Source of the DNA: Pandoraea anhela
GTDB lineage: Bacteria > Pseudomonadota > Gammaproteobacteria > Burkholderiales > Burkholderiaceae
Direction of reading: 5' to 3'
Assembly (NCBI RefSeq): GCF_902459655.1
Contig: NZ_CABPSB010000021.1
Span: 29,815-93,814 of the forward strand
DNA length: 64,000 bases
In this document: one piece after another, positions 1 through 64,000 of the stretch
Position numbering within the stretch: position 1 is the stretch's first letter
How the letters are laid out: every line of letters starts with the position of its first letter
Program-made: the position numbers and the translations under genes
The notes under the pieces: model-generated
The model's input: only the letters and a program-made list of their open reading frames with translations
Databases searched by the model: none
Told to the model about the DNA's origin: nothing

Positions 1-1336
1 AGTACGGCACGCGACGCACGCCGTCCGCCGCATTCGACAAAATCTCATGCGCCACGAGATCGACCACCCGTTCGCGGCGGTCCAGCGACGGACGACGCTT
101 CGCAAGCCACTCAGCGAACACCGGCAGCACGCGCGACGGACGCAACTCGCCCAGCGCCGAGAGCAGCGCACGGCCATCGGCGTCGGTCTTGCCGAGCACG
201 ACCGGACGCGCGCCGGTCGTGCGGTTGTAGAGGGACTGCTTGATCTGCTGCTCGACGACCGGGCCCTTCTCTTCGATCACGAGAATTTCCTTCAGCCCTG
301 CAACGAAGGTGTCCAGACGCGACATGTCGAGCGGGAACGACAGCCCCACCTTGTAGATGCGTACACCCGCTGCCGCGAGATCGTCGACGGTGATGTCCAG
401 ACGGCGCAGCGTCTCCATCAGATCGAGGTGCGCCTTGCCGCACGTCACGATGCCGATGTCGGCCTCGGGCGACGGCGCAATCCACTTGTCGATGCTGTTC
501 ACGCGCGAGAACGCACGCACGGCGTCGAGCTTGTCCGCCAGACGCGCTTCGAGCGCGAGGCTCGGCAGATCGGGCCAGCGATTGTGCAGACCGCCCGCCG
601 GTGCGACGTAATTGAGCGGCTCGGCCCAGTCCGTGCGGATCTTGTCGAGATCGACGGTGCCACGGGACTCGACCGTCTCGGAGATGGCCTTGAGGCCCGC
701 CCACGCGCCGGAGAAGCGCGAGAGCGCATAACCGTAGAGACCGAACTCGACCAGTTCGCCGATGTCGGCCGGATTGAGCACCGGCATGCTCCACGACATC
801 ATCGTGAAGTCGCTCTGATGCGGCATCGACGACGACACGCAACCGTGGTCGTCGCCCGCCACCACGAGCACACCGCCATGACGCGACGCCCCGTACGCGT
901 TGCCATGCTTGAGCGCGTCGCCCGCCCGATCCACGCCGGGCCCCTTGCCGTACCACATGCCGAATACGCCTTCGACGGTGCGCTCCGGGTCGGCTTCCAC
1001 CCGTTGCGTGCCCATCACCGCCGTGCCGCCCAACTCCTCGTTGATCGCCGGCAGGAACTTGACGTTCGCGGCGTCGAGCAGTTTCTTCGCCTTCCACAAC
1101 TGCTGATCCACCCCCCCCAGCGGCGAGCCCCGATACCCGCTGATGAAACCGGCGGTGTTCAGGCCACGCGCGGCGTCCAACTGGTGTTGCATGAGCAGGA
1201 TGCGAACGAGCGCCTGCGTGCCGGTCAGAAAAATCTGGCCGCTACGGGCAGTGAGCGCGTCGGAGAGCTGGTAATCGGGATGGGCCAGCGGGTGGGTCGT
1301 CGGCGTCGCGAGCGCGGCGCGCATGGGGGCATTCAT
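1..1336 (-). CDS. Indolepyruvate ferredoxin oxidoreductase family protein, N-terminal part (partial)
   Basis: The reading frame stays open leftward from ATG at 1336 to the window edge, so only the first ~445 residues are visible. The family (fused IorA-IorB type, about 1,150-1,200 residues) oxidatively decarboxylates aryl pyruvates such as indolepyruvate, using thiamine diphosphate and an Fe-S centre. The N-terminus has the conserved GYRGSPLGGVDQQLW block near residues 65-80 and later GMWYGKGPGVDRAGDALKH, which belong to the pyruvate:ferredoxin oxidoreductase-like TPP fold. The start is supported by an AGGAGAT ribosome site 5-6 nt upstream. An Lrp/AsnC regulator is transcribed divergently 239 bp away, a common pairing for amino-acid catabolic enzymes, and phhAB lies elsewhere in the window. 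The C-terminal half is not seen, so intactness cannot be judged. Confidence 0.9.
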   Translation of the reverse strand, partial: MNAPMRAALATPTTHPLAHPDYQLSDALTARSGQIFLTGTQALVRILLMQHQLDAARGLNTAGFISGYRGSPLGGVDQQLWKAKKLLDAANVKFLPAINEELGGTAVMGTQRVEADPERTVEGVFGMWYGKGPGVDRAGDALKHGNAYGASRHGGVLVVAGDDHGCVSSSMPHQSDFTMMSWSMPVLNPADIGELVEFGLYGYALSRFSGAWAGLKAISETVESRGTVDLDKIRTDWAEPLNYVAPAGGLHNRWPDLPSLALEARLADKLDAVRAFSRVNSIDKWIAPSPEADIGIVTCGKAHLDLMETLRRLDITVDDLAAAGVRIYKVGLSFPLDMSRLDTFVAGLKEILVIEEKGPVVEQQIKQSLYNRTTGARPVVLGKTDADGRALLSALGELRPSRVLPVFAEWLAKRRPSLDRRERVVDLVAHEILSNAADGVRRVPY

Positions 1337-1575
1337 CGGGTATCTCCTGAACCCCGCGCCGAGCGTGTCGCATCCTCCCGGATTCGACGTACCGGCGTTG
1401 CTTCGGGGACATTCGTTCTGTTCGTTTCGACGCCGGGACAAAGGATGCGCGCATCCATCGGATCGACGTCGGTGATGCAAGCAGTGTATGGGGAGGCAGG
1501 AGAAAGATTTTTACTATTTCACTCGATCTGGCGCACAATAAGAAACGTTTATTTCGCAAAAGGCGGTTTTGGAAA

Positions 1576-2037
1576 ATGGAATTACTCGACAACTTCGCCC
1601 GTCAGATCTTGCGGTTGTTGCAGATCGATTCGCGCCGCTCGGCGCAGGAACTGTCCGAAAACGTCGGTTTGTCGGCCACGCCTTGCTGGCGCCGCATCAA
1701 GGACATGGAGCAAAGCGGCGTGATCCAACGCTACACGGTGCTGCTCGACCGCGAAAAGCTCGGCTTGCACGTGTGTGCGCTGGCGCATGTGCAGCTCACG
1801 CGTCACACCGAAGGCGGCACGGAGCAATTCGAGCGCGAGATCCGCTCTTGCCCGGAGGTCACCGAGTGCTACAGCACCACCGGCGAAGCCGATTACATCC
1901 TCAAGATCGTGGCGCCGGACATCAAGGCCTACGACGCGTTTTTGCACGAGCACATCTTCCGGTTGCCTGCCGTATCGAACGTCAAAACCAGCGTCGTGCT
2001 GCGCGAAATCAAGTTCGACACGAGCCTGCCGATCTGA
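1576..2037 (+). CDS. Lrp/AsnC family transcriptional regulator
   Basis: A 153-residue protein of the usual Lrp/AsnC length. Residues 1-60 form the winged helix-turn-helix (LLQIDSRRSAQELSENVGLS, then the CWRRIKDMEQSGVI recognition region), followed by an effector-binding RAM domain (about 70-145) with the typical CYSTTGEADYILKIV strand. Lrp proteins bind as octamers or dimers to promoters and respond to amino acids. It lies divergent from the indolepyruvate oxidoreductase gene, so control of that gene and of itself is the natural inference. No strong Shine-Dalgarno precedes the ATG, but domain homology begins immediately after it. Confidence 0.93.
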   Translation: MELLDNFARQILRLLQIDSRRSAQELSENVGLSATPCWRRIKDMEQSGVIQRYTVLLDREKLGLHVCALAHVQLTRHTEGGTEQFEREIRSCPEVTECYSTTGEADYILKIVAPDIKAYDAFLHEHIFRLPAVSNVKTSVVLREIKFDTSLPI

Positions 2038-2165
2038 CACCCTACGTCCGACGTCTGCATCGCTACAGGCACGTTCGAGCAGCATCGGCGGCCTTTCACG
2101 CCCTTCCCGTCGGATGACATTGCGCAACATCCCTCTTGACGCCTCGGAGGATCTTCGCTAAAAAT
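2038..2165. other. Intergenic region before the Fur box
   Basis: Non-coding spacer between the Lrp-type gene and the haem uptake locus. It carries no open frame I would support. The promoter of the haem receptor gene is expected to overlap or follow the Fur-box-like site at 2166-2184. Confidence 0.5.
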
Positions 2166-2184
2166 GCAAATGATTCTCATTTAA
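2166..2184 (+). promoter_or_regulatory. Fur-box-like operator upstream of hmuR
   Basis: GCAAATGATTCTCATTTAA matches 12 of 19 positions of the classical Fur consensus, and the matches include the core ATGAT...TCATT half-sites. It lies about 210 bp before the haem receptor start, in an AT-rich patch. Iron-dependent repression of the hmu genes by Fur is the expected regulation. Promoter hexamers next to it are not clear. Confidence 0.75.
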
Positions 2185-2397
2185 TAGTTCGTTAAAGCTC
2201 TTCGTCCCAAGGCCGAACATCGACGGCACGGTGGCGCAAGATTTTTCGCCAGCCGCGCCTGCCAGCGTGTCGAGAAGCGTCGAGAGACGCTGCCCGCACG
2301 CCGATTGCCACGAGCGCTTGCCAGCCAGCAACGGGGTTTTTTGCACTGGGAGCCAGCAGTGAAGCAGTCGTCGAGCGGCGGGGGCCGCGCCTTTGTC

Positions 2398-4821
2398 ATG
2401 TCAACGCGCCGGGAGATCGGGGATTCGGGCGCCATCGATTCGTTCGCCGGTAAGGCGCAACGCATCTCAGCCTCGCGACGCCAGCGTGCGTCCGAGCCAC
2501 GTCGGCGTCTGCATCCGCTCGCCGGCGCGGTGTTTGCCGCGTTCTGGCTGCCTGCCGCTTTCGCGCAACAGGCGCCGGCCGACGCCTCGGCGCAGCCCGC
2601 CAGGCCCGGTCAGTCCACCCAGACCCTTCAACTCGCGCAAGCATCGCCCGGCGCACCGGTGCAACTCGCCGAAGCCAATCTGCGTGAGGTGAACGTGACG
2701 GCCACCCGCACACCGACCGAAGCGGAACGCACGCCGGCGTCCATTTCGGTGATCACCGATCAGGATCTCGAAGAGCAGCAGGCGCAGGACATCAAGGAAG
2801 CGCTGCGCTACGAGCCGGGCGTGACCGTGTCCCGCGCGCCGTATCGTCCCGCGTCGGCCGCAGCCGGCGGCGGTCGCGACGGCAATTCGAGCATCAACAT
2901 ACGCGGCCTGGAAGGCAACCGCGTCGCGCTCTTCGAAGACGGCATCCGCCTACCGTCGTCGTATTCGTTCGGCCCGCTCGAAGCCGGCCGGGGCGATTAC
3001 ATGAGCACGGACCTGCTACGCCGCATCGAAATCCTGCGCGGCCCGGCGTCATCGCTCTATGGCAGCGACGGTCTTACCGGCGTCGTCAACTTCCTCACCA
3101 AGGATCCGCAGGACCTGCTCGACGTGTTCGGCAAGTCGACCTACTTCTCGCTGCGCCCGTACTACAACTCGATGAACCGCAGCTTCGGCACGACCGCGCA
3201 AGCGGCGTGGGGTGGCGAGCAGTGGCAGGGCATGTTGATCGTCGACGGCAACAAGGGGCATGAGCTCGACGGCAAGGGCACGAACGATTCGGCAAGCACC
3301 GCACGCACGACGGCGAACCCGCAGGACACCAACGGCGACTCGGTGCTCGGCAAGCTCGTCTTCAAGGCGACGCCGTTCTCGACATTCAAGCTCACCGCGG
3401 AAAACGTGCGCCGCCGCACGGACTCGGACGTGTTGTCCGCCGTCAACCCGCCCACCACCCTCGGTCTGCACACGAGCGACAGGCTCGAACGCAACCGCGT
3501 GAGTCTCGATTACGACTTCGCCGACGCGTCGCACGCGTACATCCAGAACGCGCACGCCCTGCTCTATTTCCAGGACGCCAAGAACAGCCAGTACTCGTAC
3601 GAGAAGCGCACCGCGGGCGACCGCACGCGCGACAACACCTACAAGGAGCGCACCGTCGGCGGCTCGTTGCAGGCCGAGAGCCATTTCGACACCGGTCCGC
3701 TCGCGCACAAGCTGGTGTACGGCACCGACGCGAGCCTCGCCTACGTGACCAGCTACCGCAACGGCACCGTGCCGGGCGTGGGCGAATCGTTCCCGAACAA
3801 GGCGTTCCCGGACACCGACTACACATTGTTCGGCGCGTTCTTGCAGGACGAAATCCGCTACGGTGCACTCACGGTAACGCCGGGCATTCGCTACGACGCC
3901 TACTGGCTCTCGCCGAAGCAGAACGATCCGCTGTACGTCTCGCAGACGAGTTCGGGCAAGCCGACGCAACCCACGTCGTCGAACGACTCGGCGTTCTCGC
4001 CGCGTCTGGCGATCATGTACGAGATCGCCCCGTCGCTGATTCCGTATGTGCAATACGCACGCGGCTTCCGCACCCCCACGCCCGATCAGGTCAACAACGG
4101 CTTCTCGAACCCGATCTACGGCTACATGTCGATCGCGAATCCGGACCTGAAGCCCGAGACGAGCGACACCGTCGAGCTGGGTCTGCGCGGGCGTCTGGCG
4201 ACCACGCTCGGTCCCGTCACGTACAGCACCGCCGTATTCGCGGGCAAGTATCGCAACTTCATCTCGCAGCAGAGCATCAGCGGCTCGGGCCGCCCGAACG
4301 ATCCGCTCGTGTACCAGTACGTGAACTTCAGCCGCGCCAACATTCAGGGTTGGGAAGGCCGCGCCACCTGGGCGCTCAAGGGGGGCGTCACCCTGCGCAC
4401 GGCCATGGCCTACACGCACGGCACGACCGAAGACAACGGCGCGGCGAGCCAGCCGCTCAACACCGTCAACCCGTTCTCGATGGTCGTGGGCGTGCGCTAC
4501 GAGCCGAACAGCACCTGGTTCGCGCAAGCGGATCTGATGTTCCAGGCGGCTAAGTCGCAGAGCCAGATCGCGAAAACCTGTACGGCGGGCATGCAGCAGA
4601 AGCAGAAGTGCTGGGCCCCGCCGTCGTCGATCGTGCTCGACCTCTCGGGCGGATATCACGTCAACAAGAACGCGACGATCTACGCCGGCATTTACAACGT
4701 GTTCGACCGCAAGTACTGGAACTGGTCGGACGTTCGCAACCTCGCCGATAGCTCGACCGTCAAGGACGCCTATTCGGCACCGGGCCGCAGCATGGCTGTG
4801 AGCCTGAAGCTTCAGTACTGA
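2398..4821 (+). CDS. hmuR: TonB-dependent haem/haemoglobin receptor
   Basis: Outer-membrane gated beta-barrel that takes up haem using TonB energy. After a long basic N-region comes a signal sequence (LAGAVFAAFWLPAAFA-QQ) and a TonB-box-like segment (LREVNVTATRTP). The plug domain follows (SISVITDQDLEEQQAQDIKEALRYEPGV, INIRGLEGNRVALFEDGIRLP), and then a barrel with an FRTPTPDQV motif and a terminal aromatic residue (LKLQY). The family length is 700-850 residues. The start is uncertain: ATG 2398 is used here, giving 807 residues. An in-frame GTG at 2359 has a better GGGAG ribosome site, and a TTG at 2305 is also open. It is followed by hmuS, hmuT, hmuU and hmuV and preceded by a Fur-like box. 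Confidence 0.93.
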   Translation: MSTRREIGDSGAIDSFAGKAQRISASRRQRASEPRRRLHPLAGAVFAAFWLPAAFAQQAPADASAQPARPGQSTQTLQLAQASPGAPVQLAEANLREVNVTATRTPTEAERTPASISVITDQDLEEQQAQDIKEALRYEPGVTVSRAPYRPASAAAGGGRDGNSSINIRGLEGNRVALFEDGIRLPSSYSFGPLEAGRGDYMSTDLLRRIEILRGPASSLYGSDGLTGVVNFLTKDPQDLLDVFGKSTYFSLRPYYNSMNRSFGTTAQAAWGGEQWQGMLIVDGNKGHELDGKGTNDSASTARTTANPQDTNGDSVLGKLVFKATPFSTFKLTAENVRRRTDSDVLSAVNPPTTLGLHTSDRLERNRVSLDYDFADASHAYIQNAHALLYFQDAKNSQYSYEKRTAGDRTRDNTYKERTVGGSLQAESHFDTGPLAHKLVYGTDASLAYVTSYRNGTVPGVGESFPNKAFPDTDYTLFGAFLQDEIRYGALTVTPGIRYDAYWLSPKQNDPLYVSQTSSGKPTQPTSSNDSAFSPRLAIMYEIAPSLIPYVQYARGFRTPTPDQVNNGFSNPIYGYMSIANPDLKPETSDTVELGLRGRLATTLGPVTYSTAVFAGKYRNFISQQSISGSGRPNDPLVYQYVNFSRANIQGWEGRATWALKGGVTLRTAMAYTHGTTEDNGAASQPLNTVNPFSMVVGVRYEPNSTWFAQADLMFQAAKSQSQIAKTCTAGMQQKQKCWAPPSSIVLDLSGGYHVNKNATIYAGIYNVFDRKYWNWSDVRNLADSSTVKDAYSAPGRSMAVSLKLQY

Positions 4822-4948
4822 TCCTGCGGATCGACCATCGGAACCGCGCCGACGCGCCTGCCCGCCCGAATTTTTCGAACGGTTCGCACGTCGGCGCATG
4901 CCAGCCACTATCACTTCACGCTAGCCAATACGCTTTCAAGGAATCGCC

Positions 4949-6058
4949 ATGATGAACGCTCAAAACGCCACTTCCTCCGCCCGCCCGGCATTCCCTGCGC
5001 TCGCCGACGTCACCCGTCTGCGCAGCGAATTTCAACGAATGAAGACCGAACAGAACCTGCGCGATCGCGACGCCGCCGCCGCACTCGGCGTGTCCGAAGG
5101 CGAGACGGTTGCGGCCTTCGTCGGCGAGCACGTCGTGCGCCTGCGTCCGGCGTTCGTCGAGATCGTCGAGGCGCTGCCTGCGCTCGGACGCGTCATGGCG
5201 CTCACGCGCAACAATGGCGCCGTCCACGAAAAAGACGGGCAGTACGAAAAGCTCTCGCATCAGGGCACCATGGGCCTCGGTCTGGGCAAGGACCTCGACC
5301 TGCGCATCTTCTACCACCAGTGGGCGTATGGTTACGCCGTGCAGACGCCGGCGGAAAACGGCCCGCGTCGCTCGCTGCAATTCTTCGACAAGTCCGGCAC
5401 GGCGGTGCACAAGATGTTCCTGCGCGATCACAGCGACGTCGCCGCGTTCGAGGCCCTCGTCGCGCGCTTTCGCGCCGACGATCAAACGCCGGGTCAGCAT
5501 GTCGTAGCCGCCGACGCGCCGAAGGCCGAAACGCCCGATGCCGATATCGACGCGGCGGCGTTCCAGCGCGACTGGCTGGCGATGACCGACACGCACCAGT
5601 TCTTCGACATGCTCAGGCGTCACGGCGTCTCGCGCGCCCAGGCACTGCGCCTTGCCCCCGCAGGTCACGCCAAACGTGTCGCAGCCACGTCGGCGCGCGC
5701 CCTGCTCGAAGACGCCGCCGGCACCGACCTGCCGATCATGGTGTTCGTCGGCAACGCGGGCATGATCCAGATCCACACCGGCCCGGTGCAGAACATCAAG
5801 GTGATGGGCCCGTGGGTCAACGTGCTCGATCCGGGCTTCAACCTGCACTTGCGTGAAGACCTCATCGATACGGCGTGGATCGTACGCAAGCCGACCGCCG
5901 ACGGCATCGTCTCGTCGCTCGAATTGCTCGACGCCTCGGGCATGGTGATCGCCATGTTCTTCGGCGAACGCAAACCGGGTCAGACCGAACGCGAAGACTG
6001 GCGCGCCGCGCTGGTTCGCGTGGAAAGCTCGCAAGGCGTTGCGGAGGCATCGGCGTGA
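4949..6058 (+). CDS. hmuS: Haemin-degrading factor, HmuS/HemS family
   Basis: A 369-residue cytoplasmic haem-handling protein of the usual HemS/ChuS length. It shows the two-repeat architecture: an N-half with VRLRPAFVEIVEALPALGRVMALTRNN and a C-half with the conserved FVGNAGMIQIHTGPVQNIK and GPWVNVLDPGFNLHLRED. Members release iron from, or shuttle, imported haem. ATG 4949 has AAGGAA 5-7 nt upstream. It lies 127 bp after hmuR and its stop overlaps the hmuT GTG start. An adjacent ATG one codon downstream is possible as the real start. Confidence 0.95.
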   Translation: MMNAQNATSSARPAFPALADVTRLRSEFQRMKTEQNLRDRDAAAALGVSEGETVAAFVGEHVVRLRPAFVEIVEALPALGRVMALTRNNGAVHEKDGQYEKLSHQGTMGLGLGKDLDLRIFYHQWAYGYAVQTPAENGPRRSLQFFDKSGTAVHKMFLRDHSDVAAFEALVARFRADDQTPGQHVVAADAPKAETPDADIDAAAFQRDWLAMTDTHQFFDMLRRHGVSRAQALRLAPAGHAKRVAATSARALLEDAAGTDLPIMVFVGNAGMIQIHTGPVQNIKVMGPWVNVLDPGFNLHLREDLIDTAWIVRKPTADGIVSSLELLDASGMVIAMFFGERKPGQTEREDWRAALVRVESSQGVAEASA

Positions 6059-6978
6059 AATCAACTCTCGACACCCTCGGCGGACCCCGGGTATCGCGCC
6101 GCACCATGCTGAGCGCGGGCGCCACGCTGGCGACGGGCGCGTGGCTCGGCTCGCTGCTGCCGGTCTCGCTGGTGCAGGCGGCGACGAAAGACGGGCCGAA
6201 GCGCGTGATCGTCGCCGGCGGTGCGCTCACGGAAATCGTCTACGCGCTCGGCGCTCAGCAACGCGTCATCGCCAACGACCTCACGAGCCTCTATCCCGAT
6301 GCCGCCGCCAAGCTGCCGAAGATCGGCTATCTGCGGACGTTGTCCGCCGAAGGCGTGCTGTCGCTGCATCCGGATCTGCTCCTCGCGGGCGCGGAAGCCG
6401 GCCCACCTAACGTGCTAACGCAGATCGAAGCGGCCGGCGTGCCGGTCCGGCATTTCAAGCACGGCTATACCGCCGAGTTGGTGCGCGACAACATCCGTGG
6501 CGTCGCCGGCGCATTGACGCTGGGCGACGACGGCGCGCGGATGGCCGAGCGCTTCATGTCCGACTGGATGCAAGTGCGCGGCAAGGTCGAGCAACAGTAC
6601 GGGGCTGCACGACGTCCGCGTGTGCTGTTCATCCTCGGTCACACCGGCAATCAGGTGATGGTCGCCGGGCAGGACACGGCCGCCGACGCCATGCTCGCCT
6701 ACGCCGGCGCCGAGAACGCCCTGCGCGGCTTCAACGGCTATCGGCCGCTCACGGCGGAGGCCGCCGTGGCCGCTCAGCCCGACGTGCTGCTCACGACCAC
6801 GGCGGGGCCGTCCGCCGCCGATCCGAGCGCGTCGTTGCTCGCGCAGCCCGGGCTGGCGAATACGCCTGCAGGGCGCGCCAAACGCGTGGTCAGCTTCGAC
6901 GCGTTGTACCTGCTCGGTTTTGGCCCGCGTCTGCCGCAGGCCGTCGCCGATCTCGCCCGGCGCGTACATGCCGCCTAA
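6055..6978 (+). CDS. hmuT: Haemin ABC transporter substrate-binding protein
   Basis: Periplasmic haem-binding component of the HmuTUV importer. The proposed GTG start at 6055 overlaps the hmuS stop by 4 bp (GTGA), giving 307 residues. An N-terminal twin-arginine-like segment (SRRTMLSAGATLATGAWLGSLLP) serves as signal. The BtuF-type fold shows RVIVAGGALTEIVYALGAQQRVIANDLTSLYP, then LPKIGYLRTLSAEGVLSLHPDLLLAG, both typical of class III binding proteins. Translational coupling with hmuS fits a single operon. The end lies inside a run of octamer repeats (6973-7004). Confidence 0.94.
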   Translation: MKSTLDTLGGPRVSRRTMLSAGATLATGAWLGSLLPVSLVQAATKDGPKRVIVAGGALTEIVYALGAQQRVIANDLTSLYPDAAAKLPKIGYLRTLSAEGVLSLHPDLLLAGAEAGPPNVLTQIEAAGVPVRHFKHGYTAELVRDNIRGVAGALTLGDDGARMAERFMSDWMQVRGKVEQQYGAARRPRVLFILGHTGNQVMVAGQDTAADAMLAYAGAENALRGFNGYRPLTAEAAVAAQPDVLLTTTAGPSAADPSASLLAQPGLANTPAGRAKRVVSFDALYLLGFGPRLPQAVADLARRVHAA

Positions 6979-7004
6979 CCGCCTAACCGCGTAACCACGT
7001 AACG
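6973..7004. repeat. Degenerate octamer tandem repeat (GCCTAACC-like) at hmuT 3' end
   Basis: Four head-to-tail 8-mers: GCCTAACC, GCCTAACC, GCGTAACC and ACGTAACG. The first contains the hmuT stop codon. The same kind of octamer (GCATAACC) occurs five times at 25241-25280. Function is unknown; slippage of a short intergenic repeat is the simplest explanation. Confidence 0.7.
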
Positions 7005-7026
7005 GCGTCTGCAAGGCCGGGCAGGT

Positions 7027-8361
7027 GTGACGAGTGATTGCTCGACGTCTCCCTCCCCGCGCTACCCTGACGCCCCGACTGCAACCCGCCATTCGCCAGT
7101 AAACGACGCCATGTCAGCCGCGCCTCCGATTCCGAAGCCTTCGTCGTCCGCCCGCCACCGGCCGCCGATGTCGAACGCCGCTTCGCCACCCCGTGTCGCA
7201 CCGGACGCTTCGCCTGCCGGGTTGCCGGCACCCCTTCGAGAGGGTCGCGATGGTCGCGATGGTCGAGAGGGCCGCGCAGGCTACACCGGCAGCGGCTTGG
7301 CCCGTCAGAGCGCCGCGCGTCGGCGTCCGCCTCGATGGCTGGTGATGACGCTGCTCGTCGGATTGCTGACGGCGACCGTTCTTGCGGCGTTGTGTGGCGG
7401 CGCTTACCGTATCGCGCCGGGCGACGCCATTGCCGCGCTGTTCCGGGGGGCGACGGGCGACTTCGCTCAGGATCAGGCGCGCAATGTGATGTTGCAGATT
7501 CGTCTGCCGCGCATCGTGCTCGGCATTCTGGTCGGCGCCGGATTCGGTGCGGCCGGTGCGGCATTGCAGGCGCTCTTTCGTAATCCGCTGGCCGACCCGG
7601 GGTTGATCGGCGTGGCCAGCGGTGCGGCGCTGGGCGCGGCTGGCGTCATCGTCCTCGGCGGCGTGCTGTTGCCTGCGGCACTCGCGGCGTCGCTCGGGGT
7701 GTGGATGCTGCCGGTGGCGGCGTTCGTCGGCGCGCTGGGCGTGACAGCGCTGGTCTACCGTCTTGCGGCCGGGCGCGGACGTCTCGCTCTGCCGCTGCTG
7801 TTGCTCGCCGGTATCGCGATCAACGCCGTCGCCAGCGCCGCCATCGGGTTGCTGACCTATCTCGCCAGCGACACGCAACTACGCACCCTCACGTTCTGGA
7901 CGCTCGGCAGTCTCGGCGGGGCGCAATGGTCGATGCTCGCCGTGATCGTGTGGCCCGTGGCGCTGGGGATCGTCGCCCTCGCCTCGCAGTGCCGTTCGCT
8001 CAACGCGTTACTGCTCGGCGAAGCCGAGGCGTTGCATCTGGGCGTGGCCGTGCAATCAGTCAAGCGACGCGTGATGGTGGCTTGCGCACTGTGCGTAGGG
8101 GCGTTGGTCGCGTCGAGCGGCATGATCGGATTCATCGGGCTGGTCGCGCCGCACATCGTGCGCCTGGTGGTCGGTCCCGATCCGCGCGCCGTGCTGCCGG
8201 CGGCGGCGCTCTTCGGCGCGATCCTGACGCTGCTCGCCGACCTCGTCGCCCGCACGTGGGTCGCTCCCGCCGAATTGCCGCTCGGTATTCTGACAGCGCT
8301 GCTCGGCGCGCCCTTCTTCCTCATGCTGCTGTGGCGACGCCGCGGCCAGTTCGGGTTGTGA
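7027..8361 (+). CDS. hmuU: Haemin ABC transporter permease (FecCD family)
   Basis: Inner-membrane permease of the haem importer, with about nine to ten hydrophobic helices from residue ~105 on. Family landmarks include RLPRIVLGILVGAGFGAAGAALQALFRNPLADPGLIG and the coupling segment SSGMIGFIGLVAPHIVRLVVG. The frame starts with GTG 7027 (an AAGG lies 9 nt upstream), giving 444 residues. This makes the cytoplasmic N-extension unusually long, about 100 residues, and it includes a low-complexity GRDGRDGREGR stretch. ATG 7111 (416 residues) or ATG 7168 are alternative starts. It sits between hmuT and hmuV in the standard order. Confidence 0.92.
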   Translation: MTSDCSTSPSPRYPDAPTATRHSPVNDAMSAAPPIPKPSSSARHRPPMSNAASPPRVAPDASPAGLPAPLREGRDGRDGREGRAGYTGSGLARQSAARRRPPRWLVMTLLVGLLTATVLAALCGGAYRIAPGDAIAALFRGATGDFAQDQARNVMLQIRLPRIVLGILVGAGFGAAGAALQALFRNPLADPGLIGVASGAALGAAGVIVLGGVLLPAALAASLGVWMLPVAAFVGALGVTALVYRLAAGRGRLALPLLLLAGIAINAVASAAIGLLTYLASDTQLRTLTFWTLGSLGGAQWSMLAVIVWPVALGIVALASQCRSLNALLLGEAEALHLGVAVQSVKRRVMVACALCVGALVASSGMIGFIGLVAPHIVRLVVGPDPRAVLPAAALFGAILTLLADLVARTWVAPAELPLGILTALLGAPFFLMLLWRRRGQFGL

Positions 8362-8417
8362 CGACCCGAGCGGTTTTCATGCGACGCATCGCCCACTGAC
8401 CACACCGGCACATCACC

Positions 8418-9287
8418 ATGCTCAGCGCTCACGACCTCACGATTGCTCACACCGAATCCCCCGTGCTCGACGGCCTGTCGCTCGACATTCGTCCCGGCGA
8501 ATTGCTGGTGCTGCTCGGGCGCAACGGCGCCGGCAAAAGTACCTTGCTCAAAGCGCTGGCCGGGGAGCCATTGCCGCCGCGCGCGCACATGCGCGGCGCC
8601 ATCACGCTCAACGGCGCGTTGCTGTCGCAATACACCTCGGCGGCGCTGGCACGCCTGCGTGCGGTGCTGCCGCAAACGGCGCAGTTGTCGTTCCCGTTCA
8701 GCGCGCTGGAAATCGTCACGATGGGCCGGCTGCCGTTTCCGGGATCGGCCACCAGATCGACGACATCAGGTGCGCGCAGCAAGCGCAAGAGCGATGAGGA
8801 CATCGCAATGCTCGCGCTGGAACAGGCGGGAGCGCTATCGCTGATGCATCGCGACGTGATGACGCTCTCGGGCGGCGAATGGGCGCGGGTGCAGTTCGCA
8901 CGGGTGCTGGCGCAGTTGTGGCCGGACGAAAGCGCCGGGGCGCCGTCGGTGCCGCGTTACCTGCTGCTCGACGAACCGACGGCGGCGCTCGACCTCGCAC
9001 ATCAGCATCACCTGTTGGCGCTCACGCGCGAACTCGCCAAGTCGTGGGGATTCGGTGCGATGGCGATCGTGCACGACGTGAATCTCGCCGCGCGTCACGC
9101 GGACCGGATGGCGCTGCTCGCCGACGGTCGAATTCTCGCCACGGGCACCCCGTACGAGGTAATGCGCGCCGATCTCATCGAGACGACGCTCGGGCTTCCC
9201 GTGCAGGTGATTACCCCCCAAAACCTGCCGGATCACGCCACCATGCGCGGCGTATCGGCGGGCGTGCCGTTCGCACTCCCGGCATGA
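8418..9287 (+). CDS. hmuV: Haemin ABC transporter ATP-binding protein
   Basis: ATPase of the HmuTUV haem importer, 289 residues. Walker A is GRNGAGKST (~residue 34), the signature is LSGGEWARVQFARVLAQ, Walker B is YLLLDEPTAALD, and the switch His lies in AIVHDVNLAARHADR. The region between Walker A and the signature carries a short basic insertion (GSATRSTTSGARSKRKSDED). It follows hmuU by 56 bp. Gene order and domain content make the haem assignment safe, although related transporters for other metallophores share the fold. Confidence 0.95.
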   Translation: MLSAHDLTIAHTESPVLDGLSLDIRPGELLVLLGRNGAGKSTLLKALAGEPLPPRAHMRGAITLNGALLSQYTSAALARLRAVLPQTAQLSFPFSALEIVTMGRLPFPGSATRSTTSGARSKRKSDEDIAMLALEQAGALSLMHRDVMTLSGGEWARVQFARVLAQLWPDESAGAPSVPRYLLLDEPTAALDLAHQHHLLALTRELAKSWGFGAMAIVHDVNLAARHADRMALLADGRILATGTPYEVMRADLIETTLGLPVQVITPQNLPDHATMRGVSAGVPFALPA

Positions 9288-9327
9288 TGTCGGCCCCGCC
9301 TGCGCTTACCGGCTCGGGCGAGCGGAA

Positions 9328-10299
9328 TCAGGCCGACGGAACCCCGTCTTTCGCCACATTCGCGCGCGCGCACAGCACGGCGGCGAGATCCCACAGCGCG
9401 TAACCCACGCTCTTGAAGAGCACCGGCCCGCTCGCGCGGAACCGGTCGGGCGTGATGATCGCGTCCATCAACGGCGCAGCGCGTCCCCAATCGATGGCGG
9501 CGTGCAACAGGTCGCCAGCCTCGTGTTTGACCTCCCACGTATCGACGACGAGCGTTCCGCGCACGGCGGCGTCGCGGCACAACTGCGGCGGCAACTCGCG
9601 CATGTCCGGACGAAACGCGCCGACGCCCGCCACGAAGATGTCGTCGCGCCAACGCACCGCATCGGTGTCGGGCAGTACGGGCTCGCTGCTGGTCGTCGCC
9701 GTAATCACGATGCTCACGGTGCCGAGTACCGGCTCGATGGCATCGACGACGGTCGCCTCGACACCGAGTGTCGCCGCATGCTCCGCGAGCGTATGTGCCC
9801 GCTCCGGGCTGCGCGAGTAGATCATGAAGTGACGCGTTCCCATACCGGCAGCGAACGCCTCCAGATGCGCCCTCGCCTGCACGCCCGCACCGACGATGAG
9901 CACCGGCCCCTTGGGCCTCGGCGCGAATTTGCGGGCGGCGAACAGCGTAACGGCGGCCGTGCGCCGGCCTGTGACGGTCGGCCCGTCGAGCAACATCAGA
10001 CGTTCGCCCGTATGCGGATCGAATACCATCACTTCGCCGATGATCGACGGCTTCCCGGCCCGACAGTTTTCGGGATGCACGGTAATGTGTTTGGTCATTG
10101 CCACATCGCGATTGACGGCGGGCATGACGAGCAGCACGCCGCCTCGGCGGCCGCGTTCGGGTTCGGTCAGGGGAAAGTGCAGACGCTCGGGCGCGCGGGC
10201 GGTGCCCGAACGCATCTCCATGAGCATGGACTCGATGCCATCGGCCAACTGAGGATAGGGCAACAACTGCGCAGTTTGCTGCGCATCCAGCGTGATCAT
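9328..10299 (-). CDS. Ornithine cyclodeaminase / mu-crystallin family protein
   Basis: A 323-residue NAD(P)-binding protein. It has a Rossmann motif (VLIVGAGVQARAHLEAFAAG, ~residues 127-146) and the family's N-terminal substrate region (KHITVHPENCRAGKPSIIGEVMVFDPHTGERLMLLDGPTVTGRRTAAVTLFAA). Members include ornithine cyclodeaminase and delta-1-pyrroline-2-carboxylate reductase. The motif pattern fits the latter at least as well, and the substrate cannot be fixed from sequence. It is convergent with hmuV (40 bp between stop codons) and is not part of the haem operon. Confidence 0.88.
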   Translation of the reverse strand: MITLDAQQTAQLLPYPQLADGIESMLMEMRSGTARAPERLHFPLTEPERGRRGGVLLVMPAVNRDVAMTKHITVHPENCRAGKPSIIGEVMVFDPHTGERLMLLDGPTVTGRRTAAVTLFAARKFAPRPKGPVLIVGAGVQARAHLEAFAAGMGTRHFMIYSRSPERAHTLAEHAATLGVEATVVDAIEPVLGTVSIVITATTSSEPVLPDTDAVRWRDDIFVAGVGAFRPDMRELPPQLCRDAAVRGTLVVDTWEVKHEAGDLLHAAIDWGRAAPLMDAIITPDRFRASGPVLFKSVGYALWDLAAVLCARANVAKDGVPSA

Positions 10300-10529
10300 C
10301 GATATGTCTCCGCTTCGGGGGCGTGCGCCGTCGGCGGCAGAGCTTTCACTCGTCGTCGTTACATCGCGTCACGCTTTTGCTAAGTCTGAATTCAGTGTAG
10401 CGCGCATCGCGAGAACGCGTCTGCCACATCAAAATTTAATCGTGACAATTCGTGTCATGGCGTCCACAAGTGCCATCCGGCGATGTCGAGAATCGGTCCG
10501 CCGCGTCGCATGGCATCGCGCACATGCGC
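10300..10529. other. Intergenic region between ocd-like gene and pbpC
   Basis: A 230-bp non-coding spacer upstream of the cyclodeaminase-like gene and downstream of pbpC. It holds an AT-rich patch (CATCAAAATTTAATCGTGACAA-like, about 10426-10450) that could contain the promoter of the cyclodeaminase-like gene. Nothing else was recognised. Confidence 0.4.
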
Positions 10530-12851
10530 TCAGCGGCTCGCATTGCGCATGCGTTTGTCGTCGTTGACAGTCGCACCGCGTACCTCGAAACGCACACTGT
10601 CGCGAACAGTGCCGGACGCATCGACGAGTTCGAGCGTGTGCCGCCCCGGCCAGGGCAACCAGCTCACCCGCGCACTACCCGCCAGCGGCTTGCCGTCGAG
10701 TCGCCAGACGGCGCCTTTGGGCCACGCCGCGGCGACCTGAAACCACAGTCGCTGGTTCGCCGGCGGGATATCCGGATCGAGTGCGACGATGGTCCCGTCG
10801 GTCGGCCCCGCAATACGCCAGAGCGGACCGCTGGGGGCTTTCGTCGCGAGTGCGGATAGCGCAATCGTGTTCTGCGACGTCCCTGGCAAAAACCACTCTT
10901 CGCGCGCGGGTTCCACGTGCTGTGCATACTGCACTGCGACATGTTCGACGTCCGGCGGCGCCGGTGGCGGCAGACTCGCGGTACGTCGATGCAGATAGTC
11001 CATCACCCGATGCCAGATCGGTGCGGCGCCGGACACGCCGGAGACGTCCCACATCGGGGCGCCGTCCGCATTGCCGACCCAGACACCGACCGTGTAGCGA
11101 CGCGAATACCCGACGGCCCAGTTGTCGCGCATGTCCTTGCTCGTGCCGGTCTTCACAGCCGTCCAATAGCGTGTGGAGAGGGGACTGTCGAGTCCGAACG
11201 TGCGGGTTCGCGCCTGCCGGTCGGCAAGCATGTCCGACACGATGAAGCTCACCTGGGGCGAGAAGACAGCGGTGCGCGGGTGCCCGTCGGCACGGTCCTT
11301 CGCCGACGACGGCGAACGTGCCGGCATGCGTTCGTTCACGCCGCTGGCCGTGCCCCCGTTCGCCAATGCCCGATAGGCGTTGGTCAATGTGAGCAAGGTG
11401 ACGTCGGCGCTGCCCAGCGCCAGACTGAAGCCGTAGTAATCCCCGCTTTGCGTGAGCGGCAAACCGAGCGAGACGAGCGTCTGCGCGAACCGGCGCGGCG
11501 TGACCATCACGAGCGTACGCACGGCGGGCACATTCAGCGACGAGCCGAGCGCCGTGCGCGCACTCACCCATCCCTTGAAGTGACGGTCGTAGTTCTGCGG
11601 AATGTACAGCCCGCCACCTGTCGGCAAGTCGATGGGCGAATCGTCGAGCAAGGAGGCCGCCGTCAGACGCCGTTCGGCAATCGCCTGCGCATACAGGAAC
11701 GGTTTGAGCGTGGAGCCGGCCTGTCGCAGCGAGGTCACACCGTCGACCTGCGCTGCCGACGACAACGCCGCTCCCGACGAGCCGACCCACGCCAGAATGT
11801 CGCCGCTGGCGTTGTCGATCACGACGATCGCACCGTCCTGCACGTTGCGCGAACGGCCCGGCGTGCTCAGCTCCCGCAACGTCTGCTGAAGCGTGCTCAC
11901 GGCCATGCGCTGAAGATTCGCGTCCAACGTACTGGTGATACGCGTGCCCGCCGGCGGACGACGCTCGCTGAACACGCGACGCGCAAAGTGCGGCGCGAGA
12001 TTGACGGCATCGCGGGTCGTCATCACGCTGGCAGGTCGTGAAAACACAAGTTGCGTATAGCCTTCCAGTCCACTGCAATCGGCCGCTTGCCCGATATCCT
12101 TCAGAATGCCGCACGCCCGTTGCGAGACGCGCGCCGCAGACGCATTGGGCGCGCGCAACAAGGCGACGGCCAGCGCCGCCTCGCGGGCATCGAGGCCGAT
12201 GGGTAGCTTGCCGAAGAGCGTCTGCGAGACGGCCGAAATGCCCACGAGTTCGCCCCGGAAGGGCACGAGGTTCAGGTACGCCTCGAGAATCTGGTCCTTG
12301 CGCCAGCGCTGTTCCAGCCATACGGCGGTCGCCGCCTGGCCGACCTTCTGCGTAACGGAGCGATTGCGCGCGCTCGGGCGCAGATCGTCGTCGAGCAGCC
12401 CGGCCAGCTGCATCGTCAACGTGGACGCGCCACGGGTTCGCGAATGCCAAAGATTGCCCCACGCAGCGGCGGCCACGCCTCGCCAGTCGACGCCGCTGTG
12501 CGCATAGAAACGCTTGTCCTCGGAGACGATCAACGCCTGACGAAACGCCGGCGATACGTCTGTGAGCGTCACCCAGTCGCCGCGTTGCGCGCGCATATCC
12601 GCGCGCAACCGCTGCAACGGCTCGCCACTGCGATCCAGCAGGATCCAGTCCGAGGCCCGCCAATCCTGGCGCACCTCGTCGAACGACGGCACCGCTCGCG
12701 CAGGCGCAGAGGTCGCCAGACTGCCGAGCGACAGCACGACGCTCAGCACCGCATGCACTGCGCGACGCGCACCGCCCCAGCGACGACCTTCCGGAACCGC
12801 GCTCATTCCCGCCACCATTCCCGCGATTTTTCCCGCCACCATTCCCCTCAT
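10530..12851 (-). CDS. pbpC: Penicillin-binding protein 1C
   Basis: Bifunctional class A PBP anchored in the inner membrane; it polymerises glycan and may crosslink peptides. Visible in order are an N-terminal membrane anchor, a glycosyltransferase motif (EDKRFYAHSGVDWRG, ~105-120, then RGASTLTMQLAGLL), transpeptidase SxxK as STLKPF (~375), an SSLN box and KTGTS (~555). A C-terminal BiPBP_C domain follows. The length of 773 matches PBP1C. The exact start is uncertain because several Met codons (residues 1, 4, 12, 16) follow closely. It lies downstream of a YhhN gene and a large alpha-2-macroglobulin gene on the same strand. PbpC and alpha-2-macroglobulin are often paired and may work together in envelope defence or repair. 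Confidence 0.95.
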   Translation of the reverse strand: MRGMVAGKIAGMVAGMSAVPEGRRWGGARRAVHAVLSVVLSLGSLATSAPARAVPSFDEVRQDWRASDWILLDRSGEPLQRLRADMRAQRGDWVTLTDVSPAFRQALIVSEDKRFYAHSGVDWRGVAAAAWGNLWHSRTRGASTLTMQLAGLLDDDLRPSARNRSVTQKVGQAATAVWLEQRWRKDQILEAYLNLVPFRGELVGISAVSQTLFGKLPIGLDAREAALAVALLRAPNASAARVSQRACGILKDIGQAADCSGLEGYTQLVFSRPASVMTTRDAVNLAPHFARRVFSERRPPAGTRITSTLDANLQRMAVSTLQQTLRELSTPGRSRNVQDGAIVVIDNASGDILAWVGSSGAALSSAAQVDGVTSLRQAGSTLKPFLYAQAIAERRLTAASLLDDSPIDLPTGGGLYIPQNYDRHFKGWVSARTALGSSLNVPAVRTLVMVTPRRFAQTLVSLGLPLTQSGDYYGFSLALGSADVTLLTLTNAYRALANGGTASGVNERMPARSPSSAKDRADGHPRTAVFSPQVSFIVSDMLADRQARTRTFGLDSPLSTRYWTAVKTGTSKDMRDNWAVGYSRRYTVGVWVGNADGAPMWDVSGVSGAAPIWHRVMDYLHRRTASLPPPAPPDVEHVAVQYAQHVEPAREEWFLPGTSQNTIALSALATKAPSGPLWRIAGPTDGTIVALDPDIPPANQRLWFQVAAAWPKGAVWRLDGKPLAGSARVSWLPWPGRHTLELVDASGTVRDSVRFEVRGATVNDDKRMRNASR

Positions 12852-12876
12852 CCTTTACCGAGCGTTCGTTGCGGTG

Positions 12877-13578
12877 TCACCGCGACGCCTGCGGCGACGC
12901 GCGCACCGCCATGATCCCCGCGACCAGCAGCAATTGCGCGAGCGCGTACAGAATCCAGATGGCGTACTCCTGCGCCGGAATCGTGCCGACGAACGTCGTC
13001 GTGCCGATGAGAGCGTCCGATATGGTGAAAAGCAACGCTCCGACGGCAGCCCACTCGCCTCGCAGATCGGCCAGCAGCGCCGCCGACGCCATCATGGCCA
13101 ACACGATCACGTAGCACGCTACCGGCGCCTTGAGTGCTTCCATGCCGGGCCAGTACATCGCGTATGACAGCGCCGCCGCGATCCACACCACCACAATCGC
13201 GACGCGATGCCAGGCGGGGGCCTGCGCCCATGGGCGACGAAGACGCCAGAACAAGGCGAAATACGCGAGGTGCGCCAGCAGGAAGGCGCCGAGCCCCATC
13301 ACGAAGTTCTGCGCCAGCGACGGGATGGCGAGCAGCACGTCCCCGGCGCCCGACAGGATCAACGCCGCACACAGCCAGACGCGCTCGCGTCGCTCCCGGT
13401 GATACATCGCGGCGAAGAGCAGCAATGCGCACAGGAGCGCTTTGGCGACGGCCTGATCCGCATAAGGCGCGCCACGCAGTGAGAGGGCATAAGCCGTTCC
13501 CGCGATGGCGGCGAGCCACCAGAAGCGGCGTGCCTCTCGTGGCAGCGCCGCAGCAGGCGCAAAGCTGTTCGACGTCAT
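12877..13578 (-). CDS. YhhN family membrane protein (lysoplasmalogenase-like)
   Basis: A 233-residue integral membrane protein with about eight hydrophobic helices. The family signatures LSGAGDVLLAIP and LLFTISDALIG carry the conserved acidic residues of the YhhN/TMEM86 family. TMEM86B is a lysoplasmalogenase, but the activity of bacterial members is mostly untested. It sits between the alpha-2-macroglobulin and pbpC genes on the same strand, with 26 bp to pbpC, so co-transcription is likely. Confidence 0.9.
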   Translation of the reverse strand: MTSNSFAPAAALPREARRFWWLAAIAGTAYALSLRGAPYADQAVAKALLCALLLFAAMYHRERRERVWLCAALILSGAGDVLLAIPSLAQNFVMGLGAFLLAHLAYFALFWRLRRPWAQAPAWHRVAIVVVWIAAALSYAMYWPGMEALKAPVACYVIVLAMMASAALLADLRGEWAAVGALLFTISDALIGTTTFVGTIPAQEYAIWILYALAQLLLVAGIMAVRASPQASR

Positions 13579-13660
13579 GTCAGCGCGTCTCCCGTTCGTC
13601 GGTGCTCGTCATCATGTCGTGTTTGCCATGTTCGCAGCTGGCGTTACCCATGACCGCGCA

Positions 13661-16600
13661 TCATGGCTTGGCGGGCACCACCTGCACCGGTGCATTCGGC
13701 GTCTCGCCATACATCGCCGGCTCGTACATCGCCTCGACGCGCGTGGGCGGCGTAGCGAACTTGCCGACGTTGTTCAGACGCACGGTGTACTCGATGCGAT
13801 GCTGCCCCTTCGGCAGATAGTCGTAGTACGCCCGGTAAGCGTCCTGCGCGCGCTCCTCGAACGCCGGCATCGCACCATCACGATGCTCACCCTGCGTCGC
13901 AATCACCGAATCGCGCCCCAGTCCGCCGCCCAACACCGTCGCACCGCCCGGCAGCGGATCGCTCACCACGACCCAGCGCATGTCAGCCTGCGCATCGATA
14001 TCGAGACGTACCCGCAACACCGCGCCGCGCACGAAGCTGTCGCCCGAGCGCTCCGCGGCGTCTTGCACCTGAACGCTGCGCGTCACACGGTAGCCGGCGG
14101 CGAACGGCGCCTTGAGCGGCACGGCGGCCAGACTCTGGATCGTCGCCCACGGCTTGCCGGCGCCGGTCTGCTCCAGACGCAAGACATCGCGCCCGTTGTC
14201 CGTGCCGGCGGCAGCATTCGTCAGCCACGGCAGCGAGACCGTCGGCGGCAACGTGCCTGCCTTGAGCTTGTCCCAATCGACGCTTTGCACGCCACCGCTC
14301 GTCTGGTTGTCGCGCTGCCATTGGATCGACGTCTGGCCACTCGGCGTATCCCGTTCGAATCGTGCCGAGAAGCGATCCACGGCCAGACCACCCCAGACGT
14401 TGGCCGTCGTCGTCGACCATGCGCCCCGCGATTGCAGGCCCAGCAGACCGATCACCAGACGCGGCATCTCGTCCTTCCACGCCGGGTTGGCGTTCATCAG
14501 CAACGCCAGTCGTGCCGCATTGGTTTCCGGACCGACCATGAGCCACCAAAGGCCGTCGCTGCCTTGCGTCGAGAAGCCCACGCGCGTGCCCTGATAGGAC
14601 AGCCTCGCTCGCAGAATCTGCTCGGCCTGCGCCATGCGCTCGGCCCGCTGCGGCGCGTCGGGCAGACGTTGCAGAATCGCGTACCAGTCGATCACGGCGG
14701 AGGTCGGCCAATCGTTCGGCGCGATCGTGAGCGCGCTCAGCATGCGAGCGTTGGCGCGCCCGTAACGCGACAGGGCTTCGATCGCGTTGAGCTGGCGTAT
14801 GGTCAGGTCGTCACGCGGCGCCCAGAAGCGACGCGTGAGACGCCCTTCCACGAACGCCGTCAGACCGTCCTGCATGCGGGCGAGTGCGTCGTCCGGCAGC
14901 CCGTACGCCGGATCGAGCGCCTTCGCCTCGTGGCTCACTGCCAGCAGATAAGCGGTCAACGTGTCGCTGCCCTGATTGGCGAAACCCTCCTGCGGAGGGA
15001 AATAGCTCGCAAGGCCGTCTTCATCCAGATACGACGGCAACGTGCCCATCACCCGCTTCCACTGCGCCGTATCTCGCAAGCCGAGCGCCTTGGACGCCTG
15101 CTGCTCCAGACAGGCATAGGGATACAGTTCGAACCAGCGCTTCACCCCCGGCAGGCCCTGCGACAGACGCGGCTGCATGTTGATGCGCACCCCACCGCGC
15201 AACTTACCCGTGCTGTCGGCGACCGCCCCGGCGGGCGGCGCCATCGGCAGCGTCAGACTGCCTTCGACCTGCATCAGCACCGACTGCTGCACACTCGCGG
15301 GTAACGACGGCTGAATGTCCTGCCCCACCTTGATGGCGTCGCTGGCCGCAGGCGCACCGCCGGCGGCCGGTGCCTGCGCACTGACCTCCCATAGCACCCG
15401 CTGCGCTCGCGTGTCGGCCAGGCCTGTCGGCGCGGTGACTTCCCACGCCACCTCCCGCGACTCGCCCGCTGGCACATCGACGCGCTGCGGCGCCAGCGTC
15501 AGTTGCGTTGCCCGTGCGGTCAACTGCACCTGCATGGCGTGCTGCGTCGTATTGCGCACGGTGAACTGGGCGCGGTAGTTGTCGCCCTCTCGCACCAACG
15601 GCGGCAATCCGGAGATCAGTTGCAGATCCTGGGTGGAACGAATCGTCGCGGTGCCCGTGCCGAACCAGCCAAGCGCCTGCGCAGCGGACGCCCCGGGCTT
15701 GCCATCGTCCGCCACAGCCACGATGCGGAAGCTCGACAGCGAGTCGTTGAGCGGCACGTCGACCGTCGCCTCGCCCTTGTCGTCGAGCACTACGCGCGGT
15801 TGCCACAGCAACAGCGTGTCGAACAGTTCCCGGGTCGGACTCTTGCCCCCGCCGCCGCCGGCAGGCACCGCTTTGCGGCCGTAATGGCGACGACCGATGA
15901 TTTCCATCTGCGCGGTGGCCGTCGTCACGCTGTAGCTGCGGCGCTGCCACATGGCGTCGAGCAGATTCCAGCTGGTGTTCGGCGCCAGTTCCAGCAGCGC
16001 TTCGTCCACCGCAGCGACCGCGACTTCAGCACCGGCGGCCATCGGCTTGCCGTCCGGCTGCGTGACCTTGATACGCACCTTGGCATGTCCACGTACCGGG
16101 TACGTCGCCGCATCGGGTTTCACGTCCACGGTCAAACGCTGCCCTGCGGTGCCGACGCGCAACTCGGTCAGGCCGAAGCGATAGGCGGGCTTGCCGAGAT
16201 CCACGAGACCCGTCGGCGCCTGATACTCGCGCCCCTCGTACCAGAACGCGCGGAACCACTCGAGCGGCTGCTTCCACCCCCACTGGAAGAACGAATACCA
16301 CGGCACTTCGTGAATGCGGCCGCGAACGGCCAGCACCGACACGTAGACATTGGGTCCCCACGCCGGATCGATCTTCAGCGAGATGTTCGGGTCCTTGCCT
16401 GAAATCTCCATCGTGCGCGTCTGCATCACACCCTCGCGCTCGATCGCCACCAGCGCAGTGGCCGAGCGAAACGGCATGCGGACCTGCAATTTGGCCGTCT
16501 CCCCAGGCGCGTACGCCCGACGCTCCGGCAACACGTCCATGCGATCGGTGTTGTCGCCGCCGAACCAGACCTCGCCGCGTCCCGTGACCCAGACACCGGT

Positions 16601-19600
16601 CGTCGACGTGCTCAGATTGCCCTTATCGTCTTTCGCCTGCGCCACCAGCGTGATTTCGCCGGGCTGCGAGAGCGAGACATCGCAAGACAACTGGCCGCGC
16701 TCGTCCGTCTTGCCGCTACAGACCGTGCCGAGATCCTTCACTTCCGTGCGATTGTCGTAGGCGTAGAAACCGCCCACCATGCGCTTGCGGCTGCTGGTCG
16801 TGATGCGAGCCTCGGCACGCACCTCCATCGCCACGCCGGACTTGGGCTTGCCTTGCAAATCGAGCGCCAGCGCCTTGACCGGCAACTTGTTGGTCACCGA
16901 CACCCAGCTTTCGCTGCGCACGCCGGTGATCACATTGGCCGGCCACAGCGTCGCGTTGCCGCGAAGCGTCTGAATTTCGCCGTTCGGATCGGCGAAGCTG
17001 GCCTCCAGCACCAGATCGCTAGGACGATCCACCTTCGGTAAATCCTTGAGCGTCAGACTGCCCGCGCCATTTCGATCGAGCACCAGCCGCTGCTTGTCCG
17101 CCACGAGCTTTTGATCGCTCGATCCCGAACTCTCGTCACTGCCCTGATCCTCGTCGTCCGGTCCGGCGCCTGCCGAAGGCGGACGATACGGCGTGAAGCT
17201 GAAATCGTCGTAGCCGTCGAACGTCAGATCGCGCACCCGCATGAGCGCCGACACCCGCACGGGCAAATTGCCGGCAGGACCGCCGGCGACATAATTCACC
17301 TGCACGTTCACCGGTGCTTCCGTCTTGTTGATCAGCGGCGACTTGGCAGCGTCGCGTACACCGATCGCGCCGGCCAGCACCGGCAGACGGAACGCCTCGA
17401 CGCGGAAATGCCCCGCATCGAGCGATTGCGGATAGGTCTTCGGCCGTGAATCGCTGTCCGTGTAATCCAGCGTCACCGCATACTGTCCAAGCTTTGCGCC
17501 TTGCGGAATCTGGAAGGTGTTCTCGGCCAACCGGCCGTTACGCCACGTGATGGGCTGGGTGTAGGTCTGCCCCGAGCCCTCGTGCGTTATCGTCAGTTGC
17601 GAGGGCAGACTTGCCGGCAACGCCAGCCCCTGCATCGTCTCCTGACGAATGAAGTGCTTCATCGAGACCGTTTCGCCAACGCGGAACAGCATGCGGTCGA
17701 AGACAGTCTGCGCGCGAACGGTCGGGGAATTTCCGCCATCGGTGGGCACATGGAAACGCCACGGCTCGATACCGCGATCCCAATCGGACGACACGAACGC
17801 CATATCCGGATCGTTGCCCTGCGTGCGCGCGACCACGAAATACCCGGAGCGCCCCGTCTTCTGGCAATACCGGTAACGTTCGAGCGCCTTATCGATCTTC
17901 GCCACTCCCGTCTTGTCGGTCACGGCGGTCGCGACTTCACTGCCGTCGCAGTCGAGCACGCGGACCTTGGCGTTGGCGACGGGTTGCCCTTTGTCGAGCG
18001 TCGTGACCCATGCCACCGCATTCTCACGCCCCATCTTGAAGTGCACGCCGAGATTGGTGACGAGCACCGTGGTGCGCACATACATCGGCAACGACTTGCC
18101 CAGCAGCGCCGCCCCGAGCGATGGCGACGCGAGTTCCACGACGTAGAATCCCGGCTTCTGGAACGGAATGCCCACGACCTCGAACGGACGCGGGTCCTTT
18201 TCCTTCGGCACCGGCAACGTGAGCGCCTGAACGCCTTGCAAACCGGAGAGCAACGACAGGCTTCGCGTGTCGTAACGCGTGACCTTGTCTTCGACGATGA
18301 CCGCCGCGTTGGGTCCGAACGTCTCCTTCGCCGCTGGCCCCGTCAGAATCGACGGCATTTCCTGCGCGATCTGCTTGCGCGTCATCGTGGTTTCGTCGAA
18401 GCGCCTTACGCGCGACATCCACGTCAGCACCTCGGCGTCATCGTCCACACGCAACTGCAACGTGCGTCCATTCGCCGCCTCACCCGCCACGCCGAGCCCG
18501 CTGATTTGAAGCGCCGGTTCGACCTTGCGCAGCGTGACCGGCAACATCGGCGGCATCCCCGGCTCGGCAAAGCGCTCGACGATGCCGAACGGCGCCGCAG
18601 CGAATTTGGCCAGCGGCGGCATTGTCGCCGTCTTGGTCTTGAGCGGGAATTCACTGGCGTTATCGAGCGCACGACCACTGTCGTCCGTAAAACCCTTGGG
18701 CAGCGTAAGCGTCAGGTCGGCCTTCTCGGGGAACGGCGCTTCGAATGTGACATCGGTCACGCTCGACGCGCGATCCGAATCCGCGAACTTCGGGGCGCGC
18801 TCAGTCCCCGCACCCTCGAGACGAATTTTCGCCACGACATCGCGCGCGACAGGAGCATTGAACGACAGACGCATCGGACGCAGCGGCGTGCACGGCACGT
18901 TGGCGTTCTCACGCTCGCAACTGAAGCTCGCGGTGAACGGCTCGCGAACGTCGTATTCGAAACGACGCGCCTGCCTGGTCGGCACCCCCGACGGCGTCGC
19001 GATACCCGCGCCCCAGACCAGGTGCATCTTCGCACCAGCGGCGAGCGTGCGATTGCATTGCAGCATCACGACACGCGCCGACGACTTGTCGAGATTGAAT
19101 CGCTTGAGCAGCGCGGCGCGCGTATCGCCCTCAATCCACTTCACGCCGATGCGTTCACCGACCCCTTCGGTCTCGCACCACGCGTTCCGACGCACGCTAT
19201 CAGGCGTGGCAGCGCCATTGAGCGTCAGAATGAATATCTGGTTTTCGTCGATGGGACCATACGACGGGCGGATAGACGAGACGGCCGGGCCGCCGGTGTT
19301 GAAGGCGTACTTCGTGGTACCGGAAAGCGCGGTGCCCGAGACGGCGGTAAGCCCGCTGCGCATCTCGACGGAGCACTTCGCTCCCGGTGGCAGTGCGTCC
19401 TTGAAGTCGTAGACCCAGATCTTGGGTTCGAGCCAATGGCCGTCTCCCGTCACCGACGCCTCGGCGCATCGCACCGTCGCAGGCGCCGTCGCACGAGGGT
19501 CGCCGGCCGGCACCATCGCTTCGTCGAACTTGACGACCACCTGATCGACGCCGGCGACCTCGCCCTGCGGGCTGACGCTCACGACGCGCGCGGCCTGCGC

Positions 19601-19684
19601 CGTCGACATCGCCGCCATTCCAAGACAAAGCGCCGCCCACGCCAACGGCGCAGCCGGCCAGACGCGTTGTGTTCGGCTATGCAT
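13661..19684 (-). CDS. Bacterial alpha-2-macroglobulin (MG family)
   Basis: A 2007-residue protein with a signal peptide (LAWAALCLGMAAMSTAQA-A). Bacterial alpha-2-macroglobulins trap proteases in the periplasm through a reactive thioester. The thioester motif YACLEQ is intact at about residue 1525, followed by the alpha-helical thioester domain. A bait-region-like segment precedes it, and macroglobulin-like beta domains fill the N-terminal two thirds. The signal peptide has no convincing lipobox, so it may be soluble rather than lipidated; E. coli YfhM is a lipoprotein and shorter (~1650). It is encoded upstream of YhhN and pbpC, the classical partner. The coding strand is intact over 6 kb. 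Confidence 0.95.
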   Translation of the reverse strand: MHSRTQRVWPAAPLAWAALCLGMAAMSTAQAARVVSVSPQGEVAGVDQVVVKFDEAMVPAGDPRATAPATVRCAEASVTGDGHWLEPKIWVYDFKDALPPGAKCSVEMRSGLTAVSGTALSGTTKYAFNTGGPAVSSIRPSYGPIDENQIFILTLNGAATPDSVRRNAWCETEGVGERIGVKWIEGDTRAALLKRFNLDKSSARVVMLQCNRTLAAGAKMHLVWGAGIATPSGVPTRQARRFEYDVREPFTASFSCERENANVPCTPLRPMRLSFNAPVARDVVAKIRLEGAGTERAPKFADSDRASSVTDVTFEAPFPEKADLTLTLPKGFTDDSGRALDNASEFPLKTKTATMPPLAKFAAAPFGIVERFAEPGMPPMLPVTLRKVEPALQISGLGVAGEAANGRTLQLRVDDDAEVLTWMSRVRRFDETTMTRKQIAQEMPSILTGPAAKETFGPNAAVIVEDKVTRYDTRSLSLLSGLQGVQALTLPVPKEKDPRPFEVVGIPFQKPGFYVVELASPSLGAALLGKSLPMYVRTTVLVTNLGVHFKMGRENAVAWVTTLDKGQPVANAKVRVLDCDGSEVATAVTDKTGVAKIDKALERYRYCQKTGRSGYFVVARTQGNDPDMAFVSSDWDRGIEPWRFHVPTDGGNSPTVRAQTVFDRMLFRVGETVSMKHFIRQETMQGLALPASLPSQLTITHEGSGQTYTQPITWRNGRLAENTFQIPQGAKLGQYAVTLDYTDSDSRPKTYPQSLDAGHFRVEAFRLPVLAGAIGVRDAAKSPLINKTEAPVNVQVNYVAGGPAGNLPVRVSALMRVRDLTFDGYDDFSFTPYRPPSAGAGPDDEDQGSDESSGSSDQKLVADKQRLVLDRNGAGSLTLKDLPKVDRPSDLVLEASFADPNGEIQTLRGNATLWPANVITGVRSESWVSVTNKLPVKALALDLQGKPKSGVAMEVRAEARITTSSRKRMVGGFYAYDNRTEVKDLGTVCSGKTDERGQLSCDVSLSQPGEITLVAQAKDDKGNLSTSTTGVWVTGRGEVWFGGDNTDRMDVLPERRAYAPGETAKLQVRMPFRSATALVAIEREGVMQTRTMEISGKDPNISLKIDPAWGPNVYVSVLAVRGRIHEVPWYSFFQWGWKQPLEWFRAFWYEGREYQAPTGLVDLGKPAYRFGLTELRVGTAGQRLTVDVKPDAATYPVRGHAKVRIKVTQPDGKPMAAGAEVAVAAVDEALLELAPNTSWNLLDAMWQRRSYSVTTATAQMEIIGRRHYGRKAVPAGGGGGKSPTRELFDTLLLWQPRVVLDDKGEATVDVPLNDSLSSFRIVAVADDGKPGASAAQALGWFGTGTATIRSTQDLQLISGLPPLVREGDNYRAQFTVRNTTQHAMQVQLTARATQLTLAPQRVDVPAGESREVAWEVTAPTGLADTRAQRVLWEVSAQAPAAGGAPAASDAIKVGQDIQPSLPASVQQSVLMQVEGSLTLPMAPPAGAVADSTGKLRGGVRINMQPRLSQGLPGVKRWFELYPYACLEQQASKALGLRDTAQWKRVMGTLPSYLDEDGLASYFPPQEGFANQGSDTLTAYLLAVSHEAKALDPAYGLPDDALARMQDGLTAFVEGRLTRRFWAPRDDLTIRQLNAIEALSRYGRANARMLSALTIAPNDWPTSAVIDWYAILQRLPDAPQRAERMAQAEQILRARLSYQGTRVGFSTQGSDGLWWLMVGPETNAARLALLMNANPAWKDEMPRLVIGLLGLQSRGAWSTTTANVWGGLAVDRFSARFERDTPSGQTSIQWQRDNQTSGGVQSVDWDKLKAGTLPPTVSLPWLTNAAAGTDNGRDVLRLEQTGAGKPWATIQSLAAVPLKAPFAAGYRVTRSVQVQDAAERSGDSFVRGAVLRVRLDIDAQADMRWVVVSDPLPGGATVLGGGLGRDSVIATQGEHRDGAMPAFEERAQDAYRAYYDYLPKGQHRIEYTVRLNNVGKFATPPTRVEAMYEPAMYGETPNAPVQVVPAKP

Positions 19685-19929
19685 GCCGGACTCCTCCCCA
19701 GGTTCTGGTCAGACGATTCTACTCCGCGATCCTTGGCATCTCGAACCGTTTCCCAACAGAACCGGGACGGAATTCGATGTTTGGGATGCGCGCCCGGCAT
19801 CGCTCGGAAATATCCGATCGATCCCCTCGGAATTCGTCTCAATCGTCGAGTCAATCACTGCATGATCGAAGCCGGGCCGGTGCCCTATGTCACACTGGCG
19901 TCTTTCCGTAATCGCTGTGTGCGTCTGTC

Positions 19930-20445
19930 ATGTCCGTCGCCTTTCTCCATCCCAAGAAGAACGCACTGGTCTATCTGGTGAAGATTCTCAGCGGTTCGCT
20001 GATCGTGTGGTTCGGTCTGCGGGCCGCAGGCTTTCCCGAACCCTACTGGGCAATGATCTCGCTCATCATCGTGACGGAACCCGATCCGTTGCAGGCACGC
20101 ACAAACTTCAAGGCACGCTCGATCAACACGATTACTGGGGCGATCGTGGCATGTATCGTCTTGCTGATGATGGGACCTGGGCTGGCCGCGATGCTCGTGG
20201 GAATCACGATCGCCACGCTGGCCGCGATGCTGGTGCAGAACTATCCGGCGAACTGGCGTCTCGGGCCGGCTACGGTGGTGATTCTGATGTCGGCGGCGCT
20301 CAGCGGACAGGGACAGGGCCTGCACGAAGAACTGAGCCTCGCCATGCTGCGTGTGATCGAAGTGCTGGTCGGCTCCACCGTCGCGCTGATCCAGTCGCTG
20401 ATCTACGGACGTTACGTGAAGCCCTGGCTGATGCCGGAGGACTGA
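19930..20445 (+). CDS. FUSC-like aromatic acid exporter family membrane protein
   Basis: A 171-residue membrane protein with about five or six hydrophobic helices. The sequences VWFGLRAAGFPEPYWAMISLIIVTEPD and RTNFKARSINTITGAIVACIV match the N-terminal membrane half of the FUSC/ArAE efflux family, which is far shorter here than full-length fusaric acid exporters (~650). Short stand-alone members exist, so this is not necessarily a truncation. It is divergent from the alpha-2-macroglobulin gene and convergent with the Lrp regulator. Substrate unknown. Confidence 0.8.
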   Translation: MSVAFLHPKKNALVYLVKILSGSLIVWFGLRAAGFPEPYWAMISLIIVTEPDPLQARTNFKARSINTITGAIVACIVLLMMGPGLAAMLVGITIATLAAMLVQNYPANWRLGPATVVILMSAALSGQGQGLHEELSLAMLRVIEVLVGSTVALIQSLIYGRYVKPWLMPED

Positions 20446-20524
20446 GGGGGCGCAACGGCCGAACGGCCGTCGTGTCGCGCACGGCGAGGCAACGAGGCAG
20501 CGAGGCGGCGAACGCCGCCTGCGC

Positions 20525-21019
20525 TCAGCGTTGCGCCGGCCGGTTGTTCGACAGATAGCTCAGCGGCAGCGCGTTGCTGCGCTTGAACGCGCTCAGCACG
20601 ATGTTCGAACGCACGTTCTCCACGCCCGGCACCTGCATCAGCCGTTTCATGACGAACGCCGATAGCGCGTTCAGATCCGGCACCACGATTCTCAGCAAGT
20701 AGTCCGCCTCGCCGACAACCGCATGACATTCGAGCACCTCGGGCAGCAGATCGATTTCTGCCTGGAAACGCTCGATGACCTGATCGCCATGGTGCTGCAA
20801 ACGCAGCGTCGTGAAAGCCGTCACCGCCAGACCCAATGCCTCGGGCCGCAACACCACGCGGTATCCCTCGATGACGCCTGCGGCTTCAAGCCGTTGCAGG
20901 CGTCGGCCGATCTGCGACGCCGACAACGCCACATGTTCCGCCAACTGGTGATGGGTGGCCCGTCCTTCCTTCTGCAAGGCGTCCAACAGGGCCAAATCGA
21001 AGCTATCCAGATCAAGCAT
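20525..21019 (-). CDS. Lrp/AsnC family transcriptional regulator (phh-linked)
   Basis: A 164-residue Lrp/AsnC protein. The N-terminal HTH (ALQKEGRATHHQLAEHVALSASQIGRRLQRLEAAGVIEGY) is followed by a RAM ligand domain with ECHAVVGEADYLLRIVVPDL. ATG at 21019 is chosen because GGAGA lies 6 nt upstream; an in-frame TTG at 21034 is less likely. It is divergent from phhA with 141 bp between the starts. Control of phenylalanine hydroxylase in response to aromatic amino acids is the natural inference. Confidence 0.93.
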   Translation of the reverse strand: MLDLDSFDLALLDALQKEGRATHHQLAEHVALSASQIGRRLQRLEAAGVIEGYRVVLRPEALGLAVTAFTTLRLQHHGDQVIERFQAEIDLLPEVLECHAVVGEADYLLRIVVPDLNALSAFVMKRLMQVPGVENVRSNIVLSAFKRSNALPLSYLSNNRPAQR

Positions 21020-21160
21020 GACGATTCTCCGCAATAAATCACATTTTTATGCGAAATTTATGCAAACGACTTTCACCACAGGCGCATTATGCGCCCATTT
21101 CGCGGGCCATGCGCAATACACTTTCAATCATTGTCACCACTTGATTGAGACGTTCGTACC

Positions 21161-22006
21161 ATGTCCCTCACCGCCATGCTCCAGGAGCAATTCGACGCCG
21201 GTCTCGCGACCCGCCCCGATTTCACCATCGATCAACCCGTCGAGCGATACGGCGCGGTGGATCACGCGGTGTGGCAGCAACTCTACGAACGTCAGACGGC
21301 GATGCTGCCGGGCCGTGTCTGCGATGCGTTCATGGACGGCATTCGCGCTCTCGACATGGACGCGCGTCGCGTGCCGGAGTTCGAACGCCTGAACGAAAAA
21401 CTGACGGCGGCCACCGGCTGGCAAGTCGTGGCGGTGCCCGGACTCGTGCCGGACGACGTCTTCTTCGACCACCTCGCCAACCGGCGCTTTCCTGCCACAT
21501 GGTGGATGCGTCGGCCGGATCAGCTCGACTACCTCCAGGAACCCGACTGCTTCCACGACGTGTTCGGTCACGTGCCGCTACTCGTCAACCCGGTGTTCGC
21601 GGACTTCATGCAAGCCTACGGTAACGCCGGTAAGGTCGCGCAGTCGCTCGGCGCGTTGCCCTTGCTGGCACGTCTGTACTGGTACACGGTCGAATTCGGT
21701 CTGATGCGCGACGGCGACGGCCTGCGCATCTACGGCGCGGGCATCGTCTCGAGCCGGGGCGAAACCGAATTCTCGCTGACGTCGCGCGCGCCGAACCGTA
21801 TAGGTTTCTCTCTCGAACGTGTGCTGCGCACGCAATACCGCATCGACACCTTCCAGCAAACGTACTTCGTGATCGACGACTTTGCCCAGTTGTTCGACGC
21901 CATGCGCACCGATCTGCCGGCATTGTTCAAGGCGTTTGCCGAACAGCCGTCGTTCGAGGCCAACGCTCGCCGGCCCGAAGATACGCAAATTCTGCTGCCG
22001 GCATGA
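21161..22006 (+). CDS. phhA: Phenylalanine 4-monooxygenase
   Basis: Pterin- and iron-dependent hydroxylase that converts phenylalanine to tyrosine. The iron ligands are visible: the HxxxxH pair in DCFHDVFGHVPLL and the Glu in YWYTVEFGLM. The length of 281 fits the bacterial monodomain form with no regulatory ACT domain. phhB, needed to recycle the pterin, follows 310 bp downstream, and an Lrp regulator is divergent. Together they feed tyrosine catabolism. Confidence 0.97.
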   Translation: MSLTAMLQEQFDAGLATRPDFTIDQPVERYGAVDHAVWQQLYERQTAMLPGRVCDAFMDGIRALDMDARRVPEFERLNEKLTAATGWQVVAVPGLVPDDVFFDHLANRRFPATWWMRRPDQLDYLQEPDCFHDVFGHVPLLVNPVFADFMQAYGNAGKVAQSLGALPLLARLYWYTVEFGLMRDGDGLRIYGAGIVSSRGETEFSLTSRAPNRIGFSLERVLRTQYRIDTFQQTYFVIDDFAQLFDAMRTDLPALFKAFAEQPSFEANARRPEDTQILLPA

Positions 22007-22160
22007 TGGCACGGCCCGCAACCTTTCGGGCCGCGACCTCCAAAAACATTCATCAGCCTTGATCTGCGCCGCATTCGGCGGCGGCCGATTCCGATTTTTC
22101 AGATCTGGCGCGCGCAATCGGACAGCGCTGACACACATGCACTGCCCGCCTGTGGAACAA

Positions 22161-22198
22161 TGCTCCGATGAGACGGCACCCAGCCGACTCATCGGGCA
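22161..22198. other. Strong two-part hairpin between phhA and phhB
   Basis: CCGATGAG (22165-22172) pairs perfectly with CTCATCGG (22188-22195), and inside it CGGC pairs with GCCG around a 5-nt loop. The outer TGC/GCA extends the stem past one bulged base. No T-run follows on either strand, so it is not a standard terminator. It lies about 120 bp before phhB and could be an RNA element or a processing site. Confidence 0.55.
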
Positions 22199-22316
22199 TT
22201 ACGTCAGGAACCGCCGAGTCCGCTCACGGCCCTTGACGGGATCGTCACCGGCGCCGCGCTGGCATCGGTGACGCAGATACCGCCCGGCTTGCACTACATG
22301 CTTTGAAAGGAATGCC

Positions 22317-22622
22317 ATGACAACACGACTCTCATCCGAGGAACGCGCCACGCTGGCCGAAGTGCTGCCCGAGTGGCATCAGGTCGTCGGCCGCGATGCC
22401 ATCCAGCGCAGTTTCACGTTTCACGACTTCAACGAAGCCTTCGGCTTCATGACACAAGTCGCGCTCAAAGCGGAAAAGATGGACCATCATCCGGAGTGGT
22501 TCAACGTCTACAACCGTGTGGACATCACCCTCTCGACGCACGACGCCGAAGGTCTGACCGCACGCGACGTCAAGCTGGCGCTGGCCATCGACCAGTTCGC
22601 CGGCGACCGAACGTCGCGCTGA
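22317..22622 (+). CDS. phhB: 4a-hydroxytetrahydrobiopterin dehydratase
   Basis: A 101-residue pterin-4a-carbinolamine dehydratase that regenerates the pterin cofactor of PhhA. The family pattern [13 protein letters not shown]...[10 protein letters not shown]...[16 protein letters not shown] is complete, including the active-site His pair (DHHPEW). AAAGGA lies 5 nt before ATG 2 codons after another ATG; 22317 is used. It is in the same direction as phhA but separated by 310 bp containing a hairpin. Confidence 0.96.
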
Positions 22623-22655
22623 TCCCTCCCGGCACGCCGTGCGTCACGCACATGC

Positions 22656-23108
22656 TCAGCGCTTCGGCGCGAGCAGCGTGCCGCGACACGCTTTGCTGCC
22701 ACAGTGGCAGGCGTATTCGCGTTTGAGTTTTGCGGTATAGCGGGCGTCGATCACCAGACCGTAATCGTAAAAAAGCTCTTCGCCCGCGTCGATATCGCGC
22801 ATCGCATAGATGTAGACGCGCTCCCCCTCTTCTCGCGCCTCGCAGTTCGGCGAGCACGCGTGGTTGATCCAGCGGGCATTGTTGCCGTCGACTTTGCCGT
22901 CGATGCAGCGACCGTCTTCCAGGCTGAAATAAAAGGTGTGCGTCGGGTGCGCGGGATCGTGCGGATGGCGACGCAACGCCTCGCGCCACGAAATGATCTC
23001 GCCCTTGTACTCGATCACGCGATCCCCCTTCTTGAGACGCTTGACCGCATACACACCCTTTCCGTGCACGCCTGACTTCCTGACTTCGATTCTGCGCTTG
23101 GCTGCCAT
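22656..23108 (-). CDS. SET domain-containing protein
   Basis: A 150-residue protein that is almost entirely a SET domain: VRKSGVHGKGVYAVKRLKKGDRVIEYKGE at the N-end, then the knot residues NNARWINHACSPNCEAR and GEELFYDYG. A post-SET Cys cluster (CHCGSKACRG, ~135-145) follows. SET proteins are SAM-dependent lysine methyltransferases. Stand-alone bacterial SET proteins occur widely in Burkholderiaceae, with unclear substrates. All catalytic landmarks look intact. It is convergent with phhB (33 bp apart). Confidence 0.93.
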   Translation of the reverse strand: MAAKRRIEVRKSGVHGKGVYAVKRLKKGDRVIEYKGEIISWREALRRHPHDPAHPTHTFYFSLEDGRCIDGKVDGNNARWINHACSPNCEAREEGERVYIYAMRDIDAGEELFYDYGLVIDARYTAKLKREYACHCGSKACRGTLLAPKR

Positions 23109-23189
23109 CTCTATGCGATGAGGTTTCGTGGATGCAAAAAAGCGCAGTGTACAGGCACGCGACGGTCATGTGCGTGACAACTCCCGACG

Positions 23190-23222
23190 AAAAAAAAACG
23201 TCACCCGGTCGCGGATGACGTT
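23190..23222 (-). terminator. Rho-independent terminator after the MarR gene
   Basis: On the minus strand a 7-bp stem (AACGTCA/TGACGTT) around a 12-nt GC-rich loop is followed at once by nine T residues. It lies about 60 bp beyond the stop of the leftward MarR gene. Confidence 0.8.
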
Positions 23223-23283
23223 CTCCCCCTGATTCGCGCCGCTCAGGCATGACGCCCGGGCACAGCGAACACCGGACCGACAC

Positions 23284-23925
23284 TCAGCTCTTGCTGTAGA
23301 GCTTCCAGACTTTGTTGCGCGTCGCGAGGTCGGTTTCAACGTGCGCATTGCAATCGAGCGCGAGTCGCGAATCGTCGAACGTGGTATTGAAATGGTTGCA
23401 GTGGAACGAACCCTTGCCACGCGCGGCCGTCTCGAAGTGCTCGCACGTCAGACACATGCGCTGCTGCGGCATGTCCCCGCGGCTCTCCATCGTGGAGATG
23501 AGTTTGACGAGCATGCGGTAGAGCTGGGCCCGATCCTTCTCGCTGAGCAGATCGGCCGCCGTCGTCACGAAACTCGCCCATTGCGACGCCCGCTTGGCGG
23601 ATGTGCGGCCTTTCGCGGTCAGACGCAACGCCAGCGCACGACCGTCGTTGGCATCCCGTCGCTTTTCGACAAGTCCCTTGCTTTCGAGCGTACTCACGGC
23701 CTCGCTGACCGTGGCCGATGTCAGGGCGGCGTCCTCTGCAATCTCGCCCAATCGCATCGGCACGCCGCGCATGAGCAGGAGCGTGAGAATCTCACCCTGC
23801 GTCGGCGTCAATCCAGACAGTGCCGCGCCCTCCCAGGCGTGGCTCCGTAACGCGGTTCCCATGCGCAACAAGCCTGCCGTTACGCGCTTGGAGAGCGCTT
23901 CATCAAGTGGGGTCGGGGTAGCCAT
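23284..23925 (-). CDS. MarR family transcriptional regulator with C-terminal cysteine-rich extension
   Basis: A 213-residue protein. The MarR winged-helix core occupies residues ~10-145 (LTPTQGEILTLLLMRG, LGEIAEDAALTSATVSEAVSTLESKGLVEKRRDANDGRALAL). About 60 extra residues follow with a Cys/His pattern: CLTCEHF, CNHF and LDCNAHV. This tail is unusual for MarR and could bind a metal or sense redox. The gene has its own terminator downstream and faces away from the 1.5-kb origin-like region. The target is unknown. Confidence 0.9.
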   Translation of the reverse strand: MATPTPLDEALSKRVTAGLLRMGTALRSHAWEGAALSGLTPTQGEILTLLLMRGVPMRLGEIAEDAALTSATVSEAVSTLESKGLVEKRRDANDGRALALRLTAKGRTSAKRASQWASFVTTAADLLSEKDRAQLYRMLVKLISTMESRGDMPQQRMCLTCEHFETAARGKGSFHCNHFNTTFDDSRLALDCNAHVETDLATRNKVWKLYSKS

Positions 23926-24770
23926 GATTTTCGTTAGGATTTCTAAAAACTATACGTCGATAAAACAGCTTGTCAAATGAACTCACGGGCGGTGCATCAC
24001 ACGTCTCTACCTTGTGCATCGTATATTTTGGCGCCCCGCCCGGGGGAAACCCTAAGCTACTTCCGTGTCGATACTCGACGGCGAGTCGCTGTTGAACACG
24101 CCGCCCCACCACGATTCCATTGTGTGTTCTGAGTTGAATTTTGGCGTATCAGTTCTTGTACTGATCTCCCAAATCCTACTCAGGATGTTTACAAAATATT
24201 GGTGTCCTGCGCACTTGCGGAGCGAAGCATCGCACCGAAAAAATCATTTCGCATCCCATGCGAATTACACCGTTTGCTGAATTGGTGTAACGGGTTGCGG
24301 CACGCCCAAGCGCGTCGTACCCCGCACCAATTCTCAACTGTCCCGCGAAGCCTCATCAGACGTGGCTCACAGACTTGAGCGATGCATTTTCCGAGCGCAG
24401 CGTCCCTATTACGTCCCCTAAGAAAATCTCTCGATATTCGAGACATGTGTGCGTTTCTCGCGACGCGACGAATGGCCGCAGACCGTCCTGCGTTTCGGAC
24501 AGAACGCAAATGATTTGAAACACAACCGTCGGTCGTCAGTCGTCGAGGGTCGTGTTGTGCGGAAAAAAAGGGAAAGAACTGTTCGGCGGGTCCGCAGGCG
24601 AAGGCTTCGGGACACGCGAAGTGAGAAATTTGACGGTACGGACGATGTCGCTCGTTACGGTCAGCAAAACCAACATCATTCACTTCTTACACCACGTACG
24701 GCAGATCACACGAAAACAGCGTGGCGAGATTGTAGCCGTGAACCGGTCGGCCAAAGCGAGAACGTCAAAA
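23926..24770. other. Gene-free AT-rich region, left part
   Basis: Non-coding sequence with several small inverted repeats: ATCAGT/ACTGAT at 24148-24165, CGCAT/ATGCG at 24251-24263 and TTACACC/GGTGTAA at 24266-24291. Base composition is clearly more AT-rich than the flanking genes. I support no gene here. Together with the DnaA-box cluster to its right it resembles an origin region. Confidence 0.5.
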
Positions 24771-25065
24771 TTATCCACAAAACCCCGTTTTCGGGGGTGT
24801 CTTGCACAATATTTAAGCGCCTGTGGATAACTTTCTGGATAACTTATCGAACTAGTTGTGCATGGGTTCGGGATAAGTCGCGAATGTTTCCACAGGGGCC
24901 AAAAACTGTTCAGAGTTGTTCTTCGGATACCCGCTGTTTTTCCATCCAGTTCTCATTCCGGCAACTTCCTGTTTACACAACGTTAACTGTGGTTATCCAC
25001 AGGAGTTGGCTGCCTTTGTTAACTACTACTATGTATACATACAGTAAACCTATTAAAACCTTAAA
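24771..25065. other. DnaA-box cluster with AT-rich block: candidate oriC
   Basis: Three perfect DnaA boxes (TTATCCACA or its complement) lie at 24771-24779, 24822-24830 and 24993-25001, with a one-mismatch copy at 24834-24842. The third sits in a palindrome, CTGTGGTTATCCACAG. To the right is an AT-rich stretch with the 12-bp palindrome TATGTATACATA and runs of TTAAAACC. No gene is present for 1.4 kb. These are classical origin components. The dnaA gene itself is about 21 kb away and also has boxes beside it (45886-46079), so which locus fires is undecided. Confidence 0.6.
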
Positions 25066-25240
25066 ACCTTGCTACGAGCGACGCGAAAACGGCAAAACGC
25101 TGTCGTCCCGAACAGTGGAAAACGCAGCGCTCGCGATGCGTCGGTTGTCCTGCTGAAGGCCCTCAGGCGGCAATTGCCCTGTGTTTTGCCTTCGATAGCG
25201 GCACAACGGGGAAGCGAATCCTGCGGTGTGCCGCCTAACG

Positions 25241-25280
25241 GCATAACCGCATAACCGCATAACCGCATAACCGCATAACC
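25241..25280. repeat. Five perfect tandem copies of GCATAACC
   Basis: An exact head-to-tail 8-mer array, flanked by near copies (GCCTAACG before, GCTTACCG after). It lies between the DnaA-box cluster and the terminator of the YbdK gene. A related degenerate array occurs at 6973-7004. Confidence 0.9.
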
Positions 25281-25314
25281 GCTTACCGAGAGGCCCCCAG
25301 CTCACCGTGCAGGC

Positions 25315-25342
25315 AATAAAAAACCCCGCCAAGGCGGGGTTT
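25315..25342 (-). terminator. Rho-independent terminator of the ybdK-like transcript
   Basis: A 10-bp perfect stem AAACCCCGCC/GGCGGGGTTT with a 2-nt loop, followed on the minus strand by a run of T residues. It lies 60 bp past the stop of the leftward YbdK-type gene. Confidence 0.88.
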
Positions 25343-25402
25343 CCTCACACCGATCGCGCACCAGACGCGTAAAGCCAGTGCGGACCATGGCAGACTTTCA
25401 GG

Positions 25403-26518
25403 TCATGCCGCCCATCGCAGGCATTGCTGCCGAACCATCTCGTTGAGCGACTTGGCCTCGGCGTGGATCTCGCGCAACCAGACCGCGTCGTTTTTGCCGG
25501 ACGCCACCAACTGACGGATGTCGTCACACGCCGCTTCGGCTTCGAGTTTCACCGCATGAGGTTTGATGAGGTCCAGGGTCTTCGCGATGTGGTCGCCCAG
25601 CATCGAGCGCTCGCCGGTCTGCGGATCGACGTAAGCGCCTTCCAGACCGAAACGGCAGGCCTCGAAGCGATTGAACGTATAGACGAGGTAATCGTCTTCG
25701 CTAAGCTCGAACGGGCGCTCGTTGAGCAGATAGTGGGCCAGAGACTGGATATAACAGGCGATAGCGGCCGCCCGATGGACCGACAAGGGGGTATCCATCA
25801 CCCGAACCTCGATCGTGCCAAAGCCCGGTTTAGGACGGATATCCCAGTAAAAGTCCTTCATGCTCTCGACCACACCGGTCTTTACCATCTTGTCGAAGTA
25901 CGTCTCGAAGTCCGACCACTTGAGCACGAACGGCGCGCGACCCGACAACGGGAACGCAAAAACGGAGTTCAGGCGCGCCGAATGGAAGCCGGTATCCACC
26001 CCCTGCACGTAGGGCGACGAGGCCGACAGCGCAATGAAATGGGGGATGTAGCGCGACATGGCGTGCAGGAGGTACAACGCGCTGTCCGGATCCGGGCAAC
26101 CGATGTGGACGTGCTGACCGAACACGGTGAACTGCTTGGCCAGATACCCGTAGAGCTCGGAGAGAAAGTGAAAGCGTGGCGAATCGTAGATCGTGCGCTC
26201 GCTCCAGCGCTGAAAGGCGTGCGTGCCCCCACCGCACAACCCGACGTTTAGTTGCTCGCTCGCCGCCACCAGCACGTCGCGCACGCGGGTGAGCTGGGAG
26301 ACGGCGTCGCTATGGTGATGGCAGATATCGGTGGAAAGCTCGATCATGCTTTCGGTCATTTCCGGCTTGATATCGCCCGGATGCGATTCCTTGGCGACGA
26401 GCCGCATGACGTCGGCCGCCGCCTTGGTCAGATCGTAATCGTGCCGATTGACGATCTGCATCTCCAGCTCCACCCCGAAGGTGCAGGGCTTGGAGGGAAT
26501 GAATGCTTCTAGTGACAT
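25403..26518 (-). CDS. Carboxylate-amine ligase, YbdK family (glutamate-cysteine ligase 2)
   Basis: A 371-residue ATP-grasp-related ligase of the GCS2 family with weak glutamate-cysteine ligase activity in E. coli YbdK. It has the N-terminal [17 protein letters not shown] (metal/ATP site), [35 protein letters not shown] and the later [18 protein letters not shown]. The stop of the upstream antiporter and this start are 3 bp apart, so the two genes form an operon ending at the terminator at 25315-25342. The physiological substrate is not settled. Confidence 0.93.
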
Positions 26519-26521
26519 GGC

Positions 26522-27727
26522 TTAATCCTTCCGTTCACCGACAAGGGCCAATGCCCAATAGACCACCAGCGGTCCGGCCAGTTGCAGCAGCGCAATGGCG
26601 CACATAACCACAGCCTTGAGCATCGGATCGAATTGAGGGTAGATGTCGTACGTGTCGGCGACGAGTACGAACGCGAGACTGGCCATCGGGCACAGCGACA
26701 ACCCGAGCGCGACGGCCTGCTTGTAACTGATACCGGCCTGGTGCGCGACGGCCACCGTGCCCACGACCTTGGCCGCGCCGCGAATGACGATGATCGCCAA
26801 CGCCGCCAGTCCGCCGAGGACGAGGTATTCCCACTGGAACGCCAGCGACGTCAGCACGAACAGCACCACGGCCAGCAGCCATCCGGCCGTGCCGAAATAG
26901 GCGGGCCATAACTGCGGCCGCTCATCCAGATTCCTGAAAATGATCCCGGCGAGCAGCAGCGTGAGCGAGTTCGGCAGCTTGAGCATATGCACCAGGGCAA
27001 CCATCAGCATGATCAGACCGATGAGCATCACGAACGCGTGATGGTCCTGACTACCGAACTTCCGGAAGACCAGATTGCAGGCCTTGGCGAGCGCGAACGC
27101 CAGCACGATCGAGCCGATGAGCAGATACAGCGGATGGAACAGCACGACCCAGAAGCTGGAGTGGTACGCCTGGTGCATCCAGCCGTAGACCAGCTTGACC
27201 GCGACCACCGCGTACACGCTGTTGAGCGCGGCCAGCGCCAGCAAACGCTCCGTCACCTGCCCCTCGGCCCGAAGCTCGTTTTTCAGCTGGATGACGACCG
27301 CCGGGGAGGTCGCCATGCTGATGGATGCGATGAGGACCGCCGTGAGCGGCGATACGTTGAAGACTCGCAACACCGCGTAGACCGCGATGAACGTGAGCAA
27401 AGCTTCGAGTGCACTGGTGACGATGATCCAGGGGTTGGCTCTCATCCATTTCAGGTTGAGGCGGCTGCCCAGTTCGAACAGCAGCAGGCCAAGCGCCAGA
27501 TCGATCAGCAGCCGGATGGCCGCGCTCGTCTGCGCGTCCAGCATGGACGAAAGACCCAGGGTGCCACCGACCAGCCCGACTACCGCGTAACCGGTGATGC
27601 GCGGCAGGCGCAGTCTCCGGAAACAGATTTCCCCGGCAAGACCGGCAAATACCAATGCCAGCCCAGCGAAGAAAACGGGGTCGGGCGCCGGCGGCCAGCC
27701 CGGAAAAAGGGACAGTTCCGACGTCAT
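26522..27727 (-). CDS. Cation:proton antiporter (CPA2/Kef type)
   Basis: An integral membrane protein with about 12-13 helices and the Na+/H+ exchanger fold: GYAVVGLVGG, LALGLLLFELGSRLNLKWM, ASISMATSPAVVIQL and LPNSLTLLLAGIIFRNL. ATG 27727 gives 401 residues and places the first helix directly after a short N-tail. An upstream in-frame start at 27811 would add 28 residues of poor quality. No C-terminal TrkA-N regulatory domain is present. Directly followed by the YbdK ligase gene. The ion (K+ or Na+) is not determinable. Confidence 0.88.
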   Translation of the reverse strand: MTSELSLFPGWPPAPDPVFFAGLALVFAGLAGEICFRRLRLPRITGYAVVGLVGGTLGLSSMLDAQTSAAIRLLIDLALGLLLFELGSRLNLKWMRANPWIIVTSALEALLTFIAVYAVLRVFNVSPLTAVLIASISMATSPAVVIQLKNELRAEGQVTERLLALAALNSVYAVVAVKLVYGWMHQAYHSSFWVVLFHPLYLLIGSIVLAFALAKACNLVFRKFGSQDHHAFVMLIGLIMLMVALVHMLKLPNSLTLLLAGIIFRNLDERPQLWPAYFGTAGWLLAVVLFVLTSLAFQWEYLVLGGLAALAIIVIRGAAKVVGTVAVAHQAGISYKQAVALGLSLCPMASLAFVLVADTYDIYPQFDPMLKAVVMCAIALLQLAGPLVVYWALALVGERKD

Positions 27728-28276
27728 TAATGCTCGCTTTGCGCCGCTTGACGGCGCATCAAGTGGTGAAAAGGAAAGAAAGTCGCGCGCGGGGTTGTGG
27801 ATAAAGGACAAATGCGCGACGAACCCGAAGGGTTGGGGTCATTTTGCCATACTCGGTTTTCTGGCCCTTCAAACGGTCGTCGCGATGGCCGAAGGCCCGC
27901 CGTACGGGCATGTCCGGGGAGTTCGTCGAGGGAAGCCGGTTTCCTGCCCTGCCGACCGCGGCCGTCGATTGCCTCGGGATGCCTGAGATCGCAGTGAATT
28001 TCCATGACAGCCGGAAAGTGTCGGGGGCGAGCGCGGTAAGCGCGTCGCCCCCGCGTGGGGCGGGCTTTCCACCCCTATAGGGTCAGATTCGATTTATTGG
28101 CCCGGTGCCGCTTTTTCGGAGAATGGATGCATGGGAGCGCAGTCCAAGTCCTTCAGGGGGACGTGAGAAACGGCCTCGACGCAGTTTCGTCTGACGATCC
28201 CGGCGGCACCTCGGGCATCTCAGGCATTGCAACGCATCTCGAGGCGCTTAGTGGCTTCAATCTGAGTCAATCTGAC
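27728..28276. other. Intergenic region with GC-rich hairpin
   Basis: 549 bp without a supportable gene. It contains a GC-rich imperfect hairpin at 28023-28052 (GGGGGCGAGCGC pairing with GCGCGTCGCCCCC with one bulge) and a small palindrome CCCTATAGGG just after. The antiporter promoter should lie near 27740-27850. No T-run supports termination. Confidence 0.45.
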
Positions 28277-30295
28277 TCAGACCTTCCGCAATGCCTGCAT
28301 CAGATACCGCGCCGGATCGATGGCGTCCGCCAGATCGCTGCCGATGGGCCACGGCTCGCCTTCGAGCTGACTGGCGACGAGTTCGGCACACAGCGACGCG
28401 AAGACCAGTCCGCGGGAGCCGAACGCAAAGCTGGCGTACAGCCCGTCCAGACGCGGCAGATCCCGCAGATGGCCGCCGGACAGACGCCGCCGCTGCGGCT
28501 CGATCGCGCGCATGTCCGGCAACTGCCCCGCCATCGGCAGACGATCGGGAGCCAGCGCCCGGAAGGCCGTGCGTCCGCCCAATTCGGCGGCGGCGCGCTC
28601 GCTGGCCAGCCCGGCGTCGCCGAAGGCTTCCGCATGAGCCGGCAGTAACGCCGCCAGCCGGCGCAGATTGGCCTGATGATCGGCCAGACGCACCGTCTCG
28701 GCGGGATCGTCGAAGCCGTACGTCGCGCCGGTGACGGGGCCTGCGCCGGCGAGCGGCGACGGAGCCACATAGCCGTCGCCGCACACGGGCACGCGAAGCG
28801 ACGGCAGCGCGTCGGGCGGCAGGAAGGTCAGTTGCCCACGCACGCGCCTGACCGGCACGAATGCCGGATCGAGGTACGGCGCGAGCAGCTTCTGCGAGAC
28901 GTCGGCGGCCGTCACCACAACCGCGTCGGCAACGGCCAGTTCGCGCCCGGTTTCGTCAAGCGCGGCCCAGCGCCCGTCGTCACGACGCACCAGCTGCGCC
29001 ACGCTCACGCCATAGCGTGCGTCGAGCGACGGACCCGCCGCGACCAGTTCCGCCCGGCAGAGCATGGCGGGCGCGAGCCAGCCACCCTCCGGATACCATA
29101 CGCCGCCGTGGGTCAGCGTTTCTCCCGCGAGCGCGGAGGCTTGCGACGCGTCGACCCATTTCGCATACGCCTCCGGATACGCGTGCGCGGCCATGAGTTG
29201 CTGCAAGGCGTGCGCCTCGGCCTCGGTAGCGGCGACCTGAAGCAGGCCGTCGGCGCGTCCGGGCAGGCCTCCCGGCAGCGTGCGCCATTGCGAGAGTGCG
29301 TAGAGAAAACCGGCGCGCGTCAGACGCGACAACACGTTGTCATCGGCCGAGAGTTGCGGATGGAAGACGCCGGCAGGGTTGCCCGACGCCGCAGTGCCCG
29401 GCGCCTGCGCCCGCTCGAAGAGCCGGACGCGCCAGCCGCGTGCCACGAGACGTCGCGCCATCGCCGCGCCCGCCATGCCCGCACCGACCACGATCGCTTC
29501 ACGCGGGTGCGACGCCCGCGGCGTGGGGGCGGCGGGCGGATCGTAGCGGCGCATGCGATACGGCGGTGCGTAGGGCCCGGCGAGCATCGAGCGTTTCGGC
29601 CCGTAACCGTGTTGGCGCGCGACCTGGAACCCGGCGGCAATCAGATCGCGCCGGACCTGTCCCACGGCGGTATATGTCGCCAGCGTCGCGCCGTCGCGCG
29701 CCAGCCGTCCCAACGTCTTGAAGATGTCCGGCGTCCAGATGTCGGGATTTTTCGACGGCGAGAAGCCGTCGAGATAGAAGGCGTCCGCCCCGACACGCAG
29801 CGACGGCAACAGCTCCGACGCATCGCCGAAGCCCACGCTCAGCACCACCCCCGGTGCGAGCTCCAGCCGGTGCCAACCCGCCACCGGCGACGGCCACATA
29901 TCGCATAACCGCTGGACGAGCGGCGCGAGTTCGGTCATGCCGGGCTGCACGAGCATCGGTTCGAGCATGCGGCGCAGATCCAGCGCGCGGAATGGATGCT
30001 TCTCGACGGAGACGAAGTGCAGTCGGGCGGGCCGCTGCGGGTCGTCGCGCCATGCGGCCCAGGTCGCGAGGAAGTTCAGCCCCAGACCGAAGCCGGTCTC
30101 GACAATGACGAATTGCCCGCGACCGCGCCAGCGCTCGGGCAAGCCGTTACCGCCGAGAAAGACGTACCGTGCCTGACCGAGTGCGCCGCCCGTGCTGTGA
30201 TAGACGTCCTCGAAGGTGTCCGAATAAGGCGTGCCGTCTTCCGTGGTCGACGGCTGCGCAGGTGTGATCGGGCCAATGCCCGGACGGCGGCTCAT
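28277..30295 (-). CDS. mnmC: Bifunctional tRNA (mnm5s2U34) methyltransferase / FAD-dependent oxidoreductase
   Basis: A 672-residue protein catalysing the last two steps of 5-methylaminomethyl-2-thiouridine synthesis at the tRNA wobble base. The N-terminal SAM-dependent methyltransferase (1-~245) shows VETGFGLGLNFLATW and AFYLDGFSPSKNPDIWT. The C-terminal FAD domain starts at ~268 with VVGAGMAGAAMARRLVARGW. MnmE, which starts the same pathway, is encoded at 41.4-42.8 kb. Its ATG overlaps the stop of the upstream ClcB-like gene (ATGA), so the two are translationally coupled. Confidence 0.95.
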   Translation of the reverse strand: MSRRPGIGPITPAQPSTTEDGTPYSDTFEDVYHSTGGALGQARYVFLGGNGLPERWRGRGQFVIVETGFGLGLNFLATWAAWRDDPQRPARLHFVSVEKHPFRALDLRRMLEPMLVQPGMTELAPLVQRLCDMWPSPVAGWHRLELAPGVVLSVGFGDASELLPSLRVGADAFYLDGFSPSKNPDIWTPDIFKTLGRLARDGATLATYTAVGQVRRDLIAAGFQVARQHGYGPKRSMLAGPYAPPYRMRRYDPPAAPTPRASHPREAIVVGAGMAGAAMARRLVARGWRVRLFERAQAPGTAASGNPAGVFHPQLSADDNVLSRLTRAGFLYALSQWRTLPGGLPGRADGLLQVAATEAEAHALQQLMAAHAYPEAYAKWVDASQASALAGETLTHGGVWYPEGGWLAPAMLCRAELVAAGPSLDARYGVSVAQLVRRDDGRWAALDETGRELAVADAVVVTAADVSQKLLAPYLDPAFVPVRRVRGQLTFLPPDALPSLRVPVCGDGYVAPSPLAGAGPVTGATYGFDDPAETVRLADHQANLRRLAALLPAHAEAFGDAGLASERAAAELGGRTAFRALAPDRLPMAGQLPDMRAIEPQRRRLSGGHLRDLPRLDGLYASFAFGSRGLVFASLCAELVASQLEGEPWPIGSDLADAIDPARYLMQALRKV

Positions 30296-32133
30296 TCGTT
30301 CCCCCGCGCTTCGGTCACGATGTCAATGAGCGCCGGCAGCGACACTACGCCCAGCCATTGGCCATCGCCCCCCGCGACGGGCACCCAATCGGCGTGCATC
30401 TTGCCGACCGAGCGCAGTGCAGCGACCAGCGTCATGTCGCCGTCGAGCGCTTTGCACGGTGTGACGGCCTGCGTCCATCGTGCCGGTTCGCCCGTCGCCT
30501 GGCGTCGCCACCAGTTCGCCGCGTCGAGCGTGCCGATCAGACGGCCGTCCGGCGCGCGCACCACGAGGTTGCGGTAGCCGGATGCGACGAAGCGCTCGCC
30601 AATCGCCTCCGAACTGTCGTCGGCGCTCACAATGGCATCGTTGTCCACGACCAGCGACGACAGACGCATCTCGCTGCCTTCGCCCGTCATCGACAACCAG
30701 CGGCCGGCCACCTGATTGCGATGCAACGATTTGGCGTAGACCGAGTCGGCCCGCAGTGTGTGCGCCGTCAGATAGGCGGTCACGCAAGCCAGCATGAGCG
30801 GGAGGACGACCTGATAACTGAGCGTCATCTCGAAGATCATCAGAATCGACATCAACGGCGCGTAAGTGGTGGCCGCGAGAAACGCCCCCATGCCGACGAC
30901 GGCGTAGCTGCTCGCGACCGACGCCGTCGCCGGCGCAAGCGCATTCATCGCGAAACCGTAGAGGCTGCCGAGGGCGGCGCCGACGAAGAGCGTCGGCGTG
31001 AAGACCCCGCCGACCGCACCGGAACCGGCGGAGGACGCTGTCGCGAGCACCTTGAACACCAGCACCATCGCCAGCGCTTGCCACGCCCAGTGCGTATGCA
31101 GGATCGAGTTCACTACGCTGTAGCCGTTGCCCCAGACCTGCGGCACCTGCAACGACAGCACCCCCACGATGAGGCCGCCGAGGGCGAGGCGCAGGAACAG
31201 GGGGACGGGCAAGGCGCCGAAGCGCGCCTTGGCGGTGTCGAGCAGCCGCAGGAATAACGGGGCGAGCACGCCGGCCAGCAGGCCGAGGCCCATGTAAAAG
31301 AGGACTTCCCAGCCGGAGACGAAGTCGAAGCGCGGCATCTGATAGACCGCGTCGTAGCCGAGAAACTGACGGATGACGATATTGGCGATGACCGAAGCGA
31401 CGACCAGCGGCCCGAGTGTGGCTGTGGAAATCGACCCGTAGACGATCTCGGAGATGAACAGCGCACCGGCAATCGGCGCGTTGTAGGCGGACGTGATGCC
31501 GGCCGTGGCGCCGCACGCGACAAGCAGCCGCAAACGCTCCGGAGGGAATGCGAGCATGCGACCGACGAGCGAGGCGAACATCGCGGCCAACTGCACCATC
31601 GGCCCTTCCCGTCCGATCGACGCGCCCGAGGCTACCGAGCACAACGACGACAGGCTTTTGACGAGCGTTTGACGCAGGCTCAGCACTCCCGTGCCGATGG
31701 CGATCGCCTCCATATAGTCGTCGGCGCCCTTTTTCGGTACCCAGCGCGTGGCGTACTGAAGGATCAGCCCGGCGACGAGCCCACCGGCGCTCGGCAGGAG
31801 CAGGCGCTGCCACCCGTTCAGATTCTGTGCCAGTTCGACCATGCCGCCGCGATGTCCGGCAAGCAGAAATTGCAGGCCCGAGAGCGCTTCACGGAACGCG
31901 ACGGTCGCCAACGCCCCCAGCAACCCGACGATGCCGGCCAGCAGCAACGTGATTTGCAGGGTGTTCGGCGCAAACTGTCGTCGCACCCACACGACGACGG
32001 GCGATTTGGCCCAGGCGGACAGGGCTGGCACGGATAAGAGACGGTTGTTGTCGTAGTGGGCCTCATGGTATCGACCGACGCCTTTTTTTGAAAGCGGACC
32101 ACCAGCCGATGATGCGGGCGGCAGACGTCTCAA
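30292..32133 (-). CDS. ClC-family voltage-gated chloride channel/transporter, ClcB-like, with CBS domains
   Basis: 613 residues: about 10-12 membrane helices (residues ~50-455) and a C-terminal CBS pair. The conserved GREGPMVQLAAMF carries the gating Glu, and the region LILQYATRWVPKKGADDYMEA replaces the GSGIP chloride filter, as in ClcB-type proteins. The apparent start is TTG at 32133 without a good ribosome site, so the true N-terminus is uncertain. An inverted repeat (32136-32150) touches this start. It is coupled to mnmC downstream. Confidence 0.9.
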   Translation of the reverse strand: MRRLPPASSAGGPLSKKGVGRYHEAHYDNNRLLSVPALSAWAKSPVVVWVRRQFAPNTLQITLLLAGIVGLLGALATVAFREALSGLQFLLAGHRGGMVELAQNLNGWQRLLLPSAGGLVAGLILQYATRWVPKKGADDYMEAIAIGTGVLSLRQTLVKSLSSLCSVASGASIGREGPMVQLAAMFASLVGRMLAFPPERLRLLVACGATAGITSAYNAPIAGALFISEIVYGSISTATLGPLVVASVIANIVIRQFLGYDAVYQMPRFDFVSGWEVLFYMGLGLLAGVLAPLFLRLLDTAKARFGALPVPLFLRLALGGLIVGVLSLQVPQVWGNGYSVVNSILHTHWAWQALAMVLVFKVLATASSAGSGAVGGVFTPTLFVGAALGSLYGFAMNALAPATASVASSYAVVGMGAFLAATTYAPLMSILMIFEMTLSYQVVLPLMLACVTAYLTAHTLRADSVYAKSLHRNQVAGRWLSMTGEGSEMRLSSLVVDNDAIVSADDSSEAIGERFVASGYRNLVVRAPDGRLIGTLDAANWWRRQATGEPARWTQAVTPCKALDGDMTLVAALRSVGKMHADWVPVAGGDGQWLGVVSLPALIDIVTEARGNE

Positions 32134-32135
32134 AA

Positions 32136-32150
32136 CTGAGGAATGCTCAG
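32136..32150. promoter_or_regulatory. Inverted repeat CTGAG-N5-CTCAG at clcB-like start
   Basis: A perfect 5-bp inverted repeat with a 5-nt spacer, flanked by AA and GTAA. A near copy occurs at 32381-32395, nearer the MarR/OhrR-like gene. It could be an operator for that regulator or another factor. Confidence 0.45.
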
Positions 32151-32380
32151 GTAACGTAATTTTTCACCGAATCTTTTCCGAGGTGAGCGGAGCGGCACCG
32201 ATGCATGACGAACGGATTGCCGGGGGCAGTGCCATTTAGCGTCGTGAATTCGCCAAACGGTGTTCGATGTCTGCATGTCTTGGTGCTGACTTCGATGTCG
32301 TCGATCGATTCGATGCGCGGTGGATTGCGCGCAGGAACGCCCTGCCGTCACCTCCCTGCGGACCCAGATGCCGCAAGAAA

Positions 32381-32395
32381 CTGAATGATGCTCAG
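32381..32395. promoter_or_regulatory. Second copy of the CTGA...CTCAG repeat
   Basis: CTGAATGATGCTCAG shares 12 of 15 positions, plus the AA and TAA flanks, with the element at 32136-32150. Both lie in the 600-bp divergent intergenic region between the channel gene and the OhrR-like regulator. The rest of that region holds no gene I would support. Confidence 0.45.
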
Positions 32396-32730
32396 ATAAA
32401 GTGTTTTTTTCAGCTATCGCCAGCGTTCGTCGGCGCACCGGCGGTGCTTGCGTGCGTCACGGGAAACCGATTCGACACGCGCCCGCCCTGCGCCGATTTC
32501 GGCAACCTGTTTTTTCCCCCGCTGCCGGCCACGTTTCCCCTACCGGCATGCGATGGATTCTATTTTTCGCCCCCCGACAGCGTGGAATCCGAACGCGTCC
32601 TGACCGGTCGGGCGGACGGTAAATCCGAGGCCGAGCAGCGCCTTCAATGTTCCATCGCATCGCTGGTCACATTCCACGCGGTGAAATAGAATGGCGCGCA
32701 ATCGAATTGGAACTCAAGCGTCATACCCGA

Positions 32731-33186
32731 ATGGCAGTTAGCAAAAAGACCGCACAAAAAGCGCCCGTGTGTCTGGAAGATCAGCTGGGCTTCGCGTTGT
32801 ACTCGGCTTCGCTGGCGATGACAAAGGCGCACAAGCCGATGCTCGACAGACTCGGTCTGACCTACTCCCAGTACCTCGCGATGGTCGTGCTCTGGGAGCA
32901 GGACGACATTGCCGTCAACCAGCTTGGCGCCCGTCTCGGCCTCGACTCCGGCACGCTCACACCATTGCTGAAAAGACTGGAAATCATGGGGCTTTTGACG
33001 CGTCGCCGTGGCGAGGAGGACGAGCGTCAGGTGTTTATCGACCTGACGCCCCGTGGTGTGAATCTGCGTCGTGAAGCGCGTCAGGTGCCTGCGCAAATTC
33101 AGGCCGCCACCGGTCAGTCCGATGCCGCGCAGAAGACGCTTCGCAACCTGCTTCTGCAACTGCGCGATACGCTCAATGACGCCTGA
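32731..33186 (+). CDS. MarR/OhrR-like transcriptional regulator lacking the usual peroxidatic cysteine
   Basis: 151 residues from ATG 32731, the start nearest to domain homology; longer in-frame starts reach 32647. The core DQLGFALYSASLAMTKAHKPMLDRLGLTYSQYLAMVVLWEQDD and GLDSGTLTPLLKRLEIMGLLTRRRGEEDERQVFIDLT is close to OhrR organic-hydroperoxide sensors, including the conserved Tyr residues. At the OhrR Cys15 position (LCF) this protein has LGF, Gly20, but a Cys sits six residues earlier (Cys14). No ohr peroxidase gene lies next to it within the window. Redox sensing by a shifted Cys, or a different ligand, is possible. Confidence 0.88.
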   Translation: MAVSKKTAQKAPVCLEDQLGFALYSASLAMTKAHKPMLDRLGLTYSQYLAMVVLWEQDDIAVNQLGARLGLDSGTLTPLLKRLEIMGLLTRRRGEEDERQVFIDLTPRGVNLRREARQVPAQIQAATGQSDAAQKTLRNLLLQLRDTLNDA

Positions 33187-33195
33187 CAAAAAATA

Positions 33196-33225
33196 ACGCG
33201 CGCTTCCCGAAGGAAAAACGCGCGT
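33196..33225. terminator. Possible terminator hairpin after the OhrR-like gene
   Basis: ACGCGCG and CGCGCGT form a 7-bp stem around a 16-nt loop. An A-run precedes it, so the T-run is on the minus strand, which fits the leftward DedA-rhodanese gene. Modest support. Confidence 0.5.
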
Positions 33226-33265
33226 CATTCAGTTGTGCGCAATCGAATGCACCGCCAGTGAAATT

Positions 33266-34213
33266 TCAGTGCGCCGGCACGAGCATTTCCATGCCGTCGA
33301 TTTTCTCCACCGTGTAACCGGCGTCACGCCATGCGTCCAGTCCCCCCAAGAGCGGACGCACTTCCGCGAACCCCTGCTGACGCAATTGCTGGGCCAGTTT
33401 GGCGGCCGTTACCTCGTTGGGGCAGGCGCAGAAGACCACGATGCGGCGATCGCGGGGCACATTCCGCAATTTCTCGGCGATTTCGTTCGGCTCGATGGCC
33501 AGTGCGCCGGGTATCGTGAAGGGATCGACGGCGCGGCGTGCGGCCGAGCGCACGTCGATCACGACAGGCGTAATCTCATCCTTCATCCAGGCTTCGAGCG
33601 TTTGCACGCCGATACGCGCCATGCGCAGCGAGCGCAGCAGGCGGTAGCGGTTCAGCCAGCGATTGAGCAGGTACAGCGCGAAGACGAGCGCCACCAGCCA
33701 CAACACGCCTCGGCCGAGGGTATCGAAGGCGTCGAGCACGGCGACGATATGCGACGCGAAGCCCACACCGAGCGCCACGGCCACGCCCGACCAGAGCACC
33801 GCGCCGATGGCGTCGTACAGCAAAAAGGCGCGCCACGATACGCCGAGCGCCCCGGCCATCGGCACCGACAACGCGGACAGCCCCGGCACGAAGCGCGCGA
33901 ACATCAGCGTGCGCACGCCGTTGCGTCCGATCGCCCCTTCCGTTCGGCTCACGCAGGTGTCGGGCGAGATCGACAGGCGGCACATCAGACGCAGGATGTG
34001 ATGGCCGTAACGGCGTCCGGCGAGGAACCAGAGCACGTCGCCGAGCAGTGCGGCAAACACCGCCAGTGCGACGATCAGCAGCGGCGCGAAGCGTGATGTC
34101 GACGCGGTGACGATAAGCGTGGGATAGGCCGGCAGCGGCAGCCCCAGCGCCTGTCCGAAGATGTTCAGAAAGACGAGCCAGAGCCCGAAGCGGGCGATCA
34201 TGTCGAACAACAT
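33266..34213 (-). CDS. DedA-family membrane protein fused to a rhodanese domain
   Basis: 315 residues from ATG 34213. The DedA/SNARE-associated domain (about 1-200) has FARFVPGLSALSVPMAGALGVSWRAFLLYDAIGAVLW and several membrane helices. A C-terminal rhodanese domain (~210-310) follows, with the active-site Cys in VVFCACPNEVTAAKLA. DedA proteins act as lipid flippases or in membrane homeostasis; the rhodanese part suggests sulfur transfer on the cytoplasmic side. The fusion is known in proteobacteria. An upstream in-frame start at 34297 is less likely. Confidence 0.9.
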   Translation of the reverse strand: MLFDMIARFGLWLVFLNIFGQALGLPLPAYPTLIVTASTSRFAPLLIVALAVFAALLGDVLWFLAGRRYGHHILRLMCRLSISPDTCVSRTEGAIGRNGVRTLMFARFVPGLSALSVPMAGALGVSWRAFLLYDAIGAVLWSGVAVALGVGFASHIVAVLDAFDTLGRGVLWLVALVFALYLLNRWLNRYRLLRSLRMARIGVQTLEAWMKDEITPVVIDVRSAARRAVDPFTIPGALAIEPNEIAEKLRNVPRDRRIVVFCACPNEVTAAKLAQQLRQQGFAEVRPLLGGLDAWRDAGYTVEKIDGMEMLVPAH

Positions 34214-34433
34214 GCCGGGTACCTGTTGGCAGAAGAGGGTTGGCCGGTGCGCGGCGGACGACGACGGCCACGCGCGCAGTGGCACGAAATACCGCATGTT
34301 AGCGCCCGGCTGTGACGGCCAGAAGCCGGGAACGCGAAAAGTATTGTTGCTTTTCTGGAACGATCGCCGCGAAACGCTGCAAGACGCCTTGAGTCGTCTG
34401 GGAAAGCGTGCGGCTATCGTTCCGATCGTCCCG

Positions 34434-35999
34434 TCAGTGCCCGATCGTCGCCGAGGCGCCCTTCCTGGGTTTGGTCAGCCAGACGAGCGCGGCCATTACA
34501 AGGAAAACGTACCCCGACAGATAGAAGATGTCGTTCGTCGCCAGCATGAAGGCCTGGTGCGTCACAAGGTCGTTGAGCACGCTGAGATCCGCGCCGCTCG
34601 CCAGGCCCAGCCCCTGCCGCAACTGGTCGAGGTAGCGCGTGGTGGCGTCGGCGTATGGCGTGACGTGCTCCGCGAGCCGCGCGTGATGGTAGATGGCGCG
34701 GTCCTCCCACATTGTCGTGCTCACGGCGGTGCCGATAGCGCCCGACAGCGTGCGGAAGAAGTTCGACAGACCGGAGGCGGCCGCCAGCCGCTCATCCGAA
34801 ATGCTCGATAGCGTGATCGTCGTGAGCGGCACGAAGAAGCAGGCGATCCCGATGCCCTGCACCAGCCGTGGCTCGATGACCTTCGCGAACGACAGATTGA
34901 GCGCGAAATGCGAGTTCCAGAACGACACGCCGGCGAACACGAAGAACGCGAACGACGCCACGGCCCGCAAATTCAGACGATGCATGTTCTGCCCGATGAT
35001 CGGCGACAGAACGAGCGCCAGCAGACCGACCGGCGCCGTCGCCAGCCCTGCCTTGCCGGCGGTGTAGCCCATCACCGTTTGCAGCCATAGCGGGAAGATG
35101 ACGACCGAGGCGAAGAACGTCATGAAGCCGAACGAAATCACCACGACGCCGAGCGCGAAATTGCGATCCTTGAAGAGCGTGAGGTCGATGATCGGTTTGT
35201 CGGACGTCAGTTCCCACAGGATCAGGAACGACAGGCAGATCGCGGCCGTGAGCGCGAGGGTGACGATCAGGCTGTTATTGAACCAGTCGCGGTCCTTGCC
35301 GAGGTCGAGCATCATCTGCAACGAGCCGACGCCGATCGCCAGCAACGCAAGACCGATCAGATCGATAGGCAGTCGCTGCGTTTTCGTCTCATGACCGCGC
35401 AGCAGAAGGAAGCACGATATCGCCGAGAACAGCCCGACGGGCACGTTGATGTAGAAGATCCACGGCCACGTGTAGTTATCCGTGATCCATCCGCCGACCA
35501 CGGGGCCGAAGATCGGCGCGACGATGACGGTCATCGCCCATAAACCGAGCGCCAGACCGCGTTTCTTCTCGGGAAAGCTGCGCAGCAGAATAGTCTGCGA
35601 GAGTGGCACCATCGGGCCGGACACAAGGCCTTGCAGCAGTCGGAAGACGACGAGCGACTCCATATTGGGGGCGAGGCCGCATAGCATCGACGCGATCGTG
35701 AAGGCGGCGACCGACAACACGAAGAGCTTCGCCTCGCCCACGCGTCTCGCGAGCCAACCGGTCAGCGGCACGGCGATGGCGGCGGCCACCGCGTAAGAGC
35801 TGATGACCCACGTCCCCTGACTGTTGGACACGCCGACGCTCCCGGCGATGGTCGGCACGGCCACGTTCGCGATGGACGTGTCGAGCACTTCCATGAAGGT
35901 GCCCAGCGCGAGGCCGATGGTAAGAATTGCCAGTCGCCCGCCGGTGAGCGGCGCGCCGGTCGGTGCGGCGGCGGAGTTTGCGGTGGCGGCGTCTGCCAT
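34434..35999 (-). CDS. DHA2-family multidrug efflux MFS transporter (EmrB/QacA type)
   Basis: 521 residues with 14 predicted helices, the DHA2 topology. The motif LDTSIANVAVPTIAGSVGVS near the N-end and GWLARRVGEAKLFV are classic EmrB features. EmrB works with an EmrA membrane-fusion protein and an outer-membrane channel, but no such gene is adjacent, so partners would be elsewhere. Substrate unknown. An MHYT gene lies upstream in the opposite direction. Confidence 0.93.
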   Translation of the reverse strand: MADAATANSAAAPTGAPLTGGRLAILTIGLALGTFMEVLDTSIANVAVPTIAGSVGVSNSQGTWVISSYAVAAAIAVPLTGWLARRVGEAKLFVLSVAAFTIASMLCGLAPNMESLVVFRLLQGLVSGPMVPLSQTILLRSFPEKKRGLALGLWAMTVIVAPIFGPVVGGWITDNYTWPWIFYINVPVGLFSAISCFLLLRGHETKTQRLPIDLIGLALLAIGVGSLQMMLDLGKDRDWFNNSLIVTLALTAAICLSFLILWELTSDKPIIDLTLFKDRNFALGVVVISFGFMTFFASVVIFPLWLQTVMGYTAGKAGLATAPVGLLALVLSPIIGQNMHRLNLRAVASFAFFVFAGVSFWNSHFALNLSFAKVIEPRLVQGIGIACFFVPLTTITLSSISDERLAAASGLSNFFRTLSGAIGTAVSTTMWEDRAIYHHARLAEHVTPYADATTRYLDQLRQGLGLASGADLSVLNDLVTHQAFMLATNDIFYLSGYVFLVMAALVWLTKPRKGASATIGH

Positions 36000-36445
36000 G
36001 TAAAGCGTTTCCCTGAAATGACGGACGGCGGATGCGACGCCGCGCGATCGATGTCTTCCCCGGATGGTGCCGCATATCCGTTGCGTTGTGCGACGCAGGT
36101 TTGGAAGCGGGTCTCTAAATCGTCAGGAGGCGTTCGCCCTTATCTTGCAATGCATTTCGTTTTGCGTGAATCACGCGTCCCGTAAGGGTTTGCGGGAGAT
36201 GCGGTTCGCCCGGCGCATTTGGCTTGCGGCGATTCGATCAGTTTTACCGACTGACAGACGGTTTTGCCCCTTGACGCCGCAGGGGCAGCAGGATTGAATC
36301 GCCCGTAGTGCCCTGACGCTTGCCATGCTGCGTCGCTGTCCGAGGCGCTGTCGTCACGCCGTCATTGTCTTGCAGGCTCACACAAGAAACTTTCGTCCCC
36401 TCGCCCAGCGGCGGTCCGGCGATAGCAAAACCACAGGATAAGCCC
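36000..36445. other. Divergent intergenic region between the efflux gene and MHYT gene
   Basis: 446 bp holding both promoters by position. I see no gene I would support; the open frames in it have no family resemblance. A possible c-di-GMP riboswitch was considered and not supported. Confidence 0.4.
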
Positions 36446-37240
36446 ATGCAGCCAGGTAGCGTCGTTCCCCTTTATTACAGCGAGTTCCTTGTCCTGCTCT
36501 CCTTCGTGATATCGGCTTTGGGGGCCTATGTCGCTTTGGTGGCCGCCTCGCGCATTCGCGACGAGGACGGGCGTATCAGCACCGGTTATGTCGTCGTGGC
36601 GGCGTTCGCGCTCGGCGGCATCGGCATCTGGGGCATGCATTTCATCGGGATGGCGGCGCAACGCATGCCCTTCCCCGTCTCTTATTCCCTCTGGCCGACG
36701 TTAGGCAGTCTGTTGTTGGCCGTGATCGTCTCCGGTCTGGCGCTGTGGTACGTCGCGCGGGCGCCATATCGCAACGCCTTGCAATGTGCAATCGGCGGTG
36801 TGGGAGCGGGCTTGGGGGTTGCCGGCATGCACTATCTCGGCATGAGTGCCATGCGCACGCAGGCGTATCTCGAATGGGATACGACGATCGTCGCGCTGTC
36901 GGTGCTCATCGCCATCGTGGCGGCGAGTGTGGCGCTGTGGCTGGCGTTCCATCTGGAAACGAGCCTGCAACGCGCGCTGGCGGCGCTGGTCATGGCGGTG
37001 GCCGTGTGTGGCATGCATTACACCGGCATGCGTGCGGGCACGATGATCTGCACGGCCGAGACGCGCGCCCAGGTCAGCTTGCGGTTGCAAGGCGACACGC
37101 TGCCTTACGGCGTGTTCGCGATCGCCTGCGTCGTGCTGCTGGCGATGGCGGTGCTGCTGTACCGCACCTCGCGCAAGCGGCGAGAGCGCATGGCGGCGCG
37201 GCTCGATGCGGTGATGCGTCAACGGGCGGGGCACGTCTGA
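36446..37240 (+). CDS. MHYT-domain integral membrane sensor protein
   Basis: 264 residues from ATG 36446. The MHYT domain is made of six or seven helices with three His/Met motifs, here MHFIGM, MHYLGM and MHYTGM, proposed to bind copper and sense O2, CO or NO. A basic C-tail (SRKRRERMAARLDAVMRQRAG) ends the protein, with no GGDEF, EAL or kinase domain attached. An unknown partner would have to carry the signal. Terminator at 37343-37380. Confidence 0.9.
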   Translation: MQPGSVVPLYYSEFLVLLSFVISALGAYVALVAASRIRDEDGRISTGYVVVAAFALGGIGIWGMHFIGMAAQRMPFPVSYSLWPTLGSLLLAVIVSGLALWYVARAPYRNALQCAIGGVGAGLGVAGMHYLGMSAMRTQAYLEWDTTIVALSVLIAIVAASVALWLAFHLETSLQRALAALVMAVAVCGMHYTGMRAGTMICTAETRAQVSLRLQGDTLPYGVFAIACVVLLAMAVLLYRTSRKRRERMAARLDAVMRQRAGHV

Positions 37241-37342
37241 CCGGTGCGGCAACGGGATGGCAATCGGGCCGTCTTCCGATCTGACGCAATGCGCGGACCG
37301 AATGCCGCGAATGCCCCGGGGGCATTGCGTCTCGCCACAATA

Positions 37343-37380
37343 CAAAACGCCGGCCCCTCGTAAGACGGGCCGGCGTTTTG
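37343..37380. terminator. Bidirectional rho-independent terminator
   Basis: A long perfect stem (CAAAACGCCGGCCC pairing with GGGCCGGCGTTTTG) around a 10-nt loop, with A and T runs on both sides. It serves the rightward MHYT gene and the leftward small gene at 37423. Confidence 0.9.
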
Positions 37381-37422
37381 TTGGGTCAGGCTGTCAGAGC
37401 GTCTGGCGACGTTGCACCGGCA

Positions 37423-37638
37423 TCAGTGCAGAATCGGGCTGGCTCCGATGGGCATGACATCGCCTGTTTCGATCAGGTCGACGATATCGAACGGTTCAGT
37501 GTTGAGTTCGCGCGATGCGCCGGGTTGACCGGCATACCACTTAACCATCGCCATGTGACCCAGCACACGTATCACGATGCCAACGGCACCACGCGGCACT
37601 GCGATGTGATTGGATTTGACGATCGATCCGATTTGCAC
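37423..37638 (-). CDS. Small conserved hypothetical protein
   Basis: 71 residues starting at GTG 37638 with a near-perfect AGGAGG ribosome site 5-6 nt upstream and its own terminator, so it is a real gene. The sequence begins MQIGSIVKSNHIAVPRGAVGIVIRVLGHMAMVKWY, a beta-rich pattern suggestive of an SH3-like barrel. The function is not known. It sits just downstream of thpR on the same strand. Confidence 0.8.
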   Translation of the reverse strand: MQIGSIVKSNHIAVPRGAVGIVIRVLGHMAMVKWYAGQPGASRELNTEPFDIVDLIETGDVMPIGASPILH

Positions 37639-37695
37639 GTGAGCCTCCTGCGAATGACGAGAAACCGATGCGCCGACCGGCCGGCCGGTGCATCG

Positions 37696-38280
37696 TCATC
37701 CGACTATACCGTATTGCGTTGACGGCATTGCCGATTTCTCGACGGACGTCTCGAAAAAGCCTTCCGATTGTCCGCCGTGATGCTCGGCGAGCAGGCGGTA
37801 GTGCGGGCCGCGCGGGGTTCGCACCGAGTGAACGAGCACGTAGCCGTCGCAATGCCAGACCAGCGGCGGCGGATGCGGATCGGAGGGGGCGCGCCGCGCA
37901 TGCCGCAGGAGCGACACGTGCGGGCGAAACGACTGCGTTACCACGCGTGCGCCGGTCGCTCGCCATTGCGACAGCAATGTGTCGCGCGTTGCGATGAGAT
38001 GCTCCGGCACGCTCGGTGCGCCGGCCCAGACGATCTTGCGATCGGACCAGTAACCGAGATGATCGAACGTGAGCGTGAACGGGTCGAGCGGTGTGCGCTG
38101 CATGAGCGCGAGCAGCACGGGCAGACGTGCGGGGTCGACCTCGTCGAGGAATGCGAGCGTCAGATGCAAGGTCTGGGCGCGCAATACGCGTCCGCCGCAT
38201 TCCGCATGGGCCGATCGGGCCCACTCGTGAAGCTGCGCGCGTACGCTCGACCCGGGCCACAGGGCAAGGAAGAGTCGCAT
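37696..38280 (-). CDS. thpR: RNA 2',3'-cyclic phosphodiesterase (LigT/ThpR family)
   Basis: 194 residues. The two HxTx/HxSx active-site motifs of the 2H phosphoesterase family are present (LHLTLAFLDE ~38-47 and RPHVSLLRHA ~120-129). The family opens RNA 2',3'-cyclic phosphates, and the ligase activity gave the older name ligT. It follows a small secreted-protein gene on the same strand, and the next gene (37423) is 57 bp downstream. Both motifs are intact. Confidence 0.93.
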   Translation of the reverse strand: MRLFLALWPGSSVRAQLHEWARSAHAECGGRVLRAQTLHLTLAFLDEVDPARLPVLLALMQRTPLDPFTLTFDHLGYWSDRKIVWAGAPSVPEHLIATRDTLLSQWRATGARVVTQSFRPHVSLLRHARRAPSDPHPPPLVWHCDGYVLVHSVRTPRGPHYRLLAEHHGGQSEGFFETSVEKSAMPSTQYGIVG

Positions 38281-38394
38281 GAGAACACCAGGGAGTGGAT
38301 CCTGCTGACGATTCTCATAGTAGACGGGGGATCCGGCGAATGCCAGCCGGGCAAACGGCAGTGGATCGGCGTGACGCCTCGCGTCGTGAGCCGA

Positions 38395-38781
38395 TCAGTT
38401 CGTCGAAATCCCCGGGGTAATGCCCTTGCGAGCGCGGCGCGGCGTGTCGGCCGGCTTCTCTTCCGGCTTCGCCTGCACGGGCGGGCGCATGATGCTGTTC
38501 CAGTTGTTCTGGATGGCGGTGTCGGTGGTGTCGCGGGCAACGGCGCGTGAGATGTCGGCGGCGGGATTGAACGTCGACGTGCTACCGCCCGACGCCGAAC
38601 CGCTTACGCCGTTGGTGGCATTCGTGGCATTTGCCGGGGCGGACGTGTTCTGTGCGTGCGCGTGTGGCGCGACGGCCAGCGCCGTTACGAGAACGGCGGG
38701 AAGCCGCCACCACGGGGACTTGCGCTGCGCAAGCGCAAGACGGGCATTCGGGGCAAGGCGGACAGTCGAATCGTGAGCCAT
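38395..38781 (-). CDS. Secreted hypothetical protein
   Basis: 128 residues from ATG 38781, preceded by GAGATACCCG as a ribosome site; an upstream in-frame ATG at 38862 is less likely. The signal peptide (LPAVLVTALAVAPHAHA-QN) is followed by a low-complexity Ala/Asn/Thr and Gly/Ser stretch and a Lys/Pro-rich tail. No family recognised. Confidence 0.7.
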   Translation of the reverse strand: MAHDSTVRLAPNARLALAQRKSPWWRLPAVLVTALAVAPHAHAQNTSAPANATNATNGVSGSASGGSTSTFNPAADISRAVARDTTDTAIQNNWNSIMRPPVQAKPEEKPADTPRRARKGITPGISTN

Positions 38782-38885
38782 CGGGTATCTCGTGCGAGCG
38801 GACGGGGACGCCGGACGCGCGCCTCGAAGGGGCAATGTCGGCCGACGTCCGTCATGTCGCAAATATCGTTAATGTCGCTGTGGGA

Positions 38886-39464
38886 TCAGTAGCTGCCGGG
38901 CGGCGGCTTCCAACCCGGGGGCGGAGGCGGCGGCGGTGCATAGCGCTGAACCGGCTGCGACGAGATCATTTCGCCGCGCACAGGAACGCGATTGCCGGAG
39001 GCATACATGCACTGAACGTAGGACTGATCATAGCGGCTTTGCGTCACGTATGCAGACGACTGCGCGTTGCCTGCGCCCACCGCACCGCCGGCGAGCAGAC
39101 CCGCCCCGGCTCCGATCGCGGCGCCCGAGCTGCCACCGATGGCGGCGCCGGCCGCTGCCCCGAGGGCCGTGCCGAGGACGGCGCTGCCGATGGCGCTGTT
39201 GTTGGCGGCGGCGGTCGTATCGATGCCGCTGTTCTGGCCGGAGGCGTACTGGCGGCAGGTGAAGTCATCCTGCCGGAACTGGTCGAACGACTTACCCGTG
39301 CCGGGCAGCGCCATGAGGCTGGGGCCCGTCGGTACGACGACACAACCGGCAAGTGTGGCGGCAGCGACGGCGGCGGCGAGGGGCGCCATCAAACGCGACC
39401 TGCGTTGCGTGGGCGTCGGCTGGGGCGTCGTCGGCATGGCGTAGTCAGGCGATTCGAATGACAT
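38886..39464 (-). CDS. Glycine-zipper protein, possible lipoprotein
   Basis: 192 residues from ATG 39464, supported by GGGAG 8 nt upstream. A lipobox-like LAGC lies at about residue 36-39 after a hydrophobic Ala-rich segment. Then comes a glycine-zipper stretch (LGTALGAAAGAAIGGSSGAAIGAGAGLLAGGAVGAG) and a Pro-rich C-tail ending PPPGWKPPPGSY. Glycine-zipper lipoproteins sit in the envelope. It is followed upstream by the small Tyr/Pro-rich gene at 39479 on the same strand. Confidence 0.8.
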   Translation of the reverse strand: MSFESPDYAMPTTPQPTPTQRRSRLMAPLAAAVAAATLAGCVVVPTGPSLMALPGTGKSFDQFRQDDFTCRQYASGQNSGIDTTAAANNSAIGSAVLGTALGAAAGAAIGGSSGAAIGAGAGLLAGGAVGAGNAQSSAYVTQSRYDQSYVQCMYASGNRVPVRGEMISSQPVQRYAPPPPPPPGWKPPPGSY

Positions 39465-39478
39465 CACGTGTCTCCCTG

Positions 39479-39832
39479 TCAGTTCGTGGCCGGTTGCGCG
39501 GGCACTTCGCGCCATCCGGTCGGACACGTTTTCACGTAGGGGTAGTAGGCGCCGGCCTTGTCGCAGTAGTACCAGGTGTCGCTGCTCGCGCCGGGCTGAT
39601 CGTATTGCGCGCCGGGTTGCGGTTGTTCGATGTATTGCTGCGGTTGGCTCGGCAGGACGACGAGCGGCGGTGCGTAGTACGGGGCGGGTGCGGCGTATGG
39701 GTAAGCGTACGGATAGGGGTAATAGCCGGGGCCGACCCAGACGCGCACACTGCTATGCCATGCAAAGGCGCTGCTGCTGGCCATGGCGGCGGCCACGGCG
39801 ATGACGCCGAGGACTACAGGAAGACGTTTCAC
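39479..39832 (-). CDS. Secreted Tyr/Pro-rich protein with C-terminal Cys motif
   Basis: 117 residues: signal peptide (VVLGVIAVAAAMASSSAFA-WH), then a Tyr/Pro-rich low-complexity region. The C-terminal motif WYYCDKAGAYYPYVKTCPTGW is seen in many proteobacterial surface proteins of unknown role. It is 14 bp upstream of the glycine-zipper gene on the same strand, so the two are likely co-transcribed. Confidence 0.8.
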   Translation of the reverse strand: MKRLPVVLGVIAVAAAMASSSAFAWHSSVRVWVGPGYYPYPYAYPYAAPAPYYAPPLVVLPSQPQQYIEQPQPGAQYDQPGASSDTWYYCDKAGAYYPYVKTCPTGWREVPAQPATN

Positions 39833-40269
39833 GACACGGACCTCGAAGAACGAACCCCGGGCGCGGTGGATTCCGCCTCGCGGACGTGCGTCGACGCAAC
39901 GCCGCCCTGGAGCTGACGCATGAGAGTCTAGGCCCGCGACCTTCGCCGGGCAATTGCGATGCCTGTTAGAAGTGTTTCAAAGCATTACGCTTTCGACTTG
40001 AGAATGGCGGATGTCGGCGGTGTTGTGAGGGCGTGCCGTCGGCGCGCATGGCAGGGTGATCGATGCGCTTTCGGCGGCATGCGCGCGGCTTGCTACATGT
40101 CGTTACACAGCGCGACGCCGCCTTAAGATCCGCTTAAGCTTCGCGACGCACACTGGCCCCGTGATATGCCCCTTCGCCCGCGCTTCGCCTTCGGTAGCGC
40201 CCGTGCGGGGCGCGTCACTTGCACAACCAGTACAACACGGGTCATTCGCGTCGCTCGCAGAGGCAAATC
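39833..40269. other. Divergent intergenic region
   Basis: 437 bp between the leftward surface-protein pair and the DUF2076 gene. It contains a CTTAAG pair (CTTAAGATCCGCTTAAG, near 40122-40138) but no gene or standard regulatory element I can name. Promoters for both sides must be here. Confidence 0.4.
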
Positions 40270-41067
40270 ATGAACCAGCAGGAATTGCAGACACTTCAGG
40301 GCTTTCTGACTCAACTCACGCAAGCGCAGGCGGGCGTCAAGGACGAGCAGGCGGAGGCGTTGATCGCCGATGCCGTGCGTCGCCAGCCGGATGCGGCGTA
40401 TCTCCTCGTGCAGCGCGCACTGCTGCTCGATCATGCGCTGGTCTCGGCGCGTGCGCAGATCGCGACGCTGCAATCGCAATTGCAGGCGGCACAGGGCGGC
40501 GCTCGCGACAGTTTCCTCGGCGGCGCGAACACGTGGGGTAACGCGGGGAATGCGGCCGGTGCGGGAAGCCCGGCAGGTGTCGGCGCTGCGCCGGGATACG
40601 CCGCGGGTGCAGGGGCTGCGCCGGCATCGTATCCGACGCAGATGCAAGCGCCTGTGCAGGCGCCGTCACCGGCGGCCGCGCAACCGGCCGCGCCGGCACA
40701 ACGTTCGGGATGGCTCGGTGACGGCGCGCGCAGCACGCTCGGCAGCATCGCGACGACAGCCGCCGGCGTGGCCGGCGGCGCGTTCTTGTTTCAGGGTATC
40801 GAGAGCCTGTTCCACCGCAACAACGGCGGCGGGTTCTTCGGCCAGCCGGCGTTGGGCAGCGGCATGATGCCGTCGGAGACGATCATCAACAACACGATCT
40901 ACGAGAGCGGGAACGGACGCGACAACAATTTCCTCGACACGGCGAATTCGGACTTCTCGGGTATCGACGACGGTCTGATGGGCACCGGCGATTCGGGCGA
41001 CAACTACACCGACGACTACACCGACGACTACACCGACGACTACACCGACGATTCGAATGACATCTGA
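40270..41067 (+). CDS. DUF2076 family protein with Thr-Asp-Asp-Tyr repeats
   Basis: 266 residues from ATG 40270 with AGAGG upstream. The N-terminal ~75 residues match DUF2076 (MNQQELQTLQGFLTQLTQAQAGVKDEQAEALIADAVRRQPDAAYLLVQRALLL). A long Ala/Pro/Gln linker follows, then GSIATTAAGVAGGAFLFQGIESLF and an acidic C-tail containing a tandem YTDD repeat. The family is periplasmic or envelope-associated by context; function unknown. An upstream in-frame start at 40219 is less likely. Confidence 0.85.
   Translation: MNQQELQTLQGFLTQLTQAQAGVKDEQAEALIADAVRRQPDAAYLLVQRALLLDHALVSARAQIATLQSQLQAAQGGARDSFLGGANTWGNAGNAAGAGSPAGVGAAPGYAAGAGAAPASYPTQMQAPVQAPSPAAAQPAAPAQRSGWLGDGARSTLGSIATTAAGVAGGAFLFQGIESLFHRNNGGGFFGQPALGSGMMPSETIINNTIYESGNGRDNNFLDTANSDFSGIDDGLMGTGDSGDNYTDDYTDDYTDDYTDDSNDI
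41005..41052 (+). repeat. Four tandem 12-bp repeats encoding YTDD
   Basis: TACACCGACGAC is repeated three times and once as TACACCGACGAT, ending the DUF2076 protein in an acidic tail. It is a typical site for slippage-driven length variation. Confidence 0.95.
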
Positions 41068-41123
41068 TGACAGCCGCCGGGAGCAACGCCCGACGCTCCC
41101 GGCGGCTAACCCGTCACTGGCGC

Positions 41124-41315
41124 TTAGCGCTTCTGATAGTGGTCATTCGTTCTGGCGTTCTTGTACGTCCCACCCTTGTGGGAGGAGCCCGCACCTCCCG
41201 CATAATGACCGCCCTTGCTGCTGTGGCTACCCGCACCACGGCTGCCGCGAGCCTCAGTCACGAGTGGGGCAACGGCGAATGTCAACGCAAGCGCAATGGC
41301 CAGTGTCTTTCTCAT
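41124..41315 (-). CDS. Small secreted Gly/Ser/His-rich protein
   Basis: 63 residues with a signal peptide (KTLAIALALTFAVAPLVTEA-RG) and a repeat-like mature part (SHSSKGGHYAGGAGSSHKGGTYKN). ATG 41315 has GGGGGA 5 nt upstream. It lies 45 bp after mnmE on the same strand. Similar small proteins occur in many proteobacteria; function unknown. Confidence 0.8.
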   Translation of the reverse strand: MRKTLAIALALTFAVAPLVTEARGSRGAGSHSSKGGHYAGGAGSSHKGGTYKNARTNDHYQKR

Positions 41316-41360
41316 GGATTCCCCCGGTTGTGAAGCATGGTTGCCGCGATCTTGCGGCGG

Positions 41361-42770
41361 TTACTTCCCAATACAAAACCGGCTGAAAATCACCCCGAGC
41401 AAATCGTCCGAAGTGAATTCACCGGTAATTGTGCTGAGTTGTTCCTGCGCGAGGCGCAGTTCTTCGGCGAAGAGGTCGAGGGCGCTCGCGTTCCGACGCG
41501 CATGAGCGTCCGCCATCTCGATGTGATCGCGTGCGGCGCGCAGTGCCGACAAATGACGCTCGCGCGCAAGAAACACGCCCTCGTTACCCGCCTGCCATCC
41601 CGCGATCCTGAGCAATTCCGCACGCAGGAAATCGATCCCCTGCCCGCCTTTTGCCGACAAGCGCACGCCTAGCGGTGCATTGCCTTCCTTCGGCAGCACC
41701 GTCGCCGGCTGGCCCGCGAGATCGGTCTTGTTGTACACACGCACGATCGGCACGTGCTTCGGCAGTTGCGTGGCGATGACTTCGTCTTCGGGCGTCATGC
41801 CGGTACGCGTATCGAGCAGGTGCAGCACGGCATCCGCCTTCGCGATTTCGCTCCAGCTGCGCGCGATGCCGATGCGCTCCACCTCGTCTTCCGTCTCCCG
41901 CAAACCCGCCGTGTCGATGATGTGCAGCGGAATGCCGTCGATCTGGATCGTCTGCTGCACCTTGTCGCGCGTCGTGCCGGCGATCGGCGTGACGATAGCC
42001 AGTTCGGCACCGGCCAGCGCATTGAGCAACGACGACTTGCCGACGTTCGGTTGCCCCGCCAGCACGACATTGATCCCCTCGCGCAGCAACGCGCCCTGAC
42101 GCGCTTGCGAGAGCACCTGCGCCAACTGCGCGCGAATGCGTTCGAGCTGACCGAAGGCGTCGGCAGCCTCGAGAAAATCGATTTCCTCTTCCGGGAAGTC
42201 GAGCGTCGCTTCGACGAGCATGCGCAAATGAATCACCAGATCCACCAGCGAATGAATCTCGCGCGAGAACGCTCCGTCCAGCGACCGGCTCGCGGAACGT
42301 GCGGCGGCCTCGGTGCTCGCCTCGATCAGATCGGCCACGGCCTCGGCCTGTGCCAGATCGAGCTTGTCGTTCAGAAAGGCGCGATGCGTGAATTCGCCCG
42401 GCGCCGCAAGGCGCACCCCCAGCGCCTCCCCTTCGTCGATGCATCGCTGCAACAGTAGTTGCAGAACGATCGGGCCGCCGTGGCCCTGTAGCTCCAGCAC
42501 GTCTTCACCGGTGTAGGAGTGCGGCCCCGGGAAGTACAGCGCGATACCGCGATCGAGCGCTTCACCCGCACCGTCGAGAAACGGCAGATACGACGCGTGA
42601 CGCGGCTTGAGCGGTTGGCCGACGAGACGCGCGATGACCCGTTGCACGGCGTCGCCGCGGTGCGTGCCGAAGGACACGCGCACCACGCCGATGCCGCCAC
42701 GTCCCGGAGCGGTGGCGATAGCAGCGATCGGTACGGTCGCAACGGCGGAAGTGGAGGCAGTGACGCTCAT
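41361..42770 (-). CDS. mnmE: tRNA uridine-5-carboxymethylaminomethyl modification GTPase
   Basis: 469 residues from ATG 42770, the position where MnmE homology begins; an upstream in-frame start at 42929 overlaps yidC and adds an unlikely tail. The N-terminal tetrahydrofolate-binding domain starts [20 protein letters not shown]. The G domain follows with [16 protein letters not shown] (~residue 225), [13 protein letters not shown] and NKTD, and the C-terminus is FCIGK with the essential Cys. With MnmG it modifies U34 of tRNA; MnmC is encoded at 28-30 kb. Follows yidC. Confidence 0.97.
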
Positions 42771-42821
42771 GGAACGACTCGTTGAAAAACAATGGCTTAT
42801 TTTGACATGCACCAAACAAAA

Positions 42822-42846
42822 CCGCCCGCGAGAGGCTCGCGGGCGG
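42822..42846 (-). terminator. Terminator hairpin after yidC
   Basis: CCGCCCGCGAG and CTCGCGGGCGG form a perfect 11-bp stem with a 3-nt loop, followed on the minus strand by TTTTGTTTGG. It separates the yidC transcript from mnmE, at least partly. Confidence 0.85.
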
Positions 42847-42877
42847 CGGTGTCGGTCAGACGGTCGGACGTTGATCG

Positions 42878-44530
42878 TCAGGCCGCCTTTTCCTTCTTTT
42901 TGGTGCCGAGCATCCGGTTGATGGACCACTGCTGCGCGATCGACAACGTGTTGTTGACCACGTAGTACAGCACCAGACCGGACGGCAGGAAGAGGAACAT
43001 CACCGAGAAGATCAACGGCATGAACATCATCATCTTGGCCTGCATCGGATCCGGCGGCGTCGGGTTCAGCTTGGTCTGGATGAACATCGACACGGCCATC
43101 AGCACCGGCAGGATGTAATACGGATCCTGCGTCGAGAGGTCATGAATCCAGCCCAGCCACGGCGCGCCGCGCATTTCCACCGACGAGAGCAGCACCCAGT
43201 AAAGCGCAATGAACACCGGGATCTGAATCACGATCGGGATACAGCCACCGAACGGGTTGACCTTTTCGGTCTTGTACAACTCCATGAGCGCAGCGTTCAT
43301 CTTCTGCGGATCGCTCTTGTAGCGTTCGCGAAGCGCCTGCATGCGCGGCGTGATTTCCTTCATGCGCGCCATCGACTTGTAGCTTGCGGCCGACAGCGGG
43401 AAGAACACCAGCTTGATGATCACGGTCACGGCGATGATCGCCCAACCCCAGTTACCGATCAGCGCGTGCAGCTTGGAGAGCAACCAGAACAGCGGCTTGG
43501 CGAGAATCGTGAAGTAACCGTAGTCCTTCGTCAGCTCCAGACCCGGCGCGATCTGTTCAAGCATGTGCTCTTCCTGCGGGCCGGCGAACAGACGGGCATC
43601 GACCGTCTCGCTGCCGTTCGCGGGAATGCTCGCGAGCGACTGTTTCACGCCAACCCGGTACAGACCGTTGTCCAGCTTGCCGATGTAGTTGTCGCGCGGG
43701 GCGCCTTCCTTCGGAATCCAGGCCGTGGCGAAGTAATGCTGCACCATGCCGATCCAGCCGTCGCTCGATTGCTTGATGTACTTCGCCTTGTCCTTGTCGA
43801 TGTCGCTGAACGTGATCTTCTGGAACTTCTCGTCGTTGCTGTAGACCGTCGGGCCCGTGAACGTGTGCGAGAACTTCGCGCCGCTGATTTCACGGCCGTC
43901 ACGCACCAGTTCCATGTACAGCGTTGGCTTGATGGCGGCGTCGGTCTTGTTGATGATCGTGTTCGATACGTCGATCACGTAGCTGCCGCGATGGAACGTG
44001 TAAGCACGCACCAACTGCAAGCCGCCCTTGACCGGCGATTCGAACTTCACGGTCAGCGTGTCGCCCGTCATCGTGGTCGGGCCGGGCACTTGCGTGAAGA
44101 TGTCGTTGTGGTACGGGAAGTCGCCACCGATCAGACCCGTGCGCGCGAAGTACTGGTGGCTCGGGGTGTTGTCGAACAGCACGACGTGCTTGTCGGCTTC
44201 GTCGGCGTCCGGCCACTTCGTGAGCGCGAGGTACGACAGCGTGCCGCCTTGCGTGCTGATATCGGCCTCGTAGACATCGGTCGTGATGCGGACCTTCTGT
44301 GCGGCTGCGGCGGCCGGTGCATTACCCGGTGCGTCGCCTGCGGCGGCGGCGTTGGCCGATGGCGGCAGGTCGTTGGCCGGTGTCTGGTTGGCGCCCGTGG
44401 CGGCCGGGGCCGTGGCCTCGGGCGTCGGGAAGAACAGCGACGAATGGCCATTGGCGCGTTGCCAGTTGTCGAAAAGCATCACGACAGACAGCGCGAAAAT
44501 GACCCAGAGTACGGTGCGTTTGATGTCCAT
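42878..44530 (-). CDS. yidC: Membrane protein insertase YidC
   Basis: 550 residues, normal for proteobacterial YidC. An N-terminal membrane anchor is followed by a large periplasmic domain with an Ala/Pro-rich linker. The C-terminal 60KD_IMP membrane core has five helices (from ~355) and the conserved [23 protein letters not shown]. It inserts proteins into the inner membrane with or without Sec. The order rpmH-rnpA-yidD-yidC-mnmE is the classical one. The start overlaps none; yidD ends 24 bp upstream. Confidence 0.97.
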
Positions 44531-44554
44531 GCGGTAACTCGTGGTGGACGAAAC

Positions 44555-44911
44555 TCAGAAATGGCCCGGCGCGCGGCGCGTAACTGCCGATGCGGCCGCG
44601 GGCCCGGACGAGACCGTCCGCTTCGTTCGCGACGTGTCGTCTCCGGTCGCCTTGTCGGCGCCATCGGCGGTTTGATCGGGAACGTTACAGACGTGTCGAG
44701 CCGGCGGTACGGGATCGAAACCGCCGGGATGAAACGGATGACAGCGGCATAGACGCCTGGCCGCGAGATAAGTGCCGTAGCCGGCACCGTGCTCGATGAT
44801 GGCCTCGCGTGCGTAGTCGGAGCAGCTCGGATGAAAGCGGCAACGGTTCCCCAGCCAGGGACTGATCACCAGCTTGTAACCGCGCAATAGCAACAACAGC
44901 ACGCTTCGCAT
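44555..44911 (-). CDS. yidD: Membrane protein insertion efficiency factor YidD
   Basis: 118 residues from ATG 44911. The family core [19 protein letters not shown] and [12 protein letters not shown] is present (~23-75). A polar, low-complexity C-tail of about 45 residues follows, so it is longer than the usual 70-90. YidD assists YidC-dependent insertion at the inner membrane. Confidence 0.94.
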
Positions 44912-44989
44912 CTCGATTCCGCCTGTCAATCCGGCCGAGGTGGCCGGGAGGGCGGCGCATGCCCGGGGTCGGGCGCTACCGTGTGGGGA

Positions 44990-45427
44990 CTAACTACCTT
45001 CCGTCTTGTCGTCAGAGGCGCGGCGCTTGCGGGCAGCCTTTTCGGCTGCGTCGAAGAGCTGCGCGAACTCGGTCTGGCACAGTGTGTTCAACACTGGCGC
45101 GGCCGCCGCTGTATACGTCCCCTTGTCGAAACGCCGGGTCAGTCGCAACACGAAGTCCCAGCCATCGAGCGCCGCCCGACGCTGACGGAACATCTCGCGC
45201 GCCTGACGTTTGATCAGGTTGCGAGTGACCGCACGCGGTGCGTGCTTCTTACCGACGACAATGCCGATGCGGCCTTGTTGAGGCGAGGCATCGGCAGAGG
45301 TGTCCGGCGCAGCTTCGCGCCGGCGCATATACAACACGAAGTGCGCGCTACGGCGCAGGGGGCGCAAACTAAAAACGGATGAAAACTCATCCGTTTTGAG
45401 AAGTCTGGCAGCTTTGGGAAACCCCAA
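44990..45427 (-). CDS. rnpA: Ribonuclease P protein component
   Basis: 145 residues if TTG 45427 is used, where homology begins ([19 protein letters not shown]). Longer in-frame starts reach 45550 into rpmH. The RnpA core is present: [33 protein letters not shown]. It binds RNase P RNA and processes tRNA 5' ends. The start codon is uncertain because no ATG is in frame near the homology start. Confidence 0.93.
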
Positions 45428-45488
45428 TGCCGGGACTTCGCGCCTTGCGGACTTAACGCGCAAACCGCAGTACGACCGAGAACCGCGA

Positions 45489-45623
45489 TCAGACGGCCAG
45501 GCGCTTACGGCCCTTGGCGCGACGAGCGGCGATGACCTTGCGGCCACCACGGGTCTTCATGCGAACCAGGAAGCCATGGGTGCGCTTGCGGCGCGTCACG
45601 GAAGGCTGAAAAGTACGTTTCAT
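45489..45623 (-). CDS. rpmH: 50S ribosomal protein L34
   Basis: 44 residues, [20 protein letters not shown]... ending GRKRLAV, the standard L34 length and sequence. It is the first gene of the rpmH-rnpA-yidD-yidC-mnmE cluster, divergent from dnaA. Confidence 0.98.
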
Positions 45624-46441
45624 GATGCACTCACTGTGTGAAAAAATTCCCGCGCAGCAGCATCGTAAAACGCCACAAGAACACCGTGAAAACCTGCAAA
45701 TTCAAGGACTTTCACGCGCGTCCCAGCCGTCGGGAGTTGGATAGGAATCCGGTTATCTTTCTAACGAACCCGCTATTTAATCGGCTTTTCCGTTGTGTGT
45801 CAATAGGTTAGCCATCGCCCCCACGGCGCCTGCACACGATCGGTGCTCCGGTTGTCGCGGATTCGCCAACTGGGCGCCTCAAGCCTGTGGATAATGGCGG
45901 GAATTGCCCGTTTACTCAATGATTGCCAGTGGATAAATGGGGATGTGGGCAAATTTCCCGCTCGTCGCGGCAAATCGTCGCAATTGCCGGGCATTTGCGC
46001 AGGCATCGTGCGAAGGCAGGCGGGTTAACGCGGCGCGTCCGCCCGGAGATGCGCATGCTGTGGGCATTCCTGTGGATAACTCGCTTTGCCGCCGCTTTGG
46101 CGGTAAAATCCCCCATCAATTTTTTTCCCCGCAGAGTACCGGTGACGTCGCCATGTGGATAGCGCGCCGGGTTTTGTCGTCTGCGCGCGCCGCAGGAGCC
46201 GGCCGCACGCGCGAGATCAAACCCGAACGCAGCGCCGTGGTTCGTCTCGCGCCGGACATCTGCAATGCGCCGCTGGTCCGACTCGACTTCTGCCGATTGC
46301 CCGTCACAACCCCTTGGGAGGACGGATGACCGGCTTGGTTTGGCTGCTTTCGTCCCCATATCCGAAGTAACGGAGAGTAGACGGAACGAGTGCCAGACCG
46401 AGGTCGTCGGATGGGCCCCGCGCCACCTGGACACACGCTGC
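45624..46441. other. rpmH-dnaA intergenic region with DnaA boxes
   Basis: 818 bp without a supportable gene. DnaA boxes: TGTGGATAA at 45886-45894 and 46071-46079, and the near match AGTGGATAA at 45928-45936. This divergent rpmH/dnaA position is the classical bacterial origin site, so it competes with 24771-25065 as oriC. It also holds the divergent promoters; the boxes may serve dnaA autoregulation. Confidence 0.7.
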
Positions 46442-47980
46442 ATGAACGATTTCTGGCAACACTGCGCGACTCGCCTCGAACAAGAGCTCACGCCCCAGCA
46501 ATTCCGCACCTGGATCAAACCGCTGGCGCCGCTCGACTTCGACGAACAGGCGCGCACGCTCAAGATCGGCGCGCCTAACCGCTTCAAGCTGGATTGGGTA
46601 AAGAGCCAGTTCTCGGGGCGCATCCAGAGTATGGCGTCGGACTATTGGAACGCCCCGGTCGAGGTGACGTTCGTGCTCGACCCGAAGGCCGGCGTGCGCG
46701 TGCCCTCGTCGACCCCTGCCCCCGCCCCCGCCCCGAGCGCATCGCCTGCGCCCGTGTCGGCGAGTGGTGCGCGTGCCAACGCGGCCGCTGCCGCAGCGCA
46801 GGCGGCGGTCGCCGGCGCCAACGGTGGCCATGCGGATACGGCGTCGCTCGATGGGGAGCGTCCGGATCTGGAGGCGAGCGAGGCCGAGGCGGTGCGCCGC
46901 AACTGGCGCGTGACGCCGCAAGAGCCCGTTCAGGTCGGCGAAGTGGAGTCGATCTATGAGCGCTCGAAGCTCAACCCGGTGCTGACCTTCGACAACTTCG
47001 TGACCGGTAAGTCGAACCAGTTGGCGCGCGCGGCGGCGATTCAGGTCGCGAACAACCCGGGCACGTCGTACAACCCGTTGTTTCTGTACGGGGGCGTCGG
47101 TCTCGGTAAGACGCACTTGATCCACGCCATCGGCAACCAGTTGCTGGCGGAAAAGCAGAACCCGCGCATTCGCTACATCCACGCCGAGCAGTACGTGTCC
47201 GACGTGGTCAAGGCTTACCAACGCAAGGCGTTCGACGAATTCAAGCGTTACTACCATTCGCTCGATCTGCTGCTGATCGACGATATTCAGTTCTTTTCGG
47301 GCAAGAGCCGTACGCAGGAAGAATTCTTCTATGCGTTCGAGGCGCTGATCGCGAACCGTGCGCAGGTGATCATCACGAGCGACACGTATCCGAAGGAAAT
47401 CACCGGCATCGACGATCGCCTGATTTCGCGTTTCGATTCGGGGCTGACGGTGGCCATCGAGCCGCCTGAGCTTGAAATGCGCGTGGCGATCCTGATTAAG
47501 AAGGCGCAGGCGGAAGGCGTGGGATTGTCGGAGGACGTGGCGTTCTTCGTCGGTAAGCATCTGCGCTCGAACGTCCGCGAACTGGAGGGCGCGCTGCGCA
47601 AGATCCTCGCGTACTCGAAGTTCCATGGCCGCGAAATCACGATCGAACTGACAAAGGAAGCGCTGAAAGATCTGTTGACGGTTCAGAATCGTCAGATTTC
47701 TGTCGAGAACATCCAAAAGACGGTCGCCGATTTTTACAATATCAAGGTCGCCGACATGTATTCGAAAAAGCGGCCTGCCAATATTGCGCGGCCGCGGCAG
47801 ATTGCGATGTACCTGGCGAAGGAGCTGACGCAGAAGAGCTTGCCGGAAATCGGCGAACTGTTCGGCGGACGCGACCATACGACCGTGCTGCACGCGGTGC
47901 GCAAGATTGCAGAAGAGCGGGGCAAGGACGCGCAGCTCAACCACGAGTTGCACGTGCTGGAGCAGACGCTCAAGGGGTAA
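46442..47980 (+). CDS. dnaA: Chromosomal replication initiator protein DnaA
   Basis: 512 residues. Domain I (1-~80) starts [28 protein letters not shown]. An Ala/Pro-rich linker (~85-150) precedes the AAA+ domain with Walker [10 protein letters not shown] (~217) and Walker [10 protein letters not shown] (~278). Domain IV ends with the DNA-binding signature [18 protein letters not shown] 46442 is the classical start; upstream in-frame sequence is not conserved. It heads dnaA-dnaN-gyrB. Confidence 0.98.
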
Positions 47981-48255
47981 AGGACGGGGCGCAAGACCGG
48001 TAACGATCGGCGTCACAGCCGACGAATTCGCGGGGCGTCGGGCGGGGTTGCCCGGGTCCCTGTGGATAAGCGGGGTGCGGTTTGGGGGGAACTGGGGTTT
48101 TCGGGCACAATAGCGGATCGGCGCACAATGCGTCCCCGGCTCGTCCACAGCGTTTTCCGCCCTGTTATCCCGTCTGCAAGTGATTGATTGATAAGGGAAT
48201 CTTCGGGTTTTCAGCAGAAGCTGGCACCCGTTAACAGTTACTACGAAGGATAAAT
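47981..48255. other. dnaA-dnaN intergenic region
   Basis: 275 bp non-coding. It contains one perfect DnaA box, TGTGGATAA, at 48061-48069. AAGGATAAAT precedes the dnaN ATG as ribosome site. Confidence 0.55.
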
Positions 48256-49362
48256 ATGCAATTGGTCAAAACTCAACGAGACAATCTGCTGCGGCCGCTG
48301 CAAATTGTGAGTGGCATCGTCGAGCGTCGCCACACGTTGCCGATTCTGGCCAATTTGCTCATTCGCAAGCACGGACAGGACATTTCCTTCCTCTCGACGG
48401 ACCTGGAGTTGCAGATCACGACCACCGCTGATTGCGGTGCCGGCGCCGATGATGTGGCGACGACCGTGGCTGCGCGCAAGCTGCTCGACATCCTGCGCAA
48501 CATGCCGGACGCCGAAGTGGCGCTGTCGCTGTCGGACAAGCGTCTGACGGTGCAGGCCGGCAAGAGCCGCTTCCAGTTGCAGACGCTGGCGGCCGAAGAT
48601 TTCCCGACGGTGGCGGAGGCCAACGACTACGCGGCGAGCTTTGCGCTGCCGCAGCGTGCGTTCCGCCAGTTGCTGGGCATGGTGCACTTCGCGATGGCCC
48701 AGCAGGACATCCGTTACTACCTGAACGGCATGCTGCTGGTGGTCGAGGGCGAGAAGATCGAAGCGGTGGCCACGGACGGTCACCGTCTGGCGTACTGCAA
48801 CACGACGATCGCGGGCGAGAAGTTCGCACGTCAGGAAGTGATCATCCCGCGCAAGACGATTCTCGAGTTGCAGCGTTTGCTCGAAGACATCGACGATCCG
48901 GTGCAGATCGATGTGGCGCCGAGCCAGGTCAAGTTCCGTTTCGCGAACGTCGAGCTGGTGTCGAAGCTGGTCGAGGGCAAGTTCCCCGACTTCAATCGTG
49001 TGATCCCGAAGGGTTACAACAAGAGCTTCGTGATCAGCCGTGAAGAGCTGCATCGCTCGTTGCAACGCGCGGCGATCGTCACGTCGGACAAGTTCAAGGG
49101 TGTGCGTTTCCTGGTGAGCGAAAACCAGTTGAAGATCAGCGCGAACAACACCGAAAACGAAGAAGCGCAGGAAGAAATCGAGATCGATTACACGGGCGAG
49201 TCGGTGGATATCGGCTTTAACGTGACGTATCTGCTCGACGTGTTGTCGAACCTCAAGGTCGAGCAAGTGAAGGTGAGTCTCGGCGACGCCAATTCGAGCG
49301 CGCTGATTACCCTGCCGGACAACGACGAATTCAAGTACGTCGTCATGCCGATGCGCATCTGA
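48256..49362 (+). CDS. dnaN: DNA polymerase III beta subunit (sliding clamp)
   Basis: 368 residues of three repeated clamp domains. It starts MQLVKTQRDNLLRPLQIVSGIVERRHTLPILANLL and ends DDEFKYVVMPMRI-like, a classic DnaN C-terminus. Dimeric ring that tethers polymerase to DNA and recruits other factors. Standard place between dnaA and gyrB. Confidence 0.98.
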   Translation: MQLVKTQRDNLLRPLQIVSGIVERRHTLPILANLLIRKHGQDISFLSTDLELQITTTADCGAGADDVATTVAARKLLDILRNMPDAEVALSLSDKRLTVQAGKSRFQLQTLAAEDFPTVAEANDYAASFALPQRAFRQLLGMVHFAMAQQDIRYYLNGMLLVVEGEKIEAVATDGHRLAYCNTTIAGEKFARQEVIIPRKTILELQRLLEDIDDPVQIDVAPSQVKFRFANVELVSKLVEGKFPDFNRVIPKGYNKSFVISREELHRSLQRAAIVTSDKFKGVRFLVSENQLKISANNTENEEAQEEIEIDYTGESVDIGFNVTYLLDVLSNLKVEQVKVSLGDANSSALITLPDNDEFKYVVMPMRI

Positions 49363-49522
49363 GCGGATTTTTCCGCCATACGCGCCGTCACATATGCGCG
49401 AAGGGGCCGAGCGCCCCTTTGGCGTTTCTAGAGAATTATCCTTTTGCGGGATAAGCAGCCTTCGGAGCGTCAAGCGCGCGCGGGGGGCGGCAGGTCATGA
49501 AGCAGTAATTCGTCAGAAATGA

Positions 49523-52021
<2,499 letters not shown>

Positions 52022-52058
52022 TAATACTGTAGATAGACGCATAACCTGAGAAAAAGAG

Positions 52059-52092
52059 ACCCATAAGTTGAAAAACTTATGGGTTTTTTCTT
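52059..52092 (+). terminator. Rho-independent terminator after gyrB
   Basis: ACCCATAAGTT and AACTTATGGGT form a perfect 11-bp stem with a short loop, followed by TTTTTTC. It ends the dnaA-dnaN-gyrB region and marks the left border of the island. Confidence 0.92.
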
Positions 52093-52332
52093 TTGGTAGG
52101 TCGTGATTATCGGGATGCGTCGATGGCCCCGATGCTTTTAAAATACATAGCATGCCGTTATCGATGTCTTTGGTGGATATGGCCAAGCGTGACGTCCGAC
52201 AGGTTCAGTGACGCGGACACGCATTCGTTGACCTGTATCGGAACGAAGCACATTTCCAGCCTTCGTTGAGTGAATTTGCCTCACACGGTTACCCAACAAT
52301 ACTATTACCCTCTCCGCCCTCATCTTTTGGCG

Positions 52333-52954
52333 TCAAACATTGGCGTAGTCGATACCGTGATACCGCTCGCGACGACAGTTAGGACATAAAGTCACCGCGT
52401 TTTCGACGCTGTCGTCCCCACCGTTGGCTAAGCACCGCCGATGGTAGGCGTCAATGCATGGCCTGCCGTCCGAGAGTCGAAACGGTGCCACTTGCCCATA
52501 TCCTTCACACGTCCCCGCCAGCTCGCACAATGACTTCAGCAATGGCGTCTGGGTTGCGTCCAAAAGTCAGCACGACGACTTGTTGCGGCTGTCTGTTTGC
52601 AATGGCGAGACGTTCTCTTCGTTCGTCCGCAGGGGATTTCAAAGACTTCCGGACAGTCGTGTCCAGATTCTCAATGACCGTTTCGTGGACGGCCTTCTCC
52701 TTTAGCAACTTAACAAAGTCATCGTAGACTCGGGGAAAAGAGGCTTCCAAACACTTCGTTTGCACAGGATATAGACGATATGTAATAAGAACAAAGCGGG
52801 CCGGTACCGTGTTGTGCGATGTCGTCGAGGTATAGCCCCAAGCGTTGGCTGCAATAGTCGTAACGAAACCTTGCGCGACGCGACGCACAGCAACGTCACT
52901 TCCAATGTAGCCCTTCGCAAACCGAAGTGAAATTTCGGGATAGGCGGTACGCAA
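52333..52954 (-). pseudogene. Frameshifted HNH endonuclease remnant
   Basis: Two overlapping minus-strand frames together make one HNH nuclease. The upstream frame (52505-52954) runs to AIAEVIVRAGG and then stops. The downstream frame continues as TCEGYGQVAPFRLSDGRP...ENAVTLCPNCRRERYHG. Removing one base from the run of four C at 52513-52516 (plus strand) joins them exactly. The functional family has CxxC and HH at the active site; here the second Cys is Tyr (CEGYG) and the first His of HH is Tyr (DAYHRRC), so two key residues are also lost. The N-terminal start is not clear: the frame is open back to a stop at 53015. Decayed restriction or defence gene. Confidence 0.8.
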
Positions 52955-53109
52955 CGCTCGTTCGGTCTGCGGTAGTTGTAGGCTACCGGCGAGAACCGTT
53001 CGCGCCAGATTGGGCTAAAGCTGAAATGCGGAGGACAGAGCAAGGTGCCACGGCATGCCCCCGATTCCTGAGAGAAAGCGGGAATTGGCGATACGCCGCC
53101 CTCGGACTT

Positions 53110-53140
53110 TTGATTAATTTGTATAACAAAGCATTAGAAT
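53110..53140 (+). promoter_or_regulatory. Candidate sigma-70 promoter of hamAB
   Basis: TTGATT at 53110-53115 and TAGAAT at 53135-53140 with a 19-bp spacer, in a strongly AT-rich patch about 110 bp before hamA. Confidence 0.5.
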
Positions 53141-53247
53141 AATAATGACATATCGGGCGTCGGGGCCGTCGCCCTACGATAATTGGTGGAGAGAGTAGTG
53201 CTGACTAGAACGACTGAAGGTCGCGGCAGCGAACCGAGGCAACGCAC

Positions 53248-54210
53248 ATGACAAAGGCTAATAGCAGCTTTAGTGCGTTACTGGACCCAATTCAAGGTAT
53301 CGACAATGTGCTGAAGGAAGTGACAGCGACTCCGCCGCTTGAGCAACCTCGGCTTCTTTTTGTTCGCATGCAAGAGCATATTCCGCAAGTTGAGGCGCTT
53401 GCGGAATTGCTAGTTGACCAGCTCGTTAACTACGTCATTCCTCTTCGTAAGCGGAGAGAGGCCTTCGTCCAGAGTGGAGGCTCGGCCACGGGCGGTGATA
53501 TGTCCGTGGTGTCCCGACTTCGCCGTGAGGCCAGGCGACTCCTGATTTCGTACAACCAAAAGCACCCAGGACGTTACGGCGAAGTTGGCGAGCTCATCGC
53601 TTACGTTGTAGCAGTGAGATACCTTGGTGCGGCGCAACTTGGTGCGAAGATGGCGCTCAAGACATCATCCGAAATGCCGGTGCATGGCGTTGATGGATTG
53701 CATGGCAGTCAGGCTGACGACGGGTCGCTCCTCTTCTACCTACTAGAGTCGAAGCTCATCCCGAGCGCGACCGATGCCTCGCGAGAGATGGTCGATTCAA
53801 TTGCGGAGCATCAGGCCGACCGTGGACGTATGCTGAACGAACTCCGACTTGTTAGCGACCTATCTAACTTGGACTGTTTGGAGGGAGACGCACGAGAGGC
53901 GGCAAAGTCGTTTTTTAATTCCTACATTGGTGACGGTAGCCATCTCCGGCGTCGCGACGTCCATGTCGGTAGCCTTGTCTTCAGCGAGAGCGCTTTCCAA
54001 GACAAGCTGCCACGTGACTTGAAGAAGCCGCCGGAGATTCATGAGGAACATCTTGAGAGGCTGTACGTAGCCAAACACGACACGTTCAGCAAGAATCTGA
54101 AAAACCAAGCCGAGGCGAAAGGGGTCGACCTTGGGGGATGCGTCGTTTTTTTGATTGCTATACCTGATGTAAATGAATTCAAGCGAATCTTTGCCGAGTT
54201 GAACACATGA
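53248..54210 (+). CDS. hamA: Hachiman system nuclease subunit HamA (DUF1837)
   Basis: 320 residues with the DUF1837 (HamA C-terminal) fold. A PD-(D/E)xK-like catalytic set is visible: GEVGEL (~111-116), HGVDG (146-150) and ESKL (167-170). In Hachiman, HamA is a nuclease held in check by HamB. The start has GAGG 8 nt upstream. Its stop overlaps the hamB ATG by 4 bp (ATGA), the expected coupled pair. Composition is more AT-rich than the core genome. Confidence 0.9.
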   Translation: MTKANSSFSALLDPIQGIDNVLKEVTATPPLEQPRLLFVRMQEHIPQVEALAELLVDQLVNYVIPLRKRREAFVQSGGSATGGDMSVVSRLRREARRLLISYNQKHPGRYGEVGELIAYVVAVRYLGAAQLGAKMALKTSSEMPVHGVDGLHGSQADDGSLLFYLLESKLIPSATDASREMVDSIAEHQADRGRMLNELRLVSDLSNLDCLEGDAREAAKSFFNSYIGDGSHLRRRDVHVGSLVFSESAFQDKLPRDLKKPPEIHEEHLERLYVAKHDTFSKNLKNQAEAKGVDLGGCVVFLIAIPDVNEFKRIFAELNT

Positions 54211-56834
54211 GCGCATTCGCCACCGAAGTTGCGATTGAAATCCGGAGGGAACCGGGTTTTTGGAGCGACCTTGCCGGACTTCGCGCGGTCGGCATTCGGT
54301 CTACCGTGCTGCGTGAAAATCAGCAGGTTCGCGTTGCCGGACCGATTCTTGCTGAAAAGGCTCTGACGCGTCTGCTCAATACCGCGAGTGTGTTCGCATC
54401 AGCTACAGACGAAGAGAGCAAGGAGCTGGCTCAACAGATTGCAGTATTCGCTAGCTTGGCATCGGATGACGAAGTGATTCGTGAAGCCAGCGTCCGCATT
54501 CTTTCTGACCTCGGTAACTTCCCTGGTCTTCGGAAGCTGGAAATTGACCACCCTGCCGAACTCGGCTTTGAAGCCCACATGCGCCTGGGATTACTCAGGG
54601 AGCTCAATACGGTCGACATTGCTGGCGAGCGTGTCCCGCTGACCGAATACCAACTCGACCTCTGGCGAAGCTTGGACTCGTCTTCGGCTACAGCAGTTTC
54701 TGCGCCGACCTCGTCTGGAAAATCCTTCGTCGTACTCGAGCACTTGTCTGAGCGTGCAATTGCGGCCGACCGTTTTGGCGCAATTTACATCGCACCGACA
54801 CGAGCGTTGCTGACTGAGATTCACGGCAAGCTGGAAAAACGCCTATCGAACATTTCCGAATCCATCCGAATCACGACCATCCCGGTTCCGGACCCAGAGA
54901 GTCGTCCCAAACAGATTTACGTGTTGACGCAGGAGCGGGCGCAGTTTCTATTGTCGACGGTGGCGGTTGCCGGTCTGATTGACCTTGTCATTTCCGACGA
55001 AGCACAGTCTCTCGGTGATGACAGCCGCGGCATGATTTTGCAGGACACTCTTGAGAAGTTGCGCGAGTCAAATCCCGCTGCTCGCTTCCTGTTTTTGGCT
55101 CCCGGAGCCTCCGGCCTCCAGCTAATTGGAGACAGTATCGGCTTGCAAAGCATTGAGGTGAAGGAAACAACCCTATCGCCCGTAGTGCAAAATCGGATAA
55201 GTGTGGGGTTTTCCAATCTCGACGAACATCTGGTGAGTCTTGACCTAGTTACTCCGAAGAAGCTTGAGCCCATTGGTACATATCAGTTCAAACGTGGGTT
55301 CGCGTTAAGCGACGATACGAAGCTCGCGGCGGTCGCACTAGAATTGGGTGCATCGGGCAGGTCTTTGGTCTATGCCACGGGAGCGAAGAACGCGGAAGAC
55401 CTGACGGAACTGCTCGCGCGCAATCGAGAGCCCAGAGCCTCACAGGGACTATCAGACTTAGCGAAATTCATCGAACAACACATTCACAGACAATACTCCC
55501 TAGCAAATTATGTTCGTCAAGGCGTCGCATTCCACTATGGAAACATGCCGAGCCTCTTGCGCGAAGGCGTTGAGGCTGCATTCAAGCGTGGCGAACTGGA
55601 TTACCTTTGTTGCACGACGACGCTGTTTCAAGGCGTAAATCTTCCCGCGCGGAATGTCTTCATTGATACACCGACTCGCGGTAGAGGTGCTGCGCTTGAT
55701 GAAGCCGCGCTCTGGAATTTCGCTGGTCGTGCTGGTCGTCTTGGTGAGGAGGTGGTGGGCAATGTGTTCCTTGTGGATTACGAAAACTGGGAGACGAAAC
55801 CGCTGACCGAGCGTAAGCCGTTTGAAATTAAGGCGGCCTTCAAACAGACCGTAGAGACGGATTTTGACGCGGTCGCTGAGCGGCTCCGGGCCGCCGTGAA
55901 CAAAGCTTACATTGTCGAGCGTGACCGCGCGTCTGAGGACCGGATTACTGCTGCGGCAGGTCTAATTCTCTTTCGTTCGTCCCAGAAGACATTGGACGGG
56001 TTGTTGGGGCGACGGAGCCTCACACTGACTAACGAGCAAAAAGAAAACCTTACGAAACTAGCCGACCAAGCGCTTATGAGCCTTGAGTTACCTGCTTCCG
56101 TTTTGACCACAAGCTGGATGCTTGACCCAGTTGCGCTCGCAAGCCTTCTGCAGCGGATTCGTGAACTTGTGCGTCAACGTGACTTCTCGAAAGTGATGCC
56201 TTCGAATCCTTCGAGTGATGCATACACGGTGTACAACTCTATTATCCGTCGGCTTTACAAGTATCTGGGAGGCATGTCCCTCTCTGGGGAGGAGGGGAGG
56301 AGACAGCGGGGCTATGTTAGCCATGTGACCGTCACGGCGTTGAAGTGGATGAGAGGCGAGCCGTTGACGCAGCTGGTCGCTGAAGCCGTGAAGTACAAGA
56401 AGAAGGTGGCGCAGCAAACAAGTCAACGGCCCCTTTCTCAGGCTGCTATCGATGGGGCCATCCGTGACATGTTTACGCTTATTGAGCAAACGATTCGATT
56501 CAAGCTTGTCCAGTGGGCGAAGGCTTACGTCGACCTTCTCAAATACGCCCTTGCCAAAGAGGGACTCGACGAAATGGTCGCTCAAGTCTACGATTTCTCG
56601 TTGGCACTTGAGCTCGGGGTGTCAACGCGCACCGGTCGCTCGTTAGTGGAGTTCGGCTTGTCTCGTATCACAGCTGCCGCAATGGCTTCGCTGATTACGG
56701 ATTCATCACTGAGCTCAGACCAGGTTCGTGGCTGGTTCCTGCAGCAACCAGTGTCGCTGATACAGCAAATGTCACCGTTGGTAGTGGCTGAATTGCGTGA
56801 GCGTGGTCTCATTTCGGTCGAGTACCCGGCTTGA
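54207..56834 (+). CDS. hamB: Hachiman system helicase subunit HamB
   Basis: 875 residues of an SF2 helicase. Walker A APTSSGKSF lies at ~165-173, and motif II is DEAQ (~264-267) rather than DEAD/DEAH. The second RecA domain has GNMPSLLREGVEAAFKRGELDYLCCTTTLFQGVNLPARN and motif VI NFAGRAGRLGEEV. A long C-terminal helical region follows. With HamA it forms the anti-phage Hachiman complex, which acts on damaged or phage DNA. Start ATG overlaps the hamA stop. No inactivating change seen. Confidence 0.9.
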   Translation: MSAFATEVAIEIRREPGFWSDLAGLRAVGIRSTVLRENQQVRVAGPILAEKALTRLLNTASVFASATDEESKELAQQIAVFASLASDDEVIREASVRILSDLGNFPGLRKLEIDHPAELGFEAHMRLGLLRELNTVDIAGERVPLTEYQLDLWRSLDSSSATAVSAPTSSGKSFVVLEHLSERAIAADRFGAIYIAPTRALLTEIHGKLEKRLSNISESIRITTIPVPDPESRPKQIYVLTQERAQFLLSTVAVAGLIDLVISDEAQSLGDDSRGMILQDTLEKLRESNPAARFLFLAPGASGLQLIGDSIGLQSIEVKETTLSPVVQNRISVGFSNLDEHLVSLDLVTPKKLEPIGTYQFKRGFALSDDTKLAAVALELGASGRSLVYATGAKNAEDLTELLARNREPRASQGLSDLAKFIEQHIHRQYSLANYVRQGVAFHYGNMPSLLREGVEAAFKRGELDYLCCTTTLFQGVNLPARNVFIDTPTRGRGAALDEAALWNFAGRAGRLGEEVVGNVFLVDYENWETKPLTERKPFEIKAAFKQTVETDFDAVAERLRAAVNKAYIVERDRASEDRITAAAGLILFRSSQKTLDGLLGRRSLTLTNEQKENLTKLADQALMSLELPASVLTTSWMLDPVALASLLQRIRELVRQRDFSKVMPSNPSSDAYTVYNSIIRRLYKYLGGMSLSGEEGRRQRGYVSHVTVTALKWMRGEPLTQLVAEAVKYKKKVAQQTSQRPLSQAAIDGAIRDMFTLIEQTIRFKLVQWAKAYVDLLKYALAKEGLDEMVAQVYDFSLALELGVSTRTGRSLVEFGLSRITAAAMASLITDSSLSSDQVRGWFLQQPVSLIQQMSPLVVAELRERGLISVEYPA

Positions 56835-57088
56835 TTCAGACGTCGCCAAGCTCCTCACTGTCAACCGGCTTGGTGACCAACATAGAGCGTTTCGTTGGAG
56901 CACACCGCCCCACGCACGCGAACGAGAATTGAGTTCCTGCTGCGGTATCCGGCACGCTGAGATCTCTCCGAAATTTGGCCTCAAGTAATCGTCCTAGTCG
57001 CGGAGAGTTGCCCCGTCACGAGTAACATAGCCCTAATAGGCCGCTCTATCGAAACATTTTCGTGTCCCTGTGTGAGTGCTCCAGCTGG
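56835..57088. other. Gap downstream of hamB
   Basis: About 250 bp with no recognisable feature between the Hachiman pair and the convergent small gene. Confidence 0.4.
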
Positions 57089-57367
57089 TCAGGAACCGTA
57101 AATCGTTAAAATGATTCGCTCCGATTCTTCTCGGCTCGCATGCTGAAAAGGGGCCGCATAATGAGCGTACAAGAATTGTGTGCCTTCGCGGTCGGTTAGT
57201 TTCACCGAAAGCCGGAACAACGAGCCGACTGGATACTGCTGACGCACGGACCGGGAGCACTCGACTTTGAGCTTCGGGTCAACCCCTTGACCGGGAATAG
57301 GCCTCACACGCAGGCCGGCCGACGAAGGTTCGCCAGAGGGAACATATGTCTCAACGTTGATTTCCAT
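57089..57367 (-). CDS. Small hypothetical protein of the island
   Basis: 92 residues, starting MEINVETYVPSGEPSSAGLRVRP and containing VKLTDREGTQFLYAHY. AGGA lies 8 nt before ATG 57367. The style (VECSRSVRQQYPVGSLFRLSVKLTDREG) recalls small conserved proteins of mobile elements in Burkholderia and Xanthomonas, with unknown role. It lies alone between the Hachiman pair and the retron, on the opposite strand. Confidence 0.7.
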   Translation of the reverse strand: MEINVETYVPSGEPSSAGLRVRPIPGQGVDPKLKVECSRSVRQQYPVGSLFRLSVKLTDREGTQFLYAHYAAPFQHASREESERIILTIYGS

Positions 57368-57567
57368 TCGATAATCCTACTCAGATTGGGCTCTCCCCTG
57401 AAGAAGTTCGTACGACGTCAAATCGGATGGTTTTCCGTGCGTGTGTATGTGACTGAGCGGTCAACTGGTAGAAGTGCCTCGACTTCAAGCGGGACACGTA
57501 CATCGACCTCGCACAAAGGGTGTCTTGCGAGTAGCAGGTCGATGGCGAAGCAAAAAGCACACGTTAC

Positions 57568-57598
57568 TTGATGTATTTCCGACCATTTTTGGTATTAT
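57568..57598 (+). promoter_or_regulatory. Candidate promoter of the retron
   Basis: TTGATG at 57568-57573 and TATTAT at 57593-57598, spacer 19 bp. Initiation 6-8 bp downstream would fall right at the a1 repeat of the retron RNA (57606), as expected for a retron transcript. Confidence 0.55.
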
Positions 57599-57605
57599 CT
57601 AAATC

Positions 57606-57738
57606 GCCTCGTAGACAGAATTTCTACCATGAATCATGGCACTTGGCAATAATGTTAGGACCTATGCTGCTATCGATATCAACCGGATTGGCGCCATAAC
57701 GATGTAGCGTTCAATGCGCGTTGGAGTGTCTACGAGGC
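57606..57738 (+). ncRNA. Retron msr-msd RNA (Ec67-like)
   Basis: Bounded by a perfect 12-bp inverted repeat: GCCTCGTAGACA (57606-57617, a1) and TGTCTACGAGGC (57727-57738, a2), the hallmark a1/a2 pair that folds the retron primer-template RNA. Inside are a small hairpin CCATG/CATGG (57627-57639) and a longer imperfect stem near GCTGCTATCG...CGATGTAGC, consistent with msr and msd stems. It lies directly upstream of the RT gene. Exact msr/msd boundary and branch G are not assigned. Confidence 0.8.
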
Positions 57739-57749
57739 ATCTTATCTAA

Positions 57750-59555
57750 ATGTTTCCAAAGAGCATGCTTGAGCGGTTCAAAGTCGCGAAGTCGCGTGAG
57801 ACGCTTGCGATGCTACTTGACATAAAGCATAAAGACCTGACGTATCTTCTCTACGTAAAAAAAGACGTAGAAAAATACTCCGTGTTTTCGATGGCCAAAA
57901 AGAACGGCGGGAGCAGAGATATTTGTGCCCCTATACCCGAGCTAAAATCGCTACAGCGTAAACTTGCGACAGCTTTGGAGCGATGTATAGCTGATGTCGA
58001 GACGATAACAAAGAAAAATAATAAAGCATCTCACGGCTTCCGTCCGGGAAAAAGCATTCTCACAAATGCCGCAGTTCACCGAAATCGGCGATACGTTTTC
58101 AATGTCGACCTTCAAGACTTCTTTTCTAGTATTACTGGAAAGAGGATTCGAGGTTTTCTAATTAAAGATAGGAATTTCGCGTTTGATGCGAGTGTCGCGA
58201 CGGCCATTGCTCACATAGCTTGCCGAGAAGGAAAACTACCTCAAGGCAGCCCGTGTTCACCCGTCATTTCAAACATGATTGCTGGAGTTCTGGACGTCCA
58301 TTTGGCTAAGTTGGCTCAGATGCACGGTTGCACCTACACCAGGTACGCGGATGACTTGACGTTTTCTACAAACAAAGAAGACTTCCCCGTGGAGATTGCG
58401 TTCCGAAATGATTCCACCGGACACACTTGGCGGGTTGGTGCGGAGCTCAATCGACTAATTTTGCAAAGCGGGTTTTCGATAAATGAAACGAAAACCCGAA
58501 TGCAGTATCGAGATTCGAGACAGCAAGTCACTGGACTTGTTGTGAACAAGAAGGTGAACGTCAGCACTGAGTATCGGTATCTAGTGAGGGCGTATGTAGC
58601 TTCTCTCGTTAAGAATGGAACATTTACGGTCAAACGCCAGGCTGTGGGCGTGGATGGCAAGCCGCAAACGTTGGAGGAGGAAGGAGTTACGGCAAAGCTT
58701 CACGGGATGTTAGGTTTTATCCATTCTGTGGATAGCGTCTTCCGTACGGATGTCAAGAAACATCCGTACAACTATCCTGGACAGCAAGCCAATGAGAAGA
58801 AACCTACGGGAAATCTAGCCATCTATCGACGCTTCCTTATTTACACTCGATTCTATGCGAACACAGTGCCACTCATCGTGTGCGAGGGGAAGACGGATGG
58901 CGTTTATATCAGCAATGCGGTGCATCAAACAAAGAATATCTTCCCCAGCTTGGTTAGAAAGGATGGCGAGGGGAAAGACGTGTTGTCTTTTCAACTCCTA
59001 AAGTACGCTCGTAAACATAAGAAAAGAAAGACGGTCCATCTTCCCAATTACTCCACTATCACTATCCTTGGAGGCGGAAGTGGTGGAGGGGCAAATTTAG
59101 GGAATTTGATTCGCGCTTATCACAGTGAGTTGAGTAAATTCAAGGCTCCTAGAGGTAAGCAGCCGGTAATCTTTATCGTTGACAACGATAGCGGCGGCAA
59201 AACTGTCTTCAAGGTAGTGAAAGACACATTGAAGATGACGATTATAGGAACAGAATCTTTTGTACATTTGTTCGCCAACCTGTATGTTGTGCCGGTACCG
59301 TTAGGCGAGGATAAGGAGCGAAGTATTGAGGGTCTTTTTGCGCCTATAGACCTCGCCAAGGGCCTAAACGGGAAACCCTTTGACTTCTCGTCCGATTCAA
59401 GTTCTGGTACATCAGTTGGTAAGGCCGATTTTGCTTACGAATTTGTCGCCAAGCATGCAAACGAGCTCGATTGGGCGGGTTTCCATCCGCTCCTAGAAAA
59501 CATAGTGGGGGCAATGGACGACTACGCAGAGCGCGTGCGGGCTGCCGACCTTTGA
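57750..59555 (+). CDS. Retron Ec67-type reverse transcriptase-TOPRIM fusion
   Basis: 601 residues. The retron-specific NAxxH motif is NAAVH (106-110), the RT palm has D120 (FNVDLQDFF), LPQGSPCSP (163-171), YADD (199-202), and the retron VTG motif is at 260-262. A C-terminal TOPRIM domain carries the conserved Glu in VCEGKTD (377-383) and DND (478-480), so RT and putative effector are fused, as in retron Ec67 (type I-C). The RT copies the adjacent msd RNA into multicopy ssDNA; the TOPRIM nuclease would act when the retron is triggered by phage. ATG 57750; an SD-like GAGG lies in the a2 repeat. Low GC. Confidence 0.93.
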   Translation: MFPKSMLERFKVAKSRETLAMLLDIKHKDLTYLLYVKKDVEKYSVFSMAKKNGGSRDICAPIPELKSLQRKLATALERCIADVETITKKNNKASHGFRPGKSILTNAAVHRNRRYVFNVDLQDFFSSITGKRIRGFLIKDRNFAFDASVATAIAHIACREGKLPQGSPCSPVISNMIAGVLDVHLAKLAQMHGCTYTRYADDLTFSTNKEDFPVEIAFRNDSTGHTWRVGAELNRLILQSGFSINETKTRMQYRDSRQQVTGLVVNKKVNVSTEYRYLVRAYVASLVKNGTFTVKRQAVGVDGKPQTLEEEGVTAKLHGMLGFIHSVDSVFRTDVKKHPYNYPGQQANEKKPTGNLAIYRRFLIYTRFYANTVPLIVCEGKTDGVYISNAVHQTKNIFPSLVRKDGEGKDVLSFQLLKYARKHKKRKTVHLPNYSTITILGGGSGGGANLGNLIRAYHSELSKFKAPRGKQPVIFIVDNDSGGKTVFKVVKDTLKMTIIGTESFVHLFANLYVVPVPLGEDKERSIEGLFAPIDLAKGLNGKPFDFSSDSSSGTSVGKADFAYEFVAKHANELDWAGFHPLLENIVGAMDDYAERVRAADL

Positions 59556-59962
59556 CCAAGGCACGTTCCTTTTGACGAGAGCAACGGCCGTGTGTTGCGG
59601 TTCGTCTTGGGCATTTTCCGTGCGGGTCTCGTCGCGGAAATTGGGAAAACCTGAAAGCTTCTTCCTCTTGGCAATCTACTATCCAGCCGACCCCATCGTC
59701 CTCTCATTGCAATGATGTCTGGGAAGCATGTGCGATAGAGTTCATCGACCGCCGCAGTGGACCCGATTGTTCCACCCGTCATCGGAGGCGTTTTGGAGCC
59801 ATGCAAGTAGCGCCGGCTTTCCCGTGACGGAGGACTGACAATTGTTCGTGGGGCGGGATGTCAGCCGCGATAAGAGCTTGCTTCGCTAAATCAGGCTTTG
59901 GAATTACGCTGAGATACAACTTGGCGCCGATGCGGGGCGACTGGCAGAAAAAACTCTCCAAC
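59556..59962. other. Gap between the retron and the QueC operon
   Basis: 407 bp without a gene I can support. A minus-strand open frame at 59779-59973 (64 codons) overlaps the end of the HhH gene but has no recognisable features. No terminator hairpin of either flanking unit is obvious. Confidence 0.4.
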
Positions 59963-60628
59963 CTAAACGCCAAGTGTCAATTGCGATTGCGCGCCCACAG
60001 TGGCTCGACGCCAGAGCCAGGCATCGAAGTCACGACGACGCAAGGAAAGAAGGTCGGCTGCGCAGCAGAATGATTTGCGCAGAAAATGGTAATCGTCGTT
60101 ATTAACGCCAACCGTTTTGGCGAACGTTCGAACGTGGCGGTCAACCGCAATTGAGTCCACGCCTACGAGACATGCCATGTAGTCGACTGTCTTTGGGCCG
60201 ATGCCGTTGACTGTTTGAACGGCCTCGCAAAACTCATCCGTCAGCAATTCGGCACGTAAATCCTCGACGTCCTCAACGCCCCTTCCCCTTAGAAAATAGA
60301 CCAGCGATTCGAAGCGAGTCACCTTTTCGTGGTGTTGCCAATTCAGGAAGGAGCTGGTTCTGCCATCTTCAATCAATCGAATTAACGAGGAAATCGTTTG
60401 GCGATTAGGATGTGCGCGTAAGACGGCCAGCACTCGAGGGCGCACGACCGTCACATAATTGAGGCCAGCTTGGAGCACCGAGTCCGCGAGGACTGCCCCT
60501 AGGTGCTCACACGTGGCGCGCGAAGGCGTCTCGTCAACGAGGGCGCCCTCCCCCGCTGCATGGTCGGCAATTCGACGCGCGGCGAGTAATACTTCGATGG
60601 TGGACCCTGCGGCCCCAATCCTACTCAT
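59963..60628 (-). CDS. OGG-like HhH-GPD family DNA glycosylase-like protein
   Basis: 221 residues from ATG 60628, which overlaps the queC-like stop (ATGA). The helix-hairpin-helix is NGIGPKTVDYMACLVG (141-156) with Lys146 at the position of the catalytic Lys of OGG and EndoIII. A downstream Asp (VDRHV, D163) is the conserved GPD Asp. No C-terminal 4Fe-4S Cys cluster of the EndoIII type is seen. OGG-like proteins are one of the ancillary proteins of type IV CBASS (Cap11). Role here is inferred; it is the last gene of the four-gene operon. Confidence 0.8.
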   Translation of the reverse strand: MSRIGAAGSTIEVLLAARRIADHAAGEGALVDETPSRATCEHLGAVLADSVLQAGLNYVTVVRPRVLAVLRAHPNRQTISSLIRLIEDGRTSSFLNWQHHEKVTRFESLVYFLRGRGVEDVEDLRAELLTDEFCEAVQTVNGIGPKTVDYMACLVGVDSIAVDRHVRTFAKTVGVNNDDYHFLRKSFCCAADLLSLRRRDFDAWLWRRATVGAQSQLTLGV

Positions 60629-61245
60629 ACTAGCCTTGCCTCTTTCAACGCATTCAGTCGTTCGACGCAATTTGGACATGCCCCGCACGGAAATTGAGCT
60701 GAAGCCTGGCATGAGTATGTCCGTCCAATGGGTACACCGAGTGATGCGGCGGAACTCGCCACATCTACCTTGGATGAGTAGCGAAACGGCGAGTGAAAGC
60801 GGACCGGTCCAACACTCGAGGTGAGCTCATCGAGACTATTCATAAACGAGGCAGTGCAGTCAATCTCTTTAGCGTGGTTGCTATTGATGAATCCAGTATA
60901 GACATCCAGAATACCGACCGTTTGCGCGCGCGCAGCAGCAGCAGCGAAAAACAACATTGTTCGGTACGGGATGTACAAGTCGTCGTCCTTGACCTCTTCA
61001 GTCCAGAGGTCCGCCTCACGAATGAGTCTCGACTGAGACCCTCTGAAAATGTCCGATATGTTGAAGCGCTCAGGACGTCGCATATCGGTAGGAAGGACTT
61101 CGTTAACTCGATTCCACTCGACTTCTACGCAGTGTTGTCCGTAGTCAAAAAAGATTGGTGTGACATCCACGCCTGCAGCCGCAAGTTGATATCCCACTGT
61201 CGTCGAATCTAGGCCGCCGGAAGCCAAAAGTAGCGCTTTCCTCAT
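60625..61245 (-). CDS. QueC-like 7-cyano-7-deazaguanine synthase family protein
   Basis: 206 residues. A PP-loop SGGLDSTT lies at 9-16, YIPYRTMLFFAAAAARA at 91-107, a DC pair at 129-130 and a Zn-binding Cys set C-x7-C-x2-C-x2-C (C179, C187, C190, C193), as in QueC. QueC makes preQ0 from carboxydeazaguanine with ATP. No queD, queE or queF is nearby, so a housekeeping queuosine role is unlikely. QueC-like Cap9 is a type IV CBASS partner. Overlaps both neighbours by 4 bp. Confidence 0.85.
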   Translation of the reverse strand: MRKALLLASGGLDSTTVGYQLAAAGVDVTPIFFDYGQHCVEVEWNRVNEVLPTDMRRPERFNISDIFRGSQSRLIREADLWTEEVKDDDLYIPYRTMLFFAAAAARAQTVGILDVYTGFINSNHAKEIDCTASFMNSLDELTSSVGPVRFHSPFRYSSKVDVASSAASLGVPIGRTYSCQASAQFPCGACPNCVERLNALKEARLV

Positions 61246-62573
61246 AAGAACTTACTCCTCAGTCTGGCCACCGCTTCAAAGATTCCATTAAGACATGTGT
61301 CGAGTTCCGCGGAGTATACCGAACTTCCAACCATGACCATCGTGTTCTCGTTTTCCATGCGGGGGTCGAAGGTGATAACGGGCTTGCCCATAGCGATTGC
61401 CATGCCGATTTCGACGAGCGTACCTGGGTCGCGGCCCAGCGGAACGGCAAAGACCACGTCGCATGCTTGCAGAAGCTGATAATCCAAAAGATAAGTTCGG
61501 CGCAAGGCGCCTTCGCTTGCTGGGCGCTTTAGCTCGCCATTCGCGAGAATAGGACGTCGCACGCTGAAGTTGTGATAGACAAGGCTGTCTGCCGCGCGGT
61601 CAAGTTCATGCTTCTCTACGTAAGAAAAGTCCGGGCCCGCAAGATAGACGGCGTAACGCGGTCTGTCGTGCCACGGGAGTACTGTGCCTCCAAGTGCTCT
61701 AAGCGTTTCAAGCGGAAGCAACAGACCTCTTTGGACATCGCACCGAATGTCGTCAGGAAACGTTGACTGGGAGTACGCGGTCGCGGCTTGGCAGCCGCGC
61801 CACGCCGCCTCGGTCCATCCTCGCCGCGAAAGACCTATGAGCACTGCCGAAAAAACATCGCCAACGCCTACAGAATTAGCAGTGCGCCCCAGCGCAGCGG
61901 GAATGTGCTCTACCCGACAGTCAGGAAAGCTGAACAGGCGGCTGCCACCACGATTTTCCTTCAATAGAAAAACCTCGGGTCCGAGTGCTCTTACTGCAGA
62001 GACGAGCTCGTCTACGTTTTGATGCCCAAGCTTCGCGAAGAGCGAAGACGACGTGGAAATGATGACGGCGTCTAATCGTCCGATGAACGTACTCAGTGTG
62101 GTCAGTTCGTCTAGGTCGTACGCGATATCAAAAGAGAAGCGCGCCTTCTCGGAGAACGCATCGACGAATTCTCGTATGTCGAACTGTCCGGGGAACACCA
62201 GTACATTAGGATAAGCATCAAGTGACGGTACGGGGCGGTGAAGTATTGCTTTCTTCGTGTCGCGCATTAAGTCTTCATAGCCTTGATGCGCAACTTCAGT
62301 CGCGTCACTGATAAGCATAACGTTCGGCGCGCCGACGACTTCACCAAGCCAAATGAACTCCTTGCACCCGCATCCTGCGAGGTAGCGCTTGGCTTCGTCG
62401 ACGAGATATTGCGGGCAGAATGCGGCCACGGAAAAATCGAGTCCCGTAGCCCAAAGTCCCCTCGCGGCGTGTGCGACACCGCCTAAGCGAAGTTTGCAGT
62501 TTGCACCGGTACGCGCAAATGTATAGTCGACAACAAGCTCCCCGACAAGAAGTAAGGCTTCTGTTTGGGACAT
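61242..62573 (-). CDS. PfkB-family kinase fused to nucleoside 2-deoxyribosyltransferase-like domain
   Basis: 443 residues in two parts. Residues 1-~290 are a PfkB/ribokinase fold with a GGVAHAARGL sugar-binding segment (~31-40) and NSVGVGD (233-239), where the usual GAGD anion-hole is GVGD. Residues ~305-443 are a nucleoside 2-deoxyribosyltransferase (NDT/DNPH-like) domain with YLAGPDF (310-316), DVVFAVPLGRDPGTLVEIG and the likely nucleophile Glu388. The fusion joins sugar phosphorylation to base exchange or N-glycosidic cleavage of deoxynucleotides. Substrates unknown. Starts 2 nt after the preceding gene. Confidence 0.8.
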   Translation of the reverse strand: MSQTEALLLVGELVVDYTFARTGANCKLRLGGVAHAARGLWATGLDFSVAAFCPQYLVDEAKRYLAGCGCKEFIWLGEVVGAPNVMLISDATEVAHQGYEDLMRDTKKAILHRPVPSLDAYPNVLVFPGQFDIREFVDAFSEKARFSFDIAYDLDELTTLSTFIGRLDAVIISTSSSLFAKLGHQNVDELVSAVRALGPEVFLLKENRGGSRLFSFPDCRVEHIPAALGRTANSVGVGDVFSAVLIGLSRRGWTEAAWRGCQAATAYSQSTFPDDIRCDVQRGLLLPLETLRALGGTVLPWHDRPRYAVYLAGPDFSYVEKHELDRAADSLVYHNFSVRRPILANGELKRPASEGALRRTYLLDYQLLQACDVVFAVPLGRDPGTLVEIGMAIAMGKPVITFDPRMENENTMVMVGSSVYSAELDTCLNGIFEAVARLRSKFL

Positions 62574-62575
62574 GA

Positions 62576-62956
62576 TTATTGAGCGACGAAATCGGCCTCG
62601 ACCGTCGGAACCGGCGCGGTTGCTGACAAGCTAACTACGCCAACATAAGCGACGCCGCTTGCCAAGCACGCCACGAGGTAATTGAACGACGTTGGAAGCG
62701 CGCCTACCTTTACGCCGTTAGCGTCGACGGCGAAAACTCGCTTACCATCAAAGGCAATACTCAATTGAGTGGCGACAGCCGGAACATTATTGAATTGAGA
62801 ATAGAAATCGCTGTTTCCGACGTCATCCAAGAGCGCGTGGAAGGCCTGCTGGCATCTGTCCAATCCGCTAGCACCCCCCGCCACACCGGTGCCGTCAACG
62901 TCCTTCGCTTTCGTACCAGGATAATCTGAAAATGAACCAGAACCCGAGCTGCCCAT
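62576..62956 (-). CDS. Small protein with Met-Gly-Ser-Ser N-terminus, first gene of the operon
   Basis: 126 residues from ATG 62956, chosen because GGGGG lies ~5 nt upstream; a 23-residue longer frame from 63025 has poor support. It begins MGSSGSGSFSDYPG, so removal of Met would expose an N-terminal Gly. The rest is rich in small and aliphatic residues (GALPTSFNYLVACLASGVAYVGVVS, ending PTVEADFVAQ). I recognise no domain. It has no nucleotidyltransferase motif, so it is not a CD-NTase. The Gly/Ser-rich head may be a flexible modification site; this is inference. Confidence 0.75.
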   Translation of the reverse strand: MGSSGSGSFSDYPGTKAKDVDGTGVAGGASGLDRCQQAFHALLDDVGNSDFYSQFNNVPAVATQLSIAFDGKRVFAVDANGVKVGALPTSFNYLVACLASGVAYVGVVSLSATAPVPTVEADFVAQ

Positions 62957-63016
62957 AATGCCCCCGTTTGCATGGTTAATTAACGCTATTCCTTCGGAAT
63001 GCACATTTTTTTGAAG

Positions 63017-63046
63017 AGTGTACAAGAGCAGAAACTAGCTTGCCAA
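63017..63046 (-). promoter_or_regulatory. Candidate promoter of the QueC operon
   Basis: On the minus strand TTGGCA (63041-63046) and TACACT (63017-63022) with an 18-bp spacer, about 60 nt upstream of the first start codon. Reasonable sigma-70 match. Confidence 0.55.
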
Positions 63047-63951
63047 CATTTTGCTTTTGCACTTGCGATGTATGTATATTTTCGATGGAAAACTTACGGT
63101 GAACTCATGTCTGTAAGATAAGAAGATGAACGTTTATCGCGATTTACGCCTAATGATTTAGCTTAGCGCAACCGGCGGCGTAATTTGCTTGTGGGTGTTT
63201 GGGGGCGCGAGACTGGAGAGAGTCATTGGCCCAATGCTACGCGACTTGAATAATCTGGGGATTTTTACTACGGTAAAGCAGTGTCAGTGCAACGCTGGCA
63301 TGTGTCCATGAGAATGCCACCGCCTCAGAAATTATGGCTCGCTTGCGCGCCAAATCCCTATTTATGAGAGGGTACAGCGCGGGAGTGGACCATGGAGCAA
63401 CTGATTTCTGGTTTGCTAGGGCGGCTCGAAGTGCGGCGTTGGGGATGGTTTCGGGCCGTTACGTTGGGCCTCAGTCGGTCCGAGGAACCTTGCCAACTTT
63501 GGTGTCGTGGTCTGCTGTTCCTACAGCGTGTAACGCCAACGTTACAACGTTGTAACGCAAAAAAAAATTTATGCAGAAATTCGCCTACTAATTCATATCG
63601 AATTTCAAATTTCGCGTGTAACGGCGCTCCAACCCCCTCTTTTTTTCCTGAAATTCCTCTCGTAAGCTGTGCAGCAATGAAGTCAATTTTCTGCACAATG
63701 CCAAGCCAGAAACTCTCAAAGCGTAACCAATTAATCGCCTGCGGGACTGCCGCTTGTCAGCGGAATTTTCAGCATCTCGCGTACATCGGTTCGATGCATA
63801 CGCGTGGAGAGGCGCTATGAGCCACGCCTCTACAACCTACGGCCGCCGCGGGCGTACTGATAACGTCAACACTGGCGTGCGCAATGTGGCCTCGACTTAC
63901 GGAAGAGCGAAGCTTGGACTTTTTGTATTGACCTAGCAAAACCTGCACAGG
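63047..63951. other. Gene-poor right end of the island
   Basis: 905 bp with no coding region I can support; the open frames (for example 63392-63820) have no family resemblance. It contains the 18-bp palindrome at 63540-63557 and several other copies of the core TAACG/CGTTA in both orientations. Confidence 0.45.
63540..63557. repeat. Perfect 18-bp palindrome CGTTACAACGTTGTAACG
   Basis: The palindrome is exact. Just left of it, TGTAACG...CGTTACA forms a second overlapping inverted repeat (about 63530-63546), so three half-sites alternate. An A-run follows on the plus strand. It could be an operator, a terminator for the minus strand or a mobile-element site. Confidence 0.7.
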
Positions 63952-64000
63952 TTAAGCGGCTAAAGCGAATGCCTCGGCCGGGGTCTTCATCTTTAGCGCC
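63952..64000 (-). mobile_element. IS30-family-like transposase, C-terminal end (partial)
   Basis: On the minus strand the last codons before TAA (63952-63954) read LKMKTPAEAFALAA, similar to the end of IS30-family transposases. The gene continues beyond the window. The terminal repeat of the element, which would lie near 63915-63950, was not identified with certainty. Confidence 0.55.

Follow-up and report, generated by a model that had tools for sequence, protein, structure and literature searches.

A four-gene operon of defence islands, best read as a QueC-type protein-modification system related to type IV CBASS and Qat

Type IV CBASS includes the QueC-family enzyme Cap9, the TGT-like Cap10 and the OGG-like Cap11, and its CD-NTase is the acceptor protein. 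The Qat system combines the QueC-family enzyme QatC with QatB, the ATPase QatA and the TatD protein QatD. A Gly2 tail is needed in both QatB and the CBASS CD-NTase (PMC13279940). A pairing of QueC with PfkB-NDT, PF06508 ‘Cluster 4’, has been discussed as purine salvage (PMC13329287). Here we describe a four-gene operon that is best read, from its genes and motifs, as a system that modifies a protein N-terminus by QueC-type chemistry and is a sister of type IV CBASS (Cap9) and Qat.

The operon lies on the minus strand of a 64,000-nucleotide stretch of Pandoraea anhela DNA (the window). It encodes a small protein of 126 aa with an ATG start (62576..62956; N-terminus MGSSGSGSFSDY), a PfkB-NDT fusion of 443 aa recognized by ORF and family matches (61242..62573), a QueC-like PP-loop ligase of 206 aa (60625..61245; PF06508, 2.7e-30; PADLOC QueC, 1.3e-23) and a putative OGG-like HhH glycosylase of 221 aa (59963..60628; PADLOC OGG, 1.1e-6), whose best start is the ATG at 60628, the mechanical ORF opening at 60712. 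A 2-nt gap separates the first two genes and is followed by two 4-bp overlaps; the tight packing described in an earlier, sequence-only reading of this DNA is thus confirmed at the ORF level. That reading also placed the genes in a defence island, which is borne out by HamA (53248-54210), HamB (54207-56834) and a retron RT-Toprim (57750-59555) in the window. Upstream of the operon, a putative minus-strand promoter, TTGGCA-18-TACACT (63017..63046), is a match to consensus that is not significant alone, since the region holds four such sites against 2.7 expected. On the upstream side, 1044 nt separate the operon from the shared end of window and contig.

The order small protein, PfkB-NDT, QueC-like, OGG-like was complete at 60 of 65 genome loci, and four of the remaining five are cut by contig ends; the same order was found at 10 of 12 viral-contig loci. 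This neighbourhood check, of the kind proposed in the earlier reading, shows that the four genes form a recurrent unit, and the identical order at 60 of 65 genome loci indicates an arrangement that is more than chance. Median gene spacings were 0, -4 and -4 nt (57 operons, with starts picked by script). The loci range over Proteobacteria, Bacteroidota, Cloacimonadota and TM6, and some copies are carried on viral contigs and plasmid records, among them a plasmid of Cupriavidus necator NH9; a search of phage and E. coli collections for the operon gave no match. The operon genes are under purifying selection, dN/dS being 0-0.26 in 26 of 28 gene pairs and not computable in the other two.

The small protein consists of a conserved tail, a variable, Gly-rich linker that is less conserved than the tail, and a C-terminal domain. 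The tail (62921..62956, minus strand) has the consensus M-G-S-[S/T]-G-S-G-x-[F/L]-[S/T]-D-Y. A loose form of this pattern occurs in 76 of 78 small-protein ORFs. Of these 76, 60 fit the strict consensus, as do 46 of the 59 non-redundant proteins; Gly2 is present in all 59. We propose that the small protein is the acceptor for N-terminal modification. Searches with it gave nothing above curated cut-offs in Pfam or NCBIfam and nothing in PADLOC, and a Pfam scan of the 59 members did not find HIRAN (PF08797). When the C-terminus was compared with PF08797 by hhalign, the probability was 68, or 30 with global alignment, whereas unrelated controls did not exceed 1.7; the domain is perhaps HIRAN-like. 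An S-layer identity was rejected, the two weak repeats each having E >1 alone.

The QueC-like protein carries the motifs SGGLDS and PYR and the zinc set C(x)7CxxCxxC, with E127-I-D129-C130 replacing YPDC. The top solved match of its profile is Cap9 (9nto_B, 3.2e-17), barely above QueC (2pg3, 1.9e-16), and the spacings within its YxQ(x)5E and C(x)7CxxCxxC motifs agree with those that PMC13329287 gives for Cap9. In all 72 QueC-like sequences of the operon family YPDC is lost and E-x-D-C takes the place of the Y-x-D-C carried by Cap9; the zinc set is found in 71 of the 72, the exception (L079) ending at a contig edge. The Asp and the PP-loop are kept. The Tyr that stacks on CDG (7-carboxy-7-deazaguanine) in QueC and Cap9 is Glu in 72/72 operon sequences, whereas the 20 control loci yielded 13 canonical QueCs, all 13 with Tyr. 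A survey of queuosine genes in 50 hosts, out of the 65 loci, found no canonical QueC match in 21. In 11 of those 21, whose operons include intact ones, QueD and QueE were not found either, although the search for QueE has gaps, since it detected none in four genomes that hold both QueC and QueD. This suggests that CDG may not be made in 11 of the 50 hosts. Together with the Glu at the stacking position, it suggests that the donor may not be host-made CDG; another base, or an imported one, may be used instead.

In the PfkB-NDT fusion, the NDT domain (residues 309-408; 61350..61649, minus strand) matches PF05014 (1.3e-15). For the PfkB part, a search with the single sequence gave a weak match (0.056) and a profile search moderate ones, to sugar kinases (7e-5 to 9e-4). 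PfkB Asp239 (GxGD) and NDT Glu388 (DPGTLVE) are kept throughout an alignment of 43 sequences, two of them from Cluster 4. With cut or broken copies excluded, GxGD occurs in 70/70 and DPGTxxE in 69/70 distinct sequences. At its HhH-GPD site the OGG-like protein has Lys146 and Asp163, which we take to be the catalytic residues of such glycosylases and which are kept in 34/34 sequences in one comparison and 69/69 in another; its best solved relatives are 8-oxoguanine glycosylases (1.8e-5).

Neighbourhoods of the operon are rich in defence genes: 304 PADLOC families were matched around it (150 of 334 neighbour ORFs) versus 14 around canonical queC (150 of 202), the control flanks coming from 20 of the 29 genomes with canonical queC. 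HamB, found in 5 of 299 genomes, was set aside as a defence control. Diverse dGTPases, nucleotide-depleting defence enzymes that are themselves represented in PADLOC, lie within 0.9 kb of 10/62 operon loci as against 0/20 and 0/40 controls (p = 0.0013, weakening to p = 0.028 if they are counted as just six lineages). No dGTPase was found in the window or at any of the 12 viral-contig loci.

With type IV CBASS the operon shares QueC-like and OGG-like genes, a proposed acceptor with a flexible Gly2 N-terminus, and the defence setting. However, the acceptor in type IV CBASS is the CD-NTase, whereas here it would be the small protein, and PfkB-NDT is present instead of the TGT-like Cap10; the TGT family was not found among the four operon proteins. 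The sequence-only reading had seen no CD-NTase near the genes, and this now extends genome-wide to the SMODS type: PF18144 matches nothing in the assembly, which measures 6.05 Mb and is 99.98% complete, although this model misses some type IV CD-NTases and is found in 67% of Cap9 neighbourhoods (PMC13329287). With neither a SMODS CD-NTase nor the TGT family, membership of type IV CBASS was rejected. The likeness to Qat lies in a QueC-family enzyme and a partner protein with a Gly-start tail, described as essential for Qat (PMC13279940). In contrast, genes for QatA and QatD are missing from the operon, and the 206-aa QueC-like protein lacks the extensions of QatC (about 400 aa) and scores 12.4 bits with the QatC equivalog model (cut-off 280).

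The operon also has gene content in common with Cluster 4. PfkB-NDT adjoins QueC there too, a homologous small protein lies upstream (hhalign probability 96.8; 8/8 loci inspected), an OGG-like gene is near 4/8 loci (E 7e-6 to 0.02) and a dGTPase is found at 3/8. Nevertheless, the Cluster 4 QueC and the operon QueC-like protein fall in separate clades (support 100/99), and the Cluster 4 zinc motif is CH(x)5CxxCxGCxK (8/8 loci) rather than C(x)7CxxCxxC, so that membership of Cluster 4 was rejected as well. Its small protein opens MSG.. or MSS.. where that of the operon opens MGS.., and matches HIRAN with a probability of just 18.8. Judged by gene content, motif and tree, the operon is a member of neither type IV CBASS nor Qat and lies outside the published Cluster 4. 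The earlier description of an undescribed system therefore stands for a discrete, separate unit; the pairing of QueC with PfkB-NDT had already been printed (PMC13329287), and as a separate relative of Cluster 4 the operon is less isolated than that description held.

We consider it slightly more likely than not that this is an anti-phage operon built on QueC-type tagging of the small protein. The proposal draws on the gene order, conservation, active-site motifs, defence context and dGTPase partners seen here, from which we infer the chemistry and the phage protection; a literature search found no experiments on this operon family. By established N-terminal processing, Met removal would expose Gly2 on the flexible tail. 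By homology, the QueC-like enzyme would adenylate a carboxylated, purine-like base and link it to Gly2, the reaction that Cap9 carries out with the CD-NTase of CBASS. Deoxyguanosine-type nucleosides would be the substrates of PfkB-NDT, and of dGTPase where present, and the OGG-like glycosylase would work on the base within DNA. Either these enzymes could free the base for ligation, so that the system senses modified phage DNA or nucleotides, or they could add sugar and phosphate to the tag. The C-terminal domain, if HIRAN-like, might guide the tagged protein towards DNA ends. In a more specific version, to which we give only a small chance, the small HIRAN-like protein would become a protein-deoxynucleotide, a dNMP analogue linked through its base, by which the synthesis of phage DNA would be poisoned or tagged: the QueC-like enzyme would join a deazaguanine-type base to Gly2, NDT would add deoxyribose and PfkB would phosphorylate it, while dGTPase, where present, would supply dG and lower competing dGTP, and the OGG-like glycosylase would clear the product from host DNA.

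NDT-type effectors act in some retrons, and PfkB-NDT could itself be a toxic effector that depletes deoxynucleosides, nucleotides or NAD+ upon infection, the QueC-like and small proteins serving just to activate it. The retention of Asp239 and Glu388 and the recurrence of nucleotide-depleting dGTPases next to the operon are consistent with this; by itself, however, it does not account for a Gly2 tail that is conserved, QueC motifs that are complete and an OGG-like gene that is always present, and we regard it as unlikely. QueC, deoxyribosyltransferase, kinase and glycosylase could also form a nucleotide-modification route, making or salvaging a nucleotide of the 7-deazaguanine type as a mark on host DNA, with the OGG-like protein removing it from foreign or misplaced sites; 7-deazaguanines are known in the DNA of phages and bacteria (PMC6884629). 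Such a route appears distinctly improbable, as no dpdA-like inserting enzyme is found among the four proteins, the route would have no need of a small protein whose N-terminus is conserved, and CDG synthesis genes were not found in 11 of 50 hosts.

The salvage-type nature of PfkB and NDT would suit purine salvage or metabolic regulation, as suggested for Cluster 4 (PMC13329287). We see a slim chance of this, given the defence-rich neighbourhoods, the carriage of some copies on plasmid records and viral contigs, and an N-terminal Gly tail like those required in Qat and CBASS (PMC13279940). Housekeeping preQ0/queuosine synthesis is strongly disfavoured, its probability being close to nil. The QueC-like protein does belong to PF06508 and is the sole full-length QueC-family match in 21/50 hosts; nevertheless, it scores 93.1 bits with the canonical QueC model TIGR00364 (NCBIfam; cut-off 150.3), YPDC is lost in 72/72 sequences, and the genome that holds the window has its own queC-queE-queD cluster elsewhere. 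This separate cluster led us to reject the queuosine role, in agreement with the sequence-only reading, which had argued against housekeeping.

If tagging of the small protein is indeed the basis of this operon, QueC-based immune systems would number three, this one acting on a new acceptor protein, and N-terminal nucleobase tagging would be a modular strategy used across several phyla. Tagging would then be tied to the deoxynucleotide enzymes NDT, PfkB, dGTPase and OGG, and the hosts in which CDG synthesis was not found would offer a way to learn which group QueC-family ligases attach where the host makes no CDG.

The four minus-strand genes that the sequence-only reading had placed together were recovered as ORFs at 62956–62576 (small protein, 126 aa, start MGSSGSGSFSDY), 62573–61242 (PfkB-NDT fusion, 443 aa; NDT in Pfam), 61245–60625 (QueC-like protein, 206 aa; QueC in both Pfam and PADLOC) and 60628–59963 (OGG-like protein, best start ATG at 60628; OGG in PADLOC). 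Their tight packing was confirmed as a 2-nt gap followed by two 4-bp overlaps. The small protein gave nothing above cut-off in Pfam, PADLOC and NCBIfam scans. The claimed defence-island setting also held: HamA, HamB and a retron RT-Toprim gene adjoin the operon, and the island comes after a gyrB-like gene in the window, the end of which is the contig end. The Hachiman pair HamA and HamB occupies 53248–56834 (+) with a 4-bp overlap, and the retron-type RT-Toprim fusion 57750–59555 (+) (PADLOC RT-Toprim_I-C, 8.9e-202; NCBIfam retron_Ec67_fus). Genes resembling rnpA, dnaA, dnaN and gyrB (44990–52021, named by eye) directly precede the island, which therefore seems to lie near the replication origin.

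The four genes recur as a unit. Scanning 84,980 species genomes, and likewise viral contigs, with a PfkB-NDT alignment gave at least 65 genome loci and at least 12 viral-contig loci, lower bounds because the scan rests on two short peptide patterns. Scoring gene content with four seed profiles showed the co-occurrence expected of a four-gene system: all four genes, in a single order, are present in 60 of 65 genome loci; of the other five, four were cut at contig ends (L019, L051, L066, L067) and one, L058, was seemingly disrupted. All four were present in 10 of 12 viral loci, the others (L077, L079) being cut; at L082, one of the ten, the small gene is cut and the PfkB-NDT reading frame interrupted. 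The operon occurs in alpha-, beta-, gamma- and ‘delta’-proteobacteria, Bacteroidota, Cloacimonadota and TM6. Median gene spacings were 0, −4 and −4 nt (57 operons, starts picked by script). Purifying selection was indicated by dN/dS, which lay between 0 and 0.26 for 26 of the 28 values (seven pairs, four genes; two not computable), some pairs being close to saturation at synonymous sites. At the damaged L058 the PfkB-NDT match stops at residue 346, and QueC and OGG genes were not found at the locus. Paraburkholderia phenazinium LMG 2247 carries operon fragments at three contig ends (L019, L066, L067), two of them alike, which suggests that the operon is present more than once or that the assembly contains a repeat.

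Enzyme motifs were strongly conserved. PfkB GxGD was present in 70/70 sequences and NDT DPGTxxE in 69/70 (omitting six cut or broken copies and two loci of Cluster 4, the published QueC group with a PfkB-NDT neighbour), and the OGG Lys and Asp motifs in 69/69; we take these residues to be catalytic. Among 72 distinct QueC-like sequences, all have SGGxDS and 71 have C(x)7CxxCxxC, the exception (L079) being cut. The best solved match was Cap9, the QueC-like protein of type IV CBASS, with QueC barely behind. The predicted pocket for 7-carboxy-7-deazaguanine (CDG) reads E-x-D-C in 72/72, against YPDC in all 13 canonical QueCs that the 20 control loci yielded. Since in Cap9 a Tyr stacks on the base and an Asp reads its edge, according to PMC13279940, the enzyme may, by analogy, retain edge reading with altered stacking.

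Small-protein starts were chosen with a loose pattern (G/S at position 2, then [FLIY]x[DN]Y within about 12 residues), which fits 76 of 78 ORFs, near-copies included; the exceptions are L082, which is cut, and the damaged L008, whose protein has lost its N-terminus and the motif with it. Gly2 is present as chosen in 75/76, and L026 gains it with a start placed three codons further downstream. Of the 76 ORFs, 60 fit the strict consensus MGS[S/T]GSGx[F/L][S/T]DY, as do 46 of the 59 non-redundant sequences. All 59 share G2, Y12, C35 and C97 (in the case of Y12 partly through selection), and most of their residues 15–26 are variable. This layout resembles the tails of QatB (MGTS start, unstructured tail, defence abolished by G2D) and the CBASS CD-NTase (MGGS start, 7-deazaguanine tag on Gly2), as described in PMC13279940. 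The folded part resembled HIRAN, a hand-picked family represented by eight sequences that were selected visually among 11 loci, with an hhalign probability of 68 (30 in global mode). Controls reached at most 0.9 (40 column-permuted HIRAN alignments), 0.2 (reversed), 1.7 (QueC, OGG, PfkB-NDT and dGTPase alignments) and 1.6 (60 unrelated small ORFs, a weaker control as single sequences). Cluster 4 small proteins scored just 18.8, and Pfam did not call HIRAN in the small protein; we regard the likeness as a lead from profile comparison.

Neighbouring genes were compared by PADLOC at 1e-10. The 150 ORFs scanned out of 334 (53 of the 56 loci supplying them) matched 304 families, and the 150 scanned out of 202 from canonical queC flanks in 20 genomes matched 14, QueC included, a rough measure because PADLOC models are redundant. 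One ORF in these flanks (L093–L112) matched DpdA and one DpdB, which act in DNA 7-deazaguanine modification. A profile from three Cluster 4 dGTPases detected dGTPase-family genes within 0.9 kb of the operon at 10/62 genome loci (L013, L020, L022, L026, L042, L043, L049, L054, L060, L065), after dropping duplicate loci L023, L025 and L070, each also with one. They lie upstream or downstream, on either strand; those of L020, L022 and L054 are one lineage (73–93% identity), the others being mutually 22–49% identical. None was found beside 20 canonical queC loci, 40 HsdR loci (746 kb) or 12 viral operon loci, nor in the window. Fisher's test of 10/62 versus 0/60 gave p = 0.0013 (0.006 with eight lineages, 0.028 with six, those above 40% identity being merged).

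Cluster 4 QueC proteins almost always neighbour PfkB-NDT and have been linked to purine salvage (PMC13329287). At all eight Cluster 4 plasmid loci (L006, L007, L085–L090) a small protein lies directly upstream, starting MSGSG (mostly), MSGPG or MSSGD and homologous to that of the operon (hhalign 96.8). OGG-like genes lie near four (E 7e-6, 0.001, 0.006 and 0.02) and dGTPases near three; the portion of PMC13329287 text available mentions none of these partners. Unlike Cluster 4, the operon QueCs lack the Cluster 4 zinc motif, and they form a separate clade (support 100/99, with long branches meeting in the tree). The tests made placed the operon neither in CBASS nor in Qat. By title and abstract, no prior description was recognised beyond the QueC papers (PMC13279940, PMC13329287), in literature coverage that is thin for subscription journals and abstract-level for the deazaguanylation preprint PMC11996544.

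Canonical QueC (>180 bits) was found in 29 of 50 host genomes, representing 50 of the 65 loci, and not in 21. In 11 of the latter (G010, G011, G017, G019, G021, G023, G026, G028, G031, G033, G047) no canonical QueC, QueD or QueE was found, in genomes of unstated completeness; they comprise three MAGs and eight named isolates, among them Defluviimonas denitrificans, Cypionkella aquatica and Pleomorphomonas oryzae. Four more (G009, G016, G020, G025) gave a QueD-family match with QueC and QueE not found, in a search that overlooks certain QueE types (it detected no QueE in four genomes that have both QueC and QueD). Six Bacteroidota hosts (L059, L061, L062, L063, L064, L068) have QueD and QueE matches without canonical QueC, and there the operon QueC is the sole full-length QueC found. 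The same purifying selection was seen in pairs L033–L038, L035–L032 and L031–L037, whose hosts are without at least detected QueC and QueE. Selection on the operon in hosts without detected CDG genes argues that the donor base is something other than host-made CDG, or is taken up, or is phage-derived. Phage DNA contains the 7-deazaguanines dADG, dPreQ0, dPreQ1 and dG+ (PMC6884629), and OGG, NDT and dGTPase could jointly free such a base. We conclude that the operon is a new system, which most likely belongs to the type that tags proteins by means of QueC.
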